A stretch of DNA of 55,440 nucleotides from a virus. Each line of letters opens with the position of its first letter. Within the stretch, counting starts at the first letter, position 1. A program made the translations under genes and the position numbers. The notes below the pieces were generated by a model. The model worked only from the letters and a program-made list of their open reading frames with translations. It was not told where the DNA came from and made no database searches. Location of the stretch: positions 1 to 55,440 of IMG/VR virus record IMGVR_UViG_3300021085_001393, one strand, 5' to 3'. Below, in pieces: positions 1 through 55,440 of this stretch.

Positions 1-1660
1 TGACGGAATAGTCAAATCTAAGTTCTGACCCCATGTTTCCAACGATGCACTCACCAGTGTTAATACCAATGCCAACATTGATAGGGGGAAGACCGAGTGG
101 TTTGAGTTCTTCATTGAGTTCCTTGGTTGCGATTAGTATTTCTTCTGCAGACTTGACTGCCATCTCGGCATGGTCGGGACAATCTAACGGTGCATTCCAA
201 AAACTCATAATACAATCACCCATATACTTGTCAATTGTTCCATTATTATTTAGGATTATCTTTGTCTGCATGTCAAGAAATTTATTGACAAGTTCTACTA
301 ATCCTTCGGGGTCATCTTGTTTCATGTAGTGTTCGCTTATGGGGGTGAATCCACATATGTCCATAAACATGAAGGTAAGTTCCTTTCTATCTCCACCAAG
401 TTTCAATAATTCGGGGTTCTCAGCGAGTTGGTCAACCATGTCAGGCGATAAATACTTTTGGAACTGCTTCTTAATTTCTTCTTTGAGTTGGTAGGTCGTA
501 TAGTATTTGTTGAAGGAAGCATGACCGAAAATCATCAAGGAGGCTATCGATGAGTAGAAAGTATCGAAAAGAACGAAAGACGAAGTCCACAAATAGAACC
601 CCCCACCCACCTGAAATCCAACAATACCTAGACTCACTAGACCCGCAAAAATTGTGGGAACATTGTAGACCACGAGTAGAATACTTAGAAGTGCTATCAC
701 CAAAAGAGCAATCTCAAGCAATTCGAGATAGTAAGATTGTTGTATTTGAACTTCTTGCGAAACGGTTTGGATTAGGTTCGCTTGCACTTCGTGGGGATAT
801 AATACACCCACTGGAGTTGACACTGGATTATTCAGACCTTCAGCAGTCAAACCCCATATTAGAATCTTATTCTCATAATCTGAATTAGAGAGTTCACTAG
901 CACTAACTCTTTTGAATTGGTTCCAATATGATATCATCACATCACCAGTTGGTGTGGTGGTTATTGGTTTAGCACGTCCCATCCTAATCCATTCTATCCC
1001 TGATTCAGTTACACGGGTCTGATACGAAGGTTGGTCTTGTATAGCACGTAGTGTTTCTAGTGCAACACTTGGATAGATTTGATTATTTGCAAGAACTAAT
1101 AGGGGTGCAGAGCGAGTTGTACCATCAAAATTTGGTGTTCCCGATACACTAGGTGTGGTTACACTTACTCCAACACCGTAAGTATTGTCCTGAAGTATCC
1201 TGATTGGAGATGCAATTCCTGAAAACTGCCAGATGTTATCTTCTATAACACCCCCACCAAACACTGAAGTATTGACGAAAGGTGCAGTTCCTGTATCTTT
1301 TTGTATTGTTGGAGCTGAAGATAGGATAGAAAGTCTATTTACTAGACCTTCAGCAAATATCTCGTCACCACCGAATCTATCGACTTCTTTAAACAGTTGG
1401 GTGAACACATGAGTGTTACTCCAATGTGTTTCCAACATAATTTCAGCATAGATGTTTCTTGGTAATGGATACTGTCCATATGTTTCTAATGTCTTCTCAT
1501 CAATATCAACAAGTATGATATCGTCAACTTGAAGTACAGGTTGTTGTTGATGTAGAAAATCAAACCATGACCATTGTATATTTTCTACAATGTATGGTGA
1601 CCAAATTTTAAGTCCTACTAGTAACCCGATAGTCACTAAGACTGTCTTCCAATTATACAT
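1..1660 (-). CDS. CHASE2-domain class III adenylate cyclase (partial, C-terminus beyond window)
   Basis: My translation from the ATG at 1660 stays open to the left edge (553 codons). An N-terminal hydrophobic segment (about residues 6-14) precedes a CHASE2-like sensor domain (about 25-300) with the typical DDIILVDIDEKTLE and LPRNIY motifs and an RSAPLL motif. Three hydrophobic segments follow at about 314-373, then a class III cyclase domain. Metal-binding aspartates are D434 (DICGFT) and D482 (KYMGD). K478 and D550 (RFDYSV) are at the purine-selecting positions, and a Lys/Asp pair predicts ATP over GTP. The catalytic Asn and Arg expected after IGD would lie outside the window. The start overlaps the preceding stop (TAATG), so translation is probably coupled. 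The expected role is cAMP synthesis at the inner membrane in response to a periplasmic cue. Family assignment is strong; activity and role in infection are inferred. Confidence 0.88.
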   Translation of the reverse strand, partial: MYNWKTVLVTIGLLVGLKIWSPYIVENIQWSWFDFLHQQQPVLQVDDIILVDIDEKTLETYGQYPLPRNIYAEIMLETHWSNTHVFTQLFKEVDRFGGDEIFAEGLVNRLSILSSAPTIQKDTGTAPFVNTSVFGGGVIEDNIWQFSGIASPIRILQDNTYGVGVSVTTPSVSGTPNFDGTTRSAPLLVLANNQIYPSVALETLRAIQDQPSYQTRVTESGIEWIRMGRAKPITTTPTGDVMISYWNQFKRVSASELSNSDYENKILIWGLTAEGLNNPVSTPVGVLYPHEVQANLIQTVSQEVQIQQSYYLELLEIALLVIALLSILLVVYNVPTIFAGLVSLGIVGFQVGGGFYLWTSSFVLFDTFYSSIASLMIFGHASFNKYYTTYQLKEEIKKQFQKYLSPDMVDQLAENPELLKLGGDRKELTFMFMDICGFTPISEHYMKQDDPEGLVELVNKFLDMQTKIILNNNGTIDKYMGDCIMSFWNAPLDCPDHAEMAVKSAEEILIATKELNEELKPLGLPPINVGIGINTGECIVGNMGSELRFDYSV

Positions 1661-1917
1661 TAACTAAATTTCTTTTGTATCCACTTAAACATATAGTAAA
1701 TGCTTAATCCATAAGTTGCCAGAACTGACATTGATATACCTATGTAAATTAACTCTATTGGTGATAGGAAGAGAACCTGCCATACGAAATCAGATGCAGC
1801 TTCTACATCACCCAAAGATTCTGGCATGACCATATCATTCTCTTCGAACAGGTCTAATATGTCGTCATACTCTTCTTCAGTTAGACACTCGTAAAACTCG
1901 GGTGGACATTCACTCAT
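1660..1917 (-). CDS. Small acidic protein with one transmembrane helix, between iscU and cyclase
   Basis: 85 aa. The N-terminal half is strongly acidic (SECPPEFYECLTEEEYDD) and is followed by a hydrophobic segment at about residues 50-76 and a basic tail (KWIQKKFS), suggesting a single-pass membrane protein with a cytoplasmic C-terminus. The start codon overlaps the iscU stop (ATGA) and its stop overlaps the cyclase start (TAATG), so the three genes form one translationally coupled unit. I do not recognise a family. A membrane partner or anchor for one of its neighbours is possible but unproven. Confidence 0.7.
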   Translation of the reverse strand: MSECPPEFYECLTEEEYDDILDLFEENDMVMPESLGDVEAASDFVWQVLFLSPIELIYIGISMSVLATYGLSIYYMFKWIQKKFS

Positions 1918-2366
1918 TCTATAAAGTCCTCTCTCGAAAGTGGTGGTGGATTGTTGTGTCCTATTTTAGAATTTTTCTTACTTTCGTAATTAATCATTGC
2001 CTTTCTGATTGCATCTTCAGCTAAGACACTACAGTGTAGTTTGATTGGTGGTAAGTCTAATGCATCTGCGATATCTTTATCTTTGATGAGTTTTGCTTCT
2101 TCAACGGTTTTGCCCATCATCATATCTACGAACATAGATGAACTTGCGATTGCACTTCCGCAACCATATGTTTTAAATTTTACATCGATGATTCTTTCAT
2201 CATCATCTAGTAATAGTTGAAGTTGCATGACATCTCCACAAGCAGGGGCGCCTGCAAGTCCAGTTGCAACTTTGGGGTCGTCTTGGTCTAATCTACCAAC
2301 TGAATGTTTCTTGGGATTTGCAAGAACTGCTTCGAATCTTTTTACTACTTCTTCTGAATATGCCAT
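1914..2366 (-). CDS. iscU: IscU-type Fe-S cluster assembly scaffold
   Basis: 150 aa, close in pattern to bacterial IscU (about 128 aa) with a C-terminal extension of roughly 20 residues ending PPPLSREDFIE. All three cluster-ligand cysteines are present: C43 in GAPACGD, C69 in KTYGCGSAIASSS and C112 in LHCSVLAEDAI. The cluster-release aspartate D45 is also present. The LPPIK motif at 105-109 corresponds to the LPPVK motif bound by the HscA chaperone, so the protein probably works with the host IscS/HscAB machinery, none of which is encoded here. A late-promoter-like TCTAAATA lies exactly 5 nt before the ATG and there is no Shine-Dalgarno. It leads the unit that continues into the membrane protein and cyclase. 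It may supply clusters to the radical SAM enzyme nearby (inference). Confidence 0.93.
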   Translation of the reverse strand: MAYSEEVVKRFEAVLANPKKHSVGRLDQDDPKVATGLAGAPACGDVMQLQLLLDDDERIIDVKFKTYGCGSAIASSSMFVDMMMGKTVEEAKLIKDKDIADALDLPPIKLHCSVLAEDAIRKAMINYESKKNSKIGHNNPPPLSREDFIE

Positions 2367-2371
2367 ACATC

Positions 2372-2379
2372 TATTTAGA
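2372..2379 (-). promoter_or_regulatory. Late-type promoter TCTAAATA, 5 nt before iscU ATG
   Basis: The minus strand reads TCTAAATA-GATGT-ATGG. T4 late promoters (TATAAATA) initiate about 6 nt past the octamer, which here is the A of the start codon, predicting a leaderless iscU mRNA. The motif is a variant of the consensus. Confidence 0.55.
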
Positions 2380-2450
2380 CATACACATCAACAAAATTTC
2401 CAATATGCATTAAAGGATATCCGTACCTTCTACGTATGTACTTCTCGAAA

Positions 2451-3170
2451 CTACTCCTGTGTAACCGATACACTACAACCACCTATTGTTAAGCAGTTTA
2501 CGGATACATTATACAATTGGTTTGTTGCACTCATCTGCTTTAAAATTAAATCAGTTCCATATAGTCCGTCAAGAGTAATATTGGCATTGTGTGTAGCACC
2601 ATTCCCTTTCTGTCTAACAAATACATCGTTATAGTCGTTGTAAATTGTAAGGTCTACATTCTTTGCACCGTTACTTTGTTGTTTTATTTGCACTTCATTA
2701 TGGTCACCTGCTAAGTGTAAATCGAAGTCATGACCATCAAGTGCGCCTGTTTGATTTGTTTGTTGAACTGCTAATTGATTATAGTCGCCATACAAGGTGA
2801 TATCTATTTCATGACCACCACTCTCATAGTTATCCACCCACCAAGTTAAATCAGTATCAGAATCAAGTGTAGTCCATGCAGCTCCCTGAGCAAGTTTCAT
2901 TTGATTACCTGTACCACTAATCTCATCAAATGTGATTGAGTTGGGAAGTGTGGAAGAGTTTGTATTGACTTGAACCAAATACATATCTAAACTTGTTGCT
3001 GTAATATATGAATTACTATCTAACATTTGGATTTCGTTACTGTGTCCAATTTGCTCTACACCTAATTGAAAAGTATCACCACTCTGTTCTATGGTCAATT
3101 CGTTGTCTGCTAAGACTAAGGGTGCTAGTCCTAAGACTAGCACTATGAATGTTTGCTTTATATAATCCAT
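2451..3170 (-). CDS. Curlin-like (CsgA/CsgB-type) secreted repeat protein 1
   Basis: 239 aa from the ATG at 3170 (MDYIKQTFIVLVLGLAPLVLA), which gives a clean Sec signal peptide; an upstream in-frame start at 3215 would bury it. The mature part has curlin-style repeats with Gln/Gly/Asn at fixed spacing: IEQSGDTFQLGVEQIGHSNEIQ, then GDYNQLAVQQTNQ, GDHNEVQIKQQSN and NDYNDVFVRQKGN. These match the strand-turn-strand repeat that stacks into the amyloid beta-solenoid in CsgA and CsgB. The C-terminus carries a Cys pair (NCLTIGGC). Together with CsgG, CsgF and a second curlin-like gene upstream it suggests an extracellular or outer-membrane fibre system. Whether it polymerises is inference. Confidence 0.75.
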   Translation of the reverse strand: MDYIKQTFIVLVLGLAPLVLADNELTIEQSGDTFQLGVEQIGHSNEIQMLDSNSYITATSLDMYLVQVNTNSSTLPNSITFDEISGTGNQMKLAQGAAWTTLDSDTDLTWWVDNYESGGHEIDITLYGDYNQLAVQQTNQTGALDGHDFDLHLAGDHNEVQIKQQSNGAKNVDLTIYNDYNDVFVRQKGNGATHNANITLDGLYGTDLILKQMSATNQLYNVSVNCLTIGGCSVSVTQE

Positions 3171-3304
3171 TGTAAAATAATTACCGTAGCAACTCCTTGA
3201 AAATAATAAAACCATATTAGGTCATAATCATCGATATCGAATTCGTCTTGTATGCGATACGTCCATGTCTTATGCCATTTTACAACTTTTTTAAATACGT
3301 TCAT
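3158..3304 (-). CDS. Small hydrophobic-tailed protein, 48 aa
   Basis: Begins MNVFKKVVKWHKTW, has an acidic middle (QDEFDIDDYD) and ends with a hydrophobic stretch of about 20 residues (LIWFYYFQGVATVIILQWII), consistent with a tail-anchored inner-membrane protein. AGGAAAC sits 5 nt before the ATG. The 3' end overlaps the start of curlin-like protein 1 by 13 nt in another frame, suggesting coupling. No family recognised. Confidence 0.6.
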   Translation of the reverse strand: MNVFKKVVKWHKTWTYRIQDEFDIDDYDLIWFYYFQGVATVIILQWII

Positions 3305-3318
3305 ATGTTTCCTCTTAC

Positions 3319-3326
3319 TATTTAGT
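3319..3326 (-). promoter_or_regulatory. Late-type promoter ACTAAATA before the 48-aa gene and curlin 1
   Basis: ACTAAATA on the minus strand, 14 nt before the ATG at 3304. With T4 late geometry the transcript would start at about 3313 and its 9-nt leader would begin with the Shine-Dalgarno AGGAAA. It overlaps the 3' end of the FecR-domain gene. Confidence 0.45.
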
Positions 3327-4476
3327 TCGTTTGTTTAATAACAACTACACTATCGCTACCACCATTGGTGGTAATGATTCCTTCATAACCGTCTACGAAG
3401 GTTTCTAATGTCACAGAAGAGCCACCAGCGAACCGTAAACTGATAACTCCATCAACATCTCTATAGAAAACAATTCCACCGTCTTCTAGAAAGATATTGT
3501 ATTGACTGTCGGGGTTCTTACCAAAGATTCCACCATCAAGTGTGAACTCACCCTTTGCTACACCTGTAGGTTTTTGTGCATCAGCAAGTTTCGCTGTTGT
3601 CCTAACAAGTTCTTCAACAACATCTAGTAAATCCACCAAGAAATCAACATCTAGAAAATCTATGTCTAATGCATTGTAATCTAAATCTGCAAGAGTGTTC
3701 TCTAGTGCATCTTGTTCCAATTCATCGAATGCTAAGAAATCTTGGTCAAGAGCCCCTTTGTCTTTATCTAGGTCGTCTTCAACTTGTTGATTAATTTGGT
3801 CTTGTACTTCTCTTGGCGGACTAACAATAAACATATTGTCAATAATTGCTGGAGTGATGTTTTGTATTATGATTGATGGTGATGGTGCAGTCGATATACT
3901 ACTAACCATTGTCGCTTCATATGCTTGGTTAATTGTAACAGAACCGCCTTGATTTGTAACTATAATCTCACCTGAAGAAATGCCATCGTCATCAGGCAAA
4001 AGTACTATGAGACTCCTTCCGAGCTCATCCACGGTTGTCGTGAAATCTGTACCATTGATTGAAATTTGTGCAGTAGGTGTTTGTACCGAGATATTTCTTT
4101 TCTTTATCTTAGTACCAGCACCCGAAGCGAATCTTGCTGTACCCTGTGCCATACGTAATGACATCTTAGACAGCGATGGGTTTGGGTCATAGTAAACTTC
4201 ATCTATGTACACTTTAGAATTTTCAGTTAATGATAATTCCTCATTATCCAAAAACTCAATTAACATTCTACCTTTAGCAGTCACCGCTTCATCGTACAGG
4301 ACTATATCTGTCCCAACACTATGACCCAATGGTTGATTGTTTCTCAGTATAGACCCTACACCCAATGACTCAACAATACCACCAATGGGGTCTGCAGATG
4401 CGACCCCACTAATGAGCATCAGATTAAGAATCAGTAGTTGTGTCTTTCTGATTAATCTGTATGGTTGAGTTGTCAC
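3322..4476 (-). CDS. Secreted FecR-domain protein
   Basis: 384 aa. The N-terminus has a signal peptide (basic RLIRKTQ, then hydrophobic LLILNLMLISGVASA). A FecR-like domain follows at about residues 30-165: VGSILRNNQPLGHSVGTDIVL, then GRMLIEFLDNEELSLTENSKV, ARFASGAG, and VQTPTAQISINGTDF. The region 200-300 is Asp/Glu/Leu-rich and may be helical, and a beta-rich C-terminal domain follows. FecR domains of this kind occur in secreted or periplasmic proteins near fibre or adhesin systems. The start overlaps the end of curlin-like protein 2 by 53 nt, tying it to the curli-type operon. It could be a periplasmic chaperone, a nucleator or a structural partner of the fibre; nothing here decides which. 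Confidence 0.78.
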   Translation of the reverse strand: MTTQPYRLIRKTQLLILNLMLISGVASADPIGGIVESLGVGSILRNNQPLGHSVGTDIVLYDEAVTAKGRMLIEFLDNEELSLTENSKVYIDEVYYDPNPSLSKMSLRMAQGTARFASGAGTKIKKRNISVQTPTAQISINGTDFTTTVDELGRSLIVLLPDDDGISSGEIIVTNQGGSVTINQAYEATMVSSISTAPSPSIIIQNITPAIIDNMFIVSPPREVQDQINQQVEDDLDKDKGALDQDFLAFDELEQDALENTLADLDYNALDIDFLDVDFLVDLLDVVEELVRTTAKLADAQKPTGVAKGEFTLDGGIFGKNPDSQYNIFLEDGGIVFYRDVDGVISLRFAGGSSVTLETFVDGYEGIITTNGGSDSVVVIKQTN

Positions 4477-5161
4477 TAGTAATATCTAATGTGATTATAC
4501 CCTTACAAGTGTTAATACCTGTAGGACATGTACCACTTAGTTGGTTTATGTCAACATCTGCGCCGTCACCATCTAACTCCATGGTGAGAGAATGATAGTT
4601 AGCATCCTTTTGCAATGTATTAATATTATTAGAAGCACCTGTAATATCCATATTCCATGTGACATCATTTGTTTCTATATCCACATCAAATACGTTTGAA
4701 CTACCCAAAACTGTTAAATCAAAATCTAACCTGTCCGCACTAACCAATGAACCTTGGTCTAAATCCATAGTGTTTGAATCTCCAGTGATATCAACTAGAT
4801 AGTTAGAACTATCAGATGAACCTGTTTCTCCAATCATCCAATCCCAAACATTAGAGCTACCATTCCACTCTAAAACATATGTTGAACTGTCAGCTGTCAC
4901 CTTACCAAAAAGAAGGTTACTATTACCTATTTGGTCTATATTGAACGATAATGATACACCAGTAATTGGCATAGCACTTGAACTACTGTCAAAGTTATCA
5001 AGTCCTATTTTGTTACCATAACCTATTTGGTCGATGTACAACGTCAAAGTGTCACCAGTTTGATTTATGTTGATTTCGTTATCGTCAGAGGCTGCTGCTG
5101 AGAGCATGTTTGTGAATCCACACAAAATACATAATATACTTAAACTTCTTAGTTTATTCAT
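4424..5161 (-). CDS. Curlin-like (CsgA/CsgB-type) secreted repeat protein 2
   Basis: 245 aa with a signal peptide (MNKLRSLSILCILCGFTNMLSAAA). Curlin-type repeats are visible: ININQTGDTLTLYIDQIGYGNKI, FNIDQIGNSNLLFG, VDITGDSNTMDLDQGS, VLGSSNVFDVDI, DITGASNNINTLQ and DITSDNSTIQINQK. As in curlin-like 1 there is a Cys pair near the C-terminus (CPTGINTC), which I do not associate with canonical CsgA. The start overlaps the csgG stop (ATGAATAA), so CsgG and this substrate are co-translated. Major subunit versus nucleator cannot be assigned from sequence. Confidence 0.75.
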   Translation of the reverse strand: MNKLRSLSILCILCGFTNMLSAAASDDNEININQTGDTLTLYIDQIGYGNKIGLDNFDSSSSAMPITGVSLSFNIDQIGNSNLLFGKVTADSSTYVLEWNGSSNVWDWMIGETGSSDSSNYLVDITGDSNTMDLDQGSLVSADRLDFDLTVLGSSNVFDVDIETNDVTWNMDITGASNNINTLQKDANYHSLTMELDGDGADVDINQLSGTCPTGINTCKGIITLDITSDNSTIQINQKDTTTDS

Positions 5162-6038
5162 ATTTTTCTCTTCCTTCTATACTCCAAAAACCCCTATCGT
5201 GTCCTTGGATAATTAACTCATACACGGCTGCTTCAACAGCAGTACGTGTAGCGTATGTCACCGACTCATTATTACCCACACCGTCCTCGTACTCTACTAG
5301 TTGAGTTCCTTGTTCATAAAACCTAAACAAGTCTCCGCCAGAACCATAAGAAAGGATAGTCTTTCTTGTTTGGACGTTTAACAAAACCTCACCAGTAAGA
5401 ACTGATACTGCACGTAATGAAACTGTGATTGCATCCTTTCTATACTGCTTACTAAAACCTATGCCAAGTGTACGTGCGCCTCGTCCACCTGATTCTAAAT
5501 TTGTATCATAACCAATTACACCACCTTCGAGAAGCATTCCAGCAAATAGAAGTGGTGCAACACCTTCTTTACCAATCTCTTCTCTAGCAGACCTAATAAT
5601 TTGACGCTCTCTTACTAGGTTATCTAATCCTTGTCTCTCGACTACACGGAACCATGTTCCACCACCAGCAGTCTTAAGTGCATCAATTAGCATTTCAGTT
5701 CCACCTTGTGTAACTGCAGTAGAGAAGTCTGCTATTCCTTCTCTTGCTTTTCTTTGTCCTGTCTTGTCTATAAATCCGTATACTGCAACTACTGGTCGAC
5801 TTTCAGCAGCAGGTAATTCCAACAACTGAATGTAAGATGGTAGTCTTACATTTTCGGGTTCATCAACACAAATATATTTTCGTGCTAATTGTTTTTTGAT
5901 TCCCATAGTCAAGTGTCTATCTAGACCCTCAACATATTTTCCTGCTTTATCATTACAATCTTGTGGTACATCTGACCATTGTGGTATGGATGCACAACCT
6001 GTAAGTATTAGTAAAAAACTAACCGCCAGAATTCGCAT
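5154..6038 (-). CDS. csgG: CsgG-like curli secretion pore, outer-membrane lipoprotein
   Basis: 294 aa from the ATG at 6038 (MRILAVSFLLILTGCASIP), chosen because GGGAG lies 8 nt upstream and it gives a compact lipoprotein signal with lipobox LTGC. Family patterns include VVAVYGFIDKTGQRK, the TAVTQGGTEMLIDAL and WFRVVERQGLDNLVRERQIIRS segments, LLFAGMLLEGGVIGYDTN, GGRGARTLGIG, and DAITVSLRAVSVLTGEVLLNV. CsgG forms a nonameric outer-membrane channel that exports curlins. Its start overlaps the csgF stop region by 20 nt. No CsgE or CsgC is visible nearby. The phage may use it to export its own curlin-like proteins, or as an envelope pore; both are inference. Confidence 0.88.
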   Translation of the reverse strand: MRILAVSFLLILTGCASIPQWSDVPQDCNDKAGKYVEGLDRHLTMGIKKQLARKYICVDEPENVRLPSYIQLLELPAAESRPVVAVYGFIDKTGQRKAREGIADFSTAVTQGGTEMLIDALKTAGGGTWFRVVERQGLDNLVRERQIIRSAREEIGKEGVAPLLFAGMLLEGGVIGYDTNLESGGRGARTLGIGFSKQYRKDAITVSLRAVSVLTGEVLLNVQTRKTILSYGSGGDLFRFYEQGTQLVEYEDGVGNNESVTYATRTAVEAAVYELIIQGHDRGFWSIEGREKYE

Positions 6039-6507
6039 CGCCATCACTCCCGAAATTACCACTACCAATTGGTATTTCGATAACTGTTGTTGTTCCATTC
6101 GAATCTATGATGGTCATTTTAATAAACTCTGTACCATCTCCATTCGTTATAACTTCATACGTTACAGTTGACCCTTCTAATACAAAGGAACCGTATCTTA
6201 CTGGATTGTCATTGTTGAACATATTTTCAACTAACTGTTTTGACATCTCAGCATAAATTCTGCTTTCTAAATTTCTTATAAATTTAGCTAGCGTAGTATT
6301 CTCTTCCGCCCTTTGTGCCGCTTTAGCAGCAGCCTCAAGAGAGTCCTTTATCGCTTTTTTACGACTTGACTCTTGGTTTTCAATTGTCAAATAGTGTGAA
6401 CCAGTTCCCTGCCCACTAAATGACGGATTTTTAAACTTATGTACTATCTCCGTACCGTATGCGCTTACCGTGAAGCACAATATCATTACCGCTAATATCT
6501 TTCTCAT
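6019..6507 (-). CDS. csgF: CsgF-like curli assembly protein
   Basis: 162 aa from the ATG at 6507, preceded by GAGG. The signal peptide is MRKILAVMILCFTVSAYG. The mature N-terminus TEIVHKFKNPSFSGQGTGSHYL matches the CsgF N-terminal pattern (F-x-F-R-N-P-x-F-G-G) that inserts into the CsgG barrel and forms its second constriction. The C-terminal part (VTYEVITNGDGTEFIKMTIID, TTTVIEIPIGSGNF) resembles the CsgF beta domain. The middle (about 45-85) is a Lys/Ala/Glu-rich helix. The first 70 nt overlap the 3' end of the radical SAM gene in another frame. Pairing with csgG next door supports the call. Confidence 0.85.
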   Translation of the reverse strand: MRKILAVMILCFTVSAYGTEIVHKFKNPSFSGQGTGSHYLTIENQESSRKKAIKDSLEAAAKAAQRAEENTTLAKFIRNLESRIYAEMSKQLVENMFNNDNPVRYGSFVLEGSTVTYEVITNGDGTEFIKMTIIDSNGTTTVIEIPIGSGNFGSDGDANSGG

Positions 6508-7327
6508 TGTCCACCTCAATTGCGTGTATCAGTTCCACGCCTTTAATATAATTCTTAGAGTCTATTTCAGGTTTTAACGAAGACCATTTTCCCATCTTCG
6601 GTGGCCATGGACACTTCGAACACATATCCAAAGGTTTCCCACGTTCCACAAACTCTACTAACTCTTTTGCCGTACTATACTCTTGCATATCTGAGTCTTC
6701 ATTCATTGATATTGTACAATGATATAGACCCTTGGTAGTCAATGTCAAACAGTTATCTTTTTGCCAACAGTTATTCCAGTTCTCCTCTGCAGTAGTTCCC
6801 GAGAGTGCCAACCCACTTCTAGTTTCTGCCACACCGTATTGTTCAAACAAACTTTGTGGCCAAAACTCTAAGAGTGTCTCTTCGGAAATTTCATTTGCAA
6901 TTCCCGATTTCATCATCTCTTGGTCTACTGGCATGTTCGGATACACCGAAACGATAACATGGTCTACTAACTTAAGTGTCTCTACCACTTTAGGTTTTAA
7001 CAGTAATCCATTTGTTACCACCGTCAACTTTTTGAACACCATACCTTTATATGCAAGTAACATACCAATTATGCTACTGAACTCTTTATGAAGTGTAGGT
7101 TCTCCACCTAAAATCTTGAGTTCTTCAAGTATAATACCCAAACTGTCCAACTTGGTTATCAATTGACTTATGTCCTCAGTGGTCATATGCCCTATTGTAA
7201 CCCTACCTTTATAATCTAATACACTACATCCTTTGCAGTGTAAATTACAAGCGTTAATAATGTATAAGTCGTAACTACCCTTTAGTAGTTTTCTTTTGTT
7301 TTTCAAAGGCCTTCTCTTTTTCTGCAT
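6437..7327 (-). CDS. Radical SAM protein with C-terminal cysteine clusters
   Basis: 296 aa from the ATG at 7327 (MQKKRRPLKNKRK), preceded by AGAGG; a GTG at 7351 is an alternative. The radical SAM signature is CNLHCKGC (CX3CX2C) in NACNLHCKGCSVLDY, followed by the GGEPTLH motif that contacts SAM. Further cysteines (NNCWQKDNC, YHC, CSKCPWPP) could bind an auxiliary cluster as in SPASM or twitch enzymes. It lies upstream of csgF and overlaps it, and also overlaps the preceding membrane-protein gene by 53 nt. Enzymes of this type often modify peptides or small molecules; modification of a curlin-like substrate is a tempting but untested idea. Confidence 0.82.
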   Translation of the reverse strand: MQKKRRPLKNKRKLLKGSYDLYIINACNLHCKGCSVLDYKGRVTIGHMTTEDISQLITKLDSLGIILEELKILGGEPTLHKEFSSIIGMLLAYKGMVFKKLTVVTNGLLLKPKVVETLKLVDHVIVSVYPNMPVDQEMMKSGIANEISEETLLEFWPQSLFEQYGVAETRSGLALSGTTAEENWNNCWQKDNCLTLTTKGLYHCTISMNEDSDMQEYSTAKELVEFVERGKPLDMCSKCPWPPKMGKWSSLKPEIDSKNYIKGVELIHAIEVDNEKDISGNDIVLHGKRIRYGDST

Positions 7328-7571
7328 CTTCAAGTACCTCTTGTCTAGCACGATACTCTAACACTACATCAACTTTCTGCTGTAACCTAATCATATCTTG
7401 GTCAAGCATTCTAGTTTGGTCTATGACTCTAATGAGTGCCATATGCATTTCTTCAATTTGTGGGTCAATCTTTTCACCGATGAACCACCACACATAATAT
7501 ATGAAGTAACCTAGTCCTACTGCCATGACAACGGGAAACCCGAAATCATTAATCAGTTGTGCTACATCCAT
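7275..7571 (-). CDS. Single-pass membrane protein with coiled-coil tail
   Basis: 98 aa from ATG 7571 (MDVAQLINDFGFPVVMAVG), which immediately follows the upstream stop (TAATATG) with AGAGA ahead of it; an ATG at 7589 is possible. One transmembrane helix (VVMAVGLGYFIYYVWWFIG) precedes a charged heptad-like helix (about 35-95) ending in Lys-rich sequence. Shape and start motif (D-x-G-x-P) resemble the upstream neighbour, so the two may be paralogues. Holin-like and envelope-associated roles have been suggested for proteins of this build; I cannot assign one. Confidence 0.65.
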   Translation of the reverse strand: MDVAQLINDFGFPVVMAVGLGYFIYYVWWFIGEKIDPQIEEMHMALIRVIDQTRMLDQDMIRLQQKVDVVLEYRARQEVLEDAEKEKAFEKQKKTTKG

Positions 7572-7572
7572 A

Positions 7573-7869
7573 TTAATCTCTTCGGACATCTAACTTTCCG
7601 TCCTCTATAAAGTTCTCTGCACGTGCAACTCTGTCTATGTCGGGTCTTAAATCTAAAGCTGCCGACACTAACAAATCTATTTTAACCATCTCATTTGACA
7701 TGGTTCTAGCACGATTTTCTAAACTCTTACAGAAGATTGTTAACGTCTTTATGTTTTCCACGATACCTTCAAGTATCTGTTTGATAACTATAAAGATGAA
7801 GAACCCCATAACAATTGAACCTGCTATAGGCGCTCCCACGTCCGCAATAAGATTAAATATCTCTTCCAT
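7573..7869 (-). CDS. Single-pass membrane protein, leaderless late gene
   Basis: 98 aa, MEEIFNLIADVGAPIAGSIVMG then a transmembrane helix (about 13-35) and an amphipathic, coiled-coil-like C-terminal half (LENRARTMSNEMVKIDLL). TATAAATA lies 5 nt before the ATG and there is no usable Shine-Dalgarno, so the mRNA is predicted to be leaderless. A terminator directly upstream isolates this gene and its followers from the 8-kb genes. Function unknown. Confidence 0.68.
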   Translation of the reverse strand: MEEIFNLIADVGAPIAGSIVMGFFIFIVIKQILEGIVENIKTLTIFCKSLENRARTMSNEMVKIDLLVSAALDLRPDIDRVARAENFIEDGKLDVRRD

Positions 7870-7874
7870 GCCTT

Positions 7875-7882
7875 TATTTATA
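7875..7882 (-). promoter_or_regulatory. T4-type late promoter TATAAATA, 5 nt before ATG 7869
   Basis: Perfect match to the T4 late consensus on the minus strand: TATAAATA-AAGGC-ATGG. It starts the transcript for the membrane-protein pair and probably the radical SAM/csgF/csgG operon beyond. Confidence 0.7.
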
Positions 7883-7902
7883 CAAATACCTTCTTAGCGT
7901 CC

Positions 7903-7927
7903 AAAAAAAGGGAGCATAAGCTCCCTT
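7903..7927 (-). terminator. Intrinsic terminator after the SAP-like gene
   Basis: On the minus strand AAGGGAGC-TTAT-GCTCCCTT forms an 8-bp stem with a 4-nt loop followed by a run of T (7903-7909). It lies 25 bp past the stop of the SAP-like gene and just ahead of the next late promoter. Confidence 0.85.
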
Positions 7928-7951
7928 CAGATTTGACGAAAGACAAATAGG

Positions 7952-8161
7952 TTATTTAGCAGAACTAATCTGCTTTACCACTTCTGCTTTAGTACCACTC
8001 TTCTTAACCTTAATGCCTTTCTTATCGGCGAGGTCAAATAGTTGTTGCTTTGTAAGTTTTTTTAACTCTGCAACTGAGGTCTTAGACTTTGCTACTACCT
8101 TTTTTGGTTCTACTGCTTTTGATGTGTTGAATAATGATTTCAACCATTCTAAAATAAACAT
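7952..8161 (-). CDS. Small SAP/HeH-like basic protein
   Basis: 69 aa. An amphipathic N-terminus (MFILEWLKSLFNTSKA) and a Lys-rich linker precede a helix-extended-loop-helix unit at about 30-68 (SVAELKKLTKQQLFDLADKKGIKVKKSGTK split around a Gly turn), the pattern of SAP, HeH or Rho-N nucleic-acid-binding modules. AGGAG precedes the ATG. Followed by a strong terminator. DNA binding is likely by family resemblance; its target is unknown. Confidence 0.7.
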   Translation of the reverse strand: MFILEWLKSLFNTSKAVEPKKVVAKSKTSVAELKKLTKQQLFDLADKKGIKVKKSGTKAEVVKQISSAK

Positions 8162-8187
8162 AATATACTCCTACTGTTACGTTTTTT

Positions 8188-8195
8188 TATTTAGT
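8188..8195 (-). promoter_or_regulatory. Late-type promoter ACTAAATA before the SAP-like gene
   Basis: ACTAAATA on the minus strand, 26 nt before the ATG at 8161 and overlapping the stop of the 57-aa gene. The downstream gene has its own AGGAG site. Confidence 0.42.
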
Positions 8196-8364
8196 CCTTT
8201 GCTTTGCCGATGTTTAAAGCACACCAGTCTAACAATTTATATACTTTTTTTACCAATCCATCATCGACTGGTGTTGGTGTAAGAGCTGCAATTAGGGATG
8301 CGCCCATTACTAACCAAGGAATCACTTGTACCCATGCTATAACCCATTGTAGAAATTCTAACAT
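8191..8364 (-). CDS. Small membrane protein, 57 aa
   Basis: MLEFLQWVIAWVQVIPWLVMG... with a hydrophobic segment at about 3-32, then TPTPVDDGLVKK and an amphipathic tail ending NIGKAKD. AGGAG lies 7 nt before the ATG. I have a general recollection of similar short proteins in other marine phages but cannot name a family; a small holin or membrane-stress protein is possible. Confidence 0.65.
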   Translation of the reverse strand: MLEFLQWVIAWVQVIPWLVMGASLIAALTPTPVDDGLVKKVYKLLDWCALNIGKAKD

Positions 8365-8394
8365 AAAATTCTCCTATTAAGTTATTACAGGAGG

Positions 8395-8402
8395 TATTTA
8401 GG
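8395..8402 (-). promoter_or_regulatory. Late-type promoter CCTAAATA before the 57-aa gene
   Basis: CCTAAATA on the minus strand, overlapping the last codons of regA and 30 nt before the ATG at 8364, which has its own AGGAG. Confidence 0.42.
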
Positions 8403-8808
8403 TATTTGTCGCCCCAATAGTGTATTTAGTGGTCAATTTCCACTCAGTTTTCTCTTTATATGGGATGATTTTAATTTGTGATAGTGGAGCTTGTAGTGTA
8501 ATCTTAGATTGGTCTAAGACCGTTATCAACTTCCATTGTTCCAATAGTTTACAGATAGTGTTTCTACGTGAGATATCACTCTCTGATATGGATGTTTGTT
8601 TCCCATCTAACTGAAACAATTCTTTGAAGTGTACTATGTAGTACTTTCCTCTTTTGTGTAGGATGTGGCACGACTGGAATAGTTCTTTCTCTCTTCGTGA
8701 TGCAATACCTATACGTGACAACGTTTCCCTAATCTTTAGGAAGTCGTCCTTTTCTTCAAATGTTATTTCAACGAGAGATGAGATTATTAAATAATCTTTT
8801 TCAGTCAT
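8398..8808 (-). CDS. regA: RegA translational repressor
   Basis: 136 aa from ATG 8808 (an ATG at 8811 and a GTG at 8820 are alternatives). It follows T4 RegA along its length: VEITFEEKDDFLKIRETLSR, then ELFQSCHILHKRGKYYIVHFKELFQLDGK, the RR.TI..LLE.W segment, and the C-terminal EWKLTTKYTIGA. RegA binds the start regions of early mRNAs and blocks their translation. Its place after gene 62 matches T4 (45-44-62-regA). The start overlaps the gene 62 stop, so it is coupled to clamp-loader synthesis. Confidence 0.93.
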   Translation of the reverse strand: MTEKDYLIISSLVEITFEEKDDFLKIRETLSRIGIASRREKELFQSCHILHKRGKYYIVHFKELFQLDGKQTSISESDISRRNTICKLLEQWKLITVLDQSKITLQAPLSQIKIIPYKEKTEWKLTTKYTIGATNT

Positions 8809-9193
8809 CATGTTTACCACCAGTTTTCATTCTTTTTTTCAATTGTCTATATTGAGATTCGGTTAGTACATTTATGTAATCTTTAGCTACTTTTGTACTT
8901 ACTCCGTAATACTCCTTAACAGTATCGATTTTGACACTTACAGATGGTTTCTGCCATTGTGAGAATCTTTGTCGTTTCCTAAGAGTATTTAGTAAAAACA
9001 CATATTGAAGACGGTTTTCTGTACCGTGTCTAGTGTTCATCTCATTAGCGAAAAAAAGCGAATCTTGGTGATAAGATAATGCTTTGTTGGTTAAAAAGGG
9101 TGCATATGATTTCTCGGACACATCATCTGGCATGATATCTTTCTTATCATGAGATACGGACTTTACGAAGTCAAATGGATTTTGTTTTGACAC
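8801..9193 (-). CDS. 62: Clamp loader small subunit gp62
   Basis: 130 aa starting with GTG one base after the previous stop. NPFDFVKSVSHDKKDIM, YAPFLTNKALSYHQDSLFFANEMN and the FLLNTLRKRQRFSQW segment follow the pattern of marine T4-like gp62 (shorter than T4's 187 aa). It forms the 4:1 clamp loader with gp44 and loads the gp45 ring. Position between gene 44 and regA supports the call. Confidence 0.88.
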   Translation of the reverse strand: MSKQNPFDFVKSVSHDKKDIMPDDVSEKSYAPFLTNKALSYHQDSLFFANEMNTRHGTENRLQYVFLLNTLRKRQRFSQWQKPSVSVKIDTVKEYYGVSTKVAKDYINVLTESQYRQLKKRMKTGGKHDD

Positions 9194-9463
9194 TTAGTGG
9201 TTTCTTACAAAGGCACGAAGAAGTTCTTCACCTTTGAGTTCTTTCCCGAAGGTATGGATTAGTTTTCCATTCTGATATCGTTGAACAATGCCTGAATTGA
9301 ACTCATGGTCTGTCACAGACTTACCATCTGCAGTGTCTTCGGGTCTAGTGTCATAGTGCATTGAATCGAATGAGTGTACATGGATAGATTTGATTTTGGA
9401 TGACCACTCTTCAGCATCAATCATATCTCTTTGTCGTTGGACTGATTCATCATATTGTGTCAT
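9194..9463 (-). CDS. Conserved-position hypothetical protein, 89 aa
   Basis: MTQYDESVQRQRDMIDAEEW..., rich in His, Asp and Glu, with RYQNGKLIHTFGKEL near the end. No transmembrane or known domain is visible. GGGAG precedes the ATG, which overlaps the stop of the 34-aa ORF (ATGA). It is embedded in the replication operon. Function unknown. Confidence 0.7.
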   Translation of the reverse strand: MTQYDESVQRQRDMIDAEEWSSKIKSIHVHSFDSMHYDTRPEDTADGKSVTDHEFNSGIVQRYQNGKLIHTFGKELKGEELLRAFVRNH

Positions 9464-9564
9464 TTTTTTCTCCCTTTTTCAAACATTCTGTTTGCTTTTC
9501 TTTGCCATGATTTTTCAACTTGATTATCAAACCAGTTTCTAAACCATTGTCTTAACTTACCCAC
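9460..9564 (-). CDS. Very small basic protein, 34 aa (GTG start)
   Basis: GTG at 9564 overlaps the previous stop (TAGTG), and its own stop overlaps the next start (ATGA). The product is basic and aromatic (GKLRQWFRNWFDNQVEKSWQ, then RKANRMFEKGRKK), likely an amphipathic helix. The perfect tiling with both neighbours is the main evidence that it is translated. Confidence 0.5.
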   Translation of the reverse strand: MGKLRQWFRNWFDNQVEKSWQRKANRMFEKGRKK

Positions 9565-9746
9565 TACCAACCACCGTCAATAGTTTCCATTACTTCATTC
9601 ATATGACCTAACAGTTGTGTGATAGGTTCATCGTAGTCACCAATCTCATAGTCAACGTCATCTTGTTCTTTGAACATTGCCTTTACTTGGTCACCGTATT
9701 GGATAACCATTTCAAGTTGTTCTCTCATTTCATCTGATATTGCCAT
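9564..9746 (-). CDS. Small acidic hypothetical protein, 60 aa
   Basis: Starts MAISDEMREQLEMVIQYGDQ from the ATG at 9746, which overlaps the upstream stop (TAATG); an in-frame start 24 nt earlier would overlap more. Acidic (QDDVDYEIGDYDEP) and probably helical. It lies between a membrane protein and the 34-aa ORF in the 44-62 interval. No family recognised. Confidence 0.62.
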   Translation of the reverse strand: MAISDEMREQLEMVIQYGDQVKAMFKEQDDVDYEIGDYDEPITQLLGHMNEVMETIDGGW

Positions 9747-10156
9747 TATGCTTCTTCGTTTGGATTCCAAATTGTTAGATTTTTATTTTTAAGTCTATTC
9801 ACAACTAACTTGTATCTACTTCTCTCTTCTTGCCATTCCTTTAACCATTTGTGTCCATCTCTCTCTGCATCTATAAAGATTGCGTTGGTAAATGCCAAAG
9901 GTAGTAGTATAGCACAATGTATAATAATACTTGCTACTGTATTGTAGTTAAAGAAACCTAGATAGTTTGCCGCCAAGAAACCGAAAAACACTGACCATAT
10001 AGTAAACAACACTAGCATAAAGTAGGTTTGTAAACTTGGGTCGGGTATATATTTTAAAGGATTGTATCTTACATCCATAACTCTTCGCCATCCATTCACG
10101 AGAGCGAACAAAGTTCTTCTAAGTAAACTTGGTTTTTTCATATTTGGTTCAATCAT
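9746..10156 (-). CDS. Two-helix membrane protein in the 44-62 interval
   Basis: 136 aa. A basic N-terminus (KKPSLLRRTLFALVNGWRR) precedes two hydrophobic segments (about 44-68, YFMLVLFTIWSVFFGFLAANY, and 75-95, VASIIIHCAILLPLAFTNAIF) and a charged C-terminal tail. The N-terminus reads through the end of the 34-aa ORF upstream. A membrane protein between clamp-loader genes is odd for T4; its role is unknown. Confidence 0.7.
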   Translation of the reverse strand: MIEPNMKKPSLLRRTLFALVNGWRRVMDVRYNPLKYIPDPSLQTYFMLVLFTIWSVFFGFLAANYLGFFNYNTVASIIIHCAILLPLAFTNAIFIDAERDGHKWLKEWQEERSRYKLVVNRLKNKNLTIWNPNEEA

Positions 10157-10253
10157 TTCTTTCTCCGTTAAATCGTAAATATTCTTTTAAAACATGCATC
10201 CCATATGATGCCCATGTAATTACTATTAGACTCCATATAAGTATTTCAATCAC
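10149..10253 (-). CDS. Very small membrane protein, 34 aa (GTG start)
   Basis: GTG at 10253 overlaps the gene 44 stop (GTGA). The product IEILIWSLIVITWASYGMHVL forms one hydrophobic helix followed by a charged tail (KEYLRFNGERND). The 3' end overlaps the next start. Tiling with both neighbours supports expression; function unknown. Confidence 0.5.
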   Translation of the reverse strand: MIEILIWSLIVITWASYGMHVLKEYLRFNGERND

Positions 10254-11191
10254 TTAAATTTACACTCTGTCATAATCTCTGTTAGACATGCAACAAAGTT
10301 AATCTCATTGTCCATAGCAAAAGCAGACTTGTATTGATAGTCCGCAATAATAAGAACACATGCTGGGATTGAAGATGGTGCGAGTCGATTCTCTAATGAA
10401 TCAAACACTTTTCTATACAATGTGTTGAAGTCATTGTCTGAGTTTTGACCAACCCACTTTCGCATACTGCTCCAGTTCTTTTCTTTAATCATATCAATAA
10501 GAGGTGTTAACTTCTCTTCACTAAGTGTAGATAGAAGTCCAGTGTCAATGACACCACCAATACCATATCGTTGCACTTCATTCAGACAACGTCTAAAGTC
10601 GGGGAAGAACTTCATAACCAGTTCAGCAAGAACTTTTGGTTCGTATTCGATTCCCTCGGTTGTACATATACCCATCAACCTTTTCATAAAGTCTTGAGCA
10701 AGTTGAGGTTTCTCTGAAGGTTTGATTGAAAAATCAATCACTGTTGTTCTAGAATGTAGTGGTGCAATAATTCTGTTCTTGTAGTTACAAGTAAAGATGA
10801 ATCTACAATTAGAAGAGAACTCTTCTATAAAGTTTCTCAAAGCAGGTTGAACTGAGTCAGCAGAAATATAATCTGCCTCGTCTAGTATCACCACCTTTGA
10901 ACCACCACTAAGTGACATTGTAGATGCAAAGTTTTTAATCTTAGTTCTTAGGGTATCAATCAATCTACCCTCGTCCGAACCATTGATTACAATGAAGTCG
11001 GCACCCATCTCATTACACAGTGCTTTTGCAACTGTTGTTTTACCAACACCAGCAGAACCACAAAGTAATAAGTTAGGTATCTCGCCTTCTTGAACGAATT
11101 TTTTGAATGTATCTTTTAGATGGTTGGGAAGTATCGTATCCTCAATTGTTTGAGGTCGATACTTTTCCACGTATAAAAATTCTTCTTTCAT
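10250..11191 (-). CDS. 44: Clamp loader large subunit gp44 (AAA+)
   Basis: 313 aa (T4 gp44 is 319). N-terminal KYRPQTIEDTILP, Walker A GSAGVGKTT (45-53), Walker B VVILDEADYI with D104/E105, and the sensor region SNCRFIFTCNYKNRI are all present. gp44 with gp62 uses ATP to open and load the gp45 clamp. The gene follows gene 45 after a 117-bp gap that can fold into a hairpin. The gene order 45-44-(small ORFs)-62-regA is T4-like apart from the inserted small genes. Confidence 0.95.
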   Translation of the reverse strand: MKEEFLYVEKYRPQTIEDTILPNHLKDTFKKFVQEGEIPNLLLCGSAGVGKTTVAKALCNEMGADFIVINGSDEGRLIDTLRTKIKNFASTMSLSGGSKVVILDEADYISADSVQPALRNFIEEFSSNCRFIFTCNYKNRIIAPLHSRTTVIDFSIKPSEKPQLAQDFMKRLMGICTTEGIEYEPKVLAELVMKFFPDFRRCLNEVQRYGIGGVIDTGLLSTLSEEKLTPLIDMIKEKNWSSMRKWVGQNSDNDFNTLYRKVFDSLENRLAPSSIPACVLIIADYQYKSAFAMDNEINFVACLTEIMTECKFK

Positions 11192-11223
11192 AATAGAGAT
11201 GAACTCCCCGCCGAGTCCACAGT

Positions 11224-11259
11224 GTAATTCACCCTTGAAGATTGATGAGATTGAATTAC
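11224..11259 (-). promoter_or_regulatory. Possible hairpin in the gene 44 leader
   Basis: In the 117-bp gap between genes 45 and 44 the minus strand has GTAATTC and GAATTAC arms 22 nt apart, with flanking CAC/GTG that could extend pairing. It ends about 33 nt before the gene 44 ATG. It could control gene 44 translation (for example with RegA) or mRNA stability; this is structural inference only. Confidence 0.3.
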
Positions 11260-11308
11260 TCCCGTGATAATTGTAGAGACTAGTACAATACTCACACTAA
11301 TATATAGG

Positions 11309-11974
11309 TTAAATATCATATTTTGAATCGGGTTCTAATGCGATAAAGTACTCCAAATCAATATCTTTGTTCTTGAAGTTAGAGATACCTTTTGAAGATA
11401 CTGAAACTGAATAGTTTCCCTCTAGCACTTTCAAGTTTTCAATCTTAAAGTTCATTATGAAAGACACACCGTTTCCAGTTCCAACAACTCTGCTGAATGT
11501 GTTTGAAGTGTCATTCTTTTTGTCTGTAACTTCTAAGGTTATAGTAGTACCATCTGATTTTAAAATCAAATCACCTACACCTAGAACACTTGCAGCCTTG
11601 TTAAGGTCATTCAACAGTGTTGAAGACACATCAAATGATACTTCTGACTCAGGCATTGTAATCATTTTATCTGGCGTTACCACCATACCTTCACTTGCAA
11701 AGAAATAATTCATTGAAGAATTGCTATCTGCAATACTCAAAGAAGAATCATTGAACTGAAAGTCGGGGTCTTCCAGTAAACTGGTTGCACCTAAGAACTC
11801 TGGCAGATTGTAGATACTGAAATCTTGAGGAAATTCCTCAGATACAGTTGCAACTGCAAGAATGTTTTTCATATTCGATATTGTTTTCAGTTGGTTGCCC
11901 TCACTGACTTTAATACCTTGGTTTATTGTTGAGAAATTTTTTAAGACATTCCTCGTGTCATCACTAATTTTCAT
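11309..11974 (-). CDS. 45: Sliding clamp gp45
   Basis: 221 aa from ATG 11974; a GTG at 11977 overlapping the upstream stop (TAGTG) is an alternative. MKISDDTRNVLKNFSTINQGI, then DFSIYNLPEFLGATSLLEDPDF and YSVSVSSKGISNFKN are the T4-type clamp pattern (T4 gp45 is 228 aa). The clamp is a homotrimeric ring that tethers DNA polymerase and, in T4, activates late transcription with gp55 and gp33. This is relevant here because late-type promoters and a gp55 gene are in the window. Confidence 0.94.
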   Translation of the reverse strand: MKISDDTRNVLKNFSTINQGIKVSEGNQLKTISNMKNILAVATVSEEFPQDFSIYNLPEFLGATSLLEDPDFQFNDSSLSIADSNSSMNYFFASEGMVVTPDKMITMPESEVSFDVSSTLLNDLNKAASVLGVGDLILKSDGTTITLEVTDKKNDTSNTFSRVVGTGNGVSFIMNFKIENLKVLEGNYSVSVSSKGISNFKNKDIDLEYFIALEPDSKYDI

Positions 11975-11976
11975 CA

Positions 11977-12261
11977 CTACTTAGTCTCCTTATAAACATC
12001 GTGGTTGTACAATGCAAGGAATCCATAATGGATTACCTTGAGAAGGTCAGCACGATTATAACCATCCTTCTTACCGTATCGTTGTGCATATTTCATCACG
12101 TTACCGATACAAAATCCCTCACCGTGACCACCGTCCATAATAAACTCAGTCGCCTGAAACTTATCTTTAGAGTAGTGAGCACCATATGTGGCATCTACAT
12201 AAGAAGAGAACTCCGAAAGGAGTTCCTTCTCATTGTATTTGTATTCTATTTTGTTTGACAT
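11977..12261 (-). CDS. DUF3310-like protein
   Basis: 94 aa. The segment HYSKDKFQATEFIMDGGHGEGF, then CIGNVMKYAQRYGKKDGYNRADLLKVIHYG, matches the short phage family with F-x-x-GNVxKYxxR and DLxKxxHY motifs (DUF3310 or SaV-like). Role unknown in the family, often near replication genes. It lies between the CobS-like gene and gene 45 and its stop overlaps the gene 45 start region. Confidence 0.78.
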   Translation of the reverse strand: MSNKIEYKYNEKELLSEFSSYVDATYGAHYSKDKFQATEFIMDGGHGEGFCIGNVMKYAQRYGKKDGYNRADLLKVIHYGFLALYNHDVYKETK

Positions 12262-12276
12262 GATACTAGTATACTC

Positions 12277-13503
12277 CTAGTCTTCCATTTCGTCAATAGA
12301 GTTTTCTGCATTCAAGTCCACTCCAGCATCAATCTTGGAGTAGAGGTCGAGAATACTATTCCTAGTCTCTTCATCAAACCTTGAGATACACATTGTGATA
12401 CACTTCAGTTTGTCATTGAACATTCTGAATGCATTGACGATGTGAACAAGTCTTCTTGTTGTGATAACATCATCAATAGCACCTTCATAGTAGGTCTTTC
12501 TGATAATGTCTGCCCAGTCAACCAGTTTGGTTGTGAACTCTGAATCAACTTCACCAGTCAATGCCATTTCCATTTCAAGAATTTTTCTTTCAGTAACCAC
12601 TGGCGGATATTCTTGTTGCATGGTAATTGCAAATCTTTCAAGCATCGCCTCATTCATGATTTGAGTCCCGATGAATTTACCATCGTCTGACCCTTGACCT
12701 TTCGTGTTTGCAGTAGCAAGAATAGTGAAACCTTTTTTAGGTGCAACCCACTCACCAGTTTTCTTGATTAGGTATCCTTTACCTTCAAGAACTGATTGTA
12801 GACACATTAACTTGTTTGAACCCAAGTCAACTTCATCAAGAAGAAGGACAGCACCTTTTCTCATTGCTTTGATAACTGGCCCTTCCCTGTAGACAATGTT
12901 ACCATTGACTAGAGTGTGACCACCCATTAAATCATCTTCATCGGTTTCGATTGTAACGTTGACCCTGTAGAGTTCTCTCTTCAGTTGGGCACACACTTGT
13001 TCAATCATAAGTGTTTTACCGTTACCACTCAGACCAGTAACAAATACTGGAAAGAAGATTTTAGATTTGATGATGTTCTTAACATCTTTGAAGTGTCCGA
13101 ATGGAACATAGTTGTCCATCTTCTCGGGAATTATTTTTGCATCCGACATAAGATTCACACTCTCAGTTTGAGCAGCAACAGGCATGTTACTTGCAACAGG
13201 TTGAGCAGGAATCGGAATAACTTTTGGTGTAACAACTTCGGGTTCATACCCACCATTGTAACCACTGATAGCAGCCTCAAGATTGAAGATACCAACACCC
13301 TCTTTGAAATTATACCTTGCAGATTTAATCCAATATGGGAAGTGACCAGTGTTATTAATCTCTTCCTTCGTAAAGGAAGTTTTATTAGGGTACGTCTTGG
13401 TCAACGTTTCTAGGAATTCTTTCCTATCAGGCGTATAGTGAAACGGTTTTCCCGCCACTGTTATCGACTCGCTTCTGTCGTAAGTTCTTTTTGTATCAGT
13501 CAT
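12277..13503 (-). CDS. cobS: CobS-like MoxR-type AAA+ ATPase
   Basis: 408 aa. A lineage-specific N-terminal 130 residues, including a Pro/Val linker (about 90-112), precede the AAA+ core: Walker A GLSGNGKT (157-164), Walker B GAVLLLDEVD (about 213-222), sensor ILATANTKGQG and the arginine region NEAMLERFAITM. Marine T4-like phages usually carry this gene as cobS, named for the cobaltochelatase ATPase. Here it lies 518 bp upstream, in coordinates, of a VWA protein transcribed in the same direction, the arrangement of MoxR/VWA and CobS/CobT pairs. A remodelling ATPase acting on a metal enzyme or other target is as likely as a B12 role. Confidence 0.9.
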   Translation of the reverse strand: MTDTKRTYDRSESITVAGKPFHYTPDRKEFLETLTKTYPNKTSFTKEEINNTGHFPYWIKSARYNFKEGVGIFNLEAAISGYNGGYEPEVVTPKVIPIPAQPVASNMPVAAQTESVNLMSDAKIIPEKMDNYVPFGHFKDVKNIIKSKIFFPVFVTGLSGNGKTLMIEQVCAQLKRELYRVNVTIETDEDDLMGGHTLVNGNIVYREGPVIKAMRKGAVLLLDEVDLGSNKLMCLQSVLEGKGYLIKKTGEWVAPKKGFTILATANTKGQGSDDGKFIGTQIMNEAMLERFAITMQQEYPPVVTERKILEMEMALTGEVDSEFTTKLVDWADIIRKTYYEGAIDDVITTRRLVHIVNAFRMFNDKLKCITMCISRFDEETRNSILDLYSKIDAGVDLNAENSIDEMED

Positions 13504-13544
13504 AATATAGTCTCCGTTATTTAACTTTTTTTCTCATCATTAGT

Positions 13545-13574
13545 AGTATATAAAAAAGTGAGGGGCTTTGTCAA
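13545..13574 (-). promoter_or_regulatory. Early-type sigma70-like promoter P1 (before cobS)
   Basis: Minus strand TTGACA (13569-13574), 18-nt spacer AAGCCCCTCACTTTTTTA, TATACT (13545-13550). The cobS start lies 42 nt past the -10. It shares the spacer with P2, P3 and in part P4. Confidence 0.82.
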
Positions 13575-13576
13575 GT

Positions 13577-13843
13577 TTATTTTATTGGTTGAAGTAACTT
13601 TCCTACACCTTTTTCTATAGATATCATACCACCATCTTTTTTTGAATAGGTTTCAAATGACCCATTGTTCACCCAATATCTGAATGCTTTACACTCAACC
13701 TTTTCTTCTTTACACTTCACTTGATTTGGACAATCAAAGACTGTGCATGGCCCAGGGCCCACGTTCTGAATTGCATCTGCAAATGAACTGTAATCGGTAG
13801 TGTGTGAAATGTAGTAACTCTCTTCAACTTGTAATGCATTCAT
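13577..13843 (-). CDS. Four-cysteine hypothetical protein, 88 aa
   Basis: MNALQVEESYYISHTTDYSS..., with a CX4CX5CX6C cluster (CTVFDCPNQVKCKEEKVEC) followed by KAFRYWVNNG. The cluster could bind zinc or an Fe-S cluster. Its start overlaps the previous stop (TAATG) and it ends just before promoter P1. Short phage proteins with a cysteine run before an AFRY motif are familiar to me from marine phages, but I know of no function. Confidence 0.68.
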   Translation of the reverse strand: MNALQVEESYYISHTTDYSSFADAIQNVGPGPCTVFDCPNQVKCKEEKVECKAFRYWVNNGSFETYSKKDGGMISIEKGVGKLLQPIK

Positions 13844-14022
13844 TATACTTGCTCCTGTAAAAATGTAGTGTCCATATCTGAATCCAATAGTGTGATTTCA
13901 AATACATCCAATTCCTTATCGTGGTTAACCATATGTGGAACCATGATTCCTTGAGCAGCCATGCTGTCAACCTTGTTGACAAACGCCTTATACTCATTCC
14001 TTTCTAAAATAACTTTATCCAT
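13843..14022 (-). CDS. Small hypothetical protein, 59 aa
   Basis: MDKVILERNEYKAFVNKVDS... ending DTTFLQEQV; acidic, mixed alpha/beta prediction by eye, no known motif. Its ATG overlaps the cobT-like stop (TAATG) with GGAGAT upstream, and its stop overlaps the next start (TAATG). Coupled member of the cobT-like operon. Confidence 0.65.
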   Translation of the reverse strand: MDKVILERNEYKAFVNKVDSMAAQGIMVPHMVNHDKELDVFEITLLDSDMDTTFLQEQV

Positions 14023-16355
14023 TATGCAATCTCCTTTATAAATTCGTTAGTTAAAAATCTTGATGTAGTTTTGGATTTCTGATTTCTTTTGAAAGCAGCC
14101 ATAACTCTGACCTTTTTCGCATCAACTAGGTCATCTGAAAGTTCATCATCACCAGTAGCACCAAGAAGTGATGCACTAGTCAAGAATAATTTGTTGTATC
14201 CGTGACACTTCACTACCATACCAGTCTTCTTGATTTCTTTCCAAGAATCATCATAGTCTTTGTGTGGAGCGGTTTCACTAAGGATACCATACACGTCTTG
14301 TTTTCTACCAAGAACAAAGTACCCAGTCACTGTAACGTTACATTCTTTTGATATCCAGTCCAGTAAGTTCTGTGTAATTGAAAAAGCATTTCTGTAATGA
14401 CTACCACTACCGTAAGGGTAAACTTTTTTAGAGTATGGGTCAATTATCTCTCTATCCACTTGTGTCATGTAACCGTAGTCATCTCCGCCACTTTGTTCTT
14501 TGATTTGAGCATTCTCAGCATCATCCTTTTCAAACAAAGCACCACCGTGAGAGTAACCATCTGTGATTACTGTAAGAATTGATTTCTCAATACCGTACTG
14601 TCTTTGGAATTCAGGCAGAAGTTTTCTGAGAACTCCAAGAGACTGATTGAGTGGTGTTCCACCTAGAGAGTATCCAGTTGGGTGAACCCTAGTGGCAATC
14701 CATGAGTATCCAAGTTCAGTGTAGTTTGTATTGAAATTCTCATCCAACCAAGCGTGTAATTTGTTTCTTGCCTTCCATGAGAATCCATCGATGTAGTGGT
14801 TTAAGTAAAGTGAAGCAAGGTTCTGCATCATCTCATTCCACTGCCTGTTGTTCATTTCATCCGAAGCGATAGTTACTAGATTTACATTATCATAGTAAGA
14901 CCCATTGTTCTCACCTCTCTTGTATGAATCTGAGAACAAGTAAATTCTGTGAGCGATATTAACTTTTCTGCAGAACATTGCGAGAATGATTGACTGTTCT
15001 ATTAAGTCAGCACACTCGTTTTGAATTGAACCACTCCAATCTAGAAGAACTGTCAAACCGTGGTTCTCACCTTCTGGCAAGTAAACACTTCTTTTGAACA
15101 CGTCTTCAACGATTTGATATTTAGCAAGTCTATTCATGTCCAACTTACCAGTCTTACCAGTAAAAGCATGTTTACTTCTTTGAGCAGTTTGTTTCATCTC
15201 AAATTCTTTTGCCATATGATTGACAAGTTTCTTATTCTTGTCGACCAATGTTTTTGCCATGATTTTGTTCCAACCCTGTCTCTCCTCAACATCCGCATCA
15301 GTGTTCTGAACATAGTAATTGTTCCAGTCTTTTAGAACTGTCTTGAAAGAAATCTCAGTAGCATCGATAACTTCTTTATTTGTTTTGAACTTTGAAGGAA
15401 GGTCGATTTGAGTAATAATTCTGTTTGTATCTGAAAGAAATTGGTCTTCGTTATTGTGTGCAAAGTGTTCAGTGATTGACTCTCTAGCACCGTCCTCATC
15501 GTCATGGATTCCGTATGAACCTTCTTTTCCACTTCCAGTTTTCTTTTGAGTAGGTTCTTCTACTTCATCTTCCTGTTCCAAGTTACCAGCGGTATCTTGT
15601 CCTTCTGACTCTTCTAGGTCAGGCATAGTGTCTTCAGTGTCTGAACCACCTTTAGATGACTCTGACTGTTCTTCTTCGTCTTCTACATCGTCACCATCAC
15701 CCCATGACTCTTCTTCCATTCCATCTTCATCTTCTTCTTCTTCATCACCGATTTCAAGAGTTTGTGGAACGATTGACTCATCGGTCTCATCCCTAGTCTC
15801 ATTTTCCTTAGACCATTCGTAAATTTCTTTTGCAACTGCCTCAACTTCTTCCCAAGTCTCACAAGCGTAACACTTGTCTAGTATAACTTGTTCTTCATCA
15901 GTAAGAGAAATATTAACTCTTGAACCGACCTTAGTAATAAGGTTGATTTTGTCAATCAATGAAAGTGTCTGAAGGTCTTTATCTTTGATACCAAAGAAGT
16001 CATTCTCCATCAACTCATTGTATGCCTTGTAGAATGACTTTCTAAGACCAGCAAATTTGTCTCTGATTTTTCTCTCAATCCTAACGTCTTCTACAACGTT
16101 CAAGTAACCTTTAAGTGTCTTGTTCTCAACAAGAGCAGAGTGTACACCTTCGTATGGTGTGTATAAAGCATGTCCAACTTCGTGACCCATGAACAAGTCA
16201 TAGAGTTCGTTTGACATATCTTCTTTGAAAATAGGACATGCAAGAATCCTGTTCTTGATGTCGAAGTAAGCAGTAGGAATCTTCCTATGAACAACAGTAA
16301 TGTCCTCTGTGGCCATTAGTTTTGCGAGTTGGTCTTTTTGGTTTCTTGTTGTCAT
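14022..16355 (-). CDS. CobT-like protein with HEXXH motif and VWA domain
   Basis: 777 aa from ATG 16355 (MTTRNQKDQLAKLMA), chosen because GAGGAAAC precedes it and the upstream ATG at 16382 lies inside the -10 of promoter P2. An HEVGH (HEXXH) motif at about 58-62 suggests a zinc-peptidase-like fold. A highly acidic Glu/Asp/Ser-rich linker spans roughly 190-300. A C-terminal VWA domain carries a MIDAS signature DWSGS, with GGTPLNQSL and VITDGYSHGG supplying the other metal ligands. Marine T4-like phages carry similar peptidase/VWA genes. With the CobS-like ATPase it probably forms an AAA+/VWA pair; CobT of cobaltochelatase is the nearest named relative. Substrate unknown. Confidence 0.85.
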   Translation of the reverse strand: MTTRNQKDQLAKLMATEDITVVHRKIPTAYFDIKNRILACPIFKEDMSNELYDLFMGHEVGHALYTPYEGVHSALVENKTLKGYLNVVEDVRIERKIRDKFAGLRKSFYKAYNELMENDFFGIKDKDLQTLSLIDKINLITKVGSRVNISLTDEEQVILDKCYACETWEEVEAVAKEIYEWSKENETRDETDESIVPQTLEIGDEEEEDEDGMEEESWGDGDDVEDEEEQSESSKGGSDTEDTMPDLEESEGQDTAGNLEQEDEVEEPTQKKTGSGKEGSYGIHDDEDGARESITEHFAHNNEDQFLSDTNRIITQIDLPSKFKTNKEVIDATEISFKTVLKDWNNYYVQNTDADVEERQGWNKIMAKTLVDKNKKLVNHMAKEFEMKQTAQRSKHAFTGKTGKLDMNRLAKYQIVEDVFKRSVYLPEGENHGLTVLLDWSGSIQNECADLIEQSIILAMFCRKVNIAHRIYLFSDSYKRGENNGSYYDNVNLVTIASDEMNNRQWNEMMQNLASLYLNHYIDGFSWKARNKLHAWLDENFNTNYTELGYSWIATRVHPTGYSLGGTPLNQSLGVLRKLLPEFQRQYGIEKSILTVITDGYSHGGALFEKDDAENAQIKEQSGGDDYGYMTQVDREIIDPYSKKVYPYGSGSHYRNAFSITQNLLDWISKECNVTVTGYFVLGRKQDVYGILSETAPHKDYDDSWKEIKKTGMVVKCHGYNKLFLTSASLLGATGDDELSDDLVDAKKVRVMAAFKRNQKSKTTSRFLTNEFIKEIA

Positions 16356-16380
16356 ATTTGTTTCCTCAGTTGATGTAGCC

Positions 16381-16410
16381 ATTATATAAAAAAGTGAAGG
16401 GCATTGTCAA
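16381..16410 (-). promoter_or_regulatory. Early-type sigma70-like promoter P2 (before cobT-like gene)
   Basis: Minus strand TTGACA (16405-16410), 18-nt spacer ATGCCCTTCACTTTTTTA, TATAAT (16381-16386). The position of the -10 excludes the ATG at 16382 as the cobT-like start. Confidence 0.85.
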
Positions 16411-16413
16411 CTT

Positions 16414-16599
16414 TTATCTTTTTAATTGAATAAATTTTCTCCTAGACTTGGAGAACTGTTTCATTGGGGACTTGTAAATTATCTCTTCTTTAGTCCCAGT
16501 CTTGATGTAACCAACCAGTTGATTAGCATCGTTAACTATGTAAGTGTGGTTGGGGACTGGATAGTCGCCCCAGTCTGTAATCTCTTTTAAGTACTTCAT
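16414..16599 (-). CDS. Small basic hypothetical protein, 61 aa
   Basis: MKYLKEITDWGDYPVPNHTYIVN... ending in a basic tail (FSKSRRKFIQLKR). The ATG at 16599 overlaps the previous stop (TAATG); an in-frame ATG at 16611 is less likely. It ends 4 bp before promoter P2. No family recognised. Confidence 0.6.
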   Translation of the reverse strand: MKYLKEITDWGDYPVPNHTYIVNDANQLVGYIKTGTKEEIIYKSPMKQFSKSRRKFIQLKR

Positions 16600-16787
16600 T
16601 ACTTCACCCATATGTGGTTGTATTTGGAAGGTAGGTTTTCACATGACCATAATGAACCTTCATAATTAATTACTGCCATACAGTCACCTGTTGAATTTGA
16701 TACGTATACATCAGGCATTGATAGAGTTGTATTCACTGCAAACAATATAGATATTGATATTATAATAAGTAATATAAGAATTTTCAT
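16599..16787 (-). CDS. Small exported or membrane protein, 62 aa
   Basis: MKILILLIIISISILFAVNTTLS is a signal peptide or anchor; the remaining 40 residues contain two Cys (GDCMAVINYEGSLWSCENL) that could form a periplasmic disulfide. Its stop and start overlap neighbours (TAATG), so it is coupled to the genes on either side. Function unknown. Confidence 0.62.
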   Translation of the reverse strand: MKILILLIIISISILFAVNTTLSMPDVYVSNSTGDCMAVINYEGSLWSCENLPSKYNHIWVK

Positions 16788-17095
16788 TACGATGCCTCTG
16801 CAAGAAAGTGAGTGTATGATTCGTAGTAACCACTACATCCGATTGCACTATTATCACATCCTCTTCCATCACTCCATATCTCTAGGTTGATATATGGGTA
16901 ACATTCTGAAGAAAATGTCTGTCCTATAAACGTAGTGTCTAAATTAGTCTCATAGACATTCTTACCCATTCTACTGATAGGTTTTACTGATAAATGATGA
17001 GGGGTAACCTCTTTGATTATAGCAGTGGTTGTTATACCATCTATGGTATATTGACAGGTATCTAACCCAGTTTCAATGTAATTCGTATCTAACAT
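16787..17095 (-). CDS. Small hypothetical protein, 102 aa, first gene after P3
   Basis: MLDTNYIETGLDTCQYTIDG..., beta-rich by eye with Cys at several positions (TCQY, SECYP, GCDNSAIGC). The ATG at 17095 is preceded by AAAGGAGAT; the longer frame starting at 17152 runs through promoter P3 and is rejected. Leads the three-gene early unit 17095-16414. No family recognised. Confidence 0.65.
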   Translation of the reverse strand: MLDTNYIETGLDTCQYTIDGITTTAIIKEVTPHHLSVKPISRMGKNVYETNLDTTFIGQTFSSECYPYINLEIWSDGRGCDNSAIGCSGYYESYTHFLAEAS

Positions 17096-17122
17096 ATTAT
17101 CTCCTTTTTTCATTATATACAT

Positions 17123-17152
17123 AGTATACAAAAAAGTGAGGGGCATTGTCAA
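17123..17152 (-). promoter_or_regulatory. Early-type sigma70-like promoter P3
   Basis: Minus strand TTGACA (17147-17152), 18-nt spacer ATGCCCCTCACTTTTTTG, TATACT (17123-17128), 27 nt before the ATG at 17095. Confidence 0.85.
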
Positions 17153-17175
17153 ATTTAATTTTGGGGGTTTTGGAT

Positions 17176-17252
17176 TGGCGTCCCCGATAGGAGTCGAACC
17201 TATAACCTACAGCTTAGAAGGCTGTTGCTCTATCCAGTTGAGCTACGAGGAC
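17176..17252 (-). tRNA. tRNA-Arg (anticodon UCU)
   Basis: Cloverleaf by hand: acceptor GTCCTCG/CGGGGAC with one T-G wobble, D arm GCTC...GAGC, anticodon arm ACAGC-CTTCTAA-GCTGT with anticodon TCT, T arm ATAGG-TTCGACT-CCTAT. Discriminator G and an encoded CCA (17178-17176) follow. It reads AGA/AGG arginine codons. Promoter P4 lies directly upstream and P3 just downstream. Confidence 0.95.
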
Positions 17253-17273
17253 TTAATCAATCCAACAGATACT

Positions 17274-17303
17274 ATAGTATCAAAAAGTTACTGGCTTTGT
17301 CTA
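17274..17303 (-). promoter_or_regulatory. Promoter P4 upstream of tRNA-Arg
   Basis: Minus strand TAGACA (17298-17303), 18 nt, TACTAT (17274-17279). The segment ACAAAGCC and the T-run match P1, so it belongs to the same family although both hexamers are weaker. It overlaps the 3' end of the 2OG oxygenase gene. Confidence 0.6.
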
Positions 17304-17893
17304 GTGGGTAATTGCATTCCTAGTAAAGAAAATTGGTCTTCTCTAAGGTCATCTGTGACCATGTCGGTCATCATGTTGTTTGTGTCGCCTGAGAACCACA
17401 TGGCGATAGTGTAACGAGGACATCTTCGAACCTTCTGTACACCATGTTCGTGATAAAGTCCTTGGAACAGAACTCCTTGTCCCGATACAGGGTCGTGTGT
17501 ATAGTCATCATCGGGGAAGTATGTCTTACCATCACCAAAGTTGCTATTGAGATTTAGTATAAGAGTCCACTCTCTTCTAGGTGGTGCATTAGCGTCATCT
17601 AAACCATATTGAAGTTGTGCTGAAGAGTAGGTATCTTTATGTGGGTCTTGAAAACCACCGATTGGCCACTCTGTCATAATACACATTTCGGGATACATTC
17701 TCTGACCAGTATCTTTGTAGATGGTAGAGATTGAATCAAATTGAATTCGTCTAAGGAGTGTCCTTATATAATGGTCGTGTATGTGTATGATATTGATTCC
17801 AAAGTAATCAGAACCGTCACCAACACTTTGAAGGTTTTTGAAGTTTTCTCTAAACCACTGAATTAGATGCTGGTTCTCTTGCGGAGATGTCAT
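17288..17893 (-). CDS. 2OG-Fe(II) oxygenase (first of four)
   Basis: 201 aa from ATG 17893 (MTSPQENQHLIQWF); a start at 17965 would overlap the deformylase gene by 116 nt. The double-stranded beta-helix ligands are visible: HxD as DPHKDTY, the distal His in LYHEHGVQ and the 2-oxoglutarate-binding Arg in CPRYTIAMWFSG. Such enzymes hydroxylate proteins, nucleic acids or small molecules; the substrate is unknown. It is the last gene of the deformylase operon before the tRNA. Confidence 0.8.
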   Translation of the reverse strand: MTSPQENQHLIQWFRENFKNLQSVGDGSDYFGINIIHIHDHYIRTLLRRIQFDSISTIYKDTGQRMYPEMCIMTEWPIGGFQDPHKDTYSSAQLQYGLDDANAPPRREWTLILNLNSNFGDGKTYFPDDDYTHDPVSGQGVLFQGLYHEHGVQKVRRCPRYTIAMWFSGDTNNMMTDMVTDDLREDQFSLLGMQLPTRQSQ

Positions 17894-18461
17894 CTCGTTC
17901 TGAGTTATTAGATTGAGCTTCCTGTTGTTCTTGGATGAATCTTGCATATGCTTGTCGTTTTTCATAATCTAGTCTTTTTCGTTTTTCTTTAGGACGTGAT
18001 TTTAAAGCACGTTCTAATTTCAATTTACTTGCTCTTTGTAGGAACAAGATACCGTTGAGATGGTCTAGTTCATGTTGAATACATCTTGCACCGATACCAT
18101 CAAATAGTTGTGTGTGTTCTTCTCCCTTAGCGTTATTCCATCTGAGTTCACACACTTTGGGTCTCTTAATCATAAGGTATATATCGGGGAACGATAAACA
18201 CCCTTCTTTCATTAAGTCTGTTTCTTGAGACACTTTAGTTAACTCGGGGTTAAAGAATGCTTGAATACCGTCCTGTGTTCTCATGACAAAAACTCTAGCA
18301 TCTAGTCCCACTTGATTTGCACTCAGACCAAGACCACCATATTGTTCCATGGTCTCCGACAATTTGCTCTCTATCTCTTCAGCGTCTTCCCTTGTCTCAA
18401 AATCAAAATCACTTGGACGTGTCCTTAATACTTTACTCGCTTCTTCTACTAATTGATACAT
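17850..18461 (-). CDS. def: Peptide deformylase
   Basis: 203 aa. Motif I GLGLSANQVG, motif II EGCLSFP and motif III QHELDHLNG supply the Gln, the Cys ligand and the HEXXH zinc ligands. A basic, Gln-rich C-terminal extension (about 150-203) is longer than in typical phage deformylases. The enzyme removes the formyl group from new proteins; marine phages carry it often. Overlaps the previous stop (TAATG) and the next gene's 5' end. Confidence 0.93.
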   Translation of the reverse strand: MYQLVEEASKVLRTRPSDFDFETREDAEEIESKLSETMEQYGGLGLSANQVGLDARVFVMRTQDGIQAFFNPELTKVSQETDLMKEGCLSFPDIYLMIKRPKVCELRWNNAKGEEHTQLFDGIGARCIQHELDHLNGILFLQRASKLKLERALKSRPKEKRKRLDYEKRQAYARFIQEQQEAQSNNSERDDISAREPASNSVV

Positions 18462-19864
18462 TATTTAATCCTAATGCCTGAAGAACTCATGTATAATGCT
18501 TTACCTGCCCATCCGCCGGACGCCCTTGTCCTCATGGTAATGGGAAGTTCACAATACTTCTTCAGTGGTTTATATACAAACGACAAAGTAAAACTTTGTT
18601 GTCCCTTCACGTAATTGACTTTGATGTTCCCATAATTTTTAGGATTTTCATCGAGACATACTGCTTTTAATTCTTCATTAGCACCTACGTCTTTCATCTT
18701 CGACCCACTCTCTGAACCAATCAATAACTTGTATGGACATGGTGTAGAGTTAGCATCGGGATAAGTGTAATACCCCATAGTGTTCAACATGTATAATAGG
18801 TTGTTTGGTTTAGACAAGTGTTTTGACATCTGTTGGATAACAGAATTTCTAAATGGATAATAGAAATCTTCTGCATAAAAACTCAACCCATGTTTAGTAA
18901 ATAGTTGACCTATCTTATAGAATGAAGATTTTGAACCACCTTCTGTGTACTTCTCTCTCTTAACTTTAGAAGTCCATTTAACTTTCAACTCTTTTTGCAC
19001 TTCTTTGTTTTTAACACTATTGACTGCTTCATCCCATGCAACATCAATGTGATTCATAACTGATTTTAATTGTTTTGAATCCTTAAGTTTACCATACTGT
19101 GCGACAGCAGATGCATTCATCTTTGGTGTCATATCTTTACCAGCAGCAATTTTGTTGGAGTATCCTATAAATGTTCCACTCGAAAGTTCAACCATAACAT
19201 CTGAAGGGTTCTTATCTGAGATACCGCCTGGCTTTCCACGTGGTGTCCAGTATACATCCTTAATTGATTGACCACTTAAGTCTTGGAGAATTGCTCTAGC
19301 ATTGTGTTGACCAATCTTGATGTCTCTTTGTGCAGTTTCATCTTTATCTATCAACTGAATCATGGTCTCATAGGTAAGCGAACTTCCGTCTCCAAGTAAC
19401 ACACCAGTCTTGCCTGACTTCTTACCTACTACCATCTCCCATTCCACGGAGTCCATTTTCATCTCACTGGGTTTATCTAAAAAATATACAGATAATAACT
19501 CATTGACATTAGATGAAGCTGTCGAATCCTTTCGTTTACCCATACCTAAGTGCGATTTAACAGCACTCTTAGTAGTCCTTACATAGTATGGAGTGTCACT
19601 TCCATTCTTTTCTACTTGGAAAAAAAACTTACCATTCCCTACAGAAAATATTTCTTGTCCACTTGCACTCTCAACATTCTTAAATTTAATATCACCCTCA
19701 CCAACTTGTGCTGTGATGGCATCCATACTGATATCCAAATCATAATATGGATTTGCTACACCTCTCTGTGTGTAGTATGGGGATACAGTCAACTCACTTA
19801 TTGTAGGTAAGTCTAACTTTATATCTTCTATTTTTGGTGATTTAAATTCGGAAAAACTTTTCAT
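18461..19864 (-). CDS. Large unknown protein, possible PD-(D/E)XK-like nuclease
   Basis: 467 aa, mixed alpha/beta. The segment TPRGKPGGISDKNPSDVMVE, then LSSGTFIGYSNK resembles the PD-x(n)-(D/E/S)xK core seen in some phage nuclease-like proteins, with S-N-K in place of E-x-K. I do not recognise the rest. It sits directly after genes 46/47, where a DNA-processing role would fit. A GATAAATA late-type motif lies 5 nt before the ATG. The nuclease idea is weak inference. Confidence 0.72.
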   Translation of the reverse strand: MKSFSEFKSPKIEDIKLDLPTISELTVSPYYTQRGVANPYYDLDISMDAITAQVGEGDIKFKNVESASGQEIFSVGNGKFFFQVEKNGSDTPYYVRTTKSAVKSHLGMGKRKDSTASSNVNELLSVYFLDKPSEMKMDSVEWEMVVGKKSGKTGVLLGDGSSLTYETMIQLIDKDETAQRDIKIGQHNARAILQDLSGQSIKDVYWTPRGKPGGISDKNPSDVMVELSSGTFIGYSNKIAAGKDMTPKMNASAVAQYGKLKDSKQLKSVMNHIDVAWDEAVNSVKNKEVQKELKVKWTSKVKREKYTEGGSKSSFYKIGQLFTKHGLSFYAEDFYYPFRNSVIQQMSKHLSKPNNLLYMLNTMGYYTYPDANSTPCPYKLLIGSESGSKMKDVGANEELKAVCLDENPKNYGNIKVNYVKGQQSFTLSFVYKPLKKYCELPITMRTRASGGWAGKALYMSSSGIRIK

Positions 19865-19869
19865 ATTAC

Positions 19870-19877
19870 TATTTATC
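19870..19877 (-). promoter_or_regulatory. Late-type promoter GATAAATA, 5 nt before ATG 19864
   Basis: GATAAATA-GTAAT-ATGA on the minus strand; one mismatch to TATAAATA. Same 5-nt spacing as six other genes in the window. The weakest motif of the set. Confidence 0.45.
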
Positions 19878-21593
19878 CTATTCCGCCAGTCGTGAGAAGT
19901 TTTTATGTTTCTCGAATCGAATTACATTCTCGAACCTGTCGTACAGTGCATCTCCCTTGTGACTAATTATAAATGCATTAGTCTTTTCCGTCAAGGTGTT
20001 TAATAGTTTCATGAAGTCATCTGTTCCATTAACGTCTAGTGATGAATCAAACACTTCGTCAAGTATAAGCAAGTTAGTGTTCACACTGTTCTTCATACGT
20101 GCAACTGCTCTCCAAGTAAACAAAAGTGATAAGTCGATTCTCATCTTTTCACCTTGTGAGAAGTTGTCGTACTTAAACACGTCTCTAAATCTTGACTTGA
20201 TAGTCTCTTCAAAACTTTCGTTGAGTTCGAACCCAACATAGAATTCTAATTGGGCAAGATACTTGTTAATCATCTTATTCATAACAGGAACATACTGTTT
20301 AATAATCTTTTCCTTTACTCCTTGGTCTCTCAATAGAGTAGAAGCAATATCAAAGTAGTGTGCTTGGTCTACTAGTGTCTTATGTTTTTGGTGTAGAATC
20401 TCTAGTGTATCTTCTGATTCTTCGATTCGTTCATGGACATTAGAACTTACATTTTGTTCTATTTTGAGTTCTTCAATTTCCTTTTGAATCTTTGTAATGA
20501 ACTTCTGATTTGAAAGTATCTCAGTTTGTAAAAGACCTTTCTGTTTTTGAATGGATTCTATTTCTCGTTGGACTTCTGTGATTTCCGCCAATCGATTTCG
20601 GGTATCTTCGAGGGTGGTGTCAAGAGAAAGCAGCGCTTCCTTGATTTCATCTGACTTAAGTTTCTTCTCTTCAATGTGTTTCGTCTTGTGTTCATGGTCT
20701 AACCCCTGTTTACATGTTGGACAATCATCGTGGTTTTCATAAAACTCTATTTCTTTCAGTGCTTTCTTACGTGCAGTTATAAGTTGTTGTTCTACTGCTT
20801 CTGCTTGTTTAAGTCTATCCCCCTGTGGGTCTCTGTCTGATATGGTCTCAAGCTTATTTACCACATCTTCTTCTTTAACACCTACCTTTTCTAGTAGTGT
20901 ATCAATATTATCTTGCGTTTCTTGTACAGTACCTTCGTACTTTTGAATCTTAAGTTCTCTTGTTTCTCTCAGTGCTTCCAACTGTTCGTTGAGACCACTC
21001 ACACGTTCTTCTATGAGTTCAACTTCATGGTTAGTTTCTTTCAACTCTATCTTATGTGCGGATACTTTCTTTCTTAGAATGTCTTTCATGGTACTAAAGA
21101 TTGAAATGTCTAACAAGTCTTCGACTAATTTACGTCTCTCTGCCGATTTCAATTGCATGAATGGGGTGAAGTTTGCTGACCCCAAGATAGCAACCTGTGT
21201 GAATGAACGGTAACTCATTTTGAGTACGTTCTTTTCTAAATGTTCTTGATAGTCTTTAACCGTAGCGTCTTGGTCTACCAACATATCATTTACATATAAT
21301 TCAAATTTGTTAGGTTTTGCACCACGTATTACTTTGTATTCTCTTCGGCCAATTGAAAATTCAACCTCCACTATCATTTCTTTTTGATTGATTGAGTTTA
21401 TCAATAAGTCTTTTTTTAGATTCCGAAATCCACGTCCGTACAATCCGAAACACAATGCATCTAATAGTGTGGATTTACCAGCACCGTTCTCACCCAATAC
21501 TAGGGTTGTCTGATTTCTGTCTAATTGTATCTCAGTATATTTGTTGCCTGATGAAAGAAGGTTCTTCCACCTCACAGTTTTGAAGTTTATCAT
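19878..21593 (-). CDS. 46: Recombination endonuclease subunit gp46 (Rad50/SbcC-like)
   Basis: 571 aa (T4 gp46 is 560). N-terminal Walker A LGENGAGKST, long coiled coils from about residue 170 to 420, the zinc hook DDCPTCKQG in the middle, and C-terminal signature FSQGEKMRIDLSLLFTWRA and Walker B NLLILDEVFDSSLD. It acts with gp47 to resect DNA ends for recombination-dependent replication and host DNA degradation. Its start overlaps the gene 47 stop (ATGA). Confidence 0.95.
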   Translation of the reverse strand: MINFKTVRWKNLLSSGNKYTEIQLDRNQTTLVLGENGAGKSTLLDALCFGLYGRGFRNLKKDLLINSINQKEMIVEVEFSIGRREYKVIRGAKPNKFELYVNDMLVDQDATVKDYQEHLEKNVLKMSYRSFTQVAILGSANFTPFMQLKSAERRKLVEDLLDISIFSTMKDILRKKVSAHKIELKETNHEVELIEERVSGLNEQLEALRETRELKIQKYEGTVQETQDNIDTLLEKVGVKEEDVVNKLETISDRDPQGDRLKQAEAVEQQLITARKKALKEIEFYENHDDCPTCKQGLDHEHKTKHIEEKKLKSDEIKEALLSLDTTLEDTRNRLAEITEVQREIESIQKQKGLLQTEILSNQKFITKIQKEIEELKIEQNVSSNVHERIEESEDTLEILHQKHKTLVDQAHYFDIASTLLRDQGVKEKIIKQYVPVMNKMINKYLAQLEFYVGFELNESFEETIKSRFRDVFKYDNFSQGEKMRIDLSLLFTWRAVARMKNSVNTNLLILDEVFDSSLDVNGTDDFMKLLNTLTEKTNAFIISHKGDALYDRFENVIRFEKHKNFSRLAE

Positions 21594-22657
21594 AAATAAG
21601 AGTGTTCATCCAATGCTTCATTATACAACGTTGTCATCAATTCGTTAAGTGGCTTTTTCTTACCTTGGATTTCTAATCCATCGATGTAATTGGATAGGAT
21701 AGTTAGAGTGTCTTCTACATCTTCTATATCATCATCTCCATAAAAATCCATATGTTTATTATCGTCCACAACCGATACATGTAAAGGTGAAGCAGCATGT
21801 ACCTTGTCTAAGAATGTATCAAACCAATACGGATTGTCTTTATTGACGACAATAATTTTCACAAACTTACCAGTGTAATTTGAATAATCCTTTTCACTTA
21901 TAGTTTCAAAAGTTTCTTTAGCGTCATCATAGAAACCTTTTTCAAACATAGTAATAGGATTGTGTATTGGAGTTAAGGATTGGTCTTCAGTATCAAAAAT
22001 ATGGAAGTACTTCTTATCGTTATAATCTGACCAAGTAAATTCCATCTGTGAACCAACGTAATGAATGTTCTTAACTTCCGACTTTTGGTGGAAGTGTCCG
22101 CTATACACTTTATCAAAACGTTTTAAATATGAATGGTCTAGTCCATGTTGACATGTCATGCCTGGCATCATCAATGCACCTTCTATTTCAAAGTGACCCA
22201 TAGCAATAGATGCTGGTGCTGAACGTAAAAATTCTACTGAGTCAGCATAGTTATCATTATTAATCCATGGCACAAGTGCAATAGGAAATCCATCATACTC
22301 TCTAACTTCACACTCAGAATAAACAGATACGTTTGGTTGATTGTAAAGAAGTAATTCGGGAGCATTGACATCATTGGTGTTCTTATAATATGTGTCATGA
22401 TTACCAATTACTAAGTCCATGGTTATACCACGTTCAGTCATAGGTTCAATGAAGTGTTTGATATTTGCTTTCATGGAAGCGAAGTTGATATACTTCCTTC
22501 TATCGAAGTAGTCACCCATGTGAATGATGTGTTTGATATCATGTTCATCTAAGTATGGGAAGAACACTTCATTATAGAAACGTCCTTGATAATTAGACAT
22601 CTCAATCATATCACCTCTCACTCCACAGTGAGTGTCATTTAATATCGCTATCTTCAT
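21590..22657 (-). CDS. 47: Recombination endonuclease subunit gp47 (Mre11/SbcD-like)
   Basis: 355 aa (T4 gp47 is 339). Metallophosphoesterase motifs are in order: LNDTHCG, MGDYFDRRK, VIGNHD, MGHFEIEG and SGHFHQKS. The C-terminal domain differs from T4 and is acidic (YGDDDIEDVEDT). It is the nuclease partner of gp46. ATGA overlap with gene 55 couples the two. Confidence 0.95.
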   Translation of the reverse strand: MKIAILNDTHCGVRGDMIEMSNYQGRFYNEVFFPYLDEHDIKHIIHMGDYFDRRKYINFASMKANIKHFIEPMTERGITMDLVIGNHDTYYKNTNDVNAPELLLYNQPNVSVYSECEVREYDGFPIALVPWINNDNYADSVEFLRSAPASIAMGHFEIEGALMMPGMTCQHGLDHSYLKRFDKVYSGHFHQKSEVKNIHYVGSQMEFTWSDYNDKKYFHIFDTEDQSLTPIHNPITMFEKGFYDDAKETFETISEKDYSNYTGKFVKIIVVNKDNPYWFDTFLDKVHAASPLHVSVVDDNKHMDFYGDDDIEDVEDTLTILSNYIDGLEIQGKKKPLNELMTTLYNEALDEHSYL

Positions 22658-23217
22658 TTATCTTCGAATTTCTCTAGTGAGTTTTGTTTTGTAGATTTCC
22701 TTGTTCTTTTTGATTTCCTTGGTTCGTATGCAACCCTGTTCATATTCTCTTGCATCCATTCCACGTTAGTGTTGGTCAAGGTAGGGTCGTGTATTCCATC
22801 GATTGTATCAAATGCATCGAGTGTGAGTGAAGTAGCATCAATTGCTTGTTGTTTGATGTACACTTGTTTCTTTTCTTTCTGTATTCTTCTCAAGAAAGCA
22901 TAGTAACAAATCTGTGTAACATATGCAAATGCATTGTTTGATTTTTCTACATTGAAGTTGCCAAGATACTGAATACAATTCTCGATTGCATCACATATCA
23001 TTTCATCTCTATAAGTGTAGTTGATAAAGTTGGGTCTAGTAGATAGTCTTGTTGCAATCTTATAGATGCATTCTCCTATGTACTCTGACATTTGAGGTGG
23101 AGTTCCTTCCGACTCTTTCGCTTCTTTGATTGCAATTGCATACTCAGAAACTGCCGCTGTGAAGTCCTTGTTGTTGACGTAATGCGCCTGTGTTTTAGGG
23201 TCTTTTTTCTTAGTCAT
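22654..23217 (-). CDS. 55: Late sigma factor gp55
   Basis: 187 aa (T4 gp55 is 185). SEYIGECIYKIATRLSTRPNF, then YTYRDEMICDAIENCIQYLGNF and FAYVTQICYYAFLRRIQKEKKQ carry the sigma region 2-like helix that melts the TATAAATA late promoter. The C-terminal part is basic and ends in an acidic tail (LEKFEDK). This fits the late-type promoters seen across the window. GGAG lies 12 nt before the ATG, a rather long spacing. Confidence 0.92.
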   Translation of the reverse strand: MTKKKDPKTQAHYVNNKDFTAAVSEYAIAIKEAKESEGTPPQMSEYIGECIYKIATRLSTRPNFINYTYRDEMICDAIENCIQYLGNFNVEKSNNAFAYVTQICYYAFLRRIQKEKKQVYIKQQAIDATSLTLDAFDTIDGIHDPTLTNTNVEWMQENMNRVAYEPRKSKRTRKSTKQNSLEKFEDK

Positions 23218-23236
23218 GTATACATTATACTCCTTA

Positions 23237-23264
23237 GTTATAGGATTCCTAGTGGCTTTTTGAA
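23237..23264 (-). promoter_or_regulatory. Possible promoter P5 upstream of gene 55
   Basis: Minus strand TTCAAA (23259-23264), 16 nt beginning AAGCCACT, TATAAC (23237-23242), 19 nt before the ATG. The TTxAxAAAGCCxCT block resembles P1, but the rest of the spacer differs and it overlaps an inverted repeat. Confidence 0.35.
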
Positions 23265-23307
23265 ATTATTTGATAATAAAAAAGATAAGTTTTTTTAAAA
23301 AGCCACT
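23251..23307. repeat. Inverted repeat between gene 55 and the small-ORF cluster
   Basis: AGTGGCTTTTT (23251-23261) and AAAAAGCCACT (23297-23307) are perfect 11-nt inverted arms around a 35-bp AT-rich spacer. Could be a weak terminator, an operator, or a stem in the gene 55 leader. The 140-bp gap 23218-23357 holds no ORF I can support. Confidence 0.6.
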
Positions 23308-23357
23308 TGTGGATTAGAAAATCTGTGATAAAGTAGCTTATGTCCCCACAGGGAAGC

Positions 23358-23507
23358 TTATATAAAGAGATTAACGATTAGAAATAATACAAGTAGCGGA
23401 ATCATTCCCAAAAACATCGTTACTATGAAGTGAAATAATATCTCCATATAAGACGGTTCATAAGACATTGCAAATTTACGTTTTACTATATTATATAGTG
23501 TGTTCAT
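23358..23507 (-). CDS. Small membrane protein, 49 aa
   Basis: MNTLYNIVKRKFAMSYEPSY, then a hydrophobic helix (ILFHFIVTMFLGMIPLLVLF). The ATG at 23507 overlaps the previous stop (ATGA), which is why I prefer it to the start at 23582. Last gene of a five-gene run of tiny membrane proteins. Function unknown. Confidence 0.6.
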   Translation of the reverse strand: MNTLYNIVKRKFAMSYEPSYMEILFHFIVTMFLGMIPLLVLFLIVNLFI

Positions 23508-23704
23508 TGGACGAATGTATTGATGATGGCGAACGAAAGCATCATAAAACCGAATACACAAACCTGTACTATACTTGCCCAAAAGATTTGTTTCATGGGA
23601 TGTACATCTGTTAGTTTTTCTATAACTGATTCGTTGGGTGAGAGGTTGACTATCTGAAGTACTTTCTTTTCAGTCTCGGGTTTGGTAAACCAAGGGACGT
23701 ACAT
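23504..23704 (-). CDS. Small membrane protein, 66 aa
   Basis: A soluble N-terminal half (MYVPWFTKPETEKKVLQIVN) and a C-terminal transmembrane helix (FWASIVQVCVFGFMMLSFAI). GGAGGTG precedes the ATG, one of the strongest Shine-Dalgarno sites in the window. Fourth gene of the small-membrane-protein run. Confidence 0.65.
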   Translation of the reverse strand: MYVPWFTKPETEKKVLQIVNLSPNESVIEKLTDVHPMKQIFWASIVQVCVFGFMMLSFAIINTFVQ

Positions 23705-23705
23705 A

Positions 23706-23798
23706 TTACACCTCCATCAAAGATATAATTGATATCATGAAGATAGATACTAACGTGCCTATCTCCATGAGGTCTTTGAGGTTGGATGACTTCTTCAT
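23706..23798 (-). CDS. Very small membrane protein, 30 aa
   Basis: MKKSSNLKDLMEIGTLVSIF, then MISIISLMEV: a basic start and a single hydrophobic helix. ATG overlaps the previous stop (ATGA) and its stop is 1 nt before the next ATG. Accepted because of this exact tiling. Confidence 0.5.
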   Translation of the reverse strand: MKKSSNLKDLMEIGTLVSIFMISIISLMEV

Positions 23799-23917
23799 GT
23801 GTTTGGGAGCATGTTATTAAACTCTGTGGCATTTCTTAAAGACCGCAACGAGCCTGGGTCTCGGTCATATAGAATTGCCCATGAACCTAAAACGGTAAGA
23901 AGTATAAGTATTCGCAT
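23795..23917 (-). CDS. Very small membrane or exported protein, 40 aa
   Basis: MRILILLTVLGSWAILYDRD has a short hydrophobic helix or signal-like start; the rest is polar (GSLRSLRNATEFNNMLPNT). Starts in a TAATG overlap with the 54-aa gene and ends in an ATGA overlap with the 30-aa gene. Confidence 0.5.
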   Translation of the reverse strand: MRILILLTVLGSWAILYDRDPGSLRSLRNATEFNNMLPNT

Positions 23918-24081
23918 TAGAAATTCAATAATGTAAAATACATTATCATAAATGGTACTATAAAGGGAAGAGTCATGAATGCTAGAAATTCAATAACATC
24001 ACAGAGAACACACACTTGCTTACTCTCTCTAATCTCTTTAGTTTTTCGCACCATGCTCTTAGCTATCGTAGCTGTTGTCAT
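23917..24081 (-). CDS. Small membrane protein, 54 aa, first of the five-gene run
   Basis: A charged N-terminus (MTTATIAKSMVRKTKEIRES) with a CVLC motif and a long hydrophobic C-terminus (FLAFMTLPFIVPFMIMYFTL). AGGAAA precedes the ATG and a late-type promoter lies 68 nt upstream. CVLC could bind metal or be lipid-modified; not decidable. Confidence 0.58.
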   Translation of the reverse strand: MTTATIAKSMVRKTKEIRESKQVCVLCDVIEFLAFMTLPFIVPFMIMYFTLLNF

Positions 24082-24149
24082 GGTATTTTCCTAGTTGTTG
24101 TATATTAAAATATTGTATAATCAAATATAACTCTGATTTATACGCAGAC

Positions 24150-24157
24150 TATTTAGT
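24150..24157 (-). promoter_or_regulatory. Late-type promoter ACTAAATA before the small-membrane-protein run
   Basis: ACTAAATA on the minus strand between the 24170 gene and the 54-aa gene. It is the only promoter-like element I see for the five-gene run. Confidence 0.42.
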
Positions 24158-24169
24158 ATTATTTTTTGC

Positions 24170-24631
24170 TCAATGAATTGTCTTGGGGGTTTCACTAACA
24201 TCAAGTACATCATCGTCCCATTCTTCATCAAGTTCACCATTACCCATGTAGTCTTCGAGTAGTTCGTGCATTCTCTGAAGTGATGGGGACTTAATAACTT
24301 GTCCTGTAGAAATGGGAATAGATTGTGCTTCTAACATCGTTGCCCAAGACGATGAAGCTTTATCATAAATGGGAATGAATTGTTCACTAACTTCTGCCCT
24401 GTACATGATATCTTCTTTATCGATAACTATGTTAGTGTTTTTACTGGTTGGTGCAAAGGGATAGAACGTGGTGTTACTTGTTCCGTCTCCTGCTGGAGTG
24501 AGAGTGTAACACATAGGTAGTGTTAACTCCAATTTATCAGCACGGTCTCTAGTCATTGCAACTAGTTCAGTACCAATTTTAAGTTTAACTACTTCATATT
24601 GTTGTGGTGTGTGCAAATCTTTTGCCTTCAT
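24170..24631 (-). CDS. Hypothetical protein downstream of uvsW
   Basis: 153 aa. KLKIGTELVAMTRDRADKLE, then LTLPMCYTLTPAGDG suggests a small beta-barrel (Sm-like) N-terminal domain; the C-terminus is acidic (DEEWDDDVLDVSE). ATGT overlap with the uvsW stop region couples it to uvsW. I do not know its function. Confidence 0.68.
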   Translation of the reverse strand: MKAKDLHTPQQYEVVKLKIGTELVAMTRDRADKLELTLPMCYTLTPAGDGTSNTTFYPFAPTSKNTNIVIDKEDIMYRAEVSEQFIPIYDKASSSWATMLEAQSIPISTGQVIKSPSLQRMHELLEDYMGNGELDEEWDDDVLDVSETPKTIH

Positions 24632-26085
24632 GTAATGTTAAATTGTCTCATTTGATATACAAATCCCTCTTCGTTGTATATATTTATACGTTCCTTAAGG
24701 TGATTGAGAGTATGATTTTCACATTGTAAATCATCCGATATATCAAACAATCGCATTTCAGTTTTACCATCAGCCTTTCTAAGACCCCTACCAATAGATT
24801 GTAAGTTTCTTATTCGTGATTTGGAAGGAGATGCGAAGACTACATTATCAATCTTCTTAATATTGACACCAGTTGAGAAGGTACCGTATGACGCCAGTAT
24901 GACGTTATCATTTGCTTTCTCAACGATTTCTCTTACGTTCTCCCTATCCTTGGTATCGGTTCCGCCATAGACATAATGCAATTTACCATCTAAGCGTTTC
25001 ATCATTTTATTGTGTAAGACAACCCCATGTTTCTCTACGTATTGAAACAGTACTAGGGTGTTTCCCTTAAGGGAATAGACAAGATTGCATATAAATTCGT
25101 TCCTACTATCATTTCCTACGAGATAATCCATCTCATCTTGGTATGACATTTTCTTCTGTTTGGTATGACGAAGTATGACACATTCTATACTTAAATTTGC
25201 AATCGTCCCTTCGTCCATTAAATCTTTTGTGGTTATGACCTTTTTGACAGGCCCAAACAAACCTTCTAGTTGTAGTCTATGAACTTCACTACCATCAAGT
25301 GTACCAGTAGTTCCGATACGAATTGCAGTAGTTTTCATTTTCTCTAAGATACCTTTGAGTGTTTGTGCTTTAAATAGATGTGCTTCATCCCCCACCACAA
25401 CATCAAATGATTGTAATACTTCTTTAGGTGCTTTTGCAAAGGACTGCCATGTTGTAACTGTTATAGAGGAATCAAATACTTCTTGTCCACTGTATATCTT
25501 ACAAATAGGTTCTTTGTATCCATACTCTTGAAAATCTTTAGTCATCTGTTCAACCAAAGAAGTAGTAGGAACTATTATTACAGTCTTACAATTGGGTAGA
25601 GACACCTCTCCTTCAAACCATCTGCATAACATATAAATGATTAATGACTTACCACTAGCAGTAGGAGATAATAATAACTGTCTACCATACTGTACTGTAG
25701 ATTTAAATGCATCTATTTGATAATCTCTTGGTGCAAACGGAAGTCCCAAGCCTGGAATTAAATCGTCTCCATTGATAAAGAAGTCTACATCTTCATCTGT
25801 TATTCTAGTTTTCTCACCTATAACATCTTGGACACCTTCAAACTCAAATCCTCGTTCTCTACAGAACTCATCGATGTATGGAAGTAATCCTATATAAATT
25901 TTGTTTGTTTTGATTGAGAAGAGTCGTACCTTACCGTCCCACATACGATTCTTATATGACGGCATAAATTTGGCATTGGGTACAGTAAATGAGAAAAATT
26001 CAAACAAGTCTCTAGAAAGTCCTTTATCACAATGGACTCTTAGAAATACTTCATCACATTTCTCTACTCTTACAATGTTAGACAT
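24628..26085 (-). CDS. uvsW: UvsW RNA-DNA/DNA helicase
   Basis: 485 aa from ATG 26085 (MSNIVRVEKCDEVFLRVHCD); an ATG at 26100 is possible. T4 UvsW is 502 aa. SF2 motifs: LLLSPTASGKSLI (Walker A), VVGDEAHLF (DEAH), IGTTGTLDG, and ASPSKSRIRNLQSIGRGLRK (motif VI). UvsW unwinds R-loops and branched DNA, shutting off origin replication and aiding recombination repair. Overlaps the upstream hydroxylase gene by 8 nt. Confidence 0.94.
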   Translation of the reverse strand: MSNIVRVEKCDEVFLRVHCDKGLSRDLFEFFSFTVPNAKFMPSYKNRMWDGKVRLFSIKTNKIYIGLLPYIDEFCRERGFEFEGVQDVIGEKTRITDEDVDFFINGDDLIPGLGLPFAPRDYQIDAFKSTVQYGRQLLLSPTASGKSLIIYMLCRWFEGEVSLPNCKTVIIVPTTSLVEQMTKDFQEYGYKEPICKIYSGQEVFDSSITVTTWQSFAKAPKEVLQSFDVVVGDEAHLFKAQTLKGILEKMKTTAIRIGTTGTLDGSEVHRLQLEGLFGPVKKVITTKDLMDEGTIANLSIECVILRHTKQKKMSYQDEMDYLVGNDSRNEFICNLVYSLKGNTLVLFQYVEKHGVVLHNKMMKRLDGKLHYVYGGTDTKDRENVREIVEKANDNVILASYGTFSTGVNIKKIDNVVFASPSKSRIRNLQSIGRGLRKADGKTEMRLFDISDDLQCENHTLNHLKERINIYNEEGFVYQMRQFNIT

Positions 26086-26746
26086 ATGTGTCGCCAGCAA
26101 ACCATCCCACTAGAGCTTCACGTGTTCCATGTGTCACTGGTGTTACTTGGTGATATGTAAAGGATGGGAATATGATACATGTCCCTTTTGCTTTGCCACT
26201 GAATGGTACTGTTCGAACAGCATGATTCATATCCAACCTCATCCCAAGACCTTTCCCCATACCGTTTAATAGTTCAGTAGGTTCTAACCATTGGAAATTA
26301 CCACCTTCATATTCTTCGGGGTCTGACAATTGAACTGATAAACTTAATTTACGTATCTTACCATTTGGTAAAGGTTCTGGCCCGCTATCAGTGTGCCAAG
26401 TGTAAAAGTCTCCTTTCTTCCTTTTGGTCTTAGCGGGAGCATTGTATATGGTGTATTGAAGATTCTCGACAAATTCAATTTTATGATTCCATTCAGAACT
26501 TGCATTCGCTTCTTCTATAAGTTTAAATAATTTATCATACACATCGGGAATTGAGTTCTGCATATTTTGATTCATAAACCATTTAACTTTCCCCGAACGT
26601 ACTTTAGCATCATCTGCACCACCAGAGCCAGGGTCTCCAATCATTGCTGTAACTTCTTCTTGACCTTTTGCAACTCGTTTTATCTGTTCGACTTCATCGT
26701 CTGTAAATGCATTTTCGATAATGCACATATTGTTTCGTAATATCAT
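26078..26746 (-). CDS. PKHD-type 2OG-Fe(II) hydroxylase
   Basis: 222 aa from ATG 26746 (MILRNNMCIIENAFTDDEV), just after the uvsY stop. Ligands: YTWHTDSGPEP (HxD), FTYHQVTPVTHG (distal His) and the Arg in TREALVGWFAG. The sequence resembles the PiuC/PKHD prolyl-4-hydroxylase-like family often found in marine T4-like phages. Sits between uvsY and uvsW; substrate unknown. Confidence 0.87.
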   Translation of the reverse strand: MILRNNMCIIENAFTDDEVEQIKRVAKGQEEVTAMIGDPGSGGADDAKVRSGKVKWFMNQNMQNSIPDVYDKLFKLIEEANASSEWNHKIEFVENLQYTIYNAPAKTKRKKGDFYTWHTDSGPEPLPNGKIRKLSLSVQLSDPEEYEGGNFQWLEPTELLNGMGKGLGMRLDMNHAVRTVPFSGKAKGTCIIFPSFTYHQVTPVTHGTREALVGWFAGDTYV

Positions 26747-26747
26747 C

Positions 26748-27191
26748 TTATTGACCTGCCATAAATTTTCTCCAATCAATTGTATTCTTAATCGTTTGGT
26801 GTCTCCAAGTGATATTTTGCATACAATCTTTTAGGAAGTTGATGGTTATTTTTAAGTATTCAATTTTAGCTTTAATTTCTCTGAGGTCTGAGTCTGAATT
26901 GTAAAAGAATTGCATGTCACTTTTCATAATCTTAAGACCATCGAATGGGTCATCTGCCCATCCCAGTTCTTTGATTCTATCTGAATCCATCTTACCATTA
27001 TACCACAACCACTTATCTTTGAGAAGTTCATCATATTTGAACTCCCAATTTTTGAGTGTTAGTAATTTATTAGTGAGTTGGTCTTGGTACTTAGCATGAA
27101 GTTTTGGAACTTCGAGAGATGCATTGTCCAATTCAATATCATCAATTTCACAATCTAATGCCCATTGGGCCTTTAATTCATCTAAAGTCAT
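26748..27191 (-). CDS. uvsY: UvsY recombination mediator
   Basis: 147 aa (T4 UvsY is 137). MTLDELKAQWALDCEIDDIE, the KWLWYNGKMD segment, IKMD-like central helix and C-terminal ITWRHQTIKNTIDWRKFMAG follow the UvsY layout. It loads UvsX recombinase on gp32-coated DNA. Position next to uvsW and after the structural genes agrees with marine T4-like phages. Confidence 0.85.
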   Translation of the reverse strand: MTLDELKAQWALDCEIDDIELDNASLEVPKLHAKYQDQLTNKLLTLKNWEFKYDELLKDKWLWYNGKMDSDRIKELGWADDPFDGLKIMKSDMQFFYNSDSDLREIKAKIEYLKITINFLKDCMQNITWRHQTIKNTIDWRKFMAGQ

Positions 27192-27203
27192 AATGTATAT
27201 ATT

Positions 27204-27223
27204 ATATCACGAAAAGGTGATAT
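27204..27223 (-). promoter_or_regulatory. Small hairpin between the tail-tube-fold gene and uvsY
   Basis: ATATCAC-CTTTTC-GTGATAT on the minus strand, a perfect 7-bp stem, immediately followed by AATATATAC and the uvsY ATG. The downstream arm overlaps TATAAT, so it may also hold a weak promoter. No T-run, so termination is unlikely. Confidence 0.4.
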
Positions 27224-27759
27224 TAACTAGTGGTTTCTATATCGAAATGTGTAAACCTAAACTCTACTGTACATATAGCTGGTTCAGCATCTGAACCACT
27301 TTGTAAGTCTATACCGCTCAACGATATAGGGAATGCATCATAGAATTTAAAAAATCTGTTAGGGATGTTTTTGTTAGTGTTAGTGACTAGTGTAATCTGT
27401 GAGTATTGTTGAAGGTCATCATTGATATCTGCTAATTGACCTAGATTAGTTCTCTCAGTACCAGTTAGTGTACTGAAGTCTACTGTGTCTGATATAGGAA
27501 TGATACTATCCATCCAATCATATATCTCTTTATAGTTAGACACATCTTCGTCCACAATAAATGATACACTTAGATTACCAAACTCAACCTTATCGCCTGG
27601 GAAGAAAGCATTAACACCAATCCTTGTTGGTACACTTACTTCAACAAACGATAAACTAGGAATGCTAACACTCTGAACATAGTATTCAACAGTGGGAACT
27701 TTCTCTATTAGTAATCGAAAATTATTTTTGTTTAATATTGATTTGTTAATATCAATCAT
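27223..27759 (-). CDS. Tail-tube-fold virion protein (gp54/gp3-position)
   Basis: 178 aa. NNFRLLIEKVPTVEYYVQSV, then SIPSLSFVEV, GDKVEFGNLSVSFIVDED and FRFTHFDIE repeat the strand pattern of the gp19 tail-tube fold found in this window at 33418. In marine T4-like phages a gene annotated as gp3 (tail completion/sheath stabiliser) is often found between 23 and uvsY, while the fold is also that of gp54-like tube initiators. I cannot choose between them. Confidence 0.65.
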   Translation of the reverse strand: MIDINKSILNKNNFRLLIEKVPTVEYYVQSVSIPSLSFVEVSVPTRIGVNAFFPGDKVEFGNLSVSFIVDEDVSNYKEIYDWMDSIIPISDTVDFSTLTGTERTNLGQLADINDDLQQYSQITLVTNTNKNIPNRFFKFYDAFPISLSGIDLQSGSDAEPAICTVEFRFTHFDIETTS

Positions 27760-27979
27760 CTATCTTCATCACCCTCTTGTTAACAGTAGTATCATGGTAG
27801 TCACCATCAGACCTGTAGGTTCTAGTCTTTTCTTCTTCACACAGATATCCATCTGATATGAATGTCGTCACGACTCGTCTAGCGAGTATTTGATGTGTTT
27901 TTTCAACACCGTCTTCAAAGATTCCTCTTGCCCATGGGCCTTCCAAAACCTTCACATCTTTATAATATTTATTTTCCAT
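27752..27979 (-). CDS. Small hypothetical protein, 75 aa, leaderless late gene
   Basis: Starts MENKYYKDVKVLEGPWARGI from ATG 27979. The longer frame to 28030 would run back through the terminator after gene 23. CCTAAATA lies exactly 5 nt before this ATG and there is no Shine-Dalgarno. Basic C-terminus (NKRVMKIDD). No family recognised. Confidence 0.62.
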   Translation of the reverse strand: MENKYYKDVKVLEGPWARGIFEDGVEKTHQILARRVVTTFISDGYLCEEEKTRTYRSDGDYHDTTVNKRVMKIDD

Positions 27980-27984
27980 ACTTA

Positions 27985-27992
27985 TATTTAGG
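27985..27992 (-). promoter_or_regulatory. Late-type promoter CCTAAATA, 5 nt before ATG 27979
   Basis: CCTAAATA-TAAGT-ATGG on the minus strand, directly abutting the T-run of the gene 23 terminator. Confidence 0.55.
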
Positions 27993-28018
27993 TAAAAAAA
28001 AAGGTCTCCGAAGAGACC
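27993..28018 (-). terminator. Intrinsic terminator after gene 23
   Basis: GGTCTC-TTCG-GAGACC on the minus strand: a 6-bp stem (extendable by A-T pairs) closed by a C(UUCG)G tetraloop, then a run of nine T. It is 24 bp past the gene 23 stop. Confidence 0.93.
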
Positions 28019-28041
28019 TTTTAAAATCAATTACTTCAGAT

Positions 28042-29346
28042 TTATAGGATGTTAGAAACAGCCATTTTTCTGTAGTATTGGTTAAGACCAGCAGTAGCAA
28101 GACCATCTCTGTCCTGTACGTTACCTGTGTCAACGAATGGGTTTGAAACCATACCGTATCTTGTCTTAAATCCGATTTTTGGTTGGAATGTGTTCTCACC
28201 AACAGCACGTACCATTTGTAATGGAACGTATGGGCAATAGAACATACCAGCGTCATAAGGATTTGAACCTCTGTAACCAACAGTCATGTAATCGGCACTT
28301 GCATAAGGGTCGATATAGACTTTAACTCTTCCGTTTAGAACACCAGCAAAAGTATTACCAGTATCGTCTACAGACAAGTTTGTTGATAAAGCAGGAGTGT
28401 AATCTAATACACCTGCCATTGAAAGAGCAGAAGCAACATCAGATGAACAAAGGATAAAGTTACCTTTTCCTCTTCTTGTATCTTTAGCGATGAAGTTTGA
28501 TTCTCTTTCGATTTGGAACAATAGACCTTTGAACTTCTCAACTGACCATCTACCGTTAGCGTCAACATCTAAGTTGAAAGTACCAGCAGAAGCAGTGCCT
28601 TGAGCACCAGTTTTTGCTTGGTTGTTTACGCTTCTGATTACTTCCCTGTTGATTTCAGCAAGGATTTCAGATGATAGAATGTTAGCGAGTTCTGACTCAG
28701 CGTCAAGACCATGAATTGCTTTAAGGTCTTGTGCAAGTTCTAGTGTATATTCAGCTTTTAATGCTCTGGATTTGGCAGTTACAGTAGCCTTCTCAATAGT
28801 AAATGACATTTCAGCAAACTGATTGTTGGAAGCATCACCTAGTGCTTCTGCACTAGCTGTATTCATTCCACCTGTAGTTTGTGAGGCATATGAACTGTTG
28901 AAAGGGTCGCCTGAATGGTCTGAACCAACTGTAGTAGAGTCTGTTTGATTTGTTGCTGAGTAACCAGTTCTTGCTTCTCCGTGAAGCGCCTCTGATTCTG
29001 CAGTTCTAACAGCGTTTACATCGTCATGATATCTTGCTTTCATAGCAAAAATCAATCCAGTTGGGCCAGTCATTGGTTGAACGCCACAAATGTCGTAAGC
29101 AACGAGATTTGGCATAGCACGTCTTACTAATGAAATCAAAATCGGATCCCAGTTAGAAATAGGTGCCCCAGTAGCATTTAAAGGTGCAGCTTCTTCAAGA
29201 GTTGCTCTATCTTCTTTAAGAGCCTTTTCTTGGTTTTCAAGAATTACTGCAGTAACCGCTTTCTTGTAGTTGTCATCGATTTTTGGTAAATCGCTGTGCT
29301 CTAGAATTGGCGCCCACTTTTCTTGTAAGTTTTCTGATTGAAACAT
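28042..29346 (-). CDS. 23: Major capsid protein gp23
   Basis: 434 aa (T4 precursor 521; marine relatives are shorter). Landmarks: N-terminal helix region LQEKWAPILEHSDLPKIDDN, VAYDICGVQPMTGPTGLIFAMKARY, and C-terminal VKVYIDPYASADYMTVGYRG and GMFYCPYVPLQM. These are the conserved gp23 segments used in environmental surveys. The N-terminal propeptide (about 65 residues, EE..APLN) should be cut by gp21. Follows scaffold gene 22 and ends at a strong terminator, as expected for the most abundant mRNA. Confidence 0.97.
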   Translation of the reverse strand: MFQSENLQEKWAPILEHSDLPKIDDNYKKAVTAVILENQEKALKEDRATLEEAAPLNATGAPISNWDPILISLVRRAMPNLVAYDICGVQPMTGPTGLIFAMKARYHDDVNAVRTAESEALHGEARTGYSATNQTDSTTVGSDHSGDPFNSSYASQTTGGMNTASAEALGDASNNQFAEMSFTIEKATVTAKSRALKAEYTLELAQDLKAIHGLDAESELANILSSEILAEINREVIRSVNNQAKTGAQGTASAGTFNLDVDANGRWSVEKFKGLLFQIERESNFIAKDTRRGKGNFILCSSDVASALSMAGVLDYTPALSTNLSVDDTGNTFAGVLNGRVKVYIDPYASADYMTVGYRGSNPYDAGMFYCPYVPLQMVRAVGENTFQPKIGFKTRYGMVSNPFVDTGNVQDRDGLATAGLNQYYRKMAVSNIL

Positions 29347-29363
29347 TTTTATTTTCCTTTAAA

Positions 29364-30698
29364 TTAACCTAATGGTTTTAGTTTAGATAATGCGTTAGCA
29401 TATGTTGCGATTTCAGGTGCAAGTCTTGGTTCGTCTGATTCCTCAGAGATAACACCAGTACCTTCTTCAACAACAGTATCTTCAACTAGTTTTTCACCAT
29501 CTACAGGGAAGTATGCATTCTTAACTTCTGAAACTTTCTCAGCGAAATCTTCTTCAGTCTTAAAGTCTACTCCTTCTGCAAGTGAAACTAGTTTCTCTTT
29601 TTGTGATTCGGATAGGTCTTCGCAGGCCTCTCTTATCACGTTTGCTCTTTTGAGTGTATCCAACTCTTCAGTGACATCCATATTTCTATTTACTTCACCG
29701 TCAAGTTTTTGTTCCATCTCATCGAGACGATTTGCGAGTTCATCAATAACATCATACTTATCTTCAGGAACGTCAACATAATGTTCTACGAACAATGTTT
29801 TCATACCTTCAATAAAGTTTTCAGTCATTTCCGACCTCAAACCACGTTCAATTGCAAGTTCATTTTCTTTCGTCCACTCTTCTGCAACATATGTTAGATA
29901 CTTGTCTACGGATTCCGCAAGGTCACCTTTAACTTTTTCTACTGTGGTTTGTAATTCTTCTGAGTACTGTGACTCAAGTGATTCTTTAATTTCTGCAACT
30001 TTTGAAGTTACAGCAGCCTTAAAGATAGTCTTTGCCTTTTCAGCATTTTCTTCAGAAAGTTCTAGCGCTTCTGAAATTGCGGATAGGTCGTCATCTATTT
30101 CAATTTCAACGAGTGAAGACTCTAGTTCAGCAGAAACTTCTTCATCAACTTCAACATTTGTTTCAGCGACTTCTTCTTCTACTTCTTCTTTCTTCTTCAT
30201 CTTGCCATACATTTCAGCGACCGACTCTTCGTCCATACCTTTTAAAGTATCAACAATCTTTCTTGCTTGTTCTGCTTTTGTCAAACTTTCGTCAACTTCT
30301 TCTTCTGTCAATCCACTAAAGACTGATTGAAGTTCTTCCTTTGTCATTTCCTTCATAGTGTTGACGATAGCTTTTATTGATTCCATTTTAGAAGGAGTAG
30401 ACTCTTCTGACTCTTCTTCTTCTTTAACTTTTTGCAATTTAGGTTGAGCATCAGGTTTACTAGCATTCTTTTGTGGGGCGTCACCACTGACTGCCTTAAC
30501 ATTTTCTGCCTTCTTTACTGAGTCAACTGCTTTGTCAACAGGATTTTCTTCAGGTTTAACGACTTCAACTTTGCCTGCCTCGATTGATTCGGCATCAGAT
30601 GAACCTTGTTTGACTGGTTTTGAATCTCCCTTCTCAGCTTTAGCGTCAGGCTGACCTGCCTCTAATACTGTTTCTAGGTTATTTTCTAACTCTGCCAT
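29364..30698 (-). CDS. 22: Prohead scaffold protein gp22
   Basis: 444 aa (T4 gp22 is 269), extremely rich in Glu, Lys, Ser and Val with long predicted helices and coiled coils (about 95-390). It is longer than T4 mainly because of an acidic, disordered N-terminal 110 residues (KPVKQGSSDAESIEAGKVEV and on). The C-terminus LAPEIATYANALSKLKPLG is more conserved in style. Position between 21 and 23 and composition support the call. Forms the core of the prohead and is degraded by gp21. Confidence 0.88.
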   Translation of the reverse strand: MAELENNLETVLEAGQPDAKAEKGDSKPVKQGSSDAESIEAGKVEVVKPEENPVDKAVDSVKKAENVKAVSGDAPQKNASKPDAQPKLQKVKEEEESEESTPSKMESIKAIVNTMKEMTKEELQSVFSGLTEEEVDESLTKAEQARKIVDTLKGMDEESVAEMYGKMKKKEEVEEEVAETNVEVDEEVSAELESSLVEIEIDDDLSAISEALELSEENAEKAKTIFKAAVTSKVAEIKESLESQYSEELQTTVEKVKGDLAESVDKYLTYVAEEWTKENELAIERGLRSEMTENFIEGMKTLFVEHYVDVPEDKYDVIDELANRLDEMEQKLDGEVNRNMDVTEELDTLKRANVIREACEDLSESQKEKLVSLAEGVDFKTEEDFAEKVSEVKNAYFPVDGEKLVEDTVVEEGTGVISEESDEPRLAPEIATYANALSKLKPLG

Positions 30699-30726
30699 GT
30701 TTATCTCCTGTTTGAGTTTACTTTTT

Positions 30727-30734
30727 TATTTATA
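30727..30734 (-). promoter_or_regulatory. T4-type late promoter TATAAATA before gene 22
   Basis: Perfect TATAAATA on the minus strand, 28 nt before the gene 22 ATG, which has CAGGAG. Likely the main promoter of the 22-23 unit. Confidence 0.75.
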
Positions 30735-30736
30735 TA

Positions 30737-31390
30737 TTATAGGTTTTTAACAAACTTTTTCCATAGATTAAGTTTGGTTTCTTCAAGATTATTTAGTGAT
30801 GCAGTCTTTAACTCATTTTGCATCCTTTCCATATCTACCGCCTTCAATATACCATTCTCCATTACCCATTCTACCCCTTCATAAATACCTTCAACGAAAG
30901 CTTCGGGAGCGGATGGGTCTGCAACGATATCACCTGCCGTTGCAAGTTGGAAATCGTCTTTTACGTATTGAGCGCCACCCTTCTGTTCGAGCGAACCCAA
31001 ACCTCTTGATGAAACACCCAACTTAGCACCGTCACTGATAAGACTTCTTACTATCTGACCGTTTGGTGTACTTAAAATCTTTGCACGTCCCACATAATTA
31101 TTTCCATCTTCTTCTAAAGATGTAATCATGTGTGACACTTTATCTAAATTAATTGTTGGCCCTTCAGGATGTCCTAACTCACCGAATGCCCTATCCTTTT
31201 CAACAAATTCCTTAACGTAACGGTTAACTTCTTTTTCCATTACTTCTTTAGGATATACTCTACCATTTCTGTTTTTGATTTCAGATTGCATAAAAATACC
31301 TTCAATAAAGTATTCTTTCTCACCCTTCTCGTTCTGTTCTATAATAACAGGGGTTACACTGTAATCATTAAACTCTGATATTAATTTCAT
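30737..31390 (-). CDS. 21: Prohead protease gp21
   Basis: 217 aa (T4 gp21 is 212). Herpesvirus-assemblin-like serine protease: the catalytic His in AFGELGHPEGP, the Ser in LGVSSRGLGSL and SEIKNRNGRVYPKEVMEKEV near the start. It cleaves gp23, scaffold and core proteins during head maturation. Overlaps the 99-aa upstream gene by 23 nt. Confidence 0.94.
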   Translation of the reverse strand: MKLISEFNDYSVTPVIIEQNEKGEKEYFIEGIFMQSEIKNRNGRVYPKEVMEKEVNRYVKEFVEKDRAFGELGHPEGPTINLDKVSHMITSLEEDGNNYVGRAKILSTPNGQIVRSLISDGAKLGVSSRGLGSLEQKGGAQYVKDDFQLATAGDIVADPSAPEAFVEGIYEGVEWVMENGILKAVDMERMQNELKTASLNNLEETKLNLWKKFVKNL

Positions 31391-31667
31391 TTATAATTTC
31401 TCCAAAAGGTATATCCTCTTTCACCATCTCTTCCATCATATGTCGGATAAGTTTAAATTCTCTCTCAGCCACCTTGAGGTCTTCGTAGGACTCCTCTAAG
31501 ACGTTGCCGTTTAAAACTATATGTGTGAGTCCTTTTCTGACAACAAATGCCACATCAACTGACTCTCCACAAAATCTCAATGTATTCCTTCTCATAGGAA
31601 AGAATCCAGCAGGAATGGTGTACTTCGCTTCCCTCAACTCGCTAGAGATTGATGAAAAGGTTTTCAT
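31368..31667 (-). CDS. gp68-position prohead core protein
   Basis: 99 aa from ATG 31667 (MKTFSSISSELREAKYTIPA); the longer frame to 31700 reads through the upstream gene. FFPMRRNTLRFCGESVDVAFVV, then a charged helix (YEDLKVAEREFKLIRHMMEE). It occupies the place of T4 gene 68 between 67 and 21. Assignment rests on position and size more than on sequence. Confidence 0.65.
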   Translation of the reverse strand: MKTFSSISSELREAKYTIPAGFFPMRRNTLRFCGESVDVAFVVRKGLTHIVLNGNVLEESYEDLKVAEREFKLIRHMMEEMVKEDIPFGEIINEINIRV

Positions 31668-31668
31668 A

Positions 31669-31833
31669 CTAACCTTCCTGTGGTTGTGACATCCAATCAA
31701 CTTGCATCTCTACACGTTTCATGTCCACAACTTCTGCAGCTTTTTGTTTGATTCCATCATTGATAGAATCCTTTGCATCCTGTAACTGACCATCTTGTAT
31801 TTGGTCTACGATTGTTTTCGCTATTTCGCTCAT
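31669..31833 (-). CDS. gp67-like prohead core protein
   Basis: 54 aa, MSEIAKTIVDQIQDGQLQDA, then KDSINDGIKQKAAEVVDMKR: a short helix pair like the N-terminus of T4 gp67 (80 aa) but without its acidic tail. It sits directly after gene 20 as in T4. Such a small protein is easily missed by gene callers. Confidence 0.68.
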   Translation of the reverse strand: MSEIAKTIVDQIQDGQLQDAKDSINDGIKQKAAEVVDMKRVEMQVDWMSQPQEG

Positions 31834-31836
31834 TTA

Positions 31837-33372
31837 TTAAAAGCCTCCAAAATTATCTTCATCATCTCCGCCGTCATCACTTCCACCTTCGGATTTGATT
31901 TGAGCATCAATGACCTTTATATCTTCTTCAGTTTGTCTTAGTATATACTTTCTGACATATTCGTCTGAGTAATACTTACCAACATACTCTGAAGCCTGAC
32001 TTAGTGTATCAAGTCTTTCTCTTATAATCTCTGCATCTTTCAACTCTGTAAAGTGGTTGTCCGTTGCAAAATCAAATTGTAGAAAGTCTTTGTTCTTATC
32101 GAACTCTTCCACTGTCATTATTTCTTTGAGAACTAATTGAGTTCTCAACATATCTACAAACACTCTAGCAAATTTCTTCTGCAATCTGTTTGTAAACTTA
32201 TTAAACTTAAGTTCATCTCTAGAAATTTCTGAAGCACGACCCATATTGAATCCGTTATCTGCTTCCATTCTAGTTGACGGTACGTTTAGTGACTGATATA
32301 GTTTCTTCTTGAAGTATTCTATATCATCTATGTCAGCAAGGTTCTGACCGCCAGGAAGTGTACTAATTTCTGTTCCTCTTCCACCCTCTCTTCTTGGTAA
32401 CCAAAAATCCTCCAACATACTCATATGTTTTCTGTCATCTTTGATTTCACCAGTGTCTGCATTATAAACAAGTTTATTTTTATACTTGTTCATTACCTCA
32501 GACAAATACTGTTCTGCTTTTGCTTTAGGAAGGTTACCTACGTCAATGTAGAATATTCTTCTCTCGGGAGCCCTTGATATACGGTATATAACAAGTGCAT
32601 CCTCCATCATTGACAACTGATTTGCAGTCTTCAATGCTTTATGCAAATAACCGATTACAACATTCTTAGTGTAATCTAATAATCCCGAAGTAGTGTATGT
32701 CACTGCTTCAGGTGCAATCTTTACAACATGTCCTTCTTGTGATGAGGATTTATCAAAACCCTTATCGTTGAAGACATAGAACTCCTCAATTTTCTTGACT
32801 TGGTCTATTCCTGTCTTCTTGTCCTTTTCTTTTTCTACGTTTCTGACCTTCTTAATTTTAAGAGGGTCAACATTTCTTACGTCAACGATACCAAGTTTGG
32901 GTCTCTTGCCATCAACGACTTTATGGAAGTATATTCTTCCATCTACGTACCATTTTCTGAATAATTCATGAGAGTTCTGATTGAACTTCATTAGAGATAA
33001 GATGTGACTAAACTCGTCTTGCATCTTTTTCTTGATGCTATCAGAGAGTTTCACATCTCTGAGGTCGAGCGTCACGATTCTATCTGAACTATCAGACGTG
33101 ATACACTCATTAATAATATCTTCGATTGCAGAATCACATTCTGGCACCAAAGATGTTTCACGATATCTTCGAATGAGTTCTGCCTCATTCTTAATGCCGC
33201 CTTCCATGTCAACATAAGCACCATAAGCTCCGCCTGAAATGAACCCACTCTGTTGTTGAATGACGGGGGTACCGTCATCCTCTAGAGAAGGTACAAACGA
33301 CTTAGCGTTTGGTGCCTCTTTGACTCTTAACTCGTCTTTCTTACGAGTAATTTCAAACCCAAATATATCCAT
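31837..33372 (-). CDS. 20: Portal protein gp20, predicted leaderless mRNA
   Basis: 511 aa (T4 gp20 is 524). MDIFGFEITRKKDELRVKEA, ELIRRYRETSLVPECDSAIEDIINECI, RAPERRIFYIDVGNLPKAKAEQYL, and EDFWLPRREGGRGTEISTLPGGQNL are classic gp20 landmarks. Forms the dodecameric ring at the head vertex where DNA enters. A perfect TATAAATA lies 5 nt before the ATG, with no Shine-Dalgarno. C-terminus is acidic and glycine-rich. Confidence 0.97.
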   Translation of the reverse strand: MDIFGFEITRKKDELRVKEAPNAKSFVPSLEDDGTPVIQQQSGFISGGAYGAYVDMEGGIKNEAELIRRYRETSLVPECDSAIEDIINECITSDSSDRIVTLDLRDVKLSDSIKKKMQDEFSHILSLMKFNQNSHELFRKWYVDGRIYFHKVVDGKRPKLGIVDVRNVDPLKIKKVRNVEKEKDKKTGIDQVKKIEEFYVFNDKGFDKSSSQEGHVVKIAPEAVTYTTSGLLDYTKNVVIGYLHKALKTANQLSMMEDALVIYRISRAPERRIFYIDVGNLPKAKAEQYLSEVMNKYKNKLVYNADTGEIKDDRKHMSMLEDFWLPRREGGRGTEISTLPGGQNLADIDDIEYFKKKLYQSLNVPSTRMEADNGFNMGRASEISRDELKFNKFTNRLQKKFARVFVDMLRTQLVLKEIMTVEEFDKNKDFLQFDFATDNHFTELKDAEIIRERLDTLSQASEYVGKYYSDEYVRKYILRQTEEDIKVIDAQIKSEGGSDDGGDDEDNFGGF

Positions 33373-33377
33373 ACTAA

Positions 33378-33385
33378 TATTTATA
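33378..33385 (-). promoter_or_regulatory. T4-type late promoter TATAAATA, 5 nt before gene 20 ATG
   Basis: TATAAATA-TTAGT-ATGG on the minus strand. A 6-bp hairpin TACCAC/GTGGTA (33384-33401) partly overlaps it on the upstream side. Confidence 0.75.
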
Positions 33386-33417
33386 CCACCAATATGTGGT
33401 AGTTTTTCACTGTTTTA

Positions 33418-33915
33418 TTAAAGAACTCTTTCCCAGTGAGAATAAGTGAATCCTGCCTCAAATGTCTCAACTTCAGATGCTTCTGCACTTGATAGCGCAA
33501 TCTCACCGATTGATGTTGGGAACATGTTGAAGAATTCATATCTCGCAAGGACGGAGTCATCTTTGTGTAATTGTTCTACAAATGCACGTGATAGCAAGTA
33601 GTCTGTATCAGTTGCAGCTTCTGTTGTTGATAAAGATGCAATGTCATTTGACCATGCTTCAAGAGCAGTTCTTGTTGAAAAGTCTAGGTCATTGATAACC
33701 GTAATTGACCAGTCAGCGAATGTTCTATCACCAGCAAGTTTCAAATTTTGACCTCTGAAAGGTACACTAATAGTATTAATTGTACTCTCAGGTATCTTAG
33801 TTGCGGTACACAAGAATTCTAATCTCTGACCAGCACGAGGTACAAACACTCTAAATCGGTTAGCTCTTGGGCCACCGCCGATTAGGTTTGCTTTAAATTG
33901 GTCTATTGTTGCCAT
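33418..33915 (-). CDS. 19: Tail tube protein gp19
   Basis: 165 aa (T4 gp19 is 163). ATIDQFKANLIGGGPRANRF, then LEFLCTATKIPESTI, DWSITVINDLDF and VETFEAGFTYSHWERV match the tube-subunit pattern. Stacked hexamers form the inner tail tube. Lies between sheath and portal genes as in T4. Confidence 0.95.
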   Translation of the reverse strand: MATIDQFKANLIGGGPRANRFRVFVPRAGQRLEFLCTATKIPESTINTISVPFRGQNLKLAGDRTFADWSITVINDLDFSTRTALEAWSNDIASLSTTEAATDTDYLLSRAFVEQLHKDDSVLARYEFFNMFPTSIGEIALSSAEASEVETFEAGFTYSHWERVL

Positions 33916-33928
33916 TTATATACTCCTA

Positions 33929-35902
33929 TTAAACTGCACTGTAAATCTCTTCAAAGTCGACACCACTTCTGGCAGCAACAAAGTTGAGAGTAATAAAGTT
34001 AATCGACCTAGCAGGTTTGACAAATATAGAACATACAAATTCATTTCTGTCAATTACTGTGTCTGTGTTATTTGATTCGTCACAAACTACTGAGAAGTCT
34101 GTTAGACCACGTCTATTTTTAACGTCTCTTAAGAATGGTTCTACCGCAGCCCTAAATTGAGCACGTGTAAATGCATCGTTGAATTCGAACAACTGAGACT
34201 TAGCAGCAATTGCGATTGCCTTTTCCAATACGATAAACAATCTTCTTACGTTGATTCTATCGAATGCGGAAGGTGAACTTAAAGCAGTTTTGTCACCGAA
34301 TAATACGGTTCCTTGACCAGCAAAAGTTACAATCGGGTTAACTCTTTGTCTATAAAGGTCATCTCTAGATGCCTTTTTAGGGTTGTAAGCAAGTTTAGTA
34401 ATACCTAAGTATTGACCTCTTGAGAATCCAGCAGGTGAGAACCATGGGTCTCTTAGTAAGTCTGACCTTACCATAATACCTGTTGTATGTCCGTTGCCTG
34501 GCACCCATACATATCTGTCGTTGAATCTATCATACTGGTATACCCATCCACTGTCGAATGAAGCATATGATGAAGATGTTACTGAAGCGAAATCAGCAAG
34601 AACGTTAGTTGTTTGTAATGATTCTGAAGAAACGTTAACTACTGAAGTTCTTCTAGGTGATGCAATAACCATACAATCTTTTCTTAATTCACAATCAAGA
34701 ATTAACTGATTGACGATTGTGTTATGGTCTGCAACTGAATCTGCACCTTGTGTTCTTGTTGAACCTACTATCATGAATGAAACGTCTACTGAATCTGCAT
34801 CACTGAAGTTATCAGTGTAAGCAGCACTCTTCTGTCCTGCAGTAGGTAAATTACCATCACTTCCGTTTGAAAGAACTGATTTTACTGGTAAAGCAGGTGT
34901 TGGGAAAGCAGAACCACCAGCAATATCTGCAATAGTGTAGTGTGTACTTGCAGCTGCGTGTGAAGTTCCGTGACCTGACCACCAAATCCAATCTGATTTT
35001 TGTGAGATTACGTTTCTGTAGTAGTTTAATTGACCGCCTGAATCTTTAGCATCTGAACACTTAGACACGAAACCGTATGTTTCTAATACTGTCTGTGGTG
35101 TTCCTGTGATTACGCCTGTTCTGTCGACAACAACTACGTGCATCTCATCATTTGCAATACCACCGTTAACGGCAGCACTTGATGAGCCTGGTGCTTTATC
35201 AAATAAAGCGTAGTGTTCCCAATATCTATCGATTGCAACATTGTCTGCGACTGCAACTGTTAGACCACCTTTAACTGGTTGTCCGATTGATTCGATAGTT
35301 AGAACTGCTCCGTTGATTGCAGTAACTCGGTATTGTGTTGCGTGACCTGAGAAAGTAATAATGTCTCTTACTAGGAAATTAGTCCCAGTATCTACGGTTA
35401 CTGTAGTGTCACCTACGTCAGCGCCATCAGTGTCATTGACTAATGATGCAGAACCTTTGAAATATGCGTCACTTGTTGCACATACGTGTACGTCTATATT
35501 ATTACCTAAAGCGCCTGGGCACCTAGCAATAAATGAACCAACACCGCCTGCACCACCTTCATATGTTGATGCATAGTCTTCTGAACCTTTCAGAAGTTTA
35601 CTTGCCGAATTGGCAGCGTTTGCGTTAGACATACCTGTGGTATTAATCCTAACTACTCTTAGTGATGAACCATATTTCAGAAATGACTCAGCAGTATAGA
35701 AATCTTCTGCACCAGCATCTGTGTTAGCAGGTGTGAAGAAAGATTCTATTAAACCGTTTGAGTCTGAAACTGTTACTACTTCATCAACAGGGCCCCATTG
35801 AAATGAACCAGCGTACGCACCTACTGTAGATGATACTGCGGGCACAACATTTGTAAGGTCAACTTCCTTGACCTGTACGCCTGGTGATACTTGAAATGCC
35901 AT
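33929..35902 (-). CDS. 18: Tail sheath protein gp18
   Basis: 657 aa (T4 gp18 is 659). N-terminal SPGVQVKEVDLTNVVPAVSS and AGSFQWGPVDE, and C-terminal RRLFIVLEKAIAIAAKSQLFE, then FNDAFTRAQFRAAVEPFLRD with SINFITLNFVAARSGVDFEE, are typical of contractile sheath subunits. A protease-resistant insert domain spans roughly 100-380. CAGGAG precedes the ATG and TATAAATA lies 42 nt upstream. Confidence 0.96.
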   Translation of the reverse strand: MAFQVSPGVQVKEVDLTNVVPAVSSTVGAYAGSFQWGPVDEVVTVSDSNGLIESFFTPANTDAGAEDFYTAESFLKYGSSLRVVRINTTGMSNANAANSASKLLKGSEDYASTYEGGAGGVGSFIARCPGALGNNIDVHVCATSDAYFKGSASLVNDTDGADVGDTTVTVDTGTNFLVRDIITFSGHATQYRVTAINGAVLTIESIGQPVKGGLTVAVADNVAIDRYWEHYALFDKAPGSSSAAVNGGIANDEMHVVVVDRTGVITGTPQTVLETYGFVSKCSDAKDSGGQLNYYRNVISQKSDWIWWSGHGTSHAAASTHYTIADIAGGSAFPTPALPVKSVLSNGSDGNLPTAGQKSAAYTDNFSDADSVDVSFMIVGSTRTQGADSVADHNTIVNQLILDCELRKDCMVIASPRRTSVVNVSSESLQTTNVLADFASVTSSSYASFDSGWVYQYDRFNDRYVWVPGNGHTTGIMVRSDLLRDPWFSPAGFSRGQYLGITKLAYNPKKASRDDLYRQRVNPIVTFAGQGTVLFGDKTALSSPSAFDRINVRRLFIVLEKAIAIAAKSQLFEFNDAFTRAQFRAAVEPFLRDVKNRRGLTDFSVVCDESNNTDTVIDRNEFVCSIFVKPARSINFITLNFVAARSGVDFEEIYSAV

Positions 35903-35944
35903 ACTTTTCTCCTGTTAATGTAAAAAGTTTTGTTTTACTTGATA

Positions 35945-35952
35945 TATTTATA
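35945..35952 (-). promoter_or_regulatory. T4-type late promoter TATAAATA before gene 18
   Basis: Perfect TATAAATA on the minus strand in the 72-bp gap between genes 17 and 18. Confidence 0.75.
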
Positions 35953-35974
35953 ACTTTAAAGATTCTAAGAATTC

Positions 35975-37573
35975 TTAAGGATTGTTCCTTTCCTCTTCGA
36001 AGAACCATCTATCCCCACCCTCATCTACAAAGCTTTCCTCTATATATGGGTCACCCCCAAATATTCCAGCTGGCAACATATCATCTTCAATGACTCTTTG
36101 TTGTTCTGAGTATAAGAGATTCTTAACTTGATGGTTTGTGAGGTGAGTAAAATAATCAGTTGTAATAAACCAAGAAAATAATACGCAATTCATAACCATA
36201 TCATCGTGATATCCTCTATCTGCTTCAAAAGACATCCCTTTATTTATGAAAGTCATAAGCTCGGTAATCGTGCTTCTGTCAATCAAATTTAATCGGTTCT
36301 CCTCCAATATCTCTTTTAGTGTAGAACATCCGATTCTTTTAATTTTTTTGGTCATGGTAACACCAATATCTTCAGCTTTAGTCATCCCCTGTGTGAATAC
36401 ATTGTCGTATTCTATATCATAGTGTAACTGACTTGCTACCATAGACCCTTCTGCATTGTTTTCTATTATAACTAATGCAGTGTTGTATGCTTTTGCATAC
36501 TTATTTATAATATCGGGGAATAGCATAGGTGATATCATGCTATCCCGATACGTTGCAACTTGTGTGAATGGGTCTGCACTCACATCAAATATAGTCATGG
36601 TAGAGAAATCCATTCCTCTACCTTTTGCAACATCTACTGTACATATATAGGTGTGGTCTTCAACAGGTTTCTGATACACACTAAAACCATCCTTATACCA
36701 CTCAGCATCCCATGCTTTCAGACCTAGTAGTGTATTAGAATTGATAAGTGTATTACCTGTTCCTAAGAAACTGTTACCATACTCTTGTTCAAATTGTGCT
36801 TCTGAGGTATTTGCAATGGTCTCTTTCTTCCATGCTTCGTCTCTGCCTGGCACGTCATGCCAGTTAATTGTGAATGATTTGTATTCTGATTGGTCATGTA
36901 TTGCACTCTCGTATATCTTATGGAACATATTACCCACACCGTTTGCAGTGGAAGTGATAATAACTTTTGAGTCTTTACCCGAGGTTACAACTGGATATGT
37001 TGCAGTATAGAATGTCTCTGCATCGTCAACGAATGCAAACTCATCAAGATAAAGTAGGTTGATTGACAATCCACGAATGGACGATGATGACGTTGCAGCT
37101 GCAACAATCTTACTATCGTTTGCAAACTCTATCGAACCTTTGTTGAGAATCTTTACACCAGGCTGCAAGAAGAACGGAACAGACTCTAACATGGTTACAA
37201 TACGTGCAATCATCTCTCTAGAAATTGCACCTTTGTTAGCAAGAACCGCTACTGTTACTTCGGGTTTGAATAATAAAAACCACAAAAGATAGGCACATGA
37301 TGTGATTGACTTACCACTCTGACGTGATGCAAGGACTACATTGAAACGATTTGCATCATAGTGTTCAATAAGTTTATCTTGATAACCACGAAGTTTAAAG
37401 GGTACCATACCTTCATCTAGTGAGATAATCTGTGTGTAGTTTTCAATGAAATGACATGGGTTTTCAGAACACTTCAAATATTCAGCCATTTCATCTTTAG
37501 TGTACTGGTGTTCGATACCAGCACGCTTAATCATGCTGTTACCTAAGTAACCTTCATTCTTATTAACTGTCAT
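35975..37573 (-). CDS. 17: Terminase large subunit gp17
   Basis: 532 aa (T4 gp17 is 610). ATPase: Walker A ASRQSGKSITS, Walker B NLLYLDEFAF, coupling motif STANG. Nuclease: DVAKGRGMDFSTM, IIENNAEGSM and YHDDMVM supply the metal-binding acids. Packages DNA into the prohead through gp20. Its start overlaps the gene 16 stop by 11 nt; an ATG 39 nt further in (MIKRAGIEHQ) is an alternative. Confidence 0.97.
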   Translation of the reverse strand: MTVNKNEGYLGNSMIKRAGIEHQYTKDEMAEYLKCSENPCHFIENYTQIISLDEGMVPFKLRGYQDKLIEHYDANRFNVVLASRQSGKSITSCAYLLWFLLFKPEVTVAVLANKGAISREMIARIVTMLESVPFFLQPGVKILNKGSIEFANDSKIVAAATSSSSIRGLSINLLYLDEFAFVDDAETFYTATYPVVTSGKDSKVIITSTANGVGNMFHKIYESAIHDQSEYKSFTINWHDVPGRDEAWKKETIANTSEAQFEQEYGNSFLGTGNTLINSNTLLGLKAWDAEWYKDGFSVYQKPVEDHTYICTVDVAKGRGMDFSTMTIFDVSADPFTQVATYRDSMISPMLFPDIINKYAKAYNTALVIIENNAEGSMVASQLHYDIEYDNVFTQGMTKAEDIGVTMTKKIKRIGCSTLKEILEENRLNLIDRSTITELMTFINKGMSFEADRGYHDDMVMNCVLFSWFITTDYFTHLTNHQVKNLLYSEQQRVIEDDMLPAGIFGGDPYIEESFVDEGGDRWFFEEERNNP

Positions 37574-37982
37574 TCTTATTTTTCTTCAGAAACTTCTGTA
37601 GTTCGGAAGTGGAACCAACATATAAATGGTTCTCTTGTTTCCCTATTCTCTGTTGGTCTTCACCCTCTAACTTCTTTAATTTGGTTTGAACGTCTAGTAA
37701 TTTCTCAGCGGTTTCTCCTACAGTTTTAATTAACTGACCAGCAACTTCATATGCACGTGGGTTTTCTGTCTCCTTACATACATCTAAGATGCCGTCAATT
37801 GCATCTTGTCCTCGCTCAACGAGACCATAGAGATTTTCTCTAGTGTATTTGTAATCTGTTTCTATATTTTTAGAACGTTTGTCATCCGTTGGAACAGACT
37901 TGACAATCTCTCCAGTCTGTATTTGAATATCCGAAGTTATATCTAGAACTTCGTCTAATTTAGAATCTATATCTTTTGCCAT
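37563..37982 (-). CDS. 16: Terminase small subunit gp16
   Basis: 139 aa (T4 gp16 is 164). Mostly helical with a central coiled coil (about 30-115: YTRENLYGLVERGQDAIDGI and AYEVAGQLIKTVGETAEKLL). This helical-pair layout is conserved in marine T4-like gp16. Regulates gp17 and recognises DNA. Confidence 0.88.
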   Translation of the reverse strand: MAKDIDSKLDEVLDITSDIQIQTGEIVKSVPTDDKRSKNIETDYKYTRENLYGLVERGQDAIDGILDVCKETENPRAYEVAGQLIKTVGETAEKLLDVQTKLKKLEGEDQQRIGKQENHLYVGSTSELQKFLKKNKNDS

Positions 37983-37984
37983 AA

Positions 37985-39043
37985 TTAACTCGCATCGGTA
38001 ACCTTATCATCAGCAAATGTACTGATTGTTCCGTCATCATAAAATGTAACATTTTCAGCAACAACAAATGTGTCATTTGGTTGTACCGACCCAACAAACT
38101 TTAGTGTGTCTCCTTTCGAAATAGCATTTGGTTCGTTAGCAGTTATTGTACGTCTGTCTTCAGAAATTGTGGCAACAACCACATTTCCAACTGCGGTTCT
38201 GAAACCAAATATTTCATCCCCAACACTTATCTTACTATTTATTGCACTCGCAAAGGTATATGTATTTGAAGTACCAAGGGTGTCAGCACTAACAATCTCA
38301 GCGAATGCTGGTTCATAGTGTTTGACCTCTTTAACAAGACCAGCACCATCAATTTGTGTTGTAGTAAATGTACCACTTGTTTGATTTATATAATCTCTTT
38401 CGACAACACTCTTAATAACATCTCCAGTATACACAGGCCCAAAGAAGTATAACTTCATAGTGAATTCTAGTGCATAAGATATGACACGTCTTTCAGTGAA
38501 GTCACCTTCGTATGTGTCTTCCATATTAACACTAGTTAATTGAATTGGCACGTCTCTAATGTCTGACATAGAATCTACCATCTTCATTGTAACTGTATAC
38601 TCGGGTTGAAAGTATGGTAAGATTTGTTCTACAATCTGTAGAGCATCATTCATATTTTTTGCAAGAACATTCAAAGTAAAGTTCAAGTTGTACGGAGCTG
38701 GTTGGTATTGATATCCTCTTCTATTACCATCACTAGTTTCTAGTTGTGATTTACTGTGACGTAATAGTTTATTTTGTTGTCTAGTAGCATCATACTCAAA
38801 CCCTGTAAGTTCGAATGCAAGTCTTGGTAAAGATATTGCACTTCTATTGTTATCACTTAAGTCTGCTTCTTGTTGTAGTCTGGCGAGGAATTTTTGTTTT
38901 GGCCCATATGAAATTGGAACCTTCTGTTCATGTAATACAGTTCCGTTTTCTTTTATTTTCTTGACTGTAATATTATTAAATACGGTACCAAAGATTGACA
39001 CCGCTCGCTTCATTGTCTCATTATAAAAAAATGTTCCAAACAT
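37985..39043 (-). CDS. 15: Tail terminator/sheath-capping protein gp15
   Basis: 352 aa (T4 gp15 is 272). MFGTFFYNETMKRAVSIFGT, VPISYGPKQKFLARLQQEAD and LPRLAFELTGFEYD are gp15 landmarks. Roughly 90 extra C-terminal residues form a beta-rich extension (about 250-352, GDEIFGFRTAVGN and ISKGDTLKFVG), similar to a repeat at the end of gp14. Hexamers cap the tail for head joining. ATG overlaps the gene 14 stop (TAATG). Confidence 0.93.
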   Translation of the reverse strand: MFGTFFYNETMKRAVSIFGTVFNNITVKKIKENGTVLHEQKVPISYGPKQKFLARLQQEADLSDNNRSAISLPRLAFELTGFEYDATRQQNKLLRHSKSQLETSDGNRRGYQYQPAPYNLNFTLNVLAKNMNDALQIVEQILPYFQPEYTVTMKMVDSMSDIRDVPIQLTSVNMEDTYEGDFTERRVISYALEFTMKLYFFGPVYTGDVIKSVVERDYINQTSGTFTTTQIDGAGLVKEVKHYEPAFAEIVSADTLGTSNTYTFASAINSKISVGDEIFGFRTAVGNVVVATISEDRRTITANEPNAISKGDTLKFVGSVQPNDTFVVAENVTFYDDGTISTFADDKVTDAS

Positions 39044-39897
39044 TATGTAACCTCACCGAATGGGTTTGTCTCTGAGAAGTCTAAGTATCCATCTGCTTTT
39101 GTTTCAAAGTCTTTGTTTTGTGCAGATTTATCATGAGAGAAGTTTAAAACATCTTCAATACTATAAACAATATATTCTGCTTCTGAGTCTACACCTATGA
39201 GTGTATCACCAACAGAAATCGCTGTAGTGTTATCTTTGATATTCAGTTCTCTAGTGGTAGGAACCCAACCAACAACTTCACCCACAACTGCACCACCAAG
39301 GGTAACACTCTCACCACGTGTGTAGTTTCCACTACCATCTGCTTGTAGAATCATATCTATTGTGTAGGCGTTTTCAGTTTCAATTAAGTCGACAGCACCA
39401 CCAACATCGAAATCTTCTCCACTGTATTCAAAGAGTTCACATTGTAATTTAAATACAAATAGTTTTCCAACTTGATAGAAAGGATTTTCGTGTTCTACAA
39501 ATTTGATTTCAAACATAGAACCACTAAGTGGGAAGTAAATTAAGTCTCCTTCGTTTGGTCTTAATGATGTTGCAAGGTTAGAGTCTAGTGATATAAATCT
39601 TTCCCACGTTCTTAAAGAAAGAACGAAGGTTGCTTGGTCTCTTACTTGTATACCAAACTTAGACATAAGGTCTCCGTCCCCTTCATATCCTTCTGTATTT
39701 TCTACATACATTTCTACAGAATATGCATCTCCAAATTTAGACTGTACATCTTCACCAAGTATAGAGTCTTCCTCTACAATTTCTCTTGGTAGATAGTACG
39801 TCTCATTACCATACATACGCAATGACTCAACAACCAAATCTTCGTATAGATGTTGTTCAGTTTGTACTGCATGGTTAAAAAATACGTTTGTTGGCAT
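39043..39897 (-). CDS. 14: Neck protein gp14
   Basis: 284 aa (T4 gp14 is 256). PTNVFFNHAVQTEQHLYEDL, then LPREIVEEDSILGED and FVLSLRTWERFI match gp14. A C-terminal beta module (GESVTLGGAVVGEVVGWVPT, LNIKDNTTAISVGDTLIG) resembles the gp15 extension, perhaps a shared decoration domain. With gp13 it joins head to tail. Confidence 0.93.
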   Translation of the reverse strand: MPTNVFFNHAVQTEQHLYEDLVVESLRMYGNETYYLPREIVEEDSILGEDVQSKFGDAYSVEMYVENTEGYEGDGDLMSKFGIQVRDQATFVLSLRTWERFISLDSNLATSLRPNEGDLIYFPLSGSMFEIKFVEHENPFYQVGKLFVFKLQCELFEYSGEDFDVGGAVDLIETENAYTIDMILQADGSGNYTRGESVTLGGAVVGEVVGWVPTTRELNIKDNTTAISVGDTLIGVDSEAEYIVYSIEDVLNFSHDKSAQNKDFETKADGYLDFSETNPFGEVT

Positions 39898-39900
39898 ATA

Positions 39901-40716
39901 TTATCCCATCATATCGAGAACTGGCATTTCAAAATTCAGTCTCGATTCTTCTTCTAATCTTGTAATTTCTTCTTGCGCTTCAGTCTTCATCTGAGTAGCG
40001 TCTAGTGTGACTCCGCCTGGCAGTTGAATACCCGAGAACTTAGATAAGTTTTCACCCCACTGATACTTAACTAAAGCGGTACAATACTTCTTCAACCACA
40101 TATCGTTATAGATATCAGTCATGTCTGTTGGGTCTAATTTTCTATAACACTCGATGATAATGTACTCACCTACGTTAAATTTTTCAACACTATAGTCTAG
40201 ATACAATCTATTTGAGTGTGACTTGTATCTGATTGGAACTTGTCCAACTAGAATATCATTCATCATAGATAGATGCGACTGTACTTGAGCATAGTATAAA
40301 ACACTAGTTGATGTTAAATCCCATAAATCATTGAGTCTTAACTGATACTGGATATCAAACATACTCGATGACGTGCCTGAACTGAATGGGAATACTTGTA
40401 TTACACTTAACACATGTTCGGGTAGTGTTATGTAACTATTACTCTCTAAGTACGTCTGATTTGATACAGCTTGTGTACCAGTTGTAGCTGCGTTATGTGT
40501 TGCATTCGTTTTAAATGAGTCGATATCGTTTTGGGTTAGTTGGTGTTTTAGATATGTTTTAATTGCACCATCGTAATGGTACTCTCTGAAATACTGAAGA
40601 CCCTCATCGATTCTATCATCGAATTGGTCATCATCAACGTTAACCTCTAGTACAGGAGCTCCGAGTTTTCTTTTTATATACTCTTTTAAAGATGCTTTTG
40701 AATTTGGTTCTGCCAT
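39901..40716 (-). CDS. 13: Neck protein gp13
   Basis: 271 aa (T4 gp13 is 309). SLKEYIKRKLGAPVLEVNVD, then DDQFDDRIDEGLQYFREYHYDG and YNDMWLKKYCTALVKYQWGENLSKF are the typical gp13 segments. First gene of the late neck-tail-head operon. Confidence 0.94.
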   Translation of the reverse strand: MAEPNSKASLKEYIKRKLGAPVLEVNVDDDQFDDRIDEGLQYFREYHYDGAIKTYLKHQLTQNDIDSFKTNATHNAATTGTQAVSNQTYLESNSYITLPEHVLSVIQVFPFSSGTSSSMFDIQYQLRLNDLWDLTSTSVLYYAQVQSHLSMMNDILVGQVPIRYKSHSNRLYLDYSVEKFNVGEYIIIECYRKLDPTDMTDIYNDMWLKKYCTALVKYQWGENLSKFSGIQLPGGVTLDATQMKTEAQEEITRLEEESRLNFEMPVLDMMG

Positions 40717-40747
40717 GTTTTAAATCCGTAGTATTTGTGTCTACTAC

Positions 40748-40755
40748 TATTTATA
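40748..40755 (-). promoter_or_regulatory. T4-type late promoter TATAAATA before gene 13
   Basis: Perfect TATAAATA on the minus strand, 31 nt before the gene 13 ATG. Confidence 0.75.
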
Positions 40756-40767
40756 ACAGTTGAGAAC

Positions 40768-41028
40768 CTATTCTTGGAAGTAAGTTTTAGAAACTACTCT
40801 ATCTAGTTTAGAATCTAGTTTATCCATCTTGTCGATAATTCTCTGAAACTCTGTTTCTATTTGGTCTCTTGTGACATATTCACGGGCTATTTCTTCCCTA
40901 GTTTTATTAACCAAAATGTCTATACGTTTTTGTTCAGATAAGATTGTTCTAACAAGGAATCCCATAGGTAGGACAACAAGTGTTAGAAATATATTCCAAA
41001 GTACGCCTGGTGAGATAGCAATTTCCAT
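40768..41028 (-). CDS. Single-pass membrane protein with coiled coil, leaderless late gene
   Basis: 86 aa from ATG 41028 (MEIAISPGVLWNIFLTLVVLPMG split after a transmembrane helix at about 8-28), followed by a charged coiled coil (RIDILVNKTREEIAREYVTR and FQRIIDKMDKLDSKLDRVV). CCTAAATA lies 5 nt before this ATG, favouring it over the frame-opening start at 41118, which lies inside the upstream gene. Built like spanin or holin-associated proteins, but no family is recognised. Confidence 0.65.
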   Translation of the reverse strand: MEIAISPGVLWNIFLTLVVLPMGFLVRTILSEQKRIDILVNKTREEIAREYVTRDQIETEFQRIIDKMDKLDSKLDRVVSKTYFQE

Positions 41029-41033
41029 ACACT

Positions 41034-41041
41034 TATTTAGG
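41034..41041 (-). promoter_or_regulatory. Late-type promoter CCTAAATA, 5 nt before ATG 41028
   Basis: CCTAAATA-AGTGT-ATGG on the minus strand, in the 25-bp gap after the 41054 gene. Confidence 0.55.
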
Positions 41042-41053
41042 AAAGAATGTTTG

Positions 41054-41797
41054 TTATCCTTGTTGATTTTCCCAATCAATAGGTTCATATTGGTACTTTT
41101 GTAACATACCGTTTTCATCTAAACCAAATGTATTCTCATCGGGATGCCAACCTGTAGCGAAATTGTTTCTATAAGCTTCAACATCATTAATTTGAAATGC
41201 TGAATTGAATGATATTGAATATCTGTCCTTGTCTGTCAAGTTTGGTGCTACCATATGCATCATACCACTAGGGAATAAAATCAATTCTCCTGTTTTTGGT
41301 TTGAAGTCCCATGACTCTTGGTGTCTATTGGAATTTGGCATATCAGAAACAACTTTAGGGTCTGTATTGATAGCAACAAAATCTCCTTCATCACCATCAG
41401 CATGGATATAGAAGACGCCACTATACCAACAACCATTATGTAAGTGTGGTCTGTTCCATGCAGTTTTATCATTTATATTTGCCCAACAGTTACCCATTTG
41501 AAATGCTGTCTTTGTTGGGTCAACCCCAAAGTAATTCCAAACCTCTTGGTAGAATACTGTACTAATTCGATTCATTAATTTTTGGAACGTTGGATTATTG
41601 TCTACACCATCGTTAGACTGCCATCCAGTATAAGCATTTGAAACTTGTCTACCAACACCATCACGTCTACGCATAGCATCCATCTCATCTTTCAACATTT
41701 TCATGTATTCATCATCTAGAACGAGCTCATCTCCCATCTGTGTTGGGCATGTCATGTTTCTTTGAAAGATGACGGTTGGGAATAAATATCTAATCAT
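41054..41797 (-). CDS. TIGR02466-like 2OG-Fe(II) oxygenase
   Basis: 247 aa. MIRYLFPTVIFQRNM start, then NRPHLHNGCWYSGVFYIHAD (HxH/Asp ligands), GELILFPSGMMHMVAPN (distal His) and DRYSISFNSAF (Arg). This matches the putative 2OG-Fe(II) family TIGR02466 seen in marine phages. Start overlaps the previous stop. Substrate unknown. Confidence 0.82.
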   Translation of the reverse strand: MIRYLFPTVIFQRNMTCPTQMGDELVLDDEYMKMLKDEMDAMRRRDGVGRQVSNAYTGWQSNDGVDNNPTFQKLMNRISTVFYQEVWNYFGVDPTKTAFQMGNCWANINDKTAWNRPHLHNGCWYSGVFYIHADGDEGDFVAINTDPKVVSDMPNSNRHQESWDFKPKTGELILFPSGMMHMVAPNLTDKDRYSISFNSAFQINDVEAYRNNFATGWHPDENTFGLDENGMLQKYQYEPIDWENQQG

Positions 41798-42701
41798 TAA
41801 AGTTTAACTCCAGTTGAACCTCAGTAGGTTCTTGTTCTTCACTTACGTGCATAGGGCATTCGGGTGGGGGATTATCATTTTTAAATAGTCTAGCTTTAGG
41901 TACCCAATAACCCTTATTTCTATACGGGCCCAAATCTCTAATACCATCCTTCCCTTCAAATGGCGCTTTATGACCCCATTCTTGCATTGATAAAACCTTC
42001 TCAGTAGAAGGGTCATGTGGGTCTATTTTATACCCTCTTCCTTTAGTTTCTTGCCAGTGTTCATGTGATTTTATTTCAAATGAAGCATGCCACTCTTCTC
42101 TCTTAAACGGTATAATCTGACAAAGAGGGGTTCCTTTTGGTATAACAAATGAATGGTCGACTTTAGGATAAAAAATTATCTGTGCATTGTCTAGACCAAC
42201 ATTAAATGTATCAGTATCAATAATACCCTGCCAACATGCAAAGTATTTATTCTGAAATAAGAATGGGTCTAAGTAGAAGCATGAATAGCCAGGCGGGGTT
42301 TTTATGTTCCACGGATTTCTGAATTTAAATGCATCTTTTATAGGAGCTTTACCGTCACCACTACCATAGTATTCAAAAGATTCTCTAACTTGTTCTTTAG
42401 GATGGGACTGTGAATGGGTTGAAGCATCCTTACCATCCCAAGTAAATACTTTATTGGTGCCACTATCATTGATTCCTTCACCATTTATAACATGAATGTC
42501 TCTATTAGCAACAATAATCCATCCGCTCTTTAACCAATCATCCATTGCTGGACAAGCACGAATAGTTTGTTGTTGTCTACCTTGAGTAAACTCCGCTACC
42601 TTAGTTTTCTTCCACCACTCGGGTAAAATACTCTTTGCTAATACTGGTTTAAAATCAGCGAGGGTCTCTGAGCTGTAACTGTGAAATTCTATCATTGGCA
42701 T
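41790..42701 (-). CDS. Conserved hypothetical protein, 303 aa (possibly DUF6065-like)
   Basis: From ATG 42701 (MPMIEFHSYSSETLADFKPV), preceded by GGAG. FKPVLAKSILPEWWKKTKVA, TIRACPAMDDWLKSGWIIVA, FKFRNPWNIKTPPGYSCFYL and FVIPKGTPLCQIIPFKRE suggest a beta-sandwich related to phage/bacterial DUF6065-type proteins; I am not certain. The PxGxxLxQxxPF pattern is also reminiscent of dUTPase-like beta barrels. Overlaps the upstream oxygenase by 47 nt. Confidence 0.68.
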   Translation of the reverse strand: MPMIEFHSYSSETLADFKPVLAKSILPEWWKKTKVAEFTQGRQQQTIRACPAMDDWLKSGWIIVANRDIHVINGEGINDSGTNKVFTWDGKDASTHSQSHPKEQVRESFEYYGSGDGKAPIKDAFKFRNPWNIKTPPGYSCFYLDPFLFQNKYFACWQGIIDTDTFNVGLDNAQIIFYPKVDHSFVIPKGTPLCQIIPFKREEWHASFEIKSHEHWQETKGRGYKIDPHDPSTEKVLSMQEWGHKAPFEGKDGIRDLGPYRNKGYWVPKARLFKNDNPPPECPMHVSEEQEPTEVQLELNFND

Positions 42702-43506
42702 GATATTCTTCTCCTTCATGTGTAAGTGATACTTCATCACCTCTTAATACTATAGAACGTCTGTCCATGTATCGTGCTTTTGTTGTAGGTGCATCTGCAC
42801 CATGTGGAATTCTTCCGTCAAACATCAGCAATCTGTTTGGTTTATATTCTACAGAAGCAACTTGGTGATTCTTGACGTGGTCTGCTCTCCCATCAAGTCC
42901 AAATTGCATAGTATCATAAATTCTTAAATCTCCACCCCATGATGGATACCATACAGGACTGCAATAATATAGAAACGATATATTCCAATCTTCATCTTGA
43001 GCACAATCAGAATGTGTTGTCCCATCTAGTCCCTGTGTTTGAGAGTTCAATCCCATGTATTGAAATTTCTCCCATTTAAATCCAAATTCAGTTCTTAGTC
43101 TGCTATCTATATATCTAGCAAACATGGCATTCAATGGGTCTGACCCCCTCTCAGGAACCAAATTACCTTTACCTAGTGAACCATCCTCTTCAAATGCTCC
43201 TCTAAAGTAAGTTGCACCCCAAAAACTATGATGGGGAAATCCAGTAGCGCTACCGCTCTGAACTTCATTTGTTTTAGACCATTCACTATAAGTCCTTAGA
43301 TGGACATTTGCATAGTGATGAAATAAATCAACACTGAGCCAATCATCCAATACATAGATATCTTGTAAAGGTAGGTCTTGAATTTTAAAAGGTTTATCAA
43401 TATGAACAACCTTTGGATTTAGATTAACCGCCAATTTTTGTATCCCGTTGAGGTGAGAAATTTTCTGTTTCGGGAATTGCTTGTGGTTGTGGTAGTTGTT
43501 CCACAT
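42655..43506 (-). CDS. 2OG-Fe(II) oxygenase with uncertain start
   Basis: Up to 283 aa. Ligands: GTTHSDCAQDEDWNI (HxD), GRIPHGADAP (distal His), and Arg in MDRRSIVLRGDE. IYVLDDWLSVDLFHHYANVH begins the fold. The ATG at 43506 has no Shine-Dalgarno and overlaps the upstream gene by 83 nt; a TTG near 43434 would avoid most of this. Third oxygenase-type gene in this block. Confidence 0.78.
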   Translation of the reverse strand: MWNNYHNHKQFPKQKISHLNGIQKLAVNLNPKVVHIDKPFKIQDLPLQDIYVLDDWLSVDLFHHYANVHLRTYSEWSKTNEVQSGSATGFPHHSFWGATYFRGAFEEDGSLGKGNLVPERGSDPLNAMFARYIDSRLRTEFGFKWEKFQYMGLNSQTQGLDGTTHSDCAQDEDWNISFLYYCSPVWYPSWGGDLRIYDTMQFGLDGRADHVKNHQVASVEYKPNRLLMFDGRIPHGADAPTTKARYMDRRSIVLRGDEVSLTHEGEEYHANDRISQLQLRDPR

Positions 43507-44014
43507 AACTAGTAAAATCTCTAAGAGTATCTTCTCTAGTTGCTACAATCTCATTCATAACTTGGTCAAAGATGTGCCATAATGCATCAGCATACTCCAT
43601 AACACGTCTAGCATTAGACCTGTAAGGATGGTTGGAACCTTCTCTACCAACATAGCCAACCTCTGCCAAATCAGAAAAATTAAATCCGTTAGCACATGCT
43701 TCAACATTCTTATTACACATATAAGCTAGTTGTTCAATGTATTGACTGTTTAAAGTGACACCCATAGGTGGTTCTGAATTTTTAATGTAAGTTTCGACAG
43801 CGTCTTTTTCATCTGCATTTAAGGGAATTTGTTCTTGGTCTTGGAACTCTTTTTGAACATCCCAGTTAAGAATCTTAAGTTCTTCTTCAGCGTAGACTAG
43901 AACATCATAATCAAATCCCAATTCGGGTTTGTCGACATTTTCAAACTTATAATGCAAACCATTAGGTTTGGTAATCATAAGTTCATTGTTTTCTGTGTAA
44001 ATTAGTGCATTCAT
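43424..44014 (-). CDS. Hypothetical protein, 196 aa
   Basis: MNALIYTENNELMITKPNGLHYKF split by a beta-rich start, then an acidic middle (EEELKILNWDVQKEFQDQEQ) and helical C-terminal half (YADALWHIFDQVMNEIVATR) ending PQRDTKIGG. AGGA precedes the ATG. Possibly virion-associated given neighbours, but no domain is recognised. Confidence 0.65.
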   Translation of the reverse strand: MNALIYTENNELMITKPNGLHYKFENVDKPELGFDYDVLVYAEEELKILNWDVQKEFQDQEQIPLNADEKDAVETYIKNSEPPMGVTLNSQYIEQLAYMCNKNVEACANGFNFSDLAEVGYVGREGSNHPYRSNARRVMEYADALWHIFDQVMNEIVATREDTLRDFTSYVEQLPQPQAIPETENFSPQRDTKIGG

Positions 44015-44052
44015 AATATATCCTTTTTCTCCATTATATCATAAGATTGTTA

Positions 44053-45648
44053 TCACAACAAGCTGTTTTTAACTTTGTTGTAGTGTTCTAAATTATTTAT
44101 GTGTTCTGTATCCATCCCATTTATCCATGGCCCACCTCTTGTATAGTGAACAGCAGAGAAATCCCACTTAACCTCGGGGTCATCATATCCCTCAACGAAC
44201 ACATACTTCTCGGGGATGGGAGCAATCTTATCAGTCCATTCGAATTGATGCAATTGGGCACCTGTCCAAGTGTTAACCACTTCGGGTGTTAACTTCTTAC
44301 AGTCGGGATGACTGTTATTGAAGAACATCATAGATGACCATAGTTTACATGGATAATCTATATTAACTTCTCCATCAAACTTGGTTTCATCATGTTTAAT
44401 TTGCGGATACTTGATACATGCTACTGCATCATCTTGACCTAGGTAATAGAACATCGGCATAGGGTTTTTATTAAAGATGAAGTCATCATCTACAAACATA
44501 CTAAACCCTTCATAGTTCTCAAGATACGGTATTAAGAATCTACTGTATGTAAACTCAGTAGATTGATTTGCATACTCTCTAGTGTACTCGGGTATCTTTG
44601 AAATGTCAAGTATTTTAATTTCTGGCGTAAACCTAGTGTAATCAACAAATCTCCCACCACCAACACTTCTCTTCACTGCATCTAATATAGATTGCTTGGA
44701 GTACAACTCTAGATTATTGTGTCTAGGGTCATAACCAATATAAATTGTTAGAGGTTTTCCAGCAGAAAGTTCTGTAAACTTCTTACTATGTTTCCAAACT
44801 TCTCTTCTAAATTCTATATTGGAATGGTCGGATTGGTATTCAAGTGTACCATTAGTAAATATAACACTCAAGTTTTTATGATTGCATTTTGTATTACCAT
44901 TGAGGATGGTTTCTTTCCAGTAATCCAAAGAATCGTCTATGGACATTGATGGAATGTCGGGGAATGTATCTTGGAAATCCCATATCAAAAGTTCATGTGT
45001 TGGGTCTTCCATCTCTTCAAATACACCTGAACGTACACTGCCTGGATGTATCATAAGTTGTGTGAAATTACCACCGTTAGGAGATTGAGTATATCCTTGA
45101 ATAGGAGCCCACAATCCCTCCTCTCTAATACTTTGTGTAATCCAATGAGCTTTCGCACTATGATAATACATTGAATTCATAGATATGTTAAAATCTTCTT
45201 GATGAAAGTCACGTGGGTCGGTTGCTTCACCACAGTAGTCTTTAATTTCTTTTATTTCATCATCAACAGTAGCAACTTGGAATTTTGTTGTTATATTTTT
45301 TTCACCTTCGGGTTGGATTCCTGAAGTGTAAATATCTGGCATGAATTTGTGATATGCATTACACTGAAATTGTAATCCATTAAAGGTCGTAATCTCTTTC
45401 TGTCTTCTCAGTGTATCAAGGTCTGACCACTTAAGAAGTCGTAGGGGAGGCATAACATTATCAAAAAAATATGATAAGACTTTATAGAACTCGCTGTCTT
45501 TATCAATCTCATCAATATTAGTAGACCCTAAATGATATTGGGGTAATAGATGCCTCTGAGCATGACCATAAGTTTTGAGTTCTTCAGTTGGTATAGGGGT
45601 TTCTTCTAATTTTAGAAGTAGTGCATCAAGTGTTGTTATTTTTTCCAT
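44053..45648 (-). CDS. GT-A type glycosyltransferase, two-part protein
   Basis: 531 aa. The C-terminal half is a GT8-like domain: LTIYIGYDPRHNNLELYSKQ, SRFLIPYLENYEGFSMFVDD with the DDD (DxD) metal motif, and SAVHYTRGGPWINGM at the end. The N-terminal 270 residues (DFHQEDFNISMNSMYYHSAK, MIHPGSVRSGVF) form a separate domain I do not recognise. May glycosylate virion or host surface components; the tail-fibre and repeat genes begin just upstream. Confidence 0.8.
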   Translation of the reverse strand: MEKITTLDALLLKLEETPIPTEELKTYGHAQRHLLPQYHLGSTNIDEIDKDSEFYKVLSYFFDNVMPPLRLLKWSDLDTLRRQKEITTFNGLQFQCNAYHKFMPDIYTSGIQPEGEKNITTKFQVATVDDEIKEIKDYCGEATDPRDFHQEDFNISMNSMYYHSAKAHWITQSIREEGLWAPIQGYTQSPNGGNFTQLMIHPGSVRSGVFEEMEDPTHELLIWDFQDTFPDIPSMSIDDSLDYWKETILNGNTKCNHKNLSVIFTNGTLEYQSDHSNIEFRREVWKHSKKFTELSAGKPLTIYIGYDPRHNNLELYSKQSILDAVKRSVGGGRFVDYTRFTPEIKILDISKIPEYTREYANQSTEFTYSRFLIPYLENYEGFSMFVDDDFIFNKNPMPMFYYLGQDDAVACIKYPQIKHDETKFDGEVNIDYPCKLWSSMMFFNNSHPDCKKLTPEVVNTWTGAQLHQFEWTDKIAPIPEKYVFVEGYDDPEVKWDFSAVHYTRGGPWINGMDTEHINNLEHYNKVKNSLL

Positions 45649-45679
45649 AAACTAAATTCCAGTAAATTGCTTCTACCAG

Positions 45680-45687
45680 TATTTAGT
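45680..45687 (-). promoter_or_regulatory. Late-type promoter ACTAAATA before the glycosyltransferase
   Basis: ACTAAATA on the minus strand, 31 nt before the ATG at 45648, which has GGAA upstream. Confidence 0.42.
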
Positions 45688-45696
45688 CGATGAAAA

Positions 45697-47328
45697 TTAA
45701 CTTATATCAGTAGCAGGCCACTGTTGTGACAAGTTACCATCCCAACGTATAACAGGTGACCTACCTTGTCTACTATATGTCGAAGGTTGTCTGTTCTGAT
45801 AAGTGAACGGTGTTCTACCTTGTCTACTATATGTTGAAGGTTGTCTGTGTTGATACGTGAAAGGAGTTTGTCCTTGTCGTGCATATGTGCCAGGTTGTCT
45901 GTTCTGATAAGTGAACGGTGTTCTACCCTGTCTAGCATAGGTGCCAGGTTGTCTTGCATTAGCAATATATGGTTGTTGACCATTCACTGGATTTCTATAC
46001 GTACTAGGTTGTCTAGCGTTAGCGATATATGGTTGTTGTCCATTCACTGGGTTTCTATACGTACTAGGTTGTCTGTTCTGATACGTAAATGGCGTTTGAC
46101 CCTGTCTAGCATATGTGCCAGGTTGTCTATTTTGGTACGTAAATGGTGTTTGACCCTGTCTAGCATAAGTGCCAGGTTGTCTGTTCTGATACGTAAATGG
46201 TGTTCTACCAGTTCTCTGATATGTACTAGGTTGTCTGTTCTGATACGTAAATGGTATTTGATAACTTACAGGGTTTCCATAGATAGCAGGTTGTCTATTA
46301 CTATATGTAAATGGTACTTGATATCCTACAGGGTTTCTATATGTAAATGGAGACCTGTTTTGGTACGTAAATGGAGTTTGTCCGTTAACTGGGCTTCTAT
46401 ACGTACTAGGTTGTCTATTTTGGTACGTAAATGGATTTTGACCATTCACTGGGTTTCTATACGTACTAGGTTGTCTATTTTGGTACGTAAATGGATTTTG
46501 ACCATTCACTGGGTTTCTATACGTAAATGGTTGTCTATTTTGGTACGTAAATGGTGTTCTACCCTGTCTAGCATAGGTGCCAGGTTGTCTATTTTGGTAT
46601 GTGAACGGTGTTCTACCCTGTCTAGCATATGTACTAGGTTGTCTGTTCTGATAAGTGAACGGTGTTTGACTATTAGCAATATATGGATATGGTTGCTGAG
46701 CACTCGCAATATATGGTTGTTGACCGTTTACAGGGTTTCTATATGTGAATGGATTCCTTGCGTTAGCAATATATGGTTGCTGTGCTGATACTGGGTTTCT
46801 GTAACCAGCAGGTTGTCTAGCATTCGCAATATATGGTTGTTGTCCTGAAACAGGGTTTCTGTAACCAGCAGGTTGTCTAGCATTGGCAATATAAGGCGTT
46901 TGAGCATTTACAGGGTTTCTATATGTAAATGGTTGTCTATTATTGTAAGTAAATGGCACACGATAACTTACAGGGTTTCTATATGTAAATGGAGACCTGT
47001 TTTGGTATGTGAACGGAACCCTATATGTGAATGGGTTACGATACGTACTAGGTTGTCTAGCATTCGCAATGTATGGAACCCTATATGTGAATGGGTTACG
47101 ATACGTACTAGGTTGTCTTGCGTTAGCAATATAAGGCACACGATACGTAAATGGATTACGATACGTACTAGGTTGTCTAGCACTCGCAATATAAGGCACA
47201 CGATACGTAAATGGGTTCCTATAGGTGCCAGGCTGTCTTGCGTTAGCAATATAAGGCACACGATACGATGCGCTGTACGTGAACGGTTGTTGTGCAATGG
47301 ATGGAACCTGATAACTGCCTTGTGCCAT
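45697..47328 (-). CDS. Large Tyr/Pro/Gln/Asn repeat protein 1
   Basis: 543 aa, almost entirely degenerate tandem repeats of about 18-20 residues built from interchangeable half-units: PYIANARQ, PFTYQNRQ, PSTYRNPVNGQ, PGTYARQGR and PFTYRVP. Each half-unit has Pro-aromatic-x-Tyr/Ala and ends in Gln or Arg before Pro. Only a short non-repeat start (MAQGSYQVPSIAQQ) and end (SPVIRWDGNLSQQWPATDIS) are present. The end may be a folded cap. No transmembrane segment or Cys. Position among tail-fibre genes suggests a virion fibre, adhesin or surface-coating protein. I know no described family with this repeat. Confidence 0.8.
   Translation of the reverse strand: MAQGSYQVPSIAQQPFTYSASYRVPYIANARQPGTYRNPFTYRVPYIASARQPSTYRNPFTYRVPYIANARQPSTYRNPFTYRVPYIANARQPSTYRNPFTYRVPFTYQNRSPFTYRNPVSYRVPFTYNNRQPFTYRNPVNAQTPYIANARQPAGYRNPVSGQQPYIANARQPAGYRNPVSAQQPYIANARNPFTYRNPVNGQQPYIASAQQPYPYIANSQTPFTYQNRQPSTYARQGRTPFTYQNRQPGTYARQGRTPFTYQNRQPFTYRNPVNGQNPFTYQNRQPSTYRNPVNGQNPFTYQNRQPSTYRSPVNGQTPFTYQNRSPFTYRNPVGYQVPFTYSNRQPAIYGNPVSYQIPFTYQNRQPSTYQRTGRTPFTYQNRQPGTYARQGQTPFTYQNRQPGTYARQGQTPFTYQNRQPSTYRNPVNGQQPYIANARQPSTYRNPVNGQQPYIANARQPGTYARQGRTPFTYQNRQPGTYARQGQTPFTYQHRQPSTYSRQGRTPFTYQNRQPSTYSRQGRSPVIRWDGNLSQQWPATDIS
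45750..47310 (-). repeat. Degenerate 54-60 bp tandem repeats in repeat protein 1
   Basis: Units of 54 or 60 bp encode the 18-20 aa repeats. Neighbouring copies at 46381-46440 and 46441-46500 are nearly identical over the full 60 bp, while others differ at synonymous sites, pointing to repeated expansion and exchange under protein-level constraint. Confidence 0.9.
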
Positions 47329-47339
47329 GTCTTTTCCTA

Positions 47340-47600
47340 TTAATCCCTTAGTTCACTTGGGTTCAGAGGGTTTTGGTAATACTTCTGCCAAGCCCAAACT
47401 TCCAAGTTGTTAGCAATACAAGCATCGATATCCGCCTCAGCTTGTGCTAAGTCCGTATTTTCTCCTACTGTGTATGCTGCTTTAAATCCTGTTTGTGTAC
47501 AAGTTACATCTCCGTCAATATCAGAAAATACAAAATCTTTATTTAAAGCAGTTTCAGTACTTCCATCGGGGTTTGTTATTGTTGTTTCATATAATGCCAT
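47340..47600 (-). CDS. Small protein between the two repeat genes, 86 aa
   Basis: MALYETTITNPDGSTETALN, then acidic beta-rich sequence, AQAEADIDACIANNLEVWAW and QKYYQNPLNPSELRD. Not repetitive, unlike its neighbours, and spaced 11 bp from each. Could be a chaperone or capping protein for the repeat proteins (inference from position). Confidence 0.65.
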   Translation of the reverse strand: MALYETTITNPDGSTETALNKDFVFSDIDGDVTCTQTGFKAAYTVGENTDLAQAEADIDACIANNLEVWAWQKYYQNPLNPSELRD

Positions 47601-47611
47601 ATTTCTAATTC

Positions 47612-49771
47612 CTATTTTGTTACATCTATTCTAAGGTAGCCGTAAGCACCAGCTGTACTGTTTTCTCTCATCATATTTCTACCTTGTATATACCAACGAC
47701 CTTGTGAATACTGCATATACTGGAATGGTAATGAGAAAGGTGATGGGTAATAACCTCTAGTCCACTGAGTAAGAATTTGCGACAGCGGGCCAATTGGTAG
47801 TGAATTTGTACCACCAATGAAGAAAGTTGTCGGTGCGGAACCACTGTTTTGGTATGCTGTAACAGCGTAGTATGGCAAGGCAGAACCAGTAACAGCATTA
47901 AAGTTCTGTAAAGAACCTGAAGATGTTTGATAAGTTCCCAAAGGGCCACCAAAAGAAGAGAATAAACCTACACCCTCAACATATCCCATCTGATAACTGT
48001 TAGCATAAGCAGTACTAGATTCCCAATAACCAACAGGTGCCCTGTATGGATAGGTGCCAGGACTTCTTGAACTCACAGATGCTCTAGCATTAGCAGTGTA
48101 AATCGCTGGATACCTAGCATTGTAAGTAAACGGTGTTTGAGAGTTACTTGGTGACTGAGCGTTAGCAGGGTATCTTGCGTTGTAAGTAAACGGTGTTTGA
48201 GAGTTACTTGGTGACTGAGCGTTAGCAGGGTATCTTGCGTTGTAAGTAAACGGTGATTGTGCGTTACTAGGACTCTGAGCGTTAGCAGGGTATCTAGCAT
48301 TGTAAGTAAACGGCGATTGAGCATTACTAGGTGACTGAGCGTTAGCAGGGTATCTAGCGTTAGCAATATATGGTTGCTGTGCTGATACTGGGTTTCTGTA
48401 ACCAGCAGGTTGTCTAGCATTCGCAATGTACGGAGTTTGACCATTCACTGGGTTTCTATACGTACTAGGTTGTCTGTTCTGATACGTAAATGGTACTCGA
48501 TATCCTACAGGGTTTCTATAAGTGAACGGTGACCTATTTTGATACGTAAATGGTACTTGATATCCTACAGGGTTTCTATATGTAAATGGAGACCTGTTTT
48601 GGTACGTAAATGGTTGTTGTCCGTTAACTGGGCTTCTGTATGTAAATGGAGACCTGTTCTGATACGTGAACGGTGTTCTACCTTGTCGGGCGTATGTGTT
48701 TGGTTGTCTAGCGTTAGCAATATAAGGCGTTTGAGCATTCGCAATATATGGATACGGTTGTTGAGCATTCGCAATATATGGAGTCTGACTATTAGCAATA
48801 TACGGATATGGTTGTTGTGCGTTCGCAATGTACGGATTTTGACCATTCACTGGGTTTCTATACGTAAATGGTTGTCTAGCATTCGCAATATAAGGCGTTT
48901 GAGCATTTACAGGGTTTCTATACGTAAATGGTTGTCTAGCATTAGCGATATATGGCGTTTGAGCATTTACAGGGTTTCTGTATGTAAATGGTTGTCTAGC
49001 ATTAGCGATATATGGTTGTTGTGCAGAAACAGGATTTCTATATCCAGCAGGTTGTCTTGCCTGAGCAATGTAAGGTGTCTGTGAACTTGATGGATTCTGA
49101 TAAATAGCAGGTTGTCTAGCGTTAGCAATATAAGGCGTTTGAGCATTAGCAATATATGGATACGGTTGCTGGGCATTCGCAATATAAGGCGTTTGACTAT
49201 TTGCTATATAGGGATACGGTTGTTGAGCGTTAGCGATATATGGGGTCTGACTATTAGCAATGTACGGATACGGTTGCTGAGCGTTAGCGATATAAGGCGT
49301 TTGAGCATTAACTGGGTTCCTATATGTAAATGGTGACCTGTTCTGATACGTAAATGGTGTCTGTGCATTTACAGGATTCCTATATGTAAAAGGAGCCCTA
49401 TGTTGATATGTAAATGGAGTTTGACTATTTGCTATATAAGGATACGGTTGTTGAGCGTTAGCGATATAAGGCGTCTGATTATTGGCAATGTACGGATACG
49501 GTTGCTGAGCGTTAGCGATATAAGGCGTCTGTGCATTAGCAATGTAAGGATACGGTTGCTGTGCATTCGCAATATATGGGGTCTGACTATTAGCAATGTA
49601 TGGGTAAGGTTGTTGTACAGACTGTTGACCCGATGCATTATTCCACCCTGTAGGTGTCTTAACGTAAATTTGGTCTACCGCTGACCATGTGGTTGAACCT
49701 GTTTTAACCCAAGCACCTTGGGTAGAATTCCAGCCCTGCGGTGTTTTTACCTTCTGTGAACCTGATGCCAT
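47612..49771 (-). CDS. Large repeat protein 2 with folded ends
   Basis: 719 aa. The N-terminus has two copies of a Trp-containing motif (VKTPQGWNSTQGAWVKTGST and YVKTPTGWNNASG), which I associate with structural proteins of marine T4-like phages. Residues about 50-575 are tandem repeats: QQPYPYIANSQTPYIANA units, PFTYQNRSPFTYRNPV units, and YPANAQSPSNAQSPFTYNAR units. The C-terminal 140 residues are non-repetitive, Gly/Ser/Tyr-rich and beta-like (FFIGGTNSLPIGPL, QYSQGRWYIQGRNMMREN), a possible receptor-binding tip. Shares repeat units with protein 1. Confidence 0.82.
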   Translation of the reverse strand: MASGSQKVKTPQGWNSTQGAWVKTGSTTWSAVDQIYVKTPTGWNNASGQQSVQQPYPYIANSQTPYIANAQQPYPYIANAQTPYIANAQQPYPYIANNQTPYIANAQQPYPYIANSQTPFTYQHRAPFTYRNPVNAQTPFTYQNRSPFTYRNPVNAQTPYIANAQQPYPYIANSQTPYIANAQQPYPYIANSQTPYIANAQQPYPYIANAQTPYIANARQPAIYQNPSSSQTPYIAQARQPAGYRNPVSAQQPYIANARQPFTYRNPVNAQTPYIANARQPFTYRNPVNAQTPYIANARQPFTYRNPVNGQNPYIANAQQPYPYIANSQTPYIANAQQPYPYIANAQTPYIANARQPNTYARQGRTPFTYQNRSPFTYRSPVNGQQPFTYQNRSPFTYRNPVGYQVPFTYQNRSPFTYRNPVGYRVPFTYQNRQPSTYRNPVNGQTPYIANARQPAGYRNPVSAQQPYIANARYPANAQSPSNAQSPFTYNARYPANAQSPSNAQSPFTYNARYPANAQSPSNSQTPFTYNARYPANAQSPSNSQTPFTYNARYPAIYTANARASVSSRSPGTYPYRAPVGYWESSTAYANSYQMGYVEGVGLFSSFGGPLGTYQTSSGSLQNFNAVTGSALPYYAVTAYQNSGSAPTTFFIGGTNSLPIGPLSQILTQWTRGYYPSPFSLPFQYMQYSQGRWYIQGRNMMRENSTAGAYGYLRIDVTK
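48100..49620 (-). repeat. Tandem repeats in repeat protein 2, with an exact 60-bp duplication
   Basis: Unit length is 54 or 60 bp. The 60-bp blocks 48121-48180 and 48181-48240 are identical, and 48241-48300 and 48301-48360 differ by a few bases. Such exact copies indicate recent expansion. Confidence 0.92.
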
Positions 49772-49791
49772 TTATATTATACCTTAAAAAT

Positions 49792-49818
49792 TAAAAAAAT
49801 ATACTCTATTAAGAGTAT
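49792..49818 (-). terminator. Intrinsic terminator after the 852-aa fibre gene
   Basis: ATACTCT-TAAT-AGAGTAT on the minus strand with a T-rich tract (49792-49800) after it. The stem contains the stop codon of the 852-aa gene and precedes repeat gene 2 by about 20 bp. AT-rich stem, so moderate strength. Confidence 0.65.
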
Positions 49819-52367
49819 AAAATCCACATATCACCAACCGCACCATCACTACTTGAAGGTGCTGATGTGTTCTGATATATGTTTCTCACATATCCACCTG
49901 AATTACTAGCGTTAGTTGTAGTAATTGTTCCTAGTGTTGCGTTTGAACCACTCTCGTATTTAGTGTTCAAAGCAGTCTGTAATCCGTCAACATTTGCAAT
50001 CGTATGATTATGTGAATCATCTGCAACTGCAGCTGAAATTGTGATATTACCAGTTCCATCAAATGATGCAGAACCTGATAAGTCTCCACCCAATGCAATT
50101 GTTCTTGCAGTAGTTAACTTAGCAGCACTAGATGCAGTAGAAGCGTTTCCTGTCAATGAACCTTCAAAAGAAGATGCCTTAACATTATACGAACCAAATG
50201 TCCATTCGTCTTCTGACTCGTCCCATGTCAATGAAACATTAGCAGAAGTTCCTCTTTCAACTTCAATACCTGAATCCTGTGAAGGTGTTCCAGTAACATC
50301 ATTGTTAAGTGTAATGATATTATCAGATACATTAAGTGTTGCAGTGTTAACAGTTGTTGTAGTTCCGTTAACAGTCAAATCGCCTGAAAGTGTAAGGTCT
50401 GCAAAAGACACATCACTAGTTGTTGAAACTGCCTGACCAATACTGAATTGACCACCACTGTATGCAACACCAGTACCAGCACTTAAATGAGCACGTGTCT
50501 CAGCAGCACTAGGGCCTGTATATGTTATTACACCAGTACCACTATTATATGCAAGTGAACCATCTCCACCTGAATCGGTGACTGATAATTTACCTCTTAC
50601 TTGTGAATCACTAATACCTGAATATGTAATTGCACCAGTTGAAGAGTTGTATGATAGTGAACCATCTCCAGCGTTATCAGTAACTGAGATTAGACCTCTT
50701 ACTTCTGCATCTGTTCTTTCTGTGAATGAGAAAGCACCAGTTCCACTGTTATATGATAAATCACCACCAGCAGATACTAATCCTCTGATATTTGCATCTG
50801 ATAAACCAGCAAGTGTAAGTGTTCCAGCAGTATCGTCATATGTTGATGTGATGTTTGTTCCACCAACTATCAAACCATTTACGATATCTTCGATTTCTTC
50901 TTCAGTTTTTCCTGAAGAGTTAATTGTAAGTGTTCCAGCAGTATCGTCATATGATACTGTGATGTTAGTTCCTGCTGTTGCCATACTACCAACAACATCT
51001 TGCACTCTTTCTGTTGTATGATAAAGGTTACCATTTTCTGATACATCACCAGTGTCTAGTGTGACTGCACTACCTAAGGCAGTTGCACTTCCGTTAACTG
51101 TGATTGAACTATTAGCAAGTTTTGCGTTTGATATAGAACCCGCCAACATAGCGTCTGTAATACCTAATGCTTTTACTTGAAGTGTGTCTGAACTTGTTTC
51201 GATTGAACTACCGTCAACATTTACTGCAAGAGATAATGCACCTGTAGTTCCACCGCCTGATAAACCGTCTCCAGCAGTGACACTTTCGATATCACCAGCA
51301 TCGTTTGTGAAACTAATTACACCAGTTGAGTTATCGTATGATAAATCTCCACTTGCTGATATTAAACCTCTAACATGTGATGTTGATACTGCAAGGTCGA
51401 TTGCACCATCGTTTGCATCGTCATAAGATGCAGTAAGACCTGTATGTGTACCATTGGTTGCAATCTGAGCACCAACTGTATCTTGAATATTTTCGTAAGG
51501 TACTCTAATTTCTAGTGTTCCAGCTGCATCGTCATAAGTTGTTGCAACGTTTACACCAGCAGTAACTAAAGCACTAACTCTATCGTCAACTCTTTCATTT
51601 GTGAAAAATAGATTTCCGTTTTCTGCAAAATCACCAGTGTCTAAATTTAATGTCCCACCTAATGATAATGAATTAGAATTTATTGTTACACTTGAATTGG
51701 ATAGTTTATTATTATCAACAGAACCCGCCAACATGGCATTAGTAATACCACCTGCTTTGACTCTTAATGTGTCTGAATCTGTTTCGATTGAACTGTCATC
51801 TACTTGGACAGCAAGTGATACATTACCACTTGTACCGCCACCTGTAAGACCATCACCAGCAGTAACACCTGTAATATCACCAACTTGTCCGTTAAGTGTA
51901 AGTGTTCCAGCAGCATCATCGTATGTAGATGTAAGTCCTGTTCCAGCAACAATTAAAGAATTAACTCTGTCGTCAACTCTTTCGTTTGTGAAGTATAGGT
52001 TTGAGCCTTCTGATAAATCACCTGTATCGAATGCAGACATATTGACTGCAATGTCATCTGCGTTTACAGTAATACCTGTACCAGCACCAATGTTTAATGT
52101 TGCATCACCTGAAGTTGCAGTACCAGTTAAACCAGCACCAGCATTTACTCCTGTGATATCTCCAACTTGTCCTGTGATTGTTAATGTGTTAGCAGAATCA
52201 TCATATGATAATCCAATACCAGCACCAGCAGTTAGTAACGAAGCAACTCTATCGTCAATAGTCTCACTACCAATAGCAGCACCAGTAATAGAACCACTAG
52301 AGTCTATAACCTCTACGCCATTGACGTTTAAACCATTCTTAATATTAAAATTCTTTTCACCAGCCAT
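49809..52367 (-). CDS. Long tail-fibre-like repeat protein
   Basis: 852 aa. The start MAGEKNFNIKNGLNVNGVEV (VIDSSG follows) is like those of its upstream neighbours. Residues 40-600 are repeats with DDRVNSLIVAGTGLTSTYDD, AAGTLTLNGQVGDITGVTAGDGLTGGG and LAGSVDNNKLSNSSVTIN modules. LTVNGTTTTVNTATLNVSDN marks another shared module near 650. The C-terminus YQNTSAPSSSDGAVGDMWIL is common in marine phage fibres. TAATG overlap with the 76-aa gene. Likely part of the distal tail or host-recognition apparatus. Confidence 0.85.
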   Translation of the reverse strand: MAGEKNFNIKNGLNVNGVEVIDSSGSITGAAIGSETIDDRVASLLTAGAGIGLSYDDSANTLTITGQVGDITGVNAGAGLTGTATSGDATLNIGAGTGITVNADDIAVNMSAFDTGDLSEGSNLYFTNERVDDRVNSLIVAGTGLTSTYDDAAGTLTLNGQVGDITGVTAGDGLTGGGTSGNVSLAVQVDDSSIETDSDTLRVKAGGITNAMLAGSVDNNKLSNSSVTINSNSLSLGGTLNLDTGDFAENGNLFFTNERVDDRVSALVTAGVNVATTYDDAAGTLEIRVPYENIQDTVGAQIATNGTHTGLTASYDDANDGAIDLAVSTSHVRGLISASGDLSYDNSTGVISFTNDAGDIESVTAGDGLSGGGTTGALSLAVNVDGSSIETSSDTLQVKALGITDAMLAGSISNAKLANSSITVNGSATALGSAVTLDTGDVSENGNLYHTTERVQDVVGSMATAGTNITVSYDDTAGTLTINSSGKTEEEIEDIVNGLIVGGTNITSTYDDTAGTLTLAGLSDANIRGLVSAGGDLSYNSGTGAFSFTERTDAEVRGLISVTDNAGDGSLSYNSSTGAITYSGISDSQVRGKLSVTDSGGDGSLAYNSGTGVITYTGPSAAETRAHLSAGTGVAYSGGQFSIGQAVSTTSDVSFADLTLSGDLTVNGTTTTVNTATLNVSDNIITLNNDVTGTPSQDSGIEVERGTSANVSLTWDESEDEWTFGSYNVKASSFEGSLTGNASTASSAAKLTTARTIALGGDLSGSASFDGTGNITISAAVADDSHNHTIANVDGLQTALNTKYESGSNATLGTITTTNASNSGGYVRNIYQNTSAPSSSDGAVGDMWILYS

Positions 52368-52597
52368 TAGATAGTTCCTCCGTCAATCTGAACATTGTTC
52401 AGTGTCTTAGATGTCGATGCATCCGACATGTGTGTGTCTACTAAAGAGTTTGCGTAGTACTTAGCGGAACCTTCGGAAAGATTATCAGTTGTTAAATCTG
52501 AAATTGCAGCTGCAACGATTTTTCCTGATGAATTAATTACTTCGGTGGTTCCAACACTGACTCCGTACTCTACTACAAATTTATTTTGTGTTGCCAT
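52367..52597 (-). CDS. Short fibre-like protein, 76 aa
   Basis: MATQNKFVVEYGVSVGTTEV, then INSSGKIVAAAI: the same N-terminal module as the 852-aa fibre, followed by LTTDNLSEGSAKYYANSLVD and a C-terminus NVQIDGGTI. It looks like an N-terminal stub of a fibre, either a degraded gene or a genuine base element coupled (TAATG) to the long fibre. Confidence 0.68.
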   Translation of the reverse strand: MATQNKFVVEYGVSVGTTEVINSSGKIVAAAISDLTTDNLSEGSAKYYANSLVDTHMSDASTSKTLNNVQIDGGTI

Positions 52598-52640
52598 TTT
52601 TGCGTGTGTCCTGTACGTTAAATGTGATTTCTTACTACTG

Positions 52641-52648
52641 TATTTAGA
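52641..52648 (-). promoter_or_regulatory. Late-type promoter TCTAAATA before the 76-aa/852-aa fibre genes
   Basis: TCTAAATA on the minus strand, 43 nt before the ATG at 52597. Confidence 0.45.
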
Positions 52649-52680
52649 ACATTGGAGTGTTCATAACAAGGTGAATCGGG

Positions 52681-53424
52681 TTAAACTTTTAAAATATTTC
52701 TACTAAATTTGAATACTGTTGAATTTGCTGAAGCGGGGATGACTCTAAGTCTAACACTACCCGAGGAAGTGTCAACAGATAGGGTAAATAACGAAGTTCC
52801 TGTTGTTATATCACCGTATTGTGAAAAGTAAGCATTACTTCCATCATGTATTACCATAACTTCTGTTGCATGATAATTACTTCCACTAGTTGCCTGTAAA
52901 TGATACTTTCCACTTCTGTATGCTAGTAGTGAAAACGTATCTAATGTAGCTTCAGTTGTTGAAGTTGTAGTGACTGAATCATTAGCATCTACTCTTAGAT
53001 TACCTAAACTCAGTGGCCCAACTGCTGTCAACTGACCTGTCGCTTCTATATCACCAGCTTTAAAATCTGCAAATGCAAATCCTGAACCAGTAGCGTCAAC
53101 AGTATTGCCTGGTTCTAATTCTAATCCGTCAAACAACTTCCATGTTGAGTCAGAAGCATCTCTGAATAAACCAGTATATTCAGTTGCGCCATCTGACAAT
53201 CCATCATCATAGTTTCCATAAAGACCAATATCGATTAAGTCACTTGAAGTGTTCCCACTTGCAAGTTCAAACATAGAATCTGTAACAGAAACTGTTGTTG
53301 AATCAATTGTAAAACTAGTGCCCGAAACAGTTAGATTTCCAGTGACCGTTAAGTCCCCATCTACTGTCGAGTTATCTTGGGATGCTATCCCTAGGTCTGT
53401 GTAGAACTTTGATTTCGTTGCCAT
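52681..53424 (-). CDS. Fibre-like structural protein, leaderless late gene
   Basis: 247 aa. MATKSKFYTDLGIASQDN start, DGDLTVTGNLTVSGTSFTID module, LFRDASDSTWKLFDGLELEP, and a C-terminal domain of about 85 residues (TFSLLAYRSGKYHLQATSGS, then YHATEVMVIHDGSNAYFSQY) shared with the next two upstream genes. TATAAATA lies 5 nt before the ATG and a terminator is directly upstream. Confidence 0.8.
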   Translation of the reverse strand: MATKSKFYTDLGIASQDNSTVDGDLTVTGNLTVSGTSFTIDSTTVSVTDSMFELASGNTSSDLIDIGLYGNYDDGLSDGATEYTGLFRDASDSTWKLFDGLELEPGNTVDATGSGFAFADFKAGDIEATGQLTAVGPLSLGNLRVDANDSVTTTSTTEATLDTFSLLAYRSGKYHLQATSGSNYHATEVMVIHDGSNAYFSQYGDITTGTSLFTLSVDTSSGSVRLRVIPASANSTVFKFSRNILKV

Positions 53425-53429
53425 GATAC

Positions 53430-53437
53430 TATTTATA
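53430..53437 (-). promoter_or_regulatory. T4-type late promoter TATAAATA, 5 nt before ATG 53424
   Basis: TATAAATA-GTATC-ATGG on the minus strand, 11 bp after the end of the terminator T-run. Confidence 0.73.
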
Positions 53438-53450
53438 CATTATGAGAGTT

Positions 53451-53476
53451 AAAAAAAGGGGACTGAAAAGTCCCCT
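53451..53476 (-). terminator. Intrinsic terminator after the 136-aa fibre gene
   Basis: AGGGGACT-TTTC-AGTCCCCT on the minus strand (8-bp stem, 53457-53476) followed by seven T. It lies about 20 bp past the stop at 53497. Confidence 0.92.
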
Positions 53477-53496
53477 AAAAATAGTTTTTTTAATGA

Positions 53497-53907
53497 TTAA
53501 GCGTCTACCGTTGTCCTATCAAATTTGATAACTGTAGATGAACTACTTGCTGGAGTTACTTTCAATCTTACATCTGTACCACTAATGTCAGCATCAAACG
53601 ATGCAAGGTTAGATGATTTCAATGTTCCATATTGAGTTAGAGTCACTGCTGAACCGTCATGTACTACGACAATTTCAGTAGAGTGAAAATCTGAACCCGA
53701 AGACATAGCAACAACATATCTTGCAGCCCTATACGTTGCATGAGCAAACGTATCGATAGCAACTTCTGTTACTGCAGTAGTGGTAGAACCACCCTGTGTA
53801 TGTCCATTAGAACGAATATCCTTTGTAGTAGTAATAACATCATTACTGACATCAAACTGTATACCACGGATTAACTCGGCAAGTTCGAAACCTCTTGTTT
53901 TAGCCAT
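53497..53907 (-). CDS. Small fibre-like protein carrying the shared C-terminal domain
   Basis: 136 aa. MAKTRGFELAELIRGIQFDV start, then the domain TFAHATYRAARYVVAMSSGS, HSTEIVVVHDGSAVTLTQYG and VRLKVTPASSSSTVIKFDRT. It is nearly the shared domain alone, with a short attachment start. Probably a virion component; function unknown. Confidence 0.75.
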   Translation of the reverse strand: MAKTRGFELAELIRGIQFDVSNDVITTTKDIRSNGHTQGGSTTTAVTEVAIDTFAHATYRAARYVVAMSSGSDFHSTEIVVVHDGSAVTLTQYGTLKSSNLASFDADISGTDVRLKVTPASSSSTVIKFDRTTVDA

Positions 53908-53920
53908 TTCTTATGCCTCC

Positions 53921-54745
53921 CTATTGCATTCTAATTTGGAACGTTTTAAATGTAGTATTCGTATTAGCAGGTGTTACTAGCAATCTCATGTTATTACTAT
54001 TCATATCACTAGAAAGTGTGAATAGAGATGAACCTGAGTATGCATCACCATACTGAACGAAGTATACATTCGAACCGTCATTGATTAAAAGAACCTCAGC
54101 AGCGTGAGTACCACCAGTAGCATGTGTTGCAACAATTACATGTTTAATTGCAATTACTGCTTTTGCGTTAGAAGTCAATACTTGGTCAGCAGTCGTTGCT
54201 GTTAAAGCAACTGTTGTGAAGAAACCTTGTACAAGGTTTGATATTGAAGTCTGTGCAACTACTTGTAATACATCTCCCGCCACAGCGTTCGCCTGTAATG
54301 TGATAACTGAAGTACTAGTTGTAGCATAGTCATCACCACTCACTAATTTAACACCATTCAGATAGACTTGTTCTAGTCCAACAGTGTAAGCAAGTGTTAC
54401 ACCATTATCATCTGAACCTGAAATTACGGTTGTGTTACCAGTTATATCATACTTGAAAGTTGTTACACCAGTGCTTGGTGCATTTACGAAACCTAAAGTT
54501 CCACTTCCATTTGTTGATAATAACTGTCCACTAGAACCGTCTGCAGTTGGGAATGTTAAAGCATCATTGATAGTTAGAGAAGTTGGGTTAGACCCAACCT
54601 CTACAACAGCAGCAGAACCATCATTCTTCTCAGTGTAAAACCTACCGTGATAGGTATTTACCGCCAATTCACCAAGTGCAAGGTCACTTACGCCTGGTAA
54701 TGCGTTCTGAGTAGAACTTCTTTTAAATTGGATTACTGTTGCCAT
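53921..54745 (-). CDS. Fibre-like structural protein with the shared C-terminal domain
   Basis: 274 aa. ATVIQFKRSSTQNALPGVSD, then LALGELAVNTYHGRFYTEKN is a common N-terminal motif of phage tail-fibre and structural proteins. A middle module (TTFKYDITGNTTVISGSDDN, VYLNGVKLVSGDDY) and the shared end domain (HAAEVLLINDGSNVYFVQYG, MRLLVTPANTNTTFKTFQ) follow. AGGAG precedes the ATG. Confidence 0.8.
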   Translation of the reverse strand: MATVIQFKRSSTQNALPGVSDLALGELAVNTYHGRFYTEKNDGSAAVVEVGSNPTSLTINDALTFPTADGSSGQLLSTNGSGTLGFVNAPSTGVTTFKYDITGNTTVISGSDDNGVTLAYTVGLEQVYLNGVKLVSGDDYATTSTSVITLQANAVAGDVLQVVAQTSISNLVQGFFTTVALTATTADQVLTSNAKAVIAIKHVIVATHATGGTHAAEVLLINDGSNVYFVQYGDAYSGSSLFTLSSDMNSNNMRLLVTPANTNTTFKTFQIRMQ

Positions 54746-54783
54746 TTTATTCTCCTATTGAATCGGTTAATTTGGATTATTAA

Positions 54784-55440
54784 TTAAAATGTTCCGCCGT
54801 CAATAGCAGTAACTGTTACCGCACCACTTGATACTGTAAAGTTGTCTGAATGAAATGAAGCAATACCTTTTACTGAAGCAGTTGCATCTTTAATAGATAC
54901 AGCACCACTTGAAACATCAAAGATAGCAGAAGCAAAACTTGCGATACCTTTATTAGATGTTGTAGCGTCTTCTGCAGACAATGTGATTGCACCGTCAGCA
55001 TTAGTTACATCAATACCTTCACCAGCAGTTAAAGTTGCAAGTTCCATGTCTCCATTAGAACCATTACCAACCAATAACTGACCAGCAGCAGGAGCAGCAC
55101 CGTCTACAGAAGTGATTGAACCACTTAATGCAAGACCAGCACCTGAAAGGTTACCAGCTGTTGAAAGACTACCAACTGTTAATGCACCAAATTCTGCATC
55201 ACCAACACTTCCTGAGAAGACTGAAGATGTATCTGTTGCATCTTGGATGAACTTAAACTTACCATCTGAATCGTCCATACCAAAGAAACCAACTTTTGCA
55301 GCTGAACCATTGTGCCAGTTGAATTTGATACCTCTGTCTAAGTTATCGTCTGAAGTTCCTTCACCGATTTCAAATACAGGGTCATCAATTTCTACTGTTG
55401 TAGAGTTAACTGTTGTTGTTGTTCCGTTTACTGTCAAGTT
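54784..55440 (-). CDS. Tail-fibre-like protein (partial, N-terminus beyond right edge)
   Basis: At least 218 residues in frame to the edge; no good start is present (the first candidate is a TTG inside the LTVNGTTTTVN module), so the gene begins outside. Contains VEIDDPVFEIGEGTSDDNLD, FNWHNGSAAKVGFFGMDDSD, LLVGNGSNGDMELATLTAGE and two copies of an SxKGIASFxSxxFxVSSGAV repeat before the end. Same fibre family as the 852-aa protein. Confidence 0.82.
   Translation of the reverse strand, partial: NLTVNGTTTTVNSTTVEIDDPVFEIGEGTSDDNLDRGIKFNWHNGSAAKVGFFGMDDSDGKFKFIQDATDTSSVFSGSVGDAEFGALTVGSLSTAGNLSGAGLALSGSITSVDGAAPAAGQLLVGNGSNGDMELATLTAGEGIDVTNADGAITLSAEDATTSNKGIASFASAIFDVSSGAVSIKDATASVKGIASFHSDNFTVSSGAVTVTAIDGGTF

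Follow-up and report, generated by a model that had tools for sequence, protein, structure and literature searches.

A curli-type (type VIII) operon with a variable curlin-like protein in a T4-like marine phage

The DNA analysed here, called the window, is a stretch of 55,440 nucleotides from a viral genome, with portal, sheath, TerL and gp55 late sigma factor genes in the contig. Five genes lie on the minus strand from 2451 to 6507: those for CsgF and CsgG, for one curlin-like protein (c1), for an exported protein with a FecR domain and for another curlin-like protein (c2). All five curli-type genes that the initial annotation had described are present at the place given there, and its view that they make up an export set that looks complete, with two substrates of the curlin type, is supported. 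The module extends past this interval on both sides, with two small membrane proteins (TM1 and TM2) at its head and a CHASE2-cyclase at its end. The curli gene order is TM1-TM2-CsgF-CsgG-c1-FecR-c2-(NifU)-cyclase, and the features are as follows.

7875..7882, minus strand: T4-type late promoter element TATAAATA, 13 nt upstream of the module's first ATG
7573..7869, minus strand: TM1, 98 aa, with a single TM segment and a predicted coiled coil (phrog_18771)
7275..7589, minus strand: TM2, a TM1 paralogue of 104 aa
6437..7351, minus strand: accessory radical SAM protein, SPASM/twitch-like (PF04055, 8.8e-13), inserted in a subset of modules (15 loci)
6019..6507, minus strand: CsgF (PF10614, E 1e-16, 61.8 bits against a cut-off of 25.8; phrog_35372)
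5154..6098, minus strand: CsgG lipoprotein channel (PF03783, E 6.5e-53, 179.6 bits against a cut-off of 20.8)
4424..5161, minus strand: c1, the constant curlin-like protein
3322..4476, minus strand: exported FecR-domain protein (PF04773, E 8e-10, 39.5 against 24 bits; phrog_37870, 8.6e-66)
3158..3304, minus strand: membrane-protein-like ORF of 48 aa in the FecR-c2 interval, conserved in 34 loci
2451..3170, minus strand: c2, the variable curlin-like protein, a predicted beta-solenoid (AlphaFold pLDDT 77.9, pTM 0.80)
1914..2366, minus strand: accessory NifU-like Fe-S scaffold (PF01592, 7e-39), present in a subset of modules (18 loci)
2..1660, minus strand: CHASE2-adenylate/guanylate cyclase, the module's last gene (family match of 552 aa), truncated by the window end
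22654-23217, same contig: gp55-type late sigma factor gene

Neighbouring genes overlap, as had been noted earlier, or almost abut; the exception is a gap of ~100-150 nt ahead of c2, which holds the conserved 48-aa ORF. N-terminal export signals are found in 5/5 products (CsgF, CsgG, c1, FecR and c2), in line with the earlier reading, and CsgG has an LTGC lipobox. Chance or misread ORFs are rejected by the domain matches, the conserved gene order and purifying selection. No match to CsgE (PF10627) was found within the window, which is itself a genome fragment. Phage-like CsgG contigs also occur in MAGs labelled Rhodobacteraceae, Synechococcus, Flavobacteriales, Planctomycetaceae and others, and these look like phage contigs that were binned with unrelated hosts.

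The CsgG of the window matches CsgG in the PDB (E 3.5e-47), and its real start probably lies further inside the ORF. At the constriction (mature numbering) Phe56 is kept, Tyr51 aligns to Arg and Asn55 to Asp. The protein is ~48% identical to CsgG of HTVC008M, and the CsgG tree places it in a separate IMG/VR lineage. In curli systems the CsgF N-terminus plugs the barrel of CsgG; alignment of CsgF revealed that the N-terminal FxNPSFSG motif is kept in phages and in Hyphomonas. PDB sequence searches with the CsgF, c1 and FecR profiles gave nothing useful.

Both curlin-like proteins are 239-245 aa long and have a conserved cysteine pair close to the C-terminus. The match of c1 to the curlin repeat (PF07012; E 0.0075, 16.6 bits) is below the Pfam cut-off of 20.7, and its match to NCBIfam CsgA (E 4e-6) is likewise under the cut-off of that model. 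c1 contains 8 strand-turn-strand motifs vs 0.3 in shuffles, a number that 0/5000 shuffles reach, and strict QxGxxN is also enriched (2 vs 0.07 in shuffles). A family search returned no match of c2's own; profile-profile comparison gives homology to c1 at 99.5% probability. c2 has 4 strand-turn-strand motifs vs 0.28 in shuffles (P 0.0014), and strict QxGxxN is not significantly enriched (1 vs 0.14 in shuffles). Neither protein has an evident Gly-rich secretion signal of the N22 type. The AlphaFold model of c2 is a beta-solenoid of seven to eight strand-turn-strand units, the fold that had been expected of it. The viral proteins that it matches best in fold are labelled 'Curlin associated' (E 1e-5 to 3e-3), and a PDB fold search gave weak beta-solenoid matches only, none under E 0.1.

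The weak canonical repeat match in the window, together with the cysteine pair and the variable middle region of c2, would also suit non-amyloid export, in which CsgG/CsgF present c1 and c2 as adhesins or decoys that stay monomeric or form short polymers. Homology to CsgA and the conserved linkage to CsgF, the curli nucleation partner, speak against such a role, which we consider doubtful.

At a distance of at most 60 nt from the module head, 52 of 79 loci have TATAAATA and 61 of 79 have NATAAATA, and only 0-1 of 73-83 loci have the motif before csgF, csgG, c1, FecR or TM2. A late promoter that heads the module in 61/79 loci is apparently new. It is compatible with coating of the cell or virion, aggregation of debris and lysis alike.

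CsgF, CsgG, c1, FecR and c2 are present in 52/52 loci and the cyclase in 51/52, counted over loci with at least 3.5 kb beyond csgG on the downstream side; the curlin genes are neither absent nor degraded in relatives, the outcome that had been proposed as a refutation. Purifying selection was observed for TM1 (omega.165), TM2 (.179), CsgF (.162), CsgG (.182), c1 (.18), FecR (.23), the cyclase (.18) and c2 (.43). These data bear on the function proposed for the Methylophilales phage Melnitz, for which csgA/B were stated to be absent and a pinholin-type role was suggested (Buchholz et al. 2022, PMC9004378). According to this proposal the pore is repurposed for lysis timing in a pinholin/secretin-like manner: the envelope is depolarised or opened by CsgGF and TM1/TM2, with the curlins as passengers. 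The late promoter at the module head would fit, as would the weak similarity of TM2 to a holin PHROG (E 0.003) and the occurrence of TM1/TM2 in phages only alongside curli genes. However, the presence of both curlin genes in every one of the 52 loci and the purifying selection on them argue against an orphan pore or pinholin. The premise that csgA/B are absent from Melnitz also fails: its GenBank records and Pfam show curlin-repeat genes, contrary to PMC9004378, and the Melnitz orthologues of c1 and c2 score 26.0 and 21.8 bits, above the Pfam curlin cut-off of 20.7. In addition, depolarisation of the inner membrane does not follow from a pore in the outer membrane alone. An orphan pore without substrates is thus unsupported, and a role in lysis timing is quite unlikely.

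TM1 and TM2 of the window lack a HisKA/HATPase kinase domain in Pfam and NCBIfam, and no Pfam kinase match was found in the corresponding copies of HTVC008M, Melnitz and locus L076. The 'histidine kinase' of Wittmers et al. 2022 (PMC9599517) apparently corresponds to TM1 and TM2, which are small membrane proteins and have no kinase domain; that they are the genes meant is judged from position.

The FecR protein matches the PupR signalling domain in fold (6ovk, E 6.5e-4), and its C-terminus is I-x-Q-x-N. Pfam gave no anti-sigma domain match and there is no hydrophobic stretch after the N-terminal signal segment. Since the cytoplasmic anti-sigma part and the internal TM helix are missing, the protein is not classed as a FecR regulator, and a role as iron regulator is not supported. 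The full-length copy of the cyclase (CHASE2 4e-26, cyclase 1e-15) comes from a contig whose remaining module proteins equal those of the window. The presence of a FecR domain is in keeping with a pore through which nutrients or iron are taken up during infection, as proposed in PMC7029224 and PMC9599517. A late promoter heading the module, the conservation of dedicated export substrates and a FecR protein without the anti-sigma and membrane parts of the iron regulator make this very improbable.

c2 is hypervariable and behaves as a cassette that phages swap with one another, while the flanking genes are constant. This exchange is apparently new, and exchange against a constant background is the pattern of a protein that is exposed or partner-specific. 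Both the diversity of c2 cassettes and the exported solenoid proteins (the c2 solenoid is predicted) could also point to superinfection exclusion, with a fibre coat that masks receptors and a c2 that varies with competitors or their adsorption proteins. Exclusion is usually an early function, yet the module promoter is late, and we regard it as unlikely.

Because the curlins are always kept, the promoter is late and c2 is exchanged, the weight shifts from an orphan pore to a fibre secreted to the cell surface, one subunit of which varies. The reading that we favour, with a probability of about 0.55, is that an alphaproteobacterial-type curli (type VIII) operon was taken up by a T4-like marine phage, is run late in infection and yields an exported curli-like coat that serves adhesion. 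It draws its support from the genes, their order and conservation, the promoter motif, the signals, the exchange of c2 and the predicted c2 solenoid; from these we infer export, fibre assembly, the roles of FecR, the cyclase and TM1/TM2, and the benefit to the phage. The late sigma factor gene in the contig and the five-gene operon of Hyphomonas sp. TMED17 also speak for it. Points against it are the missing CsgE match in the window, the lack of an evident N22-like signal in c1 and c2, the two changed CsgG constriction residues, the weak PDB fold matches of c2 and the Melnitz-infected cultures that did not clump. The gp55-type sigma factor would transcribe the module late in infection from the promoter at 7875-7882, Sec would carry the products into the periplasm, and CsgG and CsgF would form an outer-membrane channel. 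The main subunit is probably c1; for c2 the role of a minor, tip or adhesive subunit is probable. Both may leave the cell unfolded and become beta-solenoids outside, where they would stack and so cover the dying cell with a curli-like coat. Sensing in the periplasm is probably the task of the exported FecR-domain protein paired with the CHASE2-cyclase, and TM1/TM2 are probably an inner-membrane accessory. The likeliest benefit would be adhesion, by which siblings, debris or progeny are held near susceptible hosts or the cell surface is occupied.

A more specific form of this reading is put forward tentatively. In a late-expressed, self-secreted amyloid surface system the constant c1 may carry a swappable c2 that sets the target cells, siblings or competing phages, comparable to tail-fibre adhesins. 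The swapping of c2 cassettes hints at the purpose of the system. For the widespread phage curli operons the options are narrowed and the genes to test are named.

Like the E. coli csgBAC/csgDEFG system, the window has the CsgG and CsgF families and strand-turn-strand curlin repeats. Unlike E. coli curli, it has no CsgE match, no evident N22 signal, altered CsgG constriction residues and a module under a phage late promoter. The cysteine pair of its 239-245 aa curlins is a further difference; E. coli CsgA is not known to have such a conserved pair near its C-terminus.

The gene set is already known from marine phages and is not new. An identical gene set and gene order has been published for SAR11 podo- and myophages, CsgA/B-type genes and FecR have already been named in these operons, and phage curli operons were found at all 65 GOV2.0 stations (Wittmers et al. 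2022, PMC9599517). HTVC008M (KC465899) and Melnitz carry the set, and a HTVC008M gene is labelled 'curlin minor subunit CsgB' in GenBank. The earlier view that CsgG and CsgF of pelagimyophages are known only without substrates is out of date in view of PMC9599517 and this label. The window resembles the SAR11-phage T8SS operons in its two small proteins, CsgF, CsgG, CsgA/B-like protein, FecR, second CsgA/B-like protein and cyclase, but differs from them in the added radical SAM and NifU genes and the separate CsgG lineage. Melnitz has the same gene order as the window, both curlin-repeat genes included; no clumping was seen in Melnitz-infected cultures (PMC9004378).

Alphaproteobacteria all lack CsgE (Dueholm 2012, PMC3521004), and CsgE is therefore not defining for alphaproteobacterial systems. 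A csgF-csgG-curlin-FecR-CHASE2 cyclase operon is found on a bacterial 705-kb contig of Hyphomonas sp. TMED17 (L092), and no CsgE was seen beside it. When the phage-like FecR was searched in 200 Hyphomonas-order genomes, only Hyphomonas TMED17 scored near the phages. Other Hyphomonas-order genomes have FecR-cyclase neighbours, with no csg match within the short loci examined. In most other alphaproteobacterial csg loci examined neither FecR nor a cyclase adjoins csgG. The TMED17 operon lacks TM1/TM2 and its single curlin is long (504 aa), whereas the window has two curlins and TM1/TM2. Since the Hyphomonas operon includes FecR and a cyclase, these genes are not phage inventions, and a bacterial curli operon with both is apparently new. 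Two corrections to the literature are suggested by these comparisons: the proteins labelled 'histidine kinase' lack a kinase domain, and FecR and a cyclase can be members of bacterial curli operons.

The curli module occupies the minus strand and has the following genes, listed from its head.

From 7869, minus: TM1 and TM2, two related membrane proteins of about 100 aa, the first genes of the module
6437-7351, minus: radical SAM protein with SPASM-like cysteines, between TM2 and CsgF
Downstream of the radical SAM gene, minus: CsgF, then CsgG, then the curlin-like protein c1, then a FecR-domain protein
3158-3304, minus: 48-aa ORF whose C-terminal half is hydrophobic, after FecR and before c2
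2451-3170, minus: c2, a second curlin-like protein, after the 48-aa ORF
1914-2366, minus: NifU-like protein, after c2
Reaching position 1, minus: CHASE2-cyclase, the last gene, cut by the window end

In a Pfam profile search CsgG and CsgF scored far above the curated cut-offs, and the FecR-domain protein was also above its cut-off. c1 falls below the Pfam curlin cut-off, and its match to the NCBIfam CsgA family (E 4e-6) is likewise below that family's cut-off. Family searches gave c2 no match of its own; its profile matches that of c1 at 99.5% probability in a profile-profile comparison. All five proteins that the initial annotation had placed together in a phage are present, and the export signals it assigned to them are predicted at each N-terminus (CsgG with a lipobox). 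Its expectation of a solenoid fold is borne out for c2 at the level of models: AlphaFold predicts strand-turn-strand units (mean pLDDT 77.9, pTM 0.80), and five of its six top matches among viral models go under the name 'Curlin associated' (E down to 1.3e-5). Matches in the PDB are weak (E >0.1) and mostly beta-solenoids of other kinds. Both curlin-like proteins carry two conserved cysteines close to the C-terminus (c1 residues 212/219 and c2 226/232 in the window), which possibly form a disulfide loop; E. coli CsgA is not known to have such a pair.

CsgG relatives are encoded in 255 viral stretches, the best 80 of which were kept for comparison. CsgF, CsgG, c1, FecR and c2 are all present in 52/52 loci in which the sequence continues for more than 3.5 kb beyond csgG, among them the window, the SAR11 phage HTVC008M and the Methylophilales phage Melnitz, so that both curlin-like genes, whose retention in relatives had been proposed as a check, are kept throughout; the sample was chosen by CsgG similarity and is uninformative on phages that lost csgG. 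The cyclase is found in 51 and TM1/TM2 in 50 of these loci. The 48-aa ORF occurs in 34 loci and is missing where FecR directly precedes c2. Radical SAM and NifU genes are inserted in a subset of modules, often both; the radical SAM enzyme might mature one of the module proteins, with NifU as its Fe-S supply. Median pairwise dN/dS (simple Nei-Gojobori counts) is 0.16-0.23 for seven module genes and 0.43 for c2, the latter value being rough because c2 is harder to align and the counts are simple.

c2 is a cassette. Some phage pairs have near-identical modules with very different c2 proteins: L045 and L051 share 99% identity in CsgG, 94% in c1, 86% in FecR and 96% in the cyclase but 45% in c2, and for L067 and L070 the values are 98% (CsgG), 98% (c1), 88% (FecR) and 39% (c2). 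DNA identity in such pairs starts at roughly 90% or higher, drops to 30-60% within c2 and rises again towards the cyclase, the signal-peptide end of c2 still being conserved at the DNA level in several pairs. Conversely, the window c2 shares 74% identity with its L049 counterpart, though L049 is distant in CsgG (62%) and FecR (53%), yet only 44% with that of L010, whose CsgG is much closer (89%). Across pairs of loci, the identities of CsgG, c1 and FecR track one another (correlations of 0.83-0.85) but follow those of c2 less closely (only 0.43-0.49), and 58 loci divide into 16 c2 types when the threshold is set at 58%. No mention of this exchange was found in the published work consulted.

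The motif TATAAATA, that of T4-type late promoters, lies at 7875-7882 (minus), 13 nt upstream of the TM1 ATG. In 52 of 79 loci it lies no more than 60 nt from the module head, as does NATAAATA in 61 of 79 (38 of 54 distinct upstream sequences). The same scan before csgF, csgG, c1, FecR or TM2 gave 0 or 1 of 73-83 loci, and before c2 5 of 61. The motif also precedes the portal and other structural genes in the window; its total there (8) is not above chance by itself, so the evidence for a late promoter is the conserved position. The spacing from TATAAATA to ATG is exactly 13 nt at three window genes (7875-7882, 33378-33385 and 53430-53437, minus), and many relatives share it at TM1. Should this motif work as it does in T4, transcripts would begin at or beside the start codon, making these late mRNAs leaderless, unless translation really starts further in.

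The record, from IMG/VR, is of a T4-like myovirus, with genes for portal, sheath and terminase, and also encodes a gp55 late sigma factor, regA and a clamp loader. The nearest named relative of its terminase is Phage C48C1 (54%), followed by cyanophages. A 2OG-Fe(II) oxygenase/endonuclease-like protein (17288-18461) adjoins a peptide deformylase gene; such oxygenase-like and deformylase genes are typical cargo of marine T4-like phages. In the CsgG tree the window clusters with many environmental phages and apart from HTVC008M and Melnitz, which group together. The protein of the marine Hyphomonas sp. TMED17 sits on a long branch between these two clusters, which makes its exact place unsure. 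Phage-like contigs with curli modules (L085-L091) were assigned to MAGs under the labels Rhodobacteraceae, Sphingobacteriales, Synechococcus, Flavobacteriales, Planctomycetaceae and Saprospirales, which are unlikely to be the true hosts. An unannotated 1.5-kb 'Salmonella phage' record (GenBank OR851715.1), possibly a bacterial fragment, encodes a CsgG 44% identical to that of the window.

CsgG and CsgF probably make the channel, the structure of which is known for E. coli (PMC7304575). Aligned with E. coli CsgG, the constriction keeps Phe56 and has Arg for Tyr51 and Asp for Asn55. No CsgE match turned up in the window, which is a genome fragment; in Alphaproteobacteria its absence is normal (PMC3521004). 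The bacterial layout closest to the phage module among those found is that of TMED17 (L092:7474-13497), where csgF, csgG, a 504-aa curlin, FecR and a CHASE2 cyclase follow in that order, flanked by ordinary bacterial genes on a chromosome-size contig; FecR followed by the cyclase is therefore not a phage invention. In other genomes of the Hyphomonas order a related FecR-domain gene adjoins a cyclase gene, with no csg matches beside these pairs within the short loci examined. The FecR protein has a confidently predicted N-terminal beta domain resembling the PupR cell-surface signalling domain (6ovk, E 6.5e-4) and is poorly predicted outside it. The pairing of the FecR and cyclase genes suggests that their products are a periplasmic sensing pair. 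The FecR protein ends in a conserved I-x-Q-x-N, similar to a strand of a curlin. No kinase domain was found in TM1 or TM2. Within the phage collection both are confined to the curli-bearing HTVC008M and Melnitz phages, and from this distribution they are probably part of the system.

The most likely mechanism is that a phage-driven curli secretion system would work late in infection and that constant (c1) and variable (c2) solenoid proteins would be displayed on the infected cell. Secretion and display as curli-like material is given a probability of about 0.55, and any single ecological role is held with clearly less confidence; we infer an adhesive benefit of the displayed proteins. Zaragoza-Solas et al. 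(2020; PMC7029224) described csgF and csgG beside hypothetical genes and proposed sibling capture. Buchholz et al. (2022; PMC9004378) stated that csgA/B are missing, observed no clumping and suggested a pore that times lysis. Wittmers et al. (2022; PMC9599517) recognised CsgA/B, FecR, the cyclase and an 'HK', apparently TM1/TM2, in phage curli operons. The initial claim of novelty, that only CsgG and CsgF without substrates were known, fails because this kind of operon had already been published; what it observed in the sequence holds. The operon in the window is of the same known kind as those of Wittmers et al., but belongs to a different phage lineage.
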